This document shows positions 1-32,954 of a DNA stretch of 32,954 nt, in pieces. Position numbers and translations under genes: made by a program. Positions within the stretch are counted from its first letter, which is position 1. Every line of letters starts with the position of its first letter. Below the pieces are notes generated by a model, which did not search any database, was not told where the DNA came from, and worked only from the letters and a program-made list of their open reading frames with translations. The DNA comes from Campylobacteraceae bacterium (lineage in GTDB: Bacteria; Campylobacterota; Campylobacteria; Campylobacterales; Sulfurovaceae), in assembly GCA_027036015.1 (NCBI GenBank), contig JALVTH010000041.1, positions 1 through 32,954 on the forward strand, read 5' to 3'.

Positions 1-55
1 CTAAAAAAGGCGCTATTAAAAGAAGTAATGTAATTTGTACAAAATAATATATCAT
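1..55 (-). CDS. Hydrogenase-4 membrane subunit, HyfC/NuoH-like (5' end only)
   Basis: Only the first 18 codons are inside the window. They read MIYYFVQITLLLLIAPFL, a hydrophobic start typical of the HyfC/HycD/NuoH-like membrane subunit that anchors the group 4 [NiFe] hydrogenase module. The ATG (55-53) overlaps the TGA of the upstream hyfB-like gene in an ATGA junction, which indicates translational coupling in one operon. HyfC following HyfB is the usual order in hyf and hyc operons. The assignment rests on position and a short hydrophobic stretch, so it is tentative. Confidence 0.6.
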   Translation of the reverse strand, partial: MIYYFVQITLLLLIAPFL

Positions 56-1917
56 TTTCTCTCTCCAAAAAGTATAATTGCTATAAATATTGCAACTATG
101 GTAATTTCTAATACGACTGAACCCCAAGTAATTTGATGATAAAAAACTCTAATACTAAATAGAATAAAAATTAATAAATTAAAAATTAAAGCCGAATAAC
201 GTCCTTTTTCAAAATGAGAAATCTTATATACCAAATAACTTAATTTATATAAAAGCTTTTTAACTCCTTCATACAAACTTTCTTCAAACAACGGTTTAAC
301 GTGAACTTCATATAAACTCTTTTTAAATTTTGTTTTATGTCCAAAAACTGTTTCTTTATGTGTATGAACCATTGGTTTATAAAGCCATGCAAAAAAGCGT
401 CTTATGGGACCTGCAAACCCTGTCGTTGAATATTGCATCGAAGCGTTAGTATTATAACCACATGCCCAAGTGTGATAGAGTCTGATTTTAGGGTGCAATA
501 ATTTATAAATTAACACGAAACTTAAAGTTATCAAAAGTAGTGTTCCAAGTAAAATCAAAGGTGCGACGGCTCCATAATTATTTGCTAAGGAATGCATAAT
601 AAGATAATTTGGAAATATTTTATGATAAATATAAGGCAAAGGTAAAGCAAGATTGATCAATTTTACAATACTTGGCATAAAAGCCATTAATCCAATAACG
701 ATTAAAGCCATTAAAATTTCCCCTACAAGCATTAAAATATTAACCTCTTTTGCATGTTTAGCATTTTGACTTCTTGCAAGTCCTAAAAAAGTAATACCAA
801 AAGCTTTAACAAAGCAAGCAATGGCTAATCCACTGGTTAAAGCCAAAGCAAAAATGGTAAAACCAAAAGATAATTTCAACGCAATGTCAGAAATACTGGC
901 ACTACTTAACATACTTTGAAAAATCATCCATTCACTCAAAAAACCATTCGTTGGTGGCATAGCACTAATGGAAATTGCTGCAAGTAAAAAAGTAAATGCT
1001 GTTATGGGCATTGTTTTAATTAAGCCTCCATATTGTTCCATATTTTTCGTATGAGTTTGATACAAAATACTTCCTGCACCCATAAAAAGTAAAGATTTAA
1101 AACTCATATGATTAAAGGTATGATAAATTGCCGCAATAAAACTAAAAGCACTTAAAGTATCCAATTTTAAAGTATGAAAAATCATACCAAGTCCAATGGC
1201 AATTAAAATAATTCCAATATTTTCTACGGAGTGATTTGCCAAAAGTGCCTTTATATCATGCTCACTCAAAGCATACAAAACGCCTACCAAACTTGAAATT
1301 GAACCTAAAAACAAAATAATAATTCCCCATTCTAACTCCCAATGAGGTATTAAAAATAAAAAGCGTAAAAATGCATATATAGCAACTTTAAGCATTACTC
1401 CACTCATCAAAGCAGAAACAGAACTTGGAGCAGCTGGATGAGCATATGGAAGCCAAACGTGCAAAGGAACGACCCCAGCTTTACTTAAAAAACCAAAAAT
1501 TAATAAGAAAAAAAGAAAAGTTGGATATTTAAAAGAAGCTATACTATCGTCTAAAGAGTCAAAAGAAGCCATTAAATTATTATGAGAAAGTAATAAAAAA
1601 AATACCAGAATAAAAACAAAACCAAAATGCGTCATAAAAAAATAAAATCTAGCAGCTTTTAAACTCTCTTTATTTGGTTCGGTTAAAATAAGTTGCCAAG
1701 ACGTTAAACTCATTAACTCCCAAAAAAAAAGAAACGATAAAATTTTATCCGTAACAACTACACCAATCATTGCAAAAATAAAAGCAAAATAATTGATTAA
1801 AAAATAAGCTTTTCTTTGAATATGTGACAAATAACCAAAAGTATAAAAAAGATTTGGTAATACACCTAACAAAATTAATAAAAGAAAAACATAAGAGAAT
1901 GCATCAAAGCCTAACAT
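52..1917 (-). CDS. hyfB: Hydrogenase-4 component B-like proton-pumping subunit (HyfB/HycC family)
   Basis: A 621-residue polytopic membrane protein of the NuoL/NuoM/Mrp antiporter-like family. The core PLHVWLPYAHPAAPSSVSAL is the conserved channel motif with its lysine and histidine context. It is followed by GVLYALSEHDIKALLANHS and FKSLLFMGAGSI, all close to HyfB/HycC. The C-terminal WACGY and PIRRFF segment is diagnostic of the hydrogenase branch rather than true complex I. The product should couple ferredoxin- or formate-linked H2 metabolism to ion translocation. Compared with E. coli HyfB as I remember it, the protein starts about 60-70 residues late, and a TAA directly precedes the ATG, so no longer in-frame start exists. 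A 126-bp gap separates it from the PBP1A gene. Within that gap a weak TATAAA-like -10 (1994-1999, minus strand) and a TAGGGA ribosome site suggest its own promoter. Confidence 0.85.
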   Translation of the reverse strand: MLGFDAFSYVFLLLILLGVLPNLFYTFGYLSHIQRKAYFLINYFAFIFAMIGVVVTDKILSFLFFWELMSLTSWQLILTEPNKESLKAARFYFFMTHFGFVFILVFFLLLSHNNLMASFDSLDDSIASFKYPTFLFFLLIFGFLSKAGVVPLHVWLPYAHPAAPSSVSALMSGVMLKVAIYAFLRFLFLIPHWELEWGIIILFLGSISSLVGVLYALSEHDIKALLANHSVENIGIILIAIGLGMIFHTLKLDTLSAFSFIAAIYHTFNHMSFKSLLFMGAGSILYQTHTKNMEQYGGLIKTMPITAFTFLLAAISISAMPPTNGFLSEWMIFQSMLSSASISDIALKLSFGFTIFALALTSGLAIACFVKAFGITFLGLARSQNAKHAKEVNILMLVGEILMALIVIGLMAFMPSIVKLINLALPLPYIYHKIFPNYLIMHSLANNYGAVAPLILLGTLLLITLSFVLIYKLLHPKIRLYHTWACGYNTNASMQYSTTGFAGPIRRFFAWLYKPMVHTHKETVFGHKTKFKKSLYEVHVKPLFEESLYEGVKKLLYKLSYLVYKISHFEKGRYSALIFNLLIFILFSIRVFYHQITWGSVVLEITIVAIFIAIILFGERK

Positions 1918-2043
1918 TTATATTCCCTACTCTAAAGTAAAGCTAAAAAAGGAAACTCATAGTTTGGAAATTGATCAAAATTTTTCCGATGAATTTATAT
2001 CATAATTTTGGTAAAACTTTAAAAAATATGCTATTTTGTTACA

Positions 2044-4131
2044 TTAAAATAGCTCCTCTACGTCGTCAGATTTCGTACTACTACTACTATTTTTTTCTAA
2101 CTCTTTACCCTCATCATAAATTTCTATAATATCTCCATCAAGTTTTTCTTTCTCTTTTGATTTTAGACTGGGTGTATCGCTTCCTTCTTCGTAAATATCT
2201 TGATTTGGATTTTCTTTTGGCAAAGGAGAAATTTTGGTATATAATTCTTGATGCCCATTGATAAAACCAACATATACACCTTCTGGTTTATCAAACTTTC
2301 GTTTCATCTGTGGATTTTGTTTTAAAAGTTCCCAATAAATATAACTAAAAATTGGTGCAGATACTCTTCCTCCAGTCATTTTCTTCCCAATTGGCTTATA
2401 ACGATCGCGCCCTACCCAAACAATTGTCGTAATTGTTGGAGAATAACCGCAAAACCAAGCATCAACGTAATTATTGGTCGTTCCAGTTTTTCCAGCAAGC
2501 TCAATCCCTTTAACTCTTGCTTTTTTACCCGTTCCTCTTTTAATGACATCTTCTAAAATAGAAGTCATTAAATAAGCTTGCTCAGGGCGCGTAAAGTGTG
2601 CTATCTCTTTTGGTTTTGACTCATAAATTACACTATTATATCTTGAGACAACTTTACTAATTAAATGTGGTTCAATCATATGCCCATAATTTGAAAAAAC
2701 AGTATAAATTTGTGCTACTTTCATAGGAGAGAGAGCTAAATTTCCAAGCGAAATGGATAAATCGTGTGGAATATTTTTTACTCCCAACAATTTTAATTTA
2801 TTAATGATTTTATCTAATCCAATATCTGAGACTAAATTAACCGTTGCTAAATTTCTCGATTCAACTAAAGCTTCTCGAAGCGTTATAAATCCTTTAAAAT
2901 CTCTTTCGTAATTTTTTGGTGCCCATACAACTGTTTTGCCATTAACTTTATATCTAAAAGTTCTTGCTAAGTCTGTTAGTTTAGTTGCTGGATTATAACC
3001 CAAATCAAGTGCGACTTGATAAACAAAGGGTTTGAACGCGGAGCCTGGCTGACGTTTTATCATAGTAGCTCTATTAAAAGGACTCTCATAATAATCTCGT
3101 CCGCCAACCATAGCCAAAACTTCACCTGTATTATTTTGCACCATAACAATTGCTCCATTTAAATCGCTCTTTTTTAAATCTTCGTTCAATATACCACTTA
3201 CATTTAAAAGTCCATATTTTAAAGCCTCTTTTGCAAGATTTTGTTTGTCTAAATCAATTGTGGTATAAATCTTATACCCACCCGTTTTTAAGTCTTTAAA
3301 TTTTTTACTTAGTCGTCTTATAACCTCATCTCTTACATATGGAGCAACGTTTTGAGCTAAGGTCGTTTTAAAAACGCGTGGGTGCTCTTTTTTTGCTTTT
3401 TTATATTCTTCTTTACTAATCCAGCCAAGTTTATAAAGGCGATTTAAAATAATGTTGGCTCTTTTATTGAGTCTATCATAATGCTTGAGTGGATTATAAT
3501 AGCTTGGAGCATTGGGTAAACCTACAAGCATGGCCGATTCTTTCAAAGTTAACTGGCTTAAATTTTTATGAAAATATCCCCAAGTAGCAGTTTTTATCCC
3601 AATAAAGTTGTTTCCATAAGGAATAACGTTTAAATAACGCTCTAAAATTTGTTCTTTGCTTAACTTTTTTTCTAATTTAATAGCTAAAATTGCCTCTTTT
3701 ATTTTTCTAGCCAACTTCTTTTTTCTCGAAAGCATTACATTTTTAATAAGCTGCTGAGTAATAGTACTTCCACCTTCAACTAAATGTCCAGCCTTTATGT
3801 CTTTAATAATGGCTCTTAAAATTGCATCTGGATTTATTCCTTTATGTTCAAAAAACTTTGTATCTTCCATTGCAACGACACCTTCAATAACAAAAAAAGG
3901 AATTTCATCATAAGTTGCATAGAGACGAAGGTGATTTTTTAATATATAAGCAATGTGTTTTCCATTTCTATCTAAAATTTCACTTGAAACTTCTGGTGTA
4001 AAATGAACGATTTTATCAACGTCGCTATCAACTTTATAATATGCAAATAAAAACATTCCACTAAGCAATGAAGCAAGCAATAAAGCAATAAGAAGAAAAA
4101 TTTTTATGATTTTATCTAATTTTCTAATCAT
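2044..4131 (-). CDS. Penicillin-binding protein 1A (class A, bifunctional)
   Basis: A 695-residue bifunctional peptidoglycan synthase with one N-terminal membrane anchor (about residues 10-31). The glycosyltransferase (GT51) domain shows EDTKFFEHKG, with catalytic Glu89, and GGSTITQQL. The transpeptidase domain has the three penicillin-binding motifs: SAFK at 364-367 (active Ser364), SRN at 425-427 and KTG at 548-550. The tail after about residue 640 is acidic, serine-rich and likely disordered. Its ATG overlaps the TGA of the ABC ATPase upstream (ATGA), so it belongs to the alaS-to-PBP operon. From memory, the C. jejuni orthologue pbpA also sits next to maf and alaS. It acts in the periplasm, polymerising and crosslinking lipid II. 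Confidence 0.95.
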   Translation of the reverse strand: MIRKLDKIIKIFLLIALLLASLLSGMFLFAYYKVDSDVDKIVHFTPEVSSEILDRNGKHIAYILKNHLRLYATYDEIPFFVIEGVVAMEDTKFFEHKGINPDAILRAIIKDIKAGHLVEGGSTITQQLIKNVMLSRKKKLARKIKEAILAIKLEKKLSKEQILERYLNVIPYGNNFIGIKTATWGYFHKNLSQLTLKESAMLVGLPNAPSYYNPLKHYDRLNKRANIILNRLYKLGWISKEEYKKAKKEHPRVFKTTLAQNVAPYVRDEVIRRLSKKFKDLKTGGYKIYTTIDLDKQNLAKEALKYGLLNVSGILNEDLKKSDLNGAIVMVQNNTGEVLAMVGGRDYYESPFNRATMIKRQPGSAFKPFVYQVALDLGYNPATKLTDLARTFRYKVNGKTVVWAPKNYERDFKGFITLREALVESRNLATVNLVSDIGLDKIINKLKLLGVKNIPHDLSISLGNLALSPMKVAQIYTVFSNYGHMIEPHLISKVVSRYNSVIYESKPKEIAHFTRPEQAYLMTSILEDVIKRGTGKKARVKGIELAGKTGTTNNYVDAWFCGYSPTITTIVWVGRDRYKPIGKKMTGGRVSAPIFSYIYWELLKQNPQMKRKFDKPEGVYVGFINGHQELYTKISPLPKENPNQDIYEEGSDTPSLKSKEKEKLDGDIIEIYDEGKELEKNSSSSTKSDDVEELF

Positions 4132-4820
4132 TGCCGAAACTCTCTATTTTCAAAAGAAGATTCAAATAAAATTTTTGTATATGAGCTTTTTGGTGCTTTT
4201 GCTATCTCTTTGGATTTGCCAATTTCTACGACTTTTCCTTCTTTTAATACTACCATATTTTCACATAATTTAAGAGCCAAATTGATATCGTGCGTAACAA
4301 AAAGCATATAAAAGTTAAATTTTTCTTGCAAATTTTTTAATAACTCAATAATTTCACCTCGAAGTGAAGCATCAAGAGCTGTTGTTGGTTCATCTAACAA
4401 TAAAAGTTTTGGCTTATGCACAAGTGCCATAGCAAAAATAACTCTTTGTAACTGCCCTCCACTTAAATTTGGTGGATATTCCCAAAAGAGCCTTTTGGGT
4501 AAATTAAGCAAAGAAAAAAGTTCAAAAACCTCCTCTTCTTTAGCAAAAAATTGTTTTGAAATTTTGGTTAGTGGCGAAAGTGCCGTAAAAGGATTTTGTG
4601 GAATAAACGCAATGCTTTTTCCACGCTCTAAATGAAAAGGAGCGTCAATTTCTACTTTGGCTTCAAGCGAACTTGGCAAAAGATTTAAAATTGCTTTTAA
4701 ACTAAGTGATTTGCCACTGCCACTTTGCCCAACTAGCGCCGTTTTTTTATAAATACAAAATGAAGCATCAACTAAAATCTTTTCTTTACTTTTGATAAAA
4801 ATTTTTTTTACTTCAATCAT
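4128..4820 (-). CDS. Orphan ABC transporter ATP-binding protein, peptide/nickel (OppD/NikD) type
   Basis: A 230-residue ABC ATPase with a complete catalytic set: Walker A GQSGSGKS, Q-loop IPQNPFTALSP, signature LSGGQLQR, Walker B LLLLDEPTTALDA and H-loop FVTHD. The Q-loop sequence and the YTKILFES-like C-terminus resemble the DppD/OppD/NikD group of dipeptide and nickel importers. No permease or binding protein is encoded nearby. The gene is wedged between a BioF-like enzyme, which it overlaps by 8 bp, and PBP1A, which it overlaps by 4 bp. The substrate cannot be read from the sequence. It either serves permeases encoded elsewhere or has a role linked to wall or peptide metabolism. Confidence 0.85.
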   Translation of the reverse strand: MIEVKKIFIKSKEKILVDASFCIYKKTALVGQSGSGKSLSLKAILNLLPSSLEAKVEIDAPFHLERGKSIAFIPQNPFTALSPLTKISKQFFAKEEEVFELFSLLNLPKRLFWEYPPNLSGGQLQRVIFAMALVHKPKLLLLDEPTTALDASLRGEIIELLKNLQEKFNFYMLFVTHDINLALKLCENMVVLKEGKVVEIGKSKEIAKAPKSSYTKILFESSFENREFRQ

Positions 4821-5895
4821 ATTCTTTTATTAACTCCAAAAGTTTTTTCAACTCTTTTTTCTTAATTGGCTCTCTTAAAATAATTCGCAATATGGCTTTA
4901 GGAACTGTTGGCTCTCGAATAGCTCCAACAAAAAGGTCTTTTTTTAAAAGCTTTTTTTGAAGCTGTAAAACCTTTTTATTATCTCCAATTACAATTGGCA
5001 AAATTAATGACTCTGGCCATATTCCAAGTACTTCTACAACCACTCGTTTTAATTTGTTTAGTTTTTTTCGAATTTTATCTTTGTGTTTTAGAATATATTT
5101 TGCATTAGTATAAGCTAAGGCTATGTCAAAAAGCGAAGGTGCAGTAGAATAGATAATTGGCTTTGCTCTATTAATTAAAAAATCCCTTATCTCTTTAGAA
5201 CTTAAAATATAAGCTCCATAACTCCCATATGCTTTGCCAAGCGTTCCCATTTTTATAAAGTTTGGCTCAATTTTTATATCGTAATAATCAAAAATACCTA
5301 AAAGATTTTTACCAATTGTCCCTGAACTATGCGCTTCATCCACAATTAAAATAGCTTCATATTTTTTTGCCAATTCAAAAATTTCTCTTTTAGCTAAATC
5401 GCCAATCATAGAATAAACACCCTCAATGGCAATAATTTTACGATAAGCTTTGCTTTTTTGTAAGAGTGATTCAAGCTCTTTTTCGTTGTTGTGTTCAAAA
5501 ACACTAACCTTTTTTACCAACCTTGCGGCTAAATTTCCACTTGCGTGAAATTCGCTATCAATAAAAAGTTCATCATTTTTTCTCACAAGCGCTTCAATTG
5601 AAGCAATATTGGCTAAAAAACCACTTCCAACAACTAATCCAGCCTCAAAACCATTAATCTTTGCCAAAAAATTTTCAAATTTTTGGTGAATTGGATGATA
5701 TCCATTAATAAGCATACTTGCTTTTGGTGCAAAGGAAGTTTCTTTTTTTAAAAGTATGCAAGCCTTTTGTAAACTCTTTTTTCGATTTGCTAACCCTAAA
5801 TAATCGTTACTTGCAAAATCAAGAACATTTTTATAAATTTTTCTTTGTCGAAAAAGGTTTGCCCTCTTAATTGCATTCAATTCTTTTTGATACAT
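4813..5895 (-). CDS. BioF/KBL-family alpha-oxoamine synthase (8-amino-7-oxononanoate synthase-like)
   Basis: A PLP-dependent fold-type I enzyme of the alpha-oxoamine synthase family, which condenses an acyl-CoA or acyl-ACP with an amino acid. It shows FASNDYLGLA near the N-terminus, DEAHSSGTIG (PLP aspartate and histidine) and KMGTLGKAYGSYGAY with the Schiff-base lysine. The start chosen is the ATG at 5895, preceded by a GGAG ribosome site and overlapping the maf stop (TAATG), giving 360 residues. A TTG 15 bp upstream would add five residues and is less likely. BioF is the most probable identity, but there are no other biotin genes in the window, so an alternative amino-acid substrate cannot be excluded. 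Confidence 0.8.
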   Translation of the reverse strand: MYQKELNAIKRANLFRQRKIYKNVLDFASNDYLGLANRKKSLQKACILLKKETSFAPKASMLINGYHPIHQKFENFLAKINGFEAGLVVGSGFLANIASIEALVRKNDELFIDSEFHASGNLAARLVKKVSVFEHNNEKELESLLQKSKAYRKIIAIEGVYSMIGDLAKREIFELAKKYEAILIVDEAHSSGTIGKNLLGIFDYYDIKIEPNFIKMGTLGKAYGSYGAYILSSKEIRDFLINRAKPIIYSTAPSLFDIALAYTNAKYILKHKDKIRKKLNKLKRVVVEVLGIWPESLILPIVIGDNKKVLQLQKKLLKKDLFVGAIREPTVPKAILRIILREPIKKKELKKLLELIKEYD

Positions 5896-6452
5896 TAAAA
5901 CTCCAACCAAGGTATAATATATTCTACTGGCAGACCCATAGCTGTGCTCTCTAAACCTTGCACGCTTTTAATATATTTTTTACAAAAACCCTCAACCATA
6001 CAAGCTCCAGCCTTTCCTTGCCACTCTTTGCTTTGCAAATACTCATCTAAATCTTTTGTATCAAAAAGAGCAAAGTTATAATAGGTTGCAAAAATACCAC
6101 TAAATTCAAGTTTAGTAGATTTTAAAATCACTCCCGTAATAATTGCAACGGTATTATTGCTTTGTTTTAATAAAATCTCTTTTGCTTCCTCTTTATTTTT
6201 GGCTTTTCGCAAAATCTCTCCATCTTTAGTTGCAACTACACTATCTGCAACTAAAAGAGGAGTTTCATCTATCCCATAAAGCACAATCGCTCTTTGTAAT
6301 TTCCCTTTAATAGCCTCATATACAAAACTTTTTGCATTTATAGCTTTAATTTGCTCTTCGTCAAAATCAACGCTCACTTGCTCAAAATCAATATTAAACT
6401 TTTTTAATAATTTTGCTCTAGTTTTTGAAGATGAAGCAAGTTTTACTTTCAT
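5895..6452 (-). CDS. maf: Maf-family nucleotide pyrophosphatase
   Basis: A 185-residue Maf/HAM1-like protein starting with KLASSSKTRAKLL, the family's phosphate-binding N-terminal motif, followed by LVADSVVA (metal-binding aspartate) and the C-terminal GLPVEYI. Family members hydrolyse non-canonical or modified nucleoside triphosphates (dTTP, UTP or m7GTP, depending on subgroup) and have been linked to septum inhibition. Which substrate this one uses cannot be judged. The gene overlaps the protease upstream by 4 bp and the BioF-like gene downstream by 1 bp. From memory, maf next to alaS is conserved in Campylobacter and Helicobacter. Confidence 0.9.
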   Translation of the reverse strand: MKVKLASSSKTRAKLLKKFNIDFEQVSVDFDEEQIKAINAKSFVYEAIKGKLQRAIVLYGIDETPLLVADSVVATKDGEILRKAKNKEEAKEILLKQSNNTVAIITGVILKSTKLEFSGIFATYYNFALFDTKDLDEYLQSKEWQGKAGACMVEGFCKKYIKSVQGLESTAMGLPVEYIIPWLEF

Positions 6453-7489
6453 TCATCAAGTCCTACTAACTTAATTGGAATGACTATTCGTTTATGTCCT
6501 CGCAAAATCTCAAGCTTTACAACATCTCCAATTTGTTTGTTATCTAAAATATCATCTAAATCAGCAATGGAGTTAACCTTTTTCCCATCAACTTTTACAA
6601 TAATATCGCCAAATTCTATTGTTCCATCAGCATAAATTGTTGCTGGAATTAAAGGAATGGCTGCAGCTGGTGTATTTGCAATAACTCCTAAAACTGCTAC
6701 ACCATTAATTCCATAAACATCATGCAAATATTCATTAACTCTTTCATCAACCTCAATTCCAATTGAAGGTTTAATGTAATGTCCAAAAAGAATAATTTTT
6801 GTAACAACTCTTTTTACTAAATTAATAGGAATTGCAAAACCAATCCCTACACTTGCATTTATTGGACTATAAATTGCGCTACTAACTCCTACAACTTTTC
6901 CACTGCTATCTAACATTACTCCCCCGCTATTACCAGGGTTAATTGCCGCATCGGTTTGAATGGCTTCACTAATGTAGCTCCCATCGCTTGAAGGAACACG
7001 GCGATGTAGAGCCGAAACGATTCCTTTTGTCATTGTCCAACTTAATCCAAATGGATTTCCAATAACATAAACGTTTTGTCCAACTTGCAACTTATCGCTG
7101 TTGCCTAAACTAACTGGCTTTAATTCATCTTTGGGTGCATTTATTTGCAACACAGCAATATCTCTTTTAGGATAGACTCCAACTAAAGAAGCCGCATAAC
7201 TTTTCCCATTAAATAACTTTACTCTTGCACTATTTGCACCCCTTATTACGTGATAATTGGTAACAATATGTCCTTTTTTATCCCATACAAAACCGCTTCC
7301 ACTCCCTTTTGGAATAGTATAACGCGTGAGGGTATTGTAATCAATAATTTTAGAAGAGGTAGAAATATAAACGACGCTTTCTTTATTTTTTTTAAAAATA
7401 GCAATATTTTGCTTTTCTTCTTGATTTAATCCATTAGCACAAGAGGCAAAAAAGAGAAAAAAAAGAAAGCCAATCCAAACTCTTTTCAT
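6449..7489 (-). CDS. DegQ/HtrA-like trypsin-type serine protease with one PDZ domain, probably a lipoprotein
   Basis: A 346-residue S1C protease. The catalytic triad is visible as His80 (NYHVIRG), Asp110 (RDIAVLQ) and Ser188 (NPGNSGG). One PDZ domain covers about residues 240-345 ([13 protein letters not shown]). The N-terminus is a signal peptide ending in FASC (Cys17), which fits a lipobox, so the mature enzyme may be lipid-anchored on the periplasmic side. One PDZ makes it DegS-like in layout, but it lacks an uncleaved anchor, and two-PDZ DegP/DegQ is the usual Campylobacterota HtrA. It lies between alaS and maf with 4-bp overlaps on both sides. Likely role: envelope protein quality control. 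Confidence 0.88.
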
Positions 7490-10047
7490 TGTACTTTACT
7501 TTTAACGAACTCTTTAGCCTTTTTCATTGCCTCTGGTAAAGCACCAAGTTCCTTACCACCTGCTTGAGCAAAATCGGCTCTTCCTCCACCGCCTCCTTTT
7601 AAAATTGGAGCAATTGCTTTAATCCACTCTCCAGCATGCACCTCACACCCTTTAGCGCCCGCTGCTAAGAGGACTTTATTCCCTTTTACTTGAAAAAGCA
7701 TCACTGCTACTTTTTCATAACGATTTTTTAAATCATCAACGATTGCTTTAATATCGCCTGCTTCAATCTTATCAACAAATATTTTTACACCATTAACCTC
7801 AAAACTTTCTAACTCTTTTTTATTAGCACTTAGTGCTGCTTGAAGCTCTCTTTTTAACTCTTTTATTTGATTTTTTAATTTATTAATTGCTCCAAGTGCA
7901 TCTTGCGCTTTTAACTCTTGCTTAATTACTTCAAGCTCTTTGTTTTGCTCTTTGGCATACTCGTAAGCCGCTTTTGAAGCAACTGCTTCTATTCTTCTAA
8001 CCCCACTACTTACGCCACTTTCTTTTACTATATAAAAAGAGCCAATCTCAGCCGTATTTTTAACATGCGTTCCACCACAAAGCTCAATTGAGGCATCTTC
8101 CATTGCTACGACTCGAACCTCGTTGCCATACTTTTCACCAAAAAGTGCAACAGCGCCACTTTTTTTTGCCTCTTCAAGCGGCATAATTTTAGTCGTTACA
8201 TCAATTGCTCTTTGAATTTTATCGTTTACCCAATCTTGCACTTTTAAGAGTTCTTCTTTGCTCAGTGCTTTTGGATGAGTAAAGTCAAAACGAAGCTTTT
8301 TATCGTCATTAAGCGATCCAGCCTGCGTTACATGCTCTCCTAAAATAGCTCTTAGGGCTGCATGCAAAAGGTGTGTTGCAGAGTGGTGTCTTGCAATTTC
8401 TCTTCTTTTTTGATCAACGATTGTTTCTACCTCATCACCAACTTTTAACTCTCCTTGGACTTTACTTAAATTTACATCATTAAATTTTTGCGTATCAAGC
8501 ACTTTAGCTTTTGTTTTACCACTTAAAGCATCTTTCAACTCGCCCTCATCACCAATTTGTCCACCACTTTCTGCATAAAATGGAGTCTTTTCTAAATAGA
8601 CCCATCCTTCATCATCAATACTATCAACCAATTTAAAATCTTTATCCATCAAAGCTAATACTTTTGTTTTAACTTGCGTCGTTTCATATCCTACAAATTG
8701 GTTTTGTCCATATTTTTCTTTTAACTGCTTAAATTCACCTTTAGCAACACTATCACCACTTCCTTTCCAATTAGCTTTCGATTTTGCTCTTTGCTCTTGC
8801 ATCTTTTCTTCAAAACCTTGTAAATCTAAAGCAATACCCTTTTCTCTTAACATATCTTGCGTTAAATCAAGTGGAAAGCCATAGGTATCGTAGAGCTTAA
8901 AAGCAACCTCTCCACTAAAAGTTTTATTTGTTTTTTTCAACTCTTCTTCAAAAAGTTTAATTCCAGCTTCAATCGTTGCAAAAAAGCGCTCCTCTTCTTG
9001 TTTCATCGCTTCTTTAACAGCAGCAGCTTGAGTAATTAAATAATCGTATGGATCTTTCATAATATCAACCAAAGTATCCACCAATTTATACATAAAAGGC
9101 TCTCTTAAGCCCAAAAGATACCCATGGCGAATGGCACGGCGCATGATTCTTCGCAAAACATATCCTCTTCCTTCTTTATCAAAAAGCACACCTTGAGCCA
9201 ATAAAAACGTGGTTGAGCGCAAATGATCGGCTATTACGCGATAACTTGCAATCGTTTTTTCATCTGGCTCTTTGCCAACGATTTGAGTAATTTTATCAAT
9301 AATTGGGCGAAACAAAGAAGAATCAAAATTGTTAAAAACTCCTTCTTTAATGGCAACGACTCTCTCAAGCCCCATTCCTGTATCGATACTTGGTTTTGGA
9401 AGAGGATGAAGATTGCCTTGTTCATCTCTTTCATATTGCATAAAAACAAGGTTCCATATCTCTAAAAATCTATCACCTTCACCTCCCATTATATCTTGGG
9501 GAGAATTAAAATGCTCTGCTCCTTGATCATAAAAAATTTCACTACAAGGTCCACAAGGTCCAGTATCACCCATTTGCCAAAAGTTATCTTTATCCCCAAA
9601 GCGCAATATTCGCTCTTGGCTTACAAACTTTTTCCAAATATTATATGCTTCATCATCACTCTCATGCACCGTAACCCAAAGTCTATCAATTGGTAAATTC
9701 AAATACTCTTTACCAGTAACAAACTCCCAAGCATATGCAATTGCCTCTTCTTTAAAATAATCACCAAAACTAAAATTTCCAAGCATTTCAAAAAAAGTAT
9801 GATGTCTTGCGGTATAGCCAACATTGTCTAAATCGTTATGTTTTCCTCCAGCTCTAATACAAGTTTGGCAACTTGCGGCTCTTGGTGGATTTGGAATAGG
9901 CTCTTGCCCAGTAAAAATTCCTTTAAATTGCACCATTCCAGCATTGGTAAAAAGCAAGCTATCATCCTTTGGCACCAAAGGAGAGCTTGGAACAATTTTG
10001 TGTCTTTTGTTTGCAAAAAAATCTAAAAACATTTTTCTAATGTCCAT
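7486..10047 (-). CDS. alaS: Alanyl-tRNA synthetase
   Basis: An 853-residue class II synthetase charging tRNA-Ala. The catalytic domain begins with [20 protein letters not shown] and contains [18 protein letters not shown]. The editing domain carries [13 protein letters not shown] and CGGTHV, the zinc-binding residues that clear mischarged Ser and Gly. A glycine-rich C-Ala domain follows at the end. The length is near the usual 850-880. The ATG at 10047 has an AGAGGG ribosome site about 10 nt upstream. The gene heads the six-gene run down to PBP1A and is linked to the protease by an ATGA overlap. Confidence 0.97.
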
Positions 10048-10076
10048 ACAAAACCCTCTTTAAAGAAATTAGAGTA

Positions 10077-10082
10077 ATTTTA
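10077..10082 (-). promoter_or_regulatory. Candidate -10 box for alaS
   Basis: TAAAAT on the minus strand inside GATAAAATTAC, about 30 nt ahead of the alaS ATG and after a run of six T's. It would let alaS be transcribed separately from the hairpin-bearing RNA upstream. No good -35 is seen, as is usual in this phylum. Confidence 0.35.
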
Positions 10083-10105
10083 TCAAAAAAGTGTTAAATA
10101 GGGAT

Positions 10106-10128
10106 TAATAAAGGCTCAAAATGAGCCT
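10106..10128 (-). terminator. Weak intrinsic terminator or attenuator hairpin between murG and alaS
   Basis: A perfect inverted repeat, AGGCTCA and TGAGCCT with a 3-nt loop, followed on the minus strand by TTATTAAT. The stem is good but the T-tract is interrupted, so termination may be partial. On the plus strand it is followed by A's and cannot terminate. Confidence 0.45.
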
Positions 10129-10166
10129 AAGAAAAAAGGAGAGGATGAAACGCGTAGTAGGAGGTA
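10106..10166 (-). ncRNA. Candidate small RNA or alaS leader with anti-Shine-Dalgarno tracts
   Basis: On the minus strand a consensus TATAAT (10178-10173) would start an RNA near 10166. The RNA contains ACCTCCT (complement of 10159-10165) and CCTCTCCTT (complement of 10136-10144), both complementary to ribosome-binding sites. It then ends in a perfect 7-bp hairpin (AGGCTCA, loop TTT, TGAGCCT at 10128-10112) and a short T-rich stretch. This layout fits a roughly 60-nt small RNA, but it could equally be a 5' leader of alaS or the 3' end of the murG transcript. A 15-codon reading frame (10174-10127) overlaps it and its stop codon sits at the base of the hairpin. Confidence 0.35.
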
Positions 10167-10199
10167 GAATGCATTATAATCATATCTTTTTTTTGTGCA

Positions 10200-11213
10200 C
10201 TATTTGTGGAGCTTCTCAAGGAGTGCAGCAAGTTCTTTTGATCCATTTGGAGAGTTGAGTTTTAAGAGTTTTTTACTCATTTTTTTTAAATTAATATTAT
10301 CTAAAATTTCTAATACTCTTTCTACTTTTAATTCATTTTCTCTTAATAAATAAGCCGCTTGTTGTTCTACTAAAAATTTTGCATTGTAATATTGATGATC
10401 ACTTGTAGCATATGGATATGGCACAAAAAGCGTTGGAAGAGCATTTGCTACAAGCTCCCACAAAGTGGAAGCCCCAGCTCTTGCAATAGCAAAATCAGCT
10501 CTGCTCATAATTACTGCCATCTCCTTGCTAAAACCAAAAACTTCTGCCTCAATACTTAATTTCTCATACTCTTTTTTTACCCATTCAAGATGCTTTTGCC
10601 CAGCTTGATGAATAATCTTAATACCTCTTTTTTGAAGATGTGGAGCTAACTTAAGAGCAAATTCATTGAGGCTCTTTGCACCTTGTGAACCCCCACTAAT
10701 TAAAATAGTAATAAGCTTGTTTCTTACTCTTGCTGTATCAAAAAAAATCTTTTTGGTTGCATAAGCTTTTATTGGCGAAGTAGGATCGTAACTTGAGATA
10801 AAGTATTTTGCAAAGGGGCGTAATAGCTTATTTAAACTTCCAACAGCTGCATTTTGTTCATGAATGACAAGAGGAATTTTTAGTAAAATTGCAGCAATTG
10901 CAGCTGGAGCTGCAGAATACCCTCCAACGCTAAAGACTACTTTGGCATTTTCCTTTTTTAAAATCTCTTTTGCTTCCCATGCTTGTTTAAAAATTTGTAA
11001 AAGAGCAAAAATTTTAGTAATTCCACCTTTATTCATCACCCCTTGAGAATCTAAAAAATAGGTAGCTTTAAAACTTTTATCTCCTTCAAACCAAGCTCTA
11101 TCTTGCCCTCTTGTCGAACCAATATAGACTAAATCACTTTTTAAATACTCTTTTATAGCAGCTATAATTGCCAAGTGCCCGCCCGTTCCTCCACCAGTTA
11201 AAACAATACTCAT
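10200..11213 (-). CDS. murG: UDP-GlcNAc:undecaprenyl-PP-MurNAc-pentapeptide GlcNAc transferase
   Basis: A 337-residue GT28 glycosyltransferase that converts lipid I to lipid II on the inner face of the membrane. The N-terminal glycine-rich loop GGGTGGHL and the second-domain segment ISGGSQGAKSLNEF are the donor and lipid-phosphate loops of MurG. ARAGASTLWEL and PYPYATSDHQYYNA match the family's UDP-GlcNAc site. The ATG lies 4 bp inside the end of ftsW (ATGA), so the two are coupled. ftsW-murG is a classic dcw pair, retained here although the rest of the cluster is absent. Confidence 0.96.
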   Translation of the reverse strand: MSIVLTGGGTGGHLAIIAAIKEYLKSDLVYIGSTRGQDRAWFEGDKSFKATYFLDSQGVMNKGGITKIFALLQIFKQAWEAKEILKKENAKVVFSVGGYSAAPAAIAAILLKIPLVIHEQNAAVGSLNKLLRPFAKYFISSYDPTSPIKAYATKKIFFDTARVRNKLITILISGGSQGAKSLNEFALKLAPHLQKRGIKIIHQAGQKHLEWVKKEYEKLSIEAEVFGFSKEMAVIMSRADFAIARAGASTLWELVANALPTLFVPYPYATSDHQYYNAKFLVEQQAAYLLRENELKVERVLEILDNINLKKMSKKLLKLNSPNGSKELAALLEKLHK

Positions 11214-12382
11214 ACTTTTACCTTTCTTGAAAGCATCAAAACCATTGCAACAGCCAAAGAAGAAGCAATGGTTTGTGATCCTCCATAACTTAAAAATGGA
11301 ACAGCAATTCCTTTAATTGGAATAATTCCAGTAATTCCAAAAGCATTAATAATAAATTCTAAAAAAAGTACTATTCCCACCCCATAGACAAAAAACTTCT
11401 CACTTATATCTTTTAGTTTTGAACCAATCCAAAAAATACGATAAATAATAAAAAGTAACAGTCCAACTACAACCACTAACCCTAAAAATCCTATCTCTTC
11501 ACTGAGTCCAGATAAAACAAAATCGGTATGCACTTCACTTAAATATCCAAGTTTAAATTGTCCCTCACCCAAGCCTTGACCTAAAATTCCTCCATTGTGA
11601 ATGGCATAACGCGAATTAATAATATGAAGAGGCACTGTTGTATCGGTTACTTTAAGTTTATTTGCCAAAGAATCTGGCAAAATAGATAAAATGCTATCTT
11701 GCACTCCTACCCACCAACCTTTAAATCTAGCAACTCTGTGACTTGCAATTTTAATAAGAGTTATAAGTGCTACGATAAATAAAACCACCATGACACTAAA
11801 AAATCCTCTTGAAAGCCCAGCTAAATAAAAAAGAGCAAAAAGCACACCTATTAAAACTACTACTTGCCCTAAATCTTTTTGCCCTATTGCAATAAAGCCA
11901 GCCGCAAAAGCTAAAAGTAAAAAATATGGCATAACAACACCAATTTCTTGAAAGAAACTATGTTTATTTTGCAAAAGTTCATATTTTCTTGCCAAAGACC
12001 ATGAAATAAAAAAAACAAAACCATATTTAAAAAACTCTGTTGGAGCAAGAGAGATTGGCCCAAATCTTATCCATCTTTTAGCACCTAAAACTGCATGCAC
12101 CATTGAATGAGGCAAAAAAAGCATAACAACAATTGCAAGCAGTGAAACGAAAAATAGTAAAAATCCAAGAGGTTTAAAAACGTTATATGGATTCATTCTC
12201 CCAATAACAAGCAAAATTATTAAAGAAATAAAAACAGCAATAGTTTGTTTTTTAATAAAATCAAAATGACTCGCACCAAAATAGATAGTTGGAAAAAGCG
12301 ACAAAGAAAAAACCGCAACAATAGAGAAAAAAAGTAAAGCTATAGTTGCTATTAACAGTGCATTATCATTTCGATACATCAA
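11210..12382 (-). CDS. ftsW: SEDS-family cell division protein FtsW (peptidoglycan glycosyltransferase)
   Basis: A 390-residue protein with about ten membrane segments. It shows GAKRWIRFGPISLAPTEFFK and, near the end, GIIPIKGIAVPFLSYGGSQ, the signature of FtsW/RodA/SpoVE. The large periplasmic loop runs from about residue 220 to 270. Pairing with murG and divergence from an FtsI-type transpeptidase argue for FtsW rather than RodA: FtsW with FtsI forms the septal synthase. Two adjacent Met codons (12382 and 12379) are both possible starts, and GAGGG lies about 6 nt upstream of the first. A TATTAT-like -10 (12412-12407 on the minus strand) lies in the 100-bp divergent gap. Confidence 0.9.
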   Translation of the reverse strand: MMYRNDNALLIATIALLFFSIVAVFSLSLFPTIYFGASHFDFIKKQTIAVFISLIILLVIGRMNPYNVFKPLGFLLFFVSLLAIVVMLFLPHSMVHAVLGAKRWIRFGPISLAPTEFFKYGFVFFISWSLARKYELLQNKHSFFQEIGVVMPYFLLLAFAAGFIAIGQKDLGQVVVLIGVLFALFYLAGLSRGFFSVMVVLFIVALITLIKIASHRVARFKGWWVGVQDSILSILPDSLANKLKVTDTTVPLHIINSRYAIHNGGILGQGLGEGQFKLGYLSEVHTDFVLSGLSEEIGFLGLVVVVGLLLFIIYRIFWIGSKLKDISEKFFVYGVGIVLFLEFIINAFGITGIIPIKGIAVPFLSYGGSQTIASSLAVAMVLMLSRKVKV

Positions 12383-12482
12383 ACCCTCAATAAAAACTTT
12401 TTTATAATAATACCTATTTTTTTATTAATTAGTATCAAAATAGTAATAAATTTTATGTTAATATTACGCATTGCAATAAACT

Positions 12483-14468
12483 TTGAGACGAAAGAAAGAA
12501 AAATTGCTTGCAAAAAAAGTTAAATTTATAAAAATTATTATTTTTATTTTAAGCACTATTTTTTTCCTTAAAGTGCTCTATCTTATTTTTGCGCACATTC
12601 ATATGCCTCCAAAAAGAAAAGAGATAAAAGATAGAGCCTTAAGAGGAAGCATTATCTCAAGTGATGGCTATATTATTAGCCGTTCTATCAAAAAATGGAG
12701 TGCTTCTATTCATACAGCTTATTTAGACCCAAAAAAAAAGGATTTTTTCTTAACGCTTTTTAGTATCTATACTAATATTCCCAAAAAAGAATTAGAAAAA
12801 AAGTTTTTTACCAAAGATGGCAAAAAGAAAAAAGGCTGGATAACTTTAGCCAAAGATTTAGATGCAAAAACTGTTATTTTTTTAAAGGATTTAAAATATA
12901 AACTCAATCGTTTCAAAGTTTTTCGCTCTCCTGGTATTAATAAAAACTTCTATTATGGCTTAACGCTAACTCCAACTGGCGAGGCAAGAGAATATCCATT
13001 ACACGAAACACTTTCCCCAATTTTAGGTTATACGCGCAATAAAGAAGAAAACCATTATACAAAAATCGTAGGTTTTAATGGTATTGAGAAGTATTACGAT
13101 AAATATCTCAACGATAAAATTGATGGATATATTAGTGGTAAAAGAGATGTCATTGGCAATATCATTTTTGATAAGAGTGTTCAATTTAAGCAAAAAGAAA
13201 ATGGATATAACCTTGTTTTAAACATTTCACTTAAACTTCAAAAGACGCTTGATGTTATTTTAGATAGCTATAAAGAAAAACTTCACGCAAAAGAGATTAT
13301 TGCAGCTGTTATGCGAAGTGAAGATAGCAAAATTATTGCTATGACTTCAAGTAATCGCTATGATCCACTCCATATTAAACCTGATGAAATAGAAAATTTA
13401 CAACCTAAAATGATAAGCTATCCTTATGAGCCAGGCTCCGTTTTAAAGCCAATTACTTATGCCATTGCTTTAGAAAAAGGAATTATCACTCCACAAACTG
13501 TTTTCCCAACTTTTAATGGGAAAATGCACGTTGGCGGTTTTACAATTACTGATGACGAACCTTTTAGCTCTTTAAGCGCACTTGATATTATCGTGCACTC
13601 TTCTAACATTGGAATAAGCCAAATTGCTTGGAAAATTGGAAGAAAAGATTTTAAAGATGGCTTACTTCGCTTTGGCTTAGGAGCGCAAAAAAGTGGTATA
13701 GATATCGGAAACGAACAAGTAGGCAAAATCTATTCTTTAGCAAAACTTCGCTATAAAACCAATTTTGCTACAACTGCGTATGGATACGGAATTCACGCTA
13801 CTTTTGCTCAGCTTTTAAAAGCTTATAATTGTTTTAATAACGATGGATACTCCTTGCCTCCAAGAGTCGTAAATTATCTTACAAAGCCAAATAGTAATAA
13901 AAAGTTTTTTGTAAAAAAAGATTATAAAGCTATTCATCCAATCTCGGCTCAAACGGCACAAATCGTTAAAGATACACTCAAAGAAGTCGTTAAGAGAGGA
14001 ACTGGGAGTGCAGCGAAAATTGAAGGTTTAGAAATTGGGGGAAAAACTGGAACTGCTATGATATATGAAAATGGAAAATATCAAAAGGAGTATCACGCAA
14101 GCTTTTATGGTTTTGCAAACGATAAATACAACCATCGCTATACAATAGGCGTTTTAGTTATTCGCCCAGACTATCAGCATCACTTTGCTTCACAATCTGC
14201 CGTGCCTGTTTTTAAAGAGATCGTCAATGCTCTCATTGATAATAAACTACTCAAACCAGATCTTTCATACCAAAAACAAAAAGAAAAAGAAGAGCTTGAG
14301 CGCCAAAAAGAGGAAAAAATCAAAGAAATTCAACGCCAAAAAGCAAAAGAGATTAAAGAAAAACTACGAAAAGAGCGTGAAAAAATTAGAAAAGAAGAAC
14401 TAAAAAAAGCAAAATCCCACCCCCACTTTATTCCCTCTCCTTCTGCAAATGAACCTGATCTTTTTTAA
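12483..14468 (+). CDS. ftsI: Class B penicillin-binding protein, FtsI/PBP3-like
   Basis: A 661-residue monofunctional transpeptidase. A membrane anchor lies at about residues 17-37, after a basic N-terminus. [15 protein letters not shown] is the start of the PBP dimerisation domain. The penicillin-binding motifs are SVLK at 319-322 (in YEPGSVLKP), SSN at 373-375 and KTG at 521-523. A Lys/Glu-rich, probably helical tail (about 595-650) follows the catalytic domain and is longer than usual. The start is a TTG directly after an in-frame TAA; the first ATG is beyond the anchor and would delete it. No clear ribosome site is seen. Divergence from ftsW supports FtsI. The stop overlaps that of the convergent panC. 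Confidence 0.88.
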
Positions 14469-15292
14469 ATCCAAATATTATCTATAAGCCTTGTAGTGCC
14501 TACATAGGCAGCTACCAATATAATAGTATTGCCAATTTCTACTTGTTCTATTTCTTCGAAAGCTCTATTTACAATTGCTACATAATCAAGCTTATCAACA
14601 CTTTTTAAAAGCTCTTTTTCCATCGCTTCTTTAATTGCTTTAACATTCAAGATTCCTTTTGCAACCATGTTTGCTCCAAGTTTTAGAGCTTGGCTTAGAC
14701 TAAGCGCTCTTTTTTTCTCTTCCTTGCTTAAATAAGCATTTCTACTACTAAGTGCTAAACCATTTTCATCTCTTACGATTTCACAAGGAATAATTTCTAC
14801 ATCTAAAAAATAATCATGTACCATTTGAGTAATTAAGGCAAGCTGTTGAGCATCTTTTTTTCCAAAATAGGCTCGATTTGGAGTAGTAATATTAAAAAGT
14901 TTCATAACAATTTGCAAAACGCCATCAAAATGCCCCGGTCTTTTTGCACCTTCTAAAATATAACCTCTAATTTGTGGCGCTAAAATTTTAAGCTCATCTT
15001 TAAAGTAAATTGAATTTATCGTTGGCATAAAAAGAATATCAACCCCTGCTCTTTTGCAAATTTCAATATCTGCTTGCTCTTTTCTTGGATATTTATCTAA
15101 ATCTTCACCTTCTAAAAATTGAGTAGGATTAACAAAAATAGAAACGATTACAAAATCATTTTCTTCTCTTGCTCTTTTTATTAAACTTAAATGACCATCA
15201 TGCAAAGCACCCATTGTAGGCACAAAACCAACACTTCCTTTAAGATTTTTTCTTATCTTTTTTAATTCTTTAGCATCTTTGATAATTTCCAT
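14465..15292 (-). CDS. panC: Pantothenate synthetase
   Basis: Joins pantoate and beta-alanine with ATP in coenzyme A synthesis. It shows [15 protein letters not shown] (the HIGH-like nucleotide motif), [27 protein letters not shown] and [10 protein letters not shown], all canonical. The ATG at 15292 has AAGG about 9 nt upstream and gives 275 residues; a TTG 18 bp upstream is a less likely start. The gene is convergent with ftsI, their stop codons overlapping by 3 bp, and divergent from prfB. No panB or panD is in the window. Confidence 0.95.
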
Positions 15293-15318
15293 TGTGCTAC
15301 CTTTTGGCAAAAATTTGC

Positions 15319-15324
15319 TACAAT
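15319..15324 (+). promoter_or_regulatory. Candidate -10 box for prfB
   Basis: TACAAT within TTTGCTACAATC, about 30 nt before the prfB ATG, which has a good AGGAAGAG ribosome site. The overlapping minus-strand TATGAT (15328-15323) could serve panC, so the 62-bp divergent gap may hold two face-to-face promoters. Confidence 0.45.
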
Positions 15325-15354
15325 CATATCAAAAAAATACTATAGGAAGAGTCG

Positions 15355-16467
15355 ATGGACGCATATGAATATGGCGAATTATTAAAAACGTTACAAAAAA
15401 AAATGGAAAATATCACATCAATAACACAACCGCAAAAATTACAAAAGCGCCTCAAAGAGATAGAAGCAATGCAACAAGACCCAAACTTTTGGTCTGATGC
15501 AAAAAATGCGGCTAAAATTTCCCAAGAAAAAACAAAATTAGAAAATATTTTAAAAGCTTACAATCTGGCAAAAGATGCATTAGAAGATGCAAAAGAGTAT
15601 TTTGAACTTGCAAAAGCAGAAAATGATGAAGAGACACTTGAAATGCTCTTTGAAGAAGCACCAAATTTAAAAGAAGAGATTCAAAAATTTGAAATTCAAA
15701 CAATGTTAAGTGGAGAACATGATAGTAAAAATGCAATTATAACCATACATCCAGGAGCTGGAGGGACAGAAAGCCAAGATTGGGCAAGCATTCTTTATAG
15801 AATGTATCTTCGATGGGCAGAGCGCCACGGCTTTAAAGTAGAGGTGTTAGATTATCAACCAGGAGAAGAAGCTGGAATTAAAGATGTCTCATTTATTATT
15901 AAAGGCGAAAATGCTTATGGCTATTTAAAAGTAGAAAATGGAATTCATCGCCTTGTTCGCATCTCTCCTTTTGATTCAAATGCAAGACGCCATACTTCTT
16001 TTGCTTCAGTTATGGTATCGCCAGAAATTGACGATGATATTGAAATAGAAATTGAAGAAAAAGATATTAGAATTGATACCTATCGCGCAAGTGGGGCGGG
16101 AGGACAACACGTTAATAAAACTGAAAGTGCCATTCGAATTACTCATATTCCAACTGGAATCGTCGTCCAATGCCAAAACGACAGAAGCCAACATAAAAAT
16201 AAAGCTGCTGCAATGAAAATGCTAAAATCGCGCCTTTATGAATATGAAATGGCAAAAAAAAGAGAAAAAGAAGAAAATCTACCAAAAAGCGAAATTGGAT
16301 GGGGACATCAAATTAGATCGTATGTCTTGCAGCCTTATCAGCAAGTAAAAGATAACCGCTCTAATCAAGCCTTTACTAATGTAGAAGCAATTTTAGATGG
16401 AGATTTAGATAAATTGATTGAGGGTGTTTTAATTGCTCAGGCAAATAAAAAGGAACAAAACCAATGA
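15355..16467 (+). CDS. prfB: Peptide chain release factor 2
   Basis: A 370-residue class I release factor that recognises UGA and UAA. The recognition tripeptide SPF is in [14 protein letters not shown], marking RF2 rather than RF1. The catalytic GGQ is in [15 protein letters not shown]. The reading frame is continuous from the ATG, so the autoregulatory +1 frameshift found in E. coli prfB is absent. The downstream sixA start overlaps the stop (ATGA), so the two are cotranscribed. Confidence 0.97.
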
Positions 16468-16955
16468 AAAGACTTTTTTTAATGCGGCATGCTAAATCGG
16501 ACTGGTCAGAAAAAAATATAATTGATTTTGAAAGAGGACTTAATAAAAGAGGCTTTAATGATGCTTTGTTAATGGGAAAAATTTTAAAACATAAAAATGT
16601 CAACTATGATTATATTTTAAGCTCAGCTGCTATTCGAGCGCAACTTACAGCTCAAATTGTTGGAGCTGTTTGTCAATATGACATTGATAAGATAGAGTAT
16701 TCAAAAAAACTCTATTTGTGTGAAGTTAATGAGCTTTTAAGTACAATTAAAAATTTACCAAATGATGTAAATTCTGTTTTATTAACCAATCACAATCCAA
16801 CTTGCGAAGAGTTTATGTATTATTTAGGCTTTAGCATCGAAAAGTTTCCTACATCTGCAGTTGCTATTTTAAAATTTCAAACTCAAACTTGGAAAGAAGC
16901 TTTTCAAAATAATTTCTTTTTAGAAGAGTTTCTCTATCCAAAACTCTTTAAATAA
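16464..16955 (+). CDS. sixA: SixA-like phosphohistidine phosphatase (histidine phosphatase superfamily)
   Basis: A 163-residue protein starting with [11 protein letters not shown], the RHG-type catalytic motif (Arg8, His9). [11 protein letters not shown] and the second-half [12 protein letters not shown], with the second active-site histidine, match SixA. SixA family members remove phosphate from histidine-phosphorylated proteins such as the phosphotransferase component NPr or HPt domains; the target here is unknown. It overlaps prfB by 4 bp. Immediately after its stop begins the heptamer array that separates it from the convergent aroE. Confidence 0.8.
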
Positions 16956-16964
16956 CTCTTTTTT

Positions 16965-17027
16965 ACCACTTACTAATCACTAATTACTAATTACTAATTA
17001 CTCATTACTCATTACTCTTCACTCACT
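16965..17027. repeat. Degenerate heptamer tandem array (consensus ACTMATT), aroE 3' side
   Basis: Nine consecutive 7-bp units in strict phase: ACCACTT, ACTAATC, three copies of ACTAATT, two of ACTCATT, ACTCTTC and ACTCACT. The array fills the convergent gap between sixA and aroE and supplies the aroE stop codon (TAG at 17028-17026 on the minus strand). Because the unit is 7 bp long and reads TTAGT or TGAGT on the minus strand, it places stops in all three minus-strand frames. A related array lies on the other side of aroE. Confidence 0.85.
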
Positions 17028-17823
17028 ATTTACTCTCTTCTAATCCTTTTCTCATTGCCTCTTCCACAACTTTTAAATCATATTGGTGATTGGTAAAATA
17101 ATCAAAAGCTAAAACGCCTTGCTGAATAAGCATTTCACTCCCATCCATTCTGGTCAAATCAAATTGCCTTGCCAAAGCTAAAAATGGCGTCTCCTTGCCA
17201 TAAATAATATCAACAACTCCTTTTGCTTTTGCAAAAAGTCTTTTAAGCAACTTTTTAGGTGCTGGTAAATTATTATCTTTTAAACCAGCACTGGTCATAT
17301 TTACAATCAAATCAAATGAATCTTTTTCTAATTCATCCCAAGTAAAAGTGCTAAATCCTTGCTTTTTAAACTCTTCTAATTTTGGAGCACTTCGATTTGT
17401 AATCGTAACTAAAAAACCTTCTTCTTTTAAAAGTGGGGCTACAGCTTTAGCAGTTCCTCCAGCACCTAAAATTAAAATAGAATGAATATTGTCAAATTTT
17501 TTAATTGAACGCAAAAAACCTGGTGCATCAGTATTATATCCCCAAAGTTTTCCATTTTTTAAAACAAGTGTATTCACGGCTCCTACTTTTCTGGCAAAAT
17601 CATCTAAATAATCGCTTGCTTTGTAGGCAGCCTCTTTATGAGGAACAGTAATATTTGCTCCACTTAAATTATTTGCAAAAAATACTTTTCTTAATTTTTT
17701 CCCATCTTCTAAAAGTATTTTAAAATATTCCCCATCAAAGCCAACGGCTCTAAAAGCACTATTGTGCATTAAAGGAGATTTAGAATGCTCCACTGGATTG
17801 CCAAAAATCGCAAATTTTTTCAT
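17026..17823 (-). CDS. aroE: Shikimate dehydrogenase
   Basis: A 265-residue NADP-dependent enzyme reducing 3-dehydroshikimate in the aromatic pathway. It shows FGNPVEHSKSPLMHN (substrate-binding serines), ANITVPHKEAAY with the catalytic lysine, the dinucleotide loop LGAGGTAKAV, TNRSAPK (NADP ribose phosphate) and MTSAGLKDN. Length and motifs are normal. The gene is bracketed by heptamer arrays of the same orientation, the downstream one touching its stop and the upstream one lying 14 bp before its start. The nearest upstream gene is trpE, 75 bp away, a functional neighbour in chorismate metabolism. Confidence 0.96.
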   Translation of the reverse strand: MKKFAIFGNPVEHSKSPLMHNSAFRAVGFDGEYFKILLEDGKKLRKVFFANNLSGANITVPHKEAAYKASDYLDDFARKVGAVNTLVLKNGKLWGYNTDAPGFLRSIKKFDNIHSILILGAGGTAKAVAPLLKEEGFLVTITNRSAPKLEEFKKQGFSTFTWDELEKDSFDLIVNMTSAGLKDNNLPAPKKLLKRLFAKAKGVVDIIYGKETPFLALARQFDLTRMDGSEMLIQQGVLAFDYFTNHQYDLKVVEEAMRKGLEESK

Positions 17824-17837
17824 TTAACTCCACCCTA

Positions 17838-17907
17838 ACTCATCACTATTTACTAATTCCCAATCACAAATCACTCATCACTACTTACTCTTTATTTATC
17901 ACTTTTC
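17838..17907. repeat. Degenerate heptamer tandem array, aroE 5' side
   Basis: Ten units in 7-bp phase between aroE and trpE: ACTCATC, ACTATTT, ACTAATT, CCCAATC, ACAAATC, ACTCATC, ACTACTT, ACTCTTT, ATTTATC and ACTTTTC. It is the same family and orientation as the array at 16965-17027 but more diverged. It runs a few bases into the trpE 3' end and contains the trpE stop codon (TGA at 17901-17899 on the minus strand). It occupies the whole leader of aroE, leaving little room for a promoter or a normal ribosome site. Confidence 0.75.
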
Positions 17908-19344
17908 AATTTTTTTCAATAAAAGTAAACTATCTTCTTGAGTCAAATTTTCCATCTCTTTTAGCGTTGCCATTAAAGCCATCAGTTTGTTTCTTACTTC
18001 AAGCTCTTCAAGTTTAGGAATAGAATCAGCAACAATCCCAGCTCCAGCTTGCAAAATTACTTCATCCTTTTTTAAAAGTGCCGTTCTAATGACAATTGCC
18101 GAATCCATATCGCCACTAAAAGAAAAATACCCAACACTTCCACTATAAAAGGCCCTTTTTAGTCCTTCATATTTTGCAATTAACTCCATTGCCTTAATTT
18201 TAGGAGCTCCAGAAACCGTTCCAGCCGTAAAGGTTGCGGCAAAAAGATCAAACATATCTTTTTCATCGTCTAAAACACCAATAACGTCTGAGACTAAATG
18301 CATAACGTGTGAATAGCGCTCTACACGCATCATCTCTGGTACTTTAACACTTCCAATCTTTGCAACCCGTCCAACATCATTTCTTCCCAAATCTACAAGC
18401 ATTAAATGCTCAGCCCGCTCTTTGGGATCGTTAATCATTTCAACTTCAAGCTCATAATCTCTTTGGGGGGTTGAACCTCTTTTTCTTGTTCCTGCAATTG
18501 GACGAAGTAAAATTTCTCTATTGGTAAGTCTAACCATAACTTCTGGCGAAGAGCCACAAATTGCAAAATCTTCAAACTCTAACAAGAAAAGATATGGAGA
18601 TGGATTTTTTGATCGAAGCATTCGATAAAAACTTAATGCATCAACCTCTCCTTTTTGCACGTAACGATTTGAAAGTACAATTTGAAAAATATCTCCAGCT
18701 TTTATGTGTTCTTTTGCTTTTTTTACGATTGCTTCAAATTCCTCTTTGGCAAATGCAAACTTTCCCTCTCCATTTAAATTTGCTTTTTTAAAAGGAGTAA
18801 GTTTTGCTGGAGTTTTCAAAAGTTCTTTAATTTGCTTTACTATATCTACATTACTATTGTCTATATCTAAAAGTGTTAATTTAGAGCTCTTATGAGAATA
18901 AGCTAAAATTACTTTTGGTCTGACTAAATCTAAATCTGGTATGGTAATGGGGTCTTTAAGTTGCTCCATAAACTCTTTTAAACTTGGTTCAAAGACCTTA
19001 ACCATATCATAGCCAATATAGCCAATAAATCCATCAACAAAATTAAATCCAAGTTCATTTACATATTTTTTGTATTTGGAAAAGTCGATTTTTTTGTAAT
19101 ATTTTTTTAAAAAGGTAAAAGGGTCTTCTTGAATTACTTGTGTCGTTTTACCATCAAAATAAAAGCTCTTATTCTCTTTATAGGTAATTCGCTCTTTTAC
19201 CCCTATACTAATAAAACTAAAATTTCCATCATCACTATTGACAACGCTTTCAAAAAGCATTGTCAATTCGTCTTTAAAACACTCTTTTAGTTGAGCATAA
19301 AGAGCTACAGGGAATAATTCGTCATAAAGATACGTAAAAATCAT
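17899..19344 (-). CDS. trpE: Anthranilate synthase component I
   Basis: A 481-residue chorismate-utilising enzyme. The C-terminal catalytic block has PIAGTRKRG, ERAEHLMLVDLGRNDVGRVA, FAATFTAGTVSGAPKIKAMELI and GYFSFSGDMDSAIVIRT. The N-terminal domain has LFES at residues 30-33, matching the LLES tryptophan-feedback site of TrpE, which favours TrpE over PabB. It starts 3 bp after the SPOR gene, so the two form one transcript. The other trp genes, including the glutaminase partner, are not in the window. Confidence 0.9.
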   Translation of the reverse strand: MIFTYLYDELFPVALYAQLKECFKDELTMLFESVVNSDDGNFSFISIGVKERITYKENKSFYFDGKTTQVIQEDPFTFLKKYYKKIDFSKYKKYVNELGFNFVDGFIGYIGYDMVKVFEPSLKEFMEQLKDPITIPDLDLVRPKVILAYSHKSSKLTLLDIDNSNVDIVKQIKELLKTPAKLTPFKKANLNGEGKFAFAKEEFEAIVKKAKEHIKAGDIFQIVLSNRYVQKGEVDALSFYRMLRSKNPSPYLFLLEFEDFAICGSSPEVMVRLTNREILLRPIAGTRKRGSTPQRDYELEVEMINDPKERAEHLMLVDLGRNDVGRVAKIGSVKVPEMMRVERYSHVMHLVSDVIGVLDDEKDMFDLFAATFTAGTVSGAPKIKAMELIAKYEGLKRAFYSGSVGYFSFSGDMDSAIVIRTALLKKDEVILQAGAGIVADSIPKLEELEVRNKLMALMATLKEMENLTQEDSLLLLKKIEK

Positions 19345-19347
19345 TGC

Positions 19348-20094
19348 TTATCTCTTAATAAAAGCTGCACTTGAAATTTTAGATTTTACGATTCCTAAAA
19401 CTTGCATAGCTTCACTTCTACTTCTAAATGGCCCAACAAGCACTCTTCTAAAACCATTGACTTGTTGAATTCTATATTTAAAACCACTTTTTCTAATTTT
19501 ATCAATAAACTCTTCAGATGGCCCTTTAGCAAAAGAACCTACCTGAATATAAACGCTTCCAGCTCCTCCATAACTTACTACTCGCTTATAGATAGGAGCT
19601 TTGTGAACAATATGTTTTTTATGCACTTTTGGCTTTTTGTGATAAATTATTTTTTTGGCTCTTTCTTTTTTATTTTCCATTACACTTTTTGCAGCCGCAG
19701 CTGTAGCAGTTGCAGCTGCGGCAGTTACAGCCTCTTTTGCATTTATATCATCTTCTTTTGGCTCAACCACATCTATATCTGCTTTATCTAAGCCCTCATT
19801 ATCAAGTGGAGCTAAATCGTTATCTAAATTTTCATTTTTACTCTCACTCATTGCTACCTTTTCATTCTCAGCGCCACCATTATCAACAGTTGCTAATTGT
19901 TGTTCTTGCACTTGTTGCGTTTTATTGCTCTCTTCTCCTCCGCCAATAATCATATTAGCAAGCACAACTCCAATAATTAAAAGCAAGACAACTAACCCTA
20001 AAATTAGAAGCAGACCTTTTTTATTGTTACTTGGCTCTGGCTCTTCCAAAATTAAATCGTCCAAATTTTTCTCGTTTACGCTTTGTTCACTCAT
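19348..20094 (-). CDS. SPOR-domain membrane protein (FtsN/DedD-like)
   Basis: A 248-residue bitopic protein. It has a short acidic cytoplasmic N-terminus, a membrane helix at about residues 27-48 (GLLLILGLVVLLLIIGVVLA), a long acidic then alanine-rich and basic linker, and a C-terminal SPOR domain (about 174-248) with YIQVGSFAKGPSEEFIDKI and RVLVGPFRSRSEA. SPOR domains bind denuded glycan strands at the division septum. The linker contains an Ala/Thr run (about 121-135) encoded by repetitive GCN triplets. Its own promoter is visible upstream. From memory, C. jejuni has a similar gene between glyA and aroE. Role in septation is inferred from the domain. Confidence 0.85.
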   Translation of the reverse strand: MSEQSVNEKNLDDLILEEPEPSNNKKGLLLILGLVVLLLIIGVVLANMIIGGGEESNKTQQVQEQQLATVDNGGAENEKVAMSESKNENLDNDLAPLDNEGLDKADIDVVEPKEDDINAKEAVTAAAATATAAAAKSVMENKKERAKKIIYHKKPKVHKKHIVHKAPIYKRVVSYGGAGSVYIQVGSFAKGPSEEFIDKIRKSGFKYRIQQVNGFRRVLVGPFRSRSEAMQVLGIVKSKISSAAFIKR

Positions 20095-20125
20095 ACTATA
20101 CTCCTATCAAAACTTATCTTGAGTC

Positions 20126-20131
20126 ATTATA
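20126..20131 (-). promoter_or_regulatory. -10 box for the SPOR/trpE operon
   Basis: Consensus TATAAT on the minus strand in GTGGTATAATGACTC, after a T-rich tract and about 32 nt ahead of the SPOR-gene ATG, which has a TAGGAG ribosome site. The 86-bp gap to the upstream DUF1882-like gene holds no other obvious element. Confidence 0.65.
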
Positions 20132-20180
20132 CCACAAAAAAATAAATAATCATATTGGTTAATATAAAAAATTTCAAATT

Positions 20181-20693
20181 TCACCAAGGCTCTTGGATGA
20201 TTTCTCTTGGCAAAATAATTAAATTTCCTAATTCTGGTTTTGAGTCAATTGGTAAAATTCTCCAATCTTGTGGGATTAAATCTTTTATTTTGGCTGAAAG
20301 AAGGACTCTTTTTTCTTTTAATTCCCTTTTGTTCGGAAACTCTATAAAAATTAAAAGCTTATCAAAAGAGTATTCTAAAATTTTTCCTTGAAGATGATTT
20401 TCTTTTAAAATTCGAAACAAAAGCGTACCAAAAGCAAATGCCTCCTTGCCTCGATACTCAAAAACCAATGCATTTAAGTTCTTTAACGATATTGCAATGG
20501 TGAGCTCTTTGTTTAAATGCTGTTTTATTAAAGTCTTATCAACTTTTTTACGCACAGGTAAAAAGTGAGAATAAACATAATGTCCATTTTTATTTTTTGA
20601 AGAGATTAAAGAAGCTTGTTTAATATAATAGCAATCAACACTTTTTGTTAGCTCCAAAAGGAGCTTTTCAATATTAGTAGATTGGTCTATCAT
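20181..20693 (-). CDS. Conserved hypothetical protein, DUF1882-like
   Basis: A 170-residue soluble protein with no signal peptide or membrane segment. I do not recognise a catalytic motif. Its position directly after glyA and before a SPOR gene matches, from memory, the DUF1882 proteins of Campylobacter (Cj0403) and Helicobacter, which are specific to this phylum. Visible features are a basic middle ([13 protein letters not shown]), a [35 protein letters not shown] stretch suggesting an alpha/beta core, and a tryptophan-ended C-terminus. The ATG lies 20 bp inside glyA without a clear ribosome site, so translation is probably coupled to glyA. Function unknown. Confidence 0.7.
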
Positions 20694-21924
20694 AGATAAT
20701 AAAATTACTTGCTAACTCTTTTACTTCTTCTTTAATTTTAGCATGAAGAGCACTATCGTTAATGTTATCTAAAACATCGGCAATTTTATTTGCAATCCAT
20801 TCAAACTCTTTTTCTTTCATTCCCCTTGCCGTTAAAGCAGGTGAGCCAATTCTAATTCCACTTGTAACAAATGGACTTCTTGTTTCTCCTGGGACTGTAT
20901 TTTTATTAACAGTAATTCCAGCTGCACCCAAGGCTGCATCTGCATCTTTACCGCTAAAGTCTCTATCTAAAAAGCTAACAAGAACTAAATGGTTATCTGT
21001 TCCTCCACTAACTACGTTATAGCCTCTTTGCATTAAAACTTCAGCTAAAACTTTTGCGTTTGCTTTAACCTGTTTTGCATACTCTTTCCATTGTGGTGCT
21101 AAATTATATTTAAATCCAACAGCTTTTGCCGCAATTACATGCACTAAAGGTCCACCTTGAAGTCCTGGGAAAATTGCTGAATTAATCTTTTTAGCAAGCT
21201 CTTCATCATTTGTCATAATTGCTCCACCTCTTGGGCCTCGAAGCGTTTTATGTGTTGTAGTTGTTACAACGTGCGCATATGGAAATGGACTCATATGCTC
21301 TCCTGCTGCAACAAGACCAGCAATATGTGCAATATCTGCCATTAAATAAGCACCAACTTCGTCAGCAATTTCTCTAAACTTTTTAAAATCAATTTCTCGT
21401 GGGTATGCGCTTGCACCACAAACGATAATTTTTGGTTTAACAATTTTTGCAATCTCTCTTACTTTATCATAATTAATTCTACCATCAAGCTCAACACCAT
21501 AAGTAAAACTTTGATAATTTTTCCCAGAAAAACTTGCTTTAGAACCATGTGTCAAATGCCCACCATGGCTTAAATCCATTCCTAAAATCTTATCGTATGG
21601 TTTTAAAAGTGCGGCATAAACAGCTCCATTGGCTTGGCTTCCAGAATGAGGCTGAACATTTGCATATTCACAGCCAAAAAGCTTTTTAAGTCTTTCTATG
21701 GCAATTTGCTCTACTCTATCGGCATTCTCACATCCACCGTAATATCTTTTATTAGGATAACCTTCTGCATATTTATTCGTAAAAACGCTTCCCATTGCTT
21801 CCATTACAGCTGGGAAGGTAAAGTTTTCGCTTGCAATCATTTCAAGATGTTCGTTTTGGCGTTTAAGCTCATTTTCAATAGCTTCAAAAATCTCTGGATC
21901 TACCTTTTCAATCTCATAACTCAT
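20674..21924 (-). CDS. glyA: Serine hydroxymethyltransferase
   Basis: Interconverts serine and glycine with tetrahydrofolate and PLP, the main source of one-carbon units. It shows [55 protein letters not shown] and [14 protein letters not shown] with the PLP lysine. The ATG at 21924 (MSYEIEKV, 416 residues) has AAGGA with 5-nt spacing. An ATG at 21930 and a TTG at 21942 are in frame but less likely. It is followed by the DUF1882-like gene with a 20-bp overlap. A TATAAAT-like -10 lies in the 100-bp upstream region. Confidence 0.97.
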
Positions 21925-22006
21925 AAGCATCCTTATCCTCAAAAATAATAATGTATTTATAGCTAAATTCTCATAAAAATTGTTTGAAAACGACTCTTTT
22001 CTTTGT

Positions 22007-22042
22007 AAAATAAAAAGTTAGTGTTTCGATTTATTGAAACAC
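22007..22042 (-). terminator. Intrinsic terminator overlapping the lipoprotein stop codon
   Basis: Inverted repeat GTGTTTC (22021-22027) and GAAACAC (22036-22042), a 7-bp perfect stem with an 8-nt loop. On the minus strand it is followed by TAACTTTTTATTTTA. The stop codon of the DUF1439-like gene (22033-22031) lies in the loop. Confidence 0.7.
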
Positions 22043-22573
22043 AACTTTAATTTTCCCCTCTTTGACACTTATAGATTTAATTGGTTTTAAGCGCTTTCTT
22101 GATTTATGCAAAATTAAATTTTCTAATTCATATTTTAAGCCATCAACAATAAATTTCTCTTGCATGGGTGAGACATACTCTAAAAGTTCTTCTTTTAAAA
22201 ATTTTAATTTCAATACTTTTACATTTGCAAAATGAAACTCTTTGGTTTGAGGATCGTAACTTATTGAAGATTTTGCTCTTGCAACGACCCCAACACCTTC
22301 TGGAATTTCAAAACTTGTAAAAATAAATTCACTATCTACGATTAAACTCTTTTTATCTTCACCAGCATATGCAACGACTGAAGTAATTTTTATAGAGTTT
22401 TGCCCTACTTTTTGCGTAAGCGGAAGTTGTTTTGCAATGTTTTCGTTAATTTTACCAAGAGATAGATAGCCTTCTCTTACTTCAAAAGCGTTTGAGCTAA
22501 AAGGATTAGGAAACCAACTGCTACAAGCACTAAATAAAAAAATTGTTGTAACTATTAAAAAAATTTGTCTCAT
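22031..22573 (-). CDS. DUF1439 (YceB-like) outer-membrane lipoprotein
   Basis: A 180-residue lipoprotein. The signal peptide ends in the lipobox LFSAC with Cys17 and is followed by SSW rather than Asp at +2, which favours outer-membrane sorting. The body resembles the DUF1439/YceB family, a lipid-binding TULIP-like fold: GYLSLGKINENIAKQLPLTQKV near the N-terminus and a C-terminal KSISVKEGKIKVVF. Function of the family is poorly defined. It has its own TATAAT promoter overlapped by a palindrome and its own terminator, so it is monocistronic although it follows a LolD-like gene on the same strand. Confidence 0.7.
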   Translation of the reverse strand: MRQIFLIVTTIFLFSACSSWFPNPFSSNAFEVREGYLSLGKINENIAKQLPLTQKVGQNSIKITSVVAYAGEDKKSLIVDSEFIFTSFEIPEGVGVVARAKSSISYDPQTKEFHFANVKVLKLKFLKEELLEYVSPMQEKFIVDGLKYELENLILHKSRKRLKPIKSISVKEGKIKVVFQ

Positions 22574-22592
22574 TCCCTAACCTCTTTGATTT

Positions 22593-22607
22593 ATGATATT
22601 ATATCAT
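22593..22607. promoter_or_regulatory. Perfect palindrome over the -10 of the DUF1439-like gene
   Basis: ATGATAT-T-ATATCAT, a perfect 7-1-7 inverted repeat. It contains the minus-strand TATAAT (22603-22598) that lies about 25 nt upstream of the lipoprotein ATG. The 7-1-7 shape is that of Fur-type operators, but the sequence differs from the TGATAAT consensus. It may simply be an AT-rich promoter with chance symmetry. Confidence 0.4.
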
Positions 22608-22631
22608 ATTAAATTAATTACTCTCTTAATT

Positions 22632-23267
22632 TTACAAAAGAAGCTTTTTCTCTTCTAAAAGCAAAATTTTTTGCGTCTTTTGAGCAATATCTCTATCGTG
22701 CGTTACTAAAAATAAAGCCGCATTAAAACGCTTTACATATTCGTTTAATACATCCATAACTAAATTTGCCGTCTCTTTATCTAAATTTCCCGTTGGCTCA
22801 TCAGCAAAAATAATTTTGGGCTTTTTACTTAAAACTCTTGCAATAGAGACTCGCTGTTGCTGACCACCAGAAATTTCACTAACTTTTTTTTCTAACAAAT
22901 GATCAATCTCAAGAAGCTTTACAATCTCTTTATCAAAATTGGTTTGGGCTAAAAGCGTTGCAGCTTCAATGTTATCTTTGACACTCATTCCCTTAAAAAG
23001 ATAATGTGATTGAAAAATTATTCCAATCTTTTTTCTTCGAATTTGCTCTAACTCTTTAGCTTTCAAAGTATAGATATTTTCACCAAAAAGAAAAACTTCA
23101 CCCTTATCTGGTTTTAGCAAAGTAGAAAGAATGTGAAGAAGTGTTGACTTTCCGCTTCCGCTTCTTCCCATAATAGCAATGGATTCTCCCTCTTTTAAGT
23201 TTAGATTAACTTTAGAAAAAAGCTCGTAATCAAAACTTTTTGCAATATTAATAGCTTCTAAAAGCAT
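22632..23267 (-). CDS. LolD-like ABC transporter ATP-binding protein
   Basis: A 211-residue ABC ATPase of the LolD/FtsE/MacB group. It shows Walker A GRSGSGKST, Q-loop IGIIFQSHYLF, signature ISGGQQQRVSIARVL, Walker B IIFADEPTGNLD (the EPTGNLD form is typical of this group) and H-loop FLVTHDRD. The start chosen is the ATG at 23267 (MLLEAINIAKSF), matching family N-termini. A longer frame from 23336 would overlap the upstream gene by 47 bp. The LolC/E-type permease partner is not encoded here. Possible role is lipoprotein release, suggested by family and not proven by context. Confidence 0.82.
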   Translation of the reverse strand: MLLEAINIAKSFDYELFSKVNLNLKEGESIAIMGRSGSGKSTLLHILSTLLKPDKGEVFLFGENIYTLKAKELEQIRRKKIGIIFQSHYLFKGMSVKDNIEAATLLAQTNFDKEIVKLLEIDHLLEKKVSEISGGQQQRVSIARVLSKKPKIIFADEPTGNLDKETANLVMDVLNEYVKRFNAALFLVTHDRDIAQKTQKILLLEEKKLLL

Positions 23268-23289
23268 TTGACTCAAAAATAATCCTTTC

Positions 23290-23679
23290 TTAAGAAAATG
23301 CAATATAAACCAAGTATGGATAGGTAAGTGGACCAATTAAAAGTGCCCAAAAAGGCATTTTCATCTCTAAAAGTGCTTTCATCTCGCTTCCCATATTCGC
23401 TTGTTGTAACTTTTTAATAAGCTCAATTTGCGTTAAAATATCAAAACTTTTAAAAATAATTGCTACCATCAAAGCCCAATGAAAATTGTGCATAAAAAGC
23501 ACCAAAAATAAAAGCCACAAATAGCCAAAATGTAAAAAGAAAAAATAAAAAATCGATTTTTTGTAATAGGATAAAAGTTTTAATAAAGTCTTCTTTAAAG
23601 TATCCGAATAAAACAAAAAAAGCTCAATGACTTCAAAAAAAAAGGTAATAAGTATTAGCCAACTTTTATCTATTATCAT
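23290..23679 (-). CDS. Small integral membrane protein, function unknown
   Basis: A 129-residue protein I do not recognise. Four hydrophobic stretches are visible, at about 7-24, 42-64, 66-80 and 108-128. Between the third and fourth is a charged segment (IELIKKLQQANMGSEMKALLEMKMP). Phe, Leu and Tyr are abundant. Its ATG directly abuts the dapE stop, and the LolD-like start follows 22 bp after its own, so it is part of that operon. It could be a partner of the ATPase, but it is much smaller than a LolC/E permease and lacks a large periplasmic domain. Confidence 0.7.
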   Translation of the reverse strand: MIIDKSWLILITFFFEVIELFLFYSDTLKKTLLKLLSYYKKSIFYFFFLHFGYLWLLFLVLFMHNFHWALMVAIIFKSFDILTQIELIKKLQQANMGSEMKALLEMKMPFWALLIGPLTYPYLVYIAFS

Positions 23680-24771
23680 TTAAAACTCTTTTAACACTTC
23701 TTTAAAAACAAAATAAAGTTCTTGGACTTCTTTAATAGAAGTTCGCTCATTCGGTGCGTGAATCGTATCGTTTTTTACTCCAAATTCTATCGTATCAATA
23801 CCTAATTTCCCAAAAAATCTTGCATCACTTGTTCCACCAGCTGTTGAGTGTTTTGGAGTAATATTCGTTACTTTTTTAATAGCTTTTTCTAATATTTTTA
23901 CTACTTTACTATTATGATTTGTAACAAAAGGATAGGCAGATTGAGTAAGCTTTACTTCATAATCTAATCCATCAAAATGTTTTTGAAGAAAAGCTAAAAT
24001 ATCTTCTTTTAAAGTTTTAGTAGAATTTCTTACATTAAACATCATTTTTAAAAGTCCTGGCGTTACATTTGTTACTTCCATTCCTGCTCTTATATCGGTA
24101 ATGACAAATTTACTTGGAGCAAAATATTCATCTCCATTATCTAAATCCACCCCAGCAATTTTTGGCAAAATAGGTGCAATCATATCAATGGGATTTTTTG
24201 CTTTTTGTGGATAAGCTGCATGTCCTTGGACGCCAAAAAGTTTTAAGACACCATTAATTGAACCTCTTCTTCCAATCTTTATTGCATCGCCAAATTGCTC
24301 TTCGCACGTTGGTTCGGCTACAATGACAAAATCTGGTAAAAGATTTTTCTCTTGCAAAGCTTTTAGGGCATTTTGTGTGCCAATTCCATCGCCCTCTTCA
24401 TCAGAGGTTAATAGTAAAGAGACTCTTCCATTAAATTCTTTTAACTCTTTGATTGCTTGGGTAAATGCAGCAACACCACTTTTCATATCTTGAGCGCCTC
24501 TTGCATAAATAAAACCATTTTCAACTTTAGGAACAAAAGGTGCACTTTGCCATCCATCTCCTGGCGGCACAACATCAACATGTCCGCTAAAACAAAGATG
24601 AGGACCCTCTTTAAATTTTTTCGTTAAAAATAGAGCTTTGATTTCACCTTTATCAAAACGAAAAGAATCAAAATCACCCAAATACTCTTGAATAAAATCT
24701 AAAATTCCTCCATCATTTGGAGTAATAGATTTCTTTGAAAGTAGTTTAATAAAAAGATCAATTACATCCAT
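23680..24771 (-). CDS. dapE: Succinyl-diaminopimelate desuccinylase
   Basis: A 363-residue M20 metallopeptidase-family enzyme producing LL-diaminopimelate for lysine and cell-wall synthesis. Metal ligands and catalytic residues lie in FSGHVDVVPPGDGW, YARGAQDMKSGVAAF, LTSDEEGDGIGT (catalytic Glu) and VAEPTCEEQFGDAIKIGRRGS. The dimerisation domain follows, and HSTAGGTSDARFF and EFGVKNDTIHAPNE close the active site. Its ATG overlaps the stop of the FTR gene (TAATG). Confidence 0.95.
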   Translation of the reverse strand: MDVIDLFIKLLSKKSITPNDGGILDFIQEYLGDFDSFRFDKGEIKALFLTKKFKEGPHLCFSGHVDVVPPGDGWQSAPFVPKVENGFIYARGAQDMKSGVAAFTQAIKELKEFNGRVSLLLTSDEEGDGIGTQNALKALQEKNLLPDFVIVAEPTCEEQFGDAIKIGRRGSINGVLKLFGVQGHAAYPQKAKNPIDMIAPILPKIAGVDLDNGDEYFAPSKFVITDIRAGMEVTNVTPGLLKMMFNVRNSTKTLKEDILAFLQKHFDGLDYEVKLTQSAYPFVTNHNSKVVKILEKAIKKVTNITPKHSTAGGTSDARFFGKLGIDTIEFGVKNDTIHAPNERTSIKEVQELYFVFKEVLKEF

Positions 24772-25112
24772 TAAGCCTCTTTATTATAATTTTGCACAAA
24801 TTCTGGAGAACAAAAAATTCCACAATGGCATTTACCTTCATTTGGAACCTCTTTTTCAATGGCAGGTTTGCAAGGACAAATTCTATCATCTGCACTTTTA
24901 AATTTTCCATCCTCTTCAATTACCATAAAACATGGACAAAATCTTTTTCCATATAATAGTTTATGTCTTGCAAGCCCCATTTGAACACTTTCAACTACTT
25001 CATGATCTGGATGATAAACCCAACCAAATTGCTTGCATACTTTATCAGTAAATTTTTTCGTTTTTTCCATTTCATCTAAAAATTCTTTTGAACTCATATC
25101 AATTTGTTTCAT
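24771..25112 (-). CDS. Ferredoxin:thioredoxin reductase catalytic (beta) subunit
   Basis: A 113-residue protein with the complete FTR signature: CPC at 59-61, CPC at 79-81 and CHC at 95-97. In the plant and cyanobacterial enzyme these six cysteines give the [4Fe-4S] cluster ligands and the redox-active disulfide. GLARHKLLYGKRFCPC and EVPNEGKCHCGIFC match the family well. Two more cysteines (26 and 101) are extra. The enzyme reduces thioredoxin from reduced ferredoxin rather than NADPH. No variable (alpha) subunit or thioredoxin is next to it. It heads an operon with dapE and has a clear promoter. Confidence 0.9.
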   Translation of the reverse strand: MKQIDMSSKEFLDEMEKTKKFTDKVCKQFGWVYHPDHEVVESVQMGLARHKLLYGKRFCPCFMVIEEDGKFKSADDRICPCKPAIEKEVPNEGKCHCGIFCSPEFVQNYNKEA

Positions 25113-25131
25113 TTTCGATACCCTTTATTGG

Positions 25132-25150
25132 ATAATTTTGCAAAATTATA
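25132..25150 (-). promoter_or_regulatory. FTR/dapE promoter with overlapping perfect palindrome
   Basis: TATAAT (25150-25145 on the minus strand, in TATGCTATAAT) lies about 32 nt before the FTR ATG. An 18-bp perfect palindrome, ATAATTTTGCAAAATTAT (25132-25149), covers the -10 and the presumed start site. Its position fits a repressor operator; the binding protein is unknown. Confidence 0.55.
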
Positions 25151-25183
25151 GCATACTCCATAAAATTTAAAGCCTTTTTCTAA

Positions 25184-25189
25184 TATAAT
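25184..25189 (+). promoter_or_regulatory. -10 box for the gatC-pilT-cvpA-fur-lysS operon
   Basis: Consensus TATAAT in TTTTTCTAATATAATTT, 33 nt ahead of the gatC GTG start and preceded by a T-run. It is divergent from the FTR promoter within a 110-bp gap. No other promoter is evident before the terminator after lysS. Confidence 0.65.
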
Positions 25190-25222
25190 TTAAAAAATTA
25201 TCTTAAGCTAAGGTGTAAAATC

Positions 25223-25513
25223 GTGAAAATAGATCAAAAGTTACTCGGTAATTTGGAAAAACTCTCTGCTTTATATGTTGAAGAAGAAAAAAAAGAAGAA
25301 ATTTTACAACAATTAAACGAGATTATTGGGTATGTTGAAAATTTAAATGAACTTGATACTACAAATGTAGATAGCTACTTTTCTACCTTAGAAGGTGGCA
25401 CACCAATAAGAGAAGATGTGGTAAAAAAAGATGAAAATATTTCTAACGAGATTTTAAAACATGCCCCAAATAGTGATGATAATTTTTTTATAGTTCCAGC
25501 AATTATCGAGTGA
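25223..25513 (+). CDS. gatC: Asp/Glu-tRNA amidotransferase subunit C
   Basis: The 96-residue small subunit of GatCAB, which converts Glu-tRNA-Gln and Asp-tRNA-Asn to the amide forms. It shows LEKLSALYVEEEKKEEILQQLNEIIGYVENLNELDT and LEGGTPIREDVV, typical of GatC, which wraps between GatA and GatB. The start is GTG, with an AAGG ribosome site upstream. GatA and GatB are not in the window. From memory, C. jejuni also carries gatC just upstream of cvpA-fur-lysS. It heads this operon. Confidence 0.93.
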   Translation: MKIDQKLLGNLEKLSALYVEEEKKEEILQQLNEIIGYVENLNELDTTNVDSYFSTLEGGTPIREDVVKKDENISNEILKHAPNSDDNFFIVPAIIE

Positions 25514-25517
25514 GCCT

Positions 25518-26576
25518 ATGGAAAAGATTTTACCATTAATTCAAAGTGTTTTAGACAATAATGCATCCGATTTACATCTTGTAAGTGGAGATAAACCATC
25601 TTTACGAATTGATGGAAAACTTCATAAACTCAACTATCCCACTCTAACTGGAAGAATGGTAGAAGAGCTTTGTTTTCCTTATTTACGTGAAAATCAAATT
25701 AAAAGACTAAAAGAGCGCGGCGAAATTGATGGAATGTTTGTTTTTGAAAAAGCAAGATTTCGTTTTAATATCTATAAAACATTAAGTGAAACTTCAGCCG
25801 CATTACGCCTTATTCCATCATCAATCCCTGATTTAGAAGATATTAATGCACCAGAAGTTTTTAAACGATTAACAAAACTTCCAAGAGGTTTAATTTTAGT
25901 AACTGGTCCAACAGGTTCTGGAAAATCAACGACTTTAGCGTCTATGATACATGAAATTAATAAAACACAAAGAAAACATATCGTAACGATTGAAGATCCA
26001 GTTGAGTTTTTACACAAACCACTTTTAAGCACCATTTCGCATAGAGAAGTAGAAAGCGACACCAAAGATTTTCAAAGTGGACTTAAATATGTTTTGCGTC
26101 AAGATCCAGACATTATCTTAATTGGTGAGATGCGCGATCCAGAAACGATTGCAGCAGCTTTAACGGCGGCTGAAACAGGACATTTAGTCCTTGGAACGCT
26201 TCATACCAACTCAGCTCCTAATTCAATCAACAGAATTTTAGATAGTTTTGAAGGCTCAGCTCAAGCACAAGTTAAAGCTATGCTTGCAAGCTCATTAAAA
26301 GCTATCATTTCACAAGCTCTTTTACCAAAAATTGGTGGAGGAAGAGTTGCCGTTTGGGAAATTATGATTAATAACGATGCTATAGCAAACCTTATTCGCG
26401 AAAATAAAGTGCATCAAATCTATTCAACGATGCAACTTGGACAAAACACAACTGGTATGCAAACACAAACGAAAAATTTAGTAGATTTAATTAATAAAGG
26501 TATAATAGAAATAGATACAGCTATTGAGTTTGCCTATTACCCAGACGAACTAAAACGACAATTAGGACTTCATTAA
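25518..26576 (+). CDS. pilT: PilT-type retraction ATPase
   Basis: A 352-residue secretion-type hexameric ATPase. It shows Walker A TGPTGSGKST, the Asp box VTIEDPVEFLH, Walker B DPDIILIGEMRDPETI and the His box TGHLVLGTLHTNSA. ALLPKIGGGRVAVWEIMINNDAIANLIRENKVHQI is the PilT C-terminal region with a slightly altered AIRNLIRE motif. PilT powers retraction of type IV pili. It begins 4 bp after gatC and no other pilus gene is nearby. Campylobacter and Helicobacter lack type IV pili, so this gene is one sign of a free-living relative. Confidence 0.92.
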   Translation: MEKILPLIQSVLDNNASDLHLVSGDKPSLRIDGKLHKLNYPTLTGRMVEELCFPYLRENQIKRLKERGEIDGMFVFEKARFRFNIYKTLSETSAALRLIPSSIPDLEDINAPEVFKRLTKLPRGLILVTGPTGSGKSTTLASMIHEINKTQRKHIVTIEDPVEFLHKPLLSTISHREVESDTKDFQSGLKYVLRQDPDIILIGEMRDPETIAAALTAAETGHLVLGTLHTNSAPNSINRILDSFEGSAQAQVKAMLASSLKAIISQALLPKIGGGRVAVWEIMINNDAIANLIRENKVHQIYSTMQLGQNTTGMQTQTKNLVDLINKGIIEIDTAIEFAYYPDELKRQLGLH

Positions 26577-26587
26577 AAGGATGATTA

Positions 26588-27124
26588 ATGACTTACGCGC
26601 ATGATGCTTTAATTTTTAACTTAATTGACGTAGCCTTAATTTTAGCACTTTTACTTTTAACACTTAAAGCAATGTCAAGTAATGTAATTGATGAACTTTT
26701 TTCTACAACGACAATTGTAGGAAGTATTTTTGCAGCATCTTGCTTTCACGTGGCATTTGCTAAATTTGTATACGTTCATATTACAAAAAACGTCTCTATT
26801 AGCTTTTTAAACTCAATGGGAATTATTTTAATTTTTGTTTTCTTCTTCTTTTTAGGGCGATTTATTAGTAAATACCTCAAAGGTCTTATTGGCGATAAAA
26901 AACCTACTGGCAAATATGAAACAGCTGCTTCTCTTTTTTTATCTTTCCTTCGTTATTTTATCATTTTTTCAGTCGTTATTTATATTTTTCATACCAAAAC
27001 AAAACTTTTTCATGAAACAAAATATAAATATGGCAATGGAATAGTTTATCGCTTTTTAAAAGATACGGGAAGAGACATTTTAAATATCACAGCACCTTCA
27101 AAAAAATATCTTTATTACTATTAA
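26588..27124 (+). CDS. CvpA-family membrane protein
   Basis: A 178-residue protein with four membrane helices (about 7-30, 37-60, 75-96 and 113-134) and a polar C-terminal tail. NLIDVALILALLLLTLKA and IILIFVFFFFLGRFISKYLKGLIG fit the CvpA (colicin V production) family, whose molecular role is unclear but is linked to envelope homeostasis. CvpA immediately before fur and lysS is the Campylobacter order as I remember it, which supports the call. Confidence 0.8.
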   Translation: MTYAHDALIFNLIDVALILALLLLTLKAMSSNVIDELFSTTTIVGSIFAASCFHVAFAKFVYVHITKNVSISFLNSMGIILIFVFFFFLGRFISKYLKGLIGDKKPTGKYETAASLFLSFLRYFIIFSVVIYIFHTKTKLFHETKYKYGNGIVYRFLKDTGRDILNITAPSKKYLYYY

Positions 27125-27137
27125 TAGTGGTAAATTG

Positions 27138-27593
27138 ATGCAAAACTTTAGTGATTTATTGGAGGAATTAAAACGCGTTATTAAAAAACGCGGCCTTAAA
27201 TATACGCGTCAACGCGAAATTATATTACAAACCCTTTTTGAACATAGTGGTCATCACTCTCCAGAAGAAATTTTAAGCCTCATTAAAAAAGAGCATCCAA
27301 CCATTAAGATTGGAATTGCAACTATTTATCGCACTTTGGCCCTTTTTGAAGAAGAGGGATTGGTTGAATCAATCTCTTTTGATAAAGATGGCAAAAAATA
27401 TGAAATTGGGTATAAAGAACATCATGATCACTTAGTCTGTATTGAATGCGGAAAAATAGTAGAATTTATAGATAATCTTATAGAAGCAAGACAAATTGAA
27501 GTTACAAAAAAATATAATTTCAAAATGTTAGGCCATAGCCTTAAAATTATTGGAATTTGTCAAGAATGCCAAAAAAAACTATATAGGAGTTAA
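27138..27593 (+). CDS. fur: Ferric uptake regulator-family repressor
   Basis: A 151-residue Fur protein from the ATG at 27138 (a TTG 3 bp earlier is also in frame). The winged helix covers [16 protein letters not shown] and [19 protein letters not shown]. The dimerisation domain has the metal-binding HHDHLVC, then CIECGK, and a second CQECQ pair near the end that can form the structural zinc site. PerR-like relatives look similar, but synteny with cvpA and lysS supports Fur. It starts 13 bp after cvpA, and the lysS ribosome site lies inside its 3' end. Confidence 0.9.
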
Positions 27594-27595
27594 CT

Positions 27596-29227
27596 TTGAT
27601 TTTTGATAATCCTTACGTTCAAGAGCGAATCAAAAAAGCAAATCTTTTAAGAGAAGCTGGAATTAATCCATATCCAACTAATATTACAAAAGGAATGAGC
27701 TCTCAAGAGTTTAAAGAAAAATTTTCATATTTAAAAGAGCAAGAAGCAAAAGAAGATGAAGAAGTAACGCTCACTGGTCGAATTAAATTTATTAGAATTA
27801 TGGGAAAAGCTGCATTTGCCAAAATTGAAGATAGTGAGGGGCTCGTTCAAATTTACTATAATCGCGACGAATTGCCAGAAGGTTTTTATAACAACATTGC
27901 AAAAAAACTTTTTGAAGTTGGAGATATCATTCAAGTAAAAGGGTATCCTTTTGTTACAAAAACTGGAGAGTTAACACTGCATTGTAAAGAGATGAAAATT
28001 GTCTCAAAAGCTATTTTTCCATTACCAGAAAAGTTTCATGGCCTTCAAGATCAAGAAACAAGATATCGTCAACGCTATTTAGATATGATTATGAATCCAG
28101 AAGTAAAAAACGTTTTTATTTTGCGTTCTAAAATCATCTCTATGATTCGAAGCTTTTTTGAAGAAAAAAGCTTTTTAGAAGTTGAAACACCTATGATGCA
28201 TCCAATTCCAGGTGGAGCTAATGCTAAACCTTTTATTACGCATCATAATGCTTTAGGCGTAGATCGATATTTACGCATTGCACCTGAGCTTTATCTAAAG
28301 CGCCTCATTGTAGGTGGAATGGAAGCTGTTTTTGAAATTAATAGAAATTTTAGAAACGAAGGAATTGATCATACGCACAATCCCGAATTTACCTCATTAG
28401 AATTTTATTGGGCTTATCATAATTTTGAAGATTTAATGAATTTGACCGAAGAACTTTTTGAACGTTTATTTAAAGAACTTAATCTTCCTAAAAAACTTCC
28501 ATATGGCGAGATAGAAATAGACTTTTCAACGCCGTTTAAACGTATAAGATGGGAAGATGCTCTTGTTGAAATTGCTGGAGTAAAAAAAGAAGATGTAAGA
28601 AACAAAAAAGCGCTCCTTTCCTTTTTAAAAGAAAAAGGTATTGAAGTAGATAGTAATTTGTCACTTGGCAAGATTCAAGAAGAGATTTTTGATGAATTTA
28701 TTGAAAAAGAGTTAATTAATCCAACCTTTTTAACCCATTATCCAGTTGATATTAGCCCTCTTGCAAGAAGAAATGACGAAGATCCATTCTTAACTGATCG
28801 CTTTGAACTTTTTATTGCTGGTAAAGAAATTGCAAATGGTTTTAATGAGTTAAATGATCCAATTGATCAATATGAGCGCTTTGTAGAGCAAGTTAAAGCG
28901 AAAGAGAGCGATGATGAAGCAATGCATATGGATTTAGATTTTGTAAGAGCTCTCAGTTATGCAATGGCACCAACCGCTGGTGAAGGAATTGGAATTGATA
29001 GACTCGTTATGCTTTTAACCAATCAACACTCAATTAGAGATGTCTTACTCTTTCCTGCAATGAGACCAGAAGCAAAATTAGAAAACACTCAAGAAGAAAG
29101 CCAAAAGATTGCTTGTAAAAAGTGTGGCAATACCAATAAAGAAGAGCTCAAAAAAGCTAAAAAAGGTAAAGGTTATCTTTGTATCGATGCAGCCGCGTGT
29201 AAAAAAAGAGCAGCAGCTAAAAAGTAA
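27596..29227 (+). CDS. lysS: Lysyl-tRNA synthetase (class II) with a cysteine-rich C-terminal extension
   Basis: A 543-residue class II enzyme. The anticodon-binding OB fold (about 55-165) contains [23 protein letters not shown]. Motif 2 ([23 protein letters not shown]) and motif 3 ([31 protein letters not shown]) are clear. The family normally ends at or just after motif 3, near 500 residues. Here about 40 more residues carry Cys507, 510, 529 and 535 in a CX2C-X18-CX5C pattern with many lysines, resembling a small zinc ribbon. The start is TTG, preceded by AGGAG at 7-nt spacing and aligning with MFDN of related enzymes. The last gene of its operon. Confidence 0.94.
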
Positions 29228-29243
29228 TTAAAGCTGCTTTTTT
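29212..29243 (+). terminator. Bidirectional intrinsic terminator after lysS
   Basis: AGCAGCT (29212-29218) and AGCTGCT (29232-29238) form a perfect 7-bp stem around a 13-nt loop, followed by six T's on the plus strand. On the minus strand the stem is followed by GCTC and then a T-run, so it can also stop the converging lipoprotein transcript. It overlaps the lysS stop codon and the end of the lipoprotein gene. Confidence 0.8.
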
Positions 29244-29623
29244 CGTTTTGAGCTATTGGATTCAAGTGTAGTTGTATTTGAATCTAAAGCTTCTTTTGCC
29301 TCTTCTTCTTTTTCTAAAAGAGGTTTTTTAAGTGTTGTTTGAGGTCCTAAAAGCTCTGGATCTTCTTCGTGACTTTCTAAACTAAAAGGCTCTGGAGTTT
29401 TTAAGTAAGCTTCAGCTTTTGAGAGATGTTTTTTAGGCTCATTTGTTACTACCCCACCATCTTGAATTGGCTCAACTTGCGTCTCTTTGAGAGGAACTTT
29501 TTCTACAACTTCTACTCCAATTTCTTGAGAATTAGGCTTTTTAGGTTTTACTTTTGAAAATGGCGTAGCACAAGCACTTAATAAAATCATTACTAATGCA
29601 AAATAAAAAAAATGTATTCTCAT
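29228..29623 (-). CDS. Small acidic lipoprotein with DPELLGPQTT motif (copy 1)
   Basis: A 131-residue predicted lipoprotein of unknown function. The signal peptide ends at the lipobox LLSAC (Cys18). The middle is proline- and glutamate-rich and probably unstructured. Residues 78-106 contain EPFSLESHEEDPELLGPQTT followed by LKKPLLEKEEE. The same motif ends the lipoprotein at 29937-30344. A Ser/Thr/Asn-rich and then basic tail follows. It has its own TATAAT promoter and AAGG ribosome site and shares a terminator with lysS. I do not recognise the family. Confidence 0.7.
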   Translation of the reverse strand: MRIHFFYFALVMILLSACATPFSKVKPKKPNSQEIGVEVVEKVPLKETQVEPIQDGGVVTNEPKKHLSKAEAYLKTPEPFSLESHEEDPELLGPQTTLKKPLLEKEEEAKEALDSNTTTLESNSSKRKKQL

Positions 29624-29645
29624 TGAATCTACCTTTAAGTTTTTT

Positions 29646-29651
29646 ATTATA
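29646..29651 (-). promoter_or_regulatory. -10 box for lipoprotein copy 1
   Basis: TATAAT on the minus strand in AAAATATAATAAAA, 22 nt upstream of the lipoprotein ATG. It is divergent from the thiS promoter within a 110-bp gap. Confidence 0.55.
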
Positions 29652-29702
29652 TTTTACTTGAGTTTAGGTAAAGATTTGGTAAATTTTAAAGCTAAATTGT
29701 TG

Positions 29703-29708
29703 TATAAC
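29703..29708 (+). promoter_or_regulatory. -10 box for thiS
   Basis: TATAAC in TTGTTGTATAACAAA, 25 nt before the thiS ATG, with an AAAGGA ribosome site at 29722-29727. No thiamine-pyrophosphate riboswitch is visible in the short leader. Confidence 0.5.
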
Positions 29709-29733
29709 AAAAAAAAGCAAATAAAGGATAAAA

Positions 29734-29934
29734 ATGCAAATTATCGTCAATGGAGAAAAAAAAGAGATAAGTCCAAATACAACAATTAAAGAGTTAATTA
29801 CGATGCTTCAAATAGAAGATAAAGTAATGGCAGCAGCCGTTAACATGCAAGTTGTAAAAAAAGAAAATTGGCCTAACTATATTATTAAAGAAAACGATAA
29901 AATTGAACTTTTACACTTTGTAGGAGGAGGCTAA
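29734..29934 (+). CDS. thiS: Sulfur carrier protein ThiS
   Basis: A 66-residue ubiquitin-like protein ending in the required Gly-Gly (LHFVGGG). The terminal glycine is adenylated and thiocarboxylated to donate sulfur for the thiazole of thiamine. MQIIVNGEKKEI is the usual first strand and NDKIELLHFVGGG the last. The gene is alone between two lipoprotein genes, with no thiF, thiG or thiH in the window. The end AGGCTAAGCCT followed by TCCTTTTTT may form a weak terminator over the stop codon. Confidence 0.9.
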   Translation: MQIIVNGEKKEISPNTTIKELITMLQIEDKVMAAAVNMQVVKKENWPNYIIKENDKIELLHFVGGG

Positions 29935-29936
29935 GC

Positions 29937-30344
29937 CTATCCTTTTTTAATTAATTCTTCCTTTTTAGTTAAAGGATTGTTTTTCCAAGTCGTTTGAGGA
30001 CCTAAAAGCTCTGGGTCTTTTTCTTTGCTTTTAATGCTAAAAGGCTCTTCTTTCAATCTTTTTTTTGCAATTTTTTTATGAATTTTTTTATAAAATTTTG
30101 TAGCTTTGTCTTTTTTTTGAAATTTCTTTTTTGTTTGAACTTGGGATTTAATTTTTGAAATCTCTTTTTCTCTTGCTATTTGTTTTATTTGAACGACTTT
30201 TTGATGCTTTTTTTCGCTAATTTCTACAACTTTTGCTTGCGATGATGGATGATAAGGAGTTATAATCTTTTTAACTCCATTAATTAAAGCACATCCACTA
30301 AAGAAAAAACTTATTATCATAACTATAAAAATTTTTTTATTCAC
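29937..30344 (-). CDS. Small basic lipoprotein with DPELLGPQTT motif (copy 2)
   Basis: A 135-residue predicted lipoprotein of unknown function. The signal peptide ends at FFSGC (Cys18). The mature part is very lysine-rich (about 40-98), likely extended or helical, and ends in EPFSIKSKEKDPELLGPQTT (100-119) followed by WKNNPLTKKEELIKKG. That C-terminal block matches copy 1 (29228-29623) although the middles differ strongly in charge. The ATG overlaps the acpS stop (ATGA), so it is the last gene of a radA-acpS-lipoprotein operon. Confidence 0.7.
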   Translation of the reverse strand: MNKKIFIVMIISFFFSGCALINGVKKIITPYHPSSQAKVVEISEKKHQKVVQIKQIAREKEISKIKSQVQTKKKFQKKDKATKFYKKIHKKIAKKRLKEEPFSIKSKEKDPELLGPQTTWKNNPLTKKEELIKKG

Positions 30345-30694
30345 TCGGTTCCTTTCAATACTATTATTGCATTAGCAATTGCAAATCCCCCATCATGCGC
30401 AATTGATAAAGATGAATCTATTATAGTAAATTTTTTGCTTTTTATTGTAAAATATGGCACATTGTTAATTTTATAAAGTTTTATATCCAAAAAGGAAAGT
30501 TCCTCTCCAATTCCTGTATGTAAAGCTTTTGCAATGGCCTCTTTTGCTGCCCAAAAGCCAGCAATGCTCTCTTCTTTTTTAATTAAAGCAATTTCCTCTT
30601 CATCCAAAAATCGCTTTAAAAACTTTTTGCCAAATTTTTCATAAGCTTTTTTCACTCTCTCAATAGCAACGATATCACATCCTATTCGAATCAT
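30341..30694 (-). CDS. acpS: Holo-[acyl-carrier-protein] synthase
   Basis: Transfers 4'-phosphopantetheine from CoA to acyl carrier protein. It shows IRIGCDIVAIERV (Mg-binding Asp), FWAAKEAIAKAL (catalytic Glu and Lys) and SIAHDGGFAIANAIV. The ATG at 30694 gives 117 residues and begins 1 bp after the radA stop. A TTG at 30709 would overlap radA by 14 bp and is less likely. Length is normal. The downstream lipoprotein overlaps by 4 bp. Confidence 0.95.
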   Translation of the reverse strand: MIRIGCDIVAIERVKKAYEKFGKKFLKRFLDEEEIALIKKEESIAGFWAAKEAIAKALHTGIGEELSFLDIKLYKINNVPYFTIKSKKFTIIDSSLSIAHDGGFAIANAIIVLKGTE

Positions 30695-30695
30695 C

Positions 30696-32039
30696 CTACA
30701 TCCACTCAATAATTTTTTCTACACTTTTTGTAATATAACATTTAATTTCTGTTTGCTCAATTGGCTTACTTGGAACAATAGCCTTGCTAAATCCTTGTGC
30801 CTTTGCTTCTTTTAAGCGCTGCATTAAATTTGGAATTTCTCTAATCTCTCCTGTTAAACTAACTTCTCCCATAAAAAGAGTTTTAGCACTCAACTTTCGA
30901 TCTCTAAAACTACTTAAAATTGCAGCAACAACTGCTAAATCGGCACTTGGCTCACTAATTTTCATTCCCCCAACAACGTTGATAAATATATCATAAGTGC
31001 CAAAAGGAAGTCCAAGCTTTTTTTCTAAAAGTGCTAAAAGCATATGTAATCGATTTAAATCATAGCCCGTTGCACTTCTTTTTGGATGAGAATAACTCTC
31101 GCTCACTAAAGCTTGCACTTCAATCACTAAAGGTCTACTTCCTTCCATAATAATTGTCAAGGCTGAGCCTGTTTCAAGAGAATTTTTATGAAAAAAGCGC
31201 TCACTCATACTCTTTGCATCATTGAGTCCTTTTGCATCCATCTCAAAAATACCAACTTCATTGGTAGAGCCAAAGCGATTTTTAAAACCTCTCAAAAGTC
31301 TTAAATCACTATTGCTATCTCCTTCAAAATAAAGCACCGTATCTACCATGTGTTCTAAAACTCTTGGTCCAGCAATAGAGCCTTCTTTTGTAATATGTCC
31401 TATAATAAAAATTGGAATCTCTTTTGATTTTGCAATACGCATCAATTCAAAAGTAAGGGCTCTAACTTGCGTAATAGAGCCTGGTGCACTTGAGAGTTCA
31501 GGCAAAAAAAGCGTTTGAATAGAATCTATAACGATTAATTCATAGGCTCTATTTTCAATTTCGCTTAATATCTCTTCCATGTTCGTCTCAGCCAAAAGAA
31601 AAAGGTTTTTATGAACCACTCCCAAACGATTGGCTCTTAGTTTTATTTGCGAAGCAGACTCTTCTCCAGACACATAAAGCACATTTTTATTATTAACTGC
31701 TAAATTACCCGCGATTTTTAAAAGTAAAGTTGACTTTCCTATACCAGGACTTCCTCCAATAAGAGTTAAAGCTCCTTTAACAATACCTCCACCCAAAACC
31801 AAATCAAGCTCTCTTGAACCACTGCTAAAGCGTAATATCTCTTCAGATTCAACTTCGGTAATTGGCAAAGCTTTTGAAGAGTATTTTGGTTTTTTGGAAC
31901 TACTTTTTAAATATTGAATTTGTTCGCTATTTAATTCAATCATACTATCCCATGAGTTACAATTTGGACACTTTCCCATCCATCTTGGAGATTGAAAGCC
32001 GCAGTGTTGACATTCAAAAAGTTTTGTTTTTTTTGCCAT
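30696..32039 (-). CDS. radA: DNA repair protein RadA/Sms
   Basis: A 447-residue RecA-related branch-migration helicase for recombination intermediates. The N-terminal zinc finger has Cys10, 13, 24 and 27 (CQHCGFQSPRWMGKCPNCNSW). The ATPase core has Walker A GGSPGIGKST, LYVSGEES and LIVIDSIQTL, and the RadA-specific KNRFG (in FKNRFGSTNEVGIFEM). The C-terminal Lon-protease-like domain (VGGMKISEPSADLAVVAAI, GEVSLTGEIR) lacks protease activity in this family. AAGGA precedes the ATG. It heads the operon with acpS and lipoprotein copy 2. Confidence 0.96.
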   Translation of the reverse strand: MAKKTKLFECQHCGFQSPRWMGKCPNCNSWDSMIELNSEQIQYLKSSSKKPKYSSKALPITEVESEEILRFSSGSRELDLVLGGGIVKGALTLIGGSPGIGKSTLLLKIAGNLAVNNKNVLYVSGEESASQIKLRANRLGVVHKNLFLLAETNMEEILSEIENRAYELIVIDSIQTLFLPELSSAPGSITQVRALTFELMRIAKSKEIPIFIIGHITKEGSIAGPRVLEHMVDTVLYFEGDSNSDLRLLRGFKNRFGSTNEVGIFEMDAKGLNDAKSMSERFFHKNSLETGSALTIIMEGSRPLVIEVQALVSESYSHPKRSATGYDLNRLHMLLALLEKKLGLPFGTYDIFINVVGGMKISEPSADLAVVAAILSSFRDRKLSAKTLFMGEVSLTGEIREIPNLMQRLKEAKAQGFSKAIVPSKPIEQTEIKCYITKSVEKIIEWM

Positions 32040-32152
32040 GGCAATCCTTAAATATTAAAAAATATATCGATTTTCTTTCCTTTTCTTGAAAAAAATACAT
32101 TTTTTTACTATATTTTTTGTTATATTTTACACAATTTTGCATTTTTTATAGT

Positions 32153-32158
32153 ATAATT
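32153..32158 (+). promoter_or_regulatory. -10 box for the kinase-like gene, with periodic T-tracts
   Basis: TATAAT in TTATAGTATAATTT, preceded over about 50 bp by T-runs spaced roughly one helical turn apart (32099-32149) and no -35. This is the housekeeping promoter style described for Campylobacter and Helicobacter. The start site should be near 32165. Confidence 0.65.
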
Positions 32159-32188
32159 TTACTATTCTATCAAAAAAGGATTAAGAGC

Positions 32189-32954
32189 TTGCGTTTTTTA
32201 AATAAGTTTTTATTAATTCTAAGTTTTAATACTATTGCACAAGCCAATAACTTTATGACTTACTTACAAAACATTCAAATAAATAGTTACGCTGCAATAG
32301 TAAGTGCAATAATTATTTTATTATTTTGCCTCATACTTTTTTTACTGAAAAAGAAACAATCAAACAAACAAGATTTGCTTCTTGTAAGTAAAAAAGAATT
32401 ACAAAATCAAAATCGCTACTTATATAACTTAATTAATAAATCACTCTTTATGCTCGAAGAAAAACTTCCATTAACAAATGAAATTCAGACAATTAAATGT
32501 AGTCTTTATGAAGCAAAACTCTATTTAAATAGCACTTTAGCAAATAGTTATAAAAAAGAAACACTCCTTTTATCAAACTTTTTAGATACGCTTAACATCC
32601 AATATCAAGAAAATAATAAAATCTATAAATTAAATATTGTCCAATCGATTGATTATGATGGTCCAATAAAATTTAATAAAGAACTCTTAACCAATATTTT
32701 ATATTTAATAGCACTTTTACAATTTAAAGAACATAATATTACAAATGCTATTGCTCATGTTTCACTTTTACCAAAATCAAAAGAGCTCATCATTTCTGTT
32801 GATAACTATTTAGAATTAACTCCTTTACTTCAAAAAATTATTGAAAATAATTTTCATCCAATTTTCATAGAAAATGCAAATAGCTATAAAGGAATCTATC
32901 TTTATGCAATTAATAGTTTTGTCCATCAATTTAATGGAAAGTTAAAAGTAGAAA
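32189..32954 (+). CDS. Membrane-anchored protein with degenerate histidine-kinase-like ATPase region (3' end missing)
   Basis: An open frame of 255 codons that runs off the window. The start is TTG at 32189, with AAGGA at 8-nt spacing and a strong promoter upstream. Residues 1-19 look like a signal peptide (ending AQA), 34-53 are a membrane helix, and 60-150 are charged, possibly helical. Residues 161-175 (KELLTNILYLIALLQ) resemble the N-box of histidine-kinase ATPase domains but have Leu173 where the Mg-binding Asn is expected. Residues 234-255 (KGIYLYAINSFVHQFNGKLKVE) resemble the segment after the G2 box. No phosphoacceptor H-box is evident. It may be a pseudokinase sensor, perhaps with receiver domains beyond the edge. 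Function unknown. Confidence 0.6.
   Translation, partial: MRFLNKFLLILSFNTIAQANNFMTYLQNIQINSYAAIVSAIIILLFCLILFLLKKKQSNKQDLLLVSKKELQNQNRYLYNLINKSLFMLEEKLPLTNEIQTIKCSLYEAKLYLNSTLANSYKKETLLLSNFLDTLNIQYQENNKIYKLNIVQSIDYDGPIKFNKELLTNILYLIALLQFKEHNITNAIAHVSLLPKSKELIISVDNYLELTPLLQKIIENNFHPIFIENANSYKGIYLYAINSFVHQFNGKLKVE

Follow-up and report, generated by a model that had tools for sequence, protein, structure and literature searches.

A putative small RNA gene with C/U-rich tracts between murG and alaS of a Sulfurovaceae bacterium, behind a predicted promoter box that also precedes envelope genes

The murG-alaS intergenic region

The DNA analysed here (the window, 32,954 nt in full) is contig C41 of a 1.69-Mb genome, labelled G000, and the relatives found through alaS were Sulfurovum, Nitratifractor and 'Campylobacteraceae' MAGs. 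A gap of 152 nt separates two minus-strand open reading frames, which from their sequence we take to be murG and alaS, and this gap probably holds a small RNA (sRNA) gene, the RNA of which is unlikely to be translated into protein. The features of the region, in the direction of transcription, are:

10200..11213, minus strand: murG, upstream neighbour (open reading frame and homologs)
10194..10209, minus strand: candidate direct-repeat regulator box CCACA-N6-GCACA, an 11-bp repeat with the sequence CCACAAATAGTGCACA (pattern and profile matches)
10179..10184, minus strand: -10 element TATGAT, 9 bp past the box (alignment A3, in which 12 promoters line up without gaps)
10173..10178, minus strand: TATAAT, possible alternative -10 or start-proximal sequence
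10105..10172, minus strand: predicted sRNA of ~68 nt (ends deduced from promoter spacing and hairpin)
10159..10165, minus strand: first C/U tract ACCUCCU (ACCTCCT), anti-Shine-Dalgarno (anti-SD)
10132..10147, minus strand: second C/U tract CAUCCUCUCCUUUUUU, anti-SD and anti-AUG, exact complement of the model start region AAAAAAGGAGAGGAUG
10112..10128, minus strand: perfect 7-bp terminator-like hairpin AGGCTCA-TTT-TGAGCCT (sequence and folding)
10077..10084, minus strand: separate alaS promoter core, -10-like, GATAAAAT, downstream of the hairpin (kept in 8 of 9 genus genomes)
7486..10047, minus strand: alaS, downstream neighbour (open reading frame and homologs)

The box (10209–10194) overlaps the murG stop codon and gene end, and TATGAT (10184–10179) directly precedes TATAAT (10178–10173). 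The second tract, also given as CATCCTCTCCTTTTTT, lies between ACCTCCT and the hairpin on the minus strand and contains CCTCTCCTT (10144–10136, minus strand); TTTATTAATC is found directly 3′ of the hairpin, and the U-tail is weak. The predicted RNA (10172–10105) folds as the 7-bp hairpin alone (-9.5 kcal/mol; z = -3.0, with 2 of 200 shuffles equally stable) and leaves the C/U part unpaired, including the anti-SD and anti-AUG sequence CAUCCUCUCCUU in the MFE structure. The initial annotation had described the TATAAT, the two anti-SD tracts and the perfect hairpin on this strand, as well as a separate -10 for alaS downstream of the hairpin, and all of these were found where it placed them, the last as GATAAAAT at 10084–10077. 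A gene in the alaS operon (6449–7489, minus strand) encodes, as judged by eye, a trypsin-like, HtrA-type secreted protease, and thus puts a gene of the envelope-stress type near the sRNA.

Promoter homology and the predicted start site

Twelve promoters could be aligned without gaps (alignment A3), with the box, a 9 bp spacer and the -10. A first profile, built from 8 alaS-type sRNA promoters which all came from genomes other than G000, scored the window site at 20.8 bits, with the next best site in the window at 7.7 bits, and none of 3,950,760 third-order Markov positions reached 20.8 bits. When the box pattern was searched, the window site was the best match in G000 (1 mismatch), and the pattern gave 11 matches versus 3 in a control read backwards. 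A broader model of 11 promoters with the window left out (R1) detected the window site at E = 0.019 for genome G000, which is weaker than with the 8-promoter profile; the site scored 19.2 bits under the broader profile, with ~0.2 sites of ≥18.9 bits expected per genome on a simulated background. A plain σ70 scan returned 10 sites versus 8.0 ± 3.3 expected, and the window sRNA promoter was not among these.

The transcript is expected to start at ~10172 and not at 10166, because TATGAT is the -10 that is in register with the relatives, and TATGAT together with the box, rather than TATAAT, probably determines it. The RNA of ~60 nt proposed originally, made from TATAAT with a start near 10166, stands as a predicted short RNA, and its start gives way to a predicted one that would make it ~68 nt.

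Related sRNAs upstream of alaS in the genus

Of the 11 further genomes in the genus, seven (G003, G005, G006, G007, G009, G010 and G011) were found with the loop TTTCTTCTCCTCC to have a predicted sRNA, and ATTTCTTCTCCTCC or a near-identical loop was present in all seven. In six of these genomes (G003, G006, G007, G009, G010 and G011) the sRNA with its C/U-rich loop is located upstream of the adjoining alaS gene, and a convergent gene takes the place of alaS in G005. The order murG, a gap of 298–443 nt with an sRNA-like element, then alaS was seen in G003, G007 and G010, which is at least three among the 59 murG neighbourhoods of relatives, part of which were inspected, and one gene lies between murG and the sRNA in G011. 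There was no such element in the stretch read upstream of alaS in G002 nor in the 283 nt available in G004, and G001, G005 and G008, where the region upstream of alaS is not readable, stand outside this count. The alaS core GATAAAAT is present in 8 of the 9 genus genomes with a readable alaS upstream region, the ninth (G011) having GGTAAAAT. The G011 locus (L050 1427–1762) has two tandem sRNA copies upstream of alaS with different 5′ hairpins, and the sRNA sequence of L065 is identical to that of G006. Matches to the loop pattern occurred in 22 of 99 genomes, with those in the 7 of 11 other genus members being in an sRNA context; the remaining matches, and extra ones in G005 and G010, were judged by eye only to be coding or 23S sequences.

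The relatives share an anatomy of box, 9 bp, -10, 6 nt, a first hairpin (ACCAAT/ATTGGT type), optional hairpins and a hairpin 3 with the C/U loop, often followed by a further one whose loop contains CTCCTCC. The stem of hairpin 3 keeps 5–6 of its 6 pairs in 7/7 sequences, and five of the six pair columns have changes on both sides among these seven sequences; G003 and G010 differ (arms entered manually, with a check of their order in the loci). The window has the promoter of the family (box, 9 bp and -10) and lacks the C/U loop TTTCTTCTCCTCC in a stem, the exact loop having no match in G000; folding showed that the two stems of the family are absent from the window copy, the tracts of which are different and unstemmed. 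Covariation of the stem across related genera, raised in the initial annotation, was found for the stems of the relatives, and the window copy does not have these stems.

A BLAST search of G000 with the window sRNA gave the self-match as the only convincing one. In Rfam, the window had no match at the gathering score and 10040–10230 none up to an E-value of 1, and ten loci of relatives likewise gave none at the gathering score; their single sub-threshold match (anti-hemB, 24.7 bits versus a gathering score of 49.5) was treated as chance. There was no report of the family among the matches listed in a search of the open-licence literature for sRNAs of Sulfurovum/Sulfurovaceae. The window gene appears to belong to a hitherto nameless family of regulatory RNAs of deep-sea vent-type bacteria, which has its box in common with envelope genes.

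The hairpin is also rightly placed to be the terminator of the murG operon, with the C/U tracts being a functionless 3′ UTR, and the window copy is degenerate when compared to the relatives; we consider this improbable, since a specific promoter box is located between murG and the tracts, and the relatives keep the C/U loop in stems of changing sequence.

A second sRNA in G000

A second predicted sRNA in G000 (C51:43953–44114, plus strand; L198 2954–3115) has the same box promoter, the C/U loops CATTGTTTCCTCCTCCCC and TTTCCTCCCCC and a strong terminator, and is better structured than the window copy (fold z = -6.7). It lies between a divergent gene that is acetyltransferase-like and an ORF of 94 aa, which in turn follows an enolase-like gene. 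The class-2 stem pattern was sRNA-like in G000 and G002 only, and also matched in 20 other genomes of the 60 searched, where the matches were assessed, if at all, on the sequence letters listed.

With all features present in the C51 paralog, and neither the stems nor the canonical loop at the window locus, the latter may be a decaying pseudo-copy, stripped of its stems, with the second sRNA taking its place; as it still has its promoter, its terminator-like hairpin and its C/U tracts, we rate this as less probable again than a murG terminator. The least probable of the alternatives is that the box promoter drives alaS, with alaS transcription regulated and the short RNA only its attenuated leader: the element does lie upstream of alaS in 7 genomes, G000 included, but in 8 of 9 genomes alaS has a conserved promoter core of its own past the hairpin, the sRNA of G005 precedes a convergent gene, the second G000 sRNA and the G002 sRNA sit elsewhere, and the frame from the in-register ATG contains one alanine codon. 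The conserved promoter box, the sRNAs upstream of alaS in six other genus genomes and the separate alaS promoter core all back the initial suggestion of a free-standing short sRNA gene independent of alaS.

The box precedes envelope and regulator genes

Searching the 12 genomes with R1 gave 22 sites with E ≤0.1 beyond the 11 training sites, with ~1.2 expected. Seventeen of the 22 were read, the window site included, and 15 of the 16 others are located shortly before an ORF start, the exception being G009 C28; 14 of these 15 placements were made by script, and the one at the contig end (G007 C94) by eye. Pfam assigned box-preceded proteins to LolA (E = 4e-13), YfdX (7e-37), DUF2059 (4e-16; box site E 0.18) and redoxin (1e-11; box site E 0.27). 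A YceI label was dropped as Pfam gave no match, and a 'PpiC' label was sub-threshold in Pfam (18.1 versus 27 bits). Judged by eye, similar genes follow the box in pairs of genomes, namely a secreted protein in G003 and G007, a glycine-zipper-like lipoprotein in G005 and G009, and a thioredoxin-like protein in G000 and G007.

Two response regulators, RR1 and RR2, both with receiver and Trans_reg_C domains in Pfam, are encoded behind the box. RR1 is OmpR-type and is followed by a histidine kinase (G000 C23:36400–39500, L402), and the box before it scored 22.1 bits in G000, 19.5 in G008 and 18.9 in G004; there was no box before RR1 in G003 and G007, two of the five genus genomes with RR1. G004 and G008 also have RR2-like genes; in the RR2 operons that were read, the box scored 17.8 bits in G000 and 20.8 bits in G006. 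With R1, the site of RR1 in G000 reached E = 0.016, and the regulator-gene sites of G008, G004 and G006 only 0.5–0.8. The RR2 operon (G000 C34, L398; G006 C42, L403) encodes the response regulator and a small CxxC protein, which is metal-binding-like by eye and has no Pfam match, and an MsrA-like gene is found near the RR1 pair in G008 and G004, with its own box in G004. In four of the seven genomes with the alaS-type sRNA (G005, G009, G010 and G011; completeness 95, 80, 96 and 63%) there was no response regulator with >43% identity to RR1 or RR2.

Searches for target mRNAs

The model target of the window RNA had 122 matches with ≤3 mismatches in G000, versus 69 with a reversed control; no site other than the locus itself had fewer than 2 mismatches, and no target stood out. 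Thirty of the matches were inspected, some of which are at gene starts (a tsf-like gene, a lipoprotein gene and others, named by eye). For the target of the relatives' loop, counts in 12 genomes were approximately equal to those of the reversed control. For 26 local start regions, the duplex energy of the window RNA did not improve on that of shuffled sequences (-10.07 versus -9.99 ± 0.53, with 83/200 shuffles as good), and the second sRNA did slightly better on the same 26 regions (7/200 shuffles as good).

One lipoprotein, with repeated units rich in tyrosine, lysine and proline (L344–L354, L361), occurs in 12/12 genus genomes and in 5 of 29 others, and has no NCBIfam family. Its start region is AAGGAGAAGAAATG in 6 of the 12 genomes (G001, G005, G008, G009, G010 and G011); in G003 and G007 the spacing is shorter or longer, whereas G000, G002, G004 and G006 have another sequence there. 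The canonical loop is present in G006 and the lipoprotein site absent, and the lipoprotein site is present in G001 and G008 where no sRNA was found; therefore the sRNA and the lipoprotein site do not clearly coevolve. As the target tests were weak or negative, we place the existence of the sRNA gene well above any proof of its action.

Proposed function

The reading we prefer, with moderate confidence, is a trans-acting sRNA that blocks translation as part of an envelope regulon under two-component control and works like a streptococcal csRNA, and this confidence covers jointly the view that the window RNA represents a shortened form within a family of sRNAs of this genus, usually found upstream of alaS. 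It builds on promoter homology, synteny, the terminator-like hairpin, the unpaired C/U tracts, the covarying stems of the relatives and the box shared with envelope and regulator genes, all of which are read from sequence; from these we infer transcription, the identity of the regulator (RR1 and/or RR2) and the repression of targets. Activation would be from a class-II position, as with other OmpR-type regulators. An OmpR-family response regulator (RR1 and/or RR2) would bind the 11-bp direct repeat, which would take the place of the -35, and would probably switch the promoter on. A short RNA of ~68 nt would then be made from its own promoter and end at the hairpin, and its unpaired 5′ part would expose the two C/U tracts, one of which complements a Shine-Dalgarno sequence plus AUG. 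By pairing with SD and AUG, these tracts would probably keep the translation of some mRNAs from starting, and the same regulator would meanwhile induce envelope genes. A wider possibility, which we regard as doubtful, is that in this phylum, where the studied C. jejuni has RpoD and next to it only RpoN and FliA, a two-component system of the OmpR type governs an envelope-stress regulon whose repressive arm consists of sRNAs directed against start regions. These would shut down the synthesis of abundant envelope proteins such as the genus-wide lipoprotein (AAGGAGAAGAAATG at its start in several genomes), as sigma-E sRNAs do in enterobacteria.

Most of what is known about sRNAs in Campylobacterota comes from H. 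pylori and C. jejuni. The preferred reading yields testable predictions for the regulator, the start sites and the loops, and if true, C/U-rich sRNAs and envelope genes are tied together in one box-defined regulon, in bacteria related to the studied C. jejuni, which is without a dedicated envelope sigma factor; RpoN and FliA are given as its sole additional sigma factors (PMC11187230).

Comparison with known systems

The initial annotation likened the C/U-rich regions to RepG-type regulators of Helicobacter. RepG and Campylobacter CJnc230 are trans-acting sRNAs of the same phylum, but RepG is described as binding homopolymeric G-repeats in a leader, and the likeness is at most a functional parallel; CJnc230 has a single-stranded potential anti-SD (CCUU) and differs in being RpoN-linked.

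The DccR repeat of C. jejuni, wTTCAC-N6-TTCACw, resembles the window box, and the DccRS regulon is not known to include an sRNA. Compared by description, DccRS resembles the system proposed here: the regulator is OmpR-like, and its small regulon comprises its own gene and genes for periplasmic or membrane proteins (PMC7118207, PMC9449129).

CcsR and cuckoo RNAs carry CCUCC-type loops, and their tandem copies are reminiscent of those in G011. The alphaproteobacterial CcsR1–4, a tandem set of homologous sRNAs of the stress response, arise by processing of a ccaF1 (DUF1127) transcript that is made from an RpoHI/RpoHII promoter (PMC10253847), whereas the sRNAs described here each have their own predicted box promoter, and the neighbours of the window sRNA are murG and alaS.

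Compared by description, the streptococcal csRNAs are the best functional match for the predicted sRNA. These belong to another phylum and have another box and other hairpins: PMC3091779 gives the direct-repeat site of the CiaRH regulon as TTTAAG-N5-TTTAAG, unlike the CCACAA-type 11-bp repeat found here, and reports CAU in 53/61 csRNAs. The two stem-loops that flank the unpaired part of csRNAs are absent from the window copy, which has the 3′ hairpin only, while the relatives have several hairpins. Alike are the several short sRNAs per genome behind an OmpR-type direct-repeat site and the unpaired anti-SD, often with anti-AUG (CAU); this unpaired anti-SD and anti-AUG is present in the predicted window RNA, with CAU at the tract there and in 6 of the 11 related and paralogous copies. 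If the preferred reading is true, csRNA-like control would have a second example, independent of the first, in free-living vent relatives.
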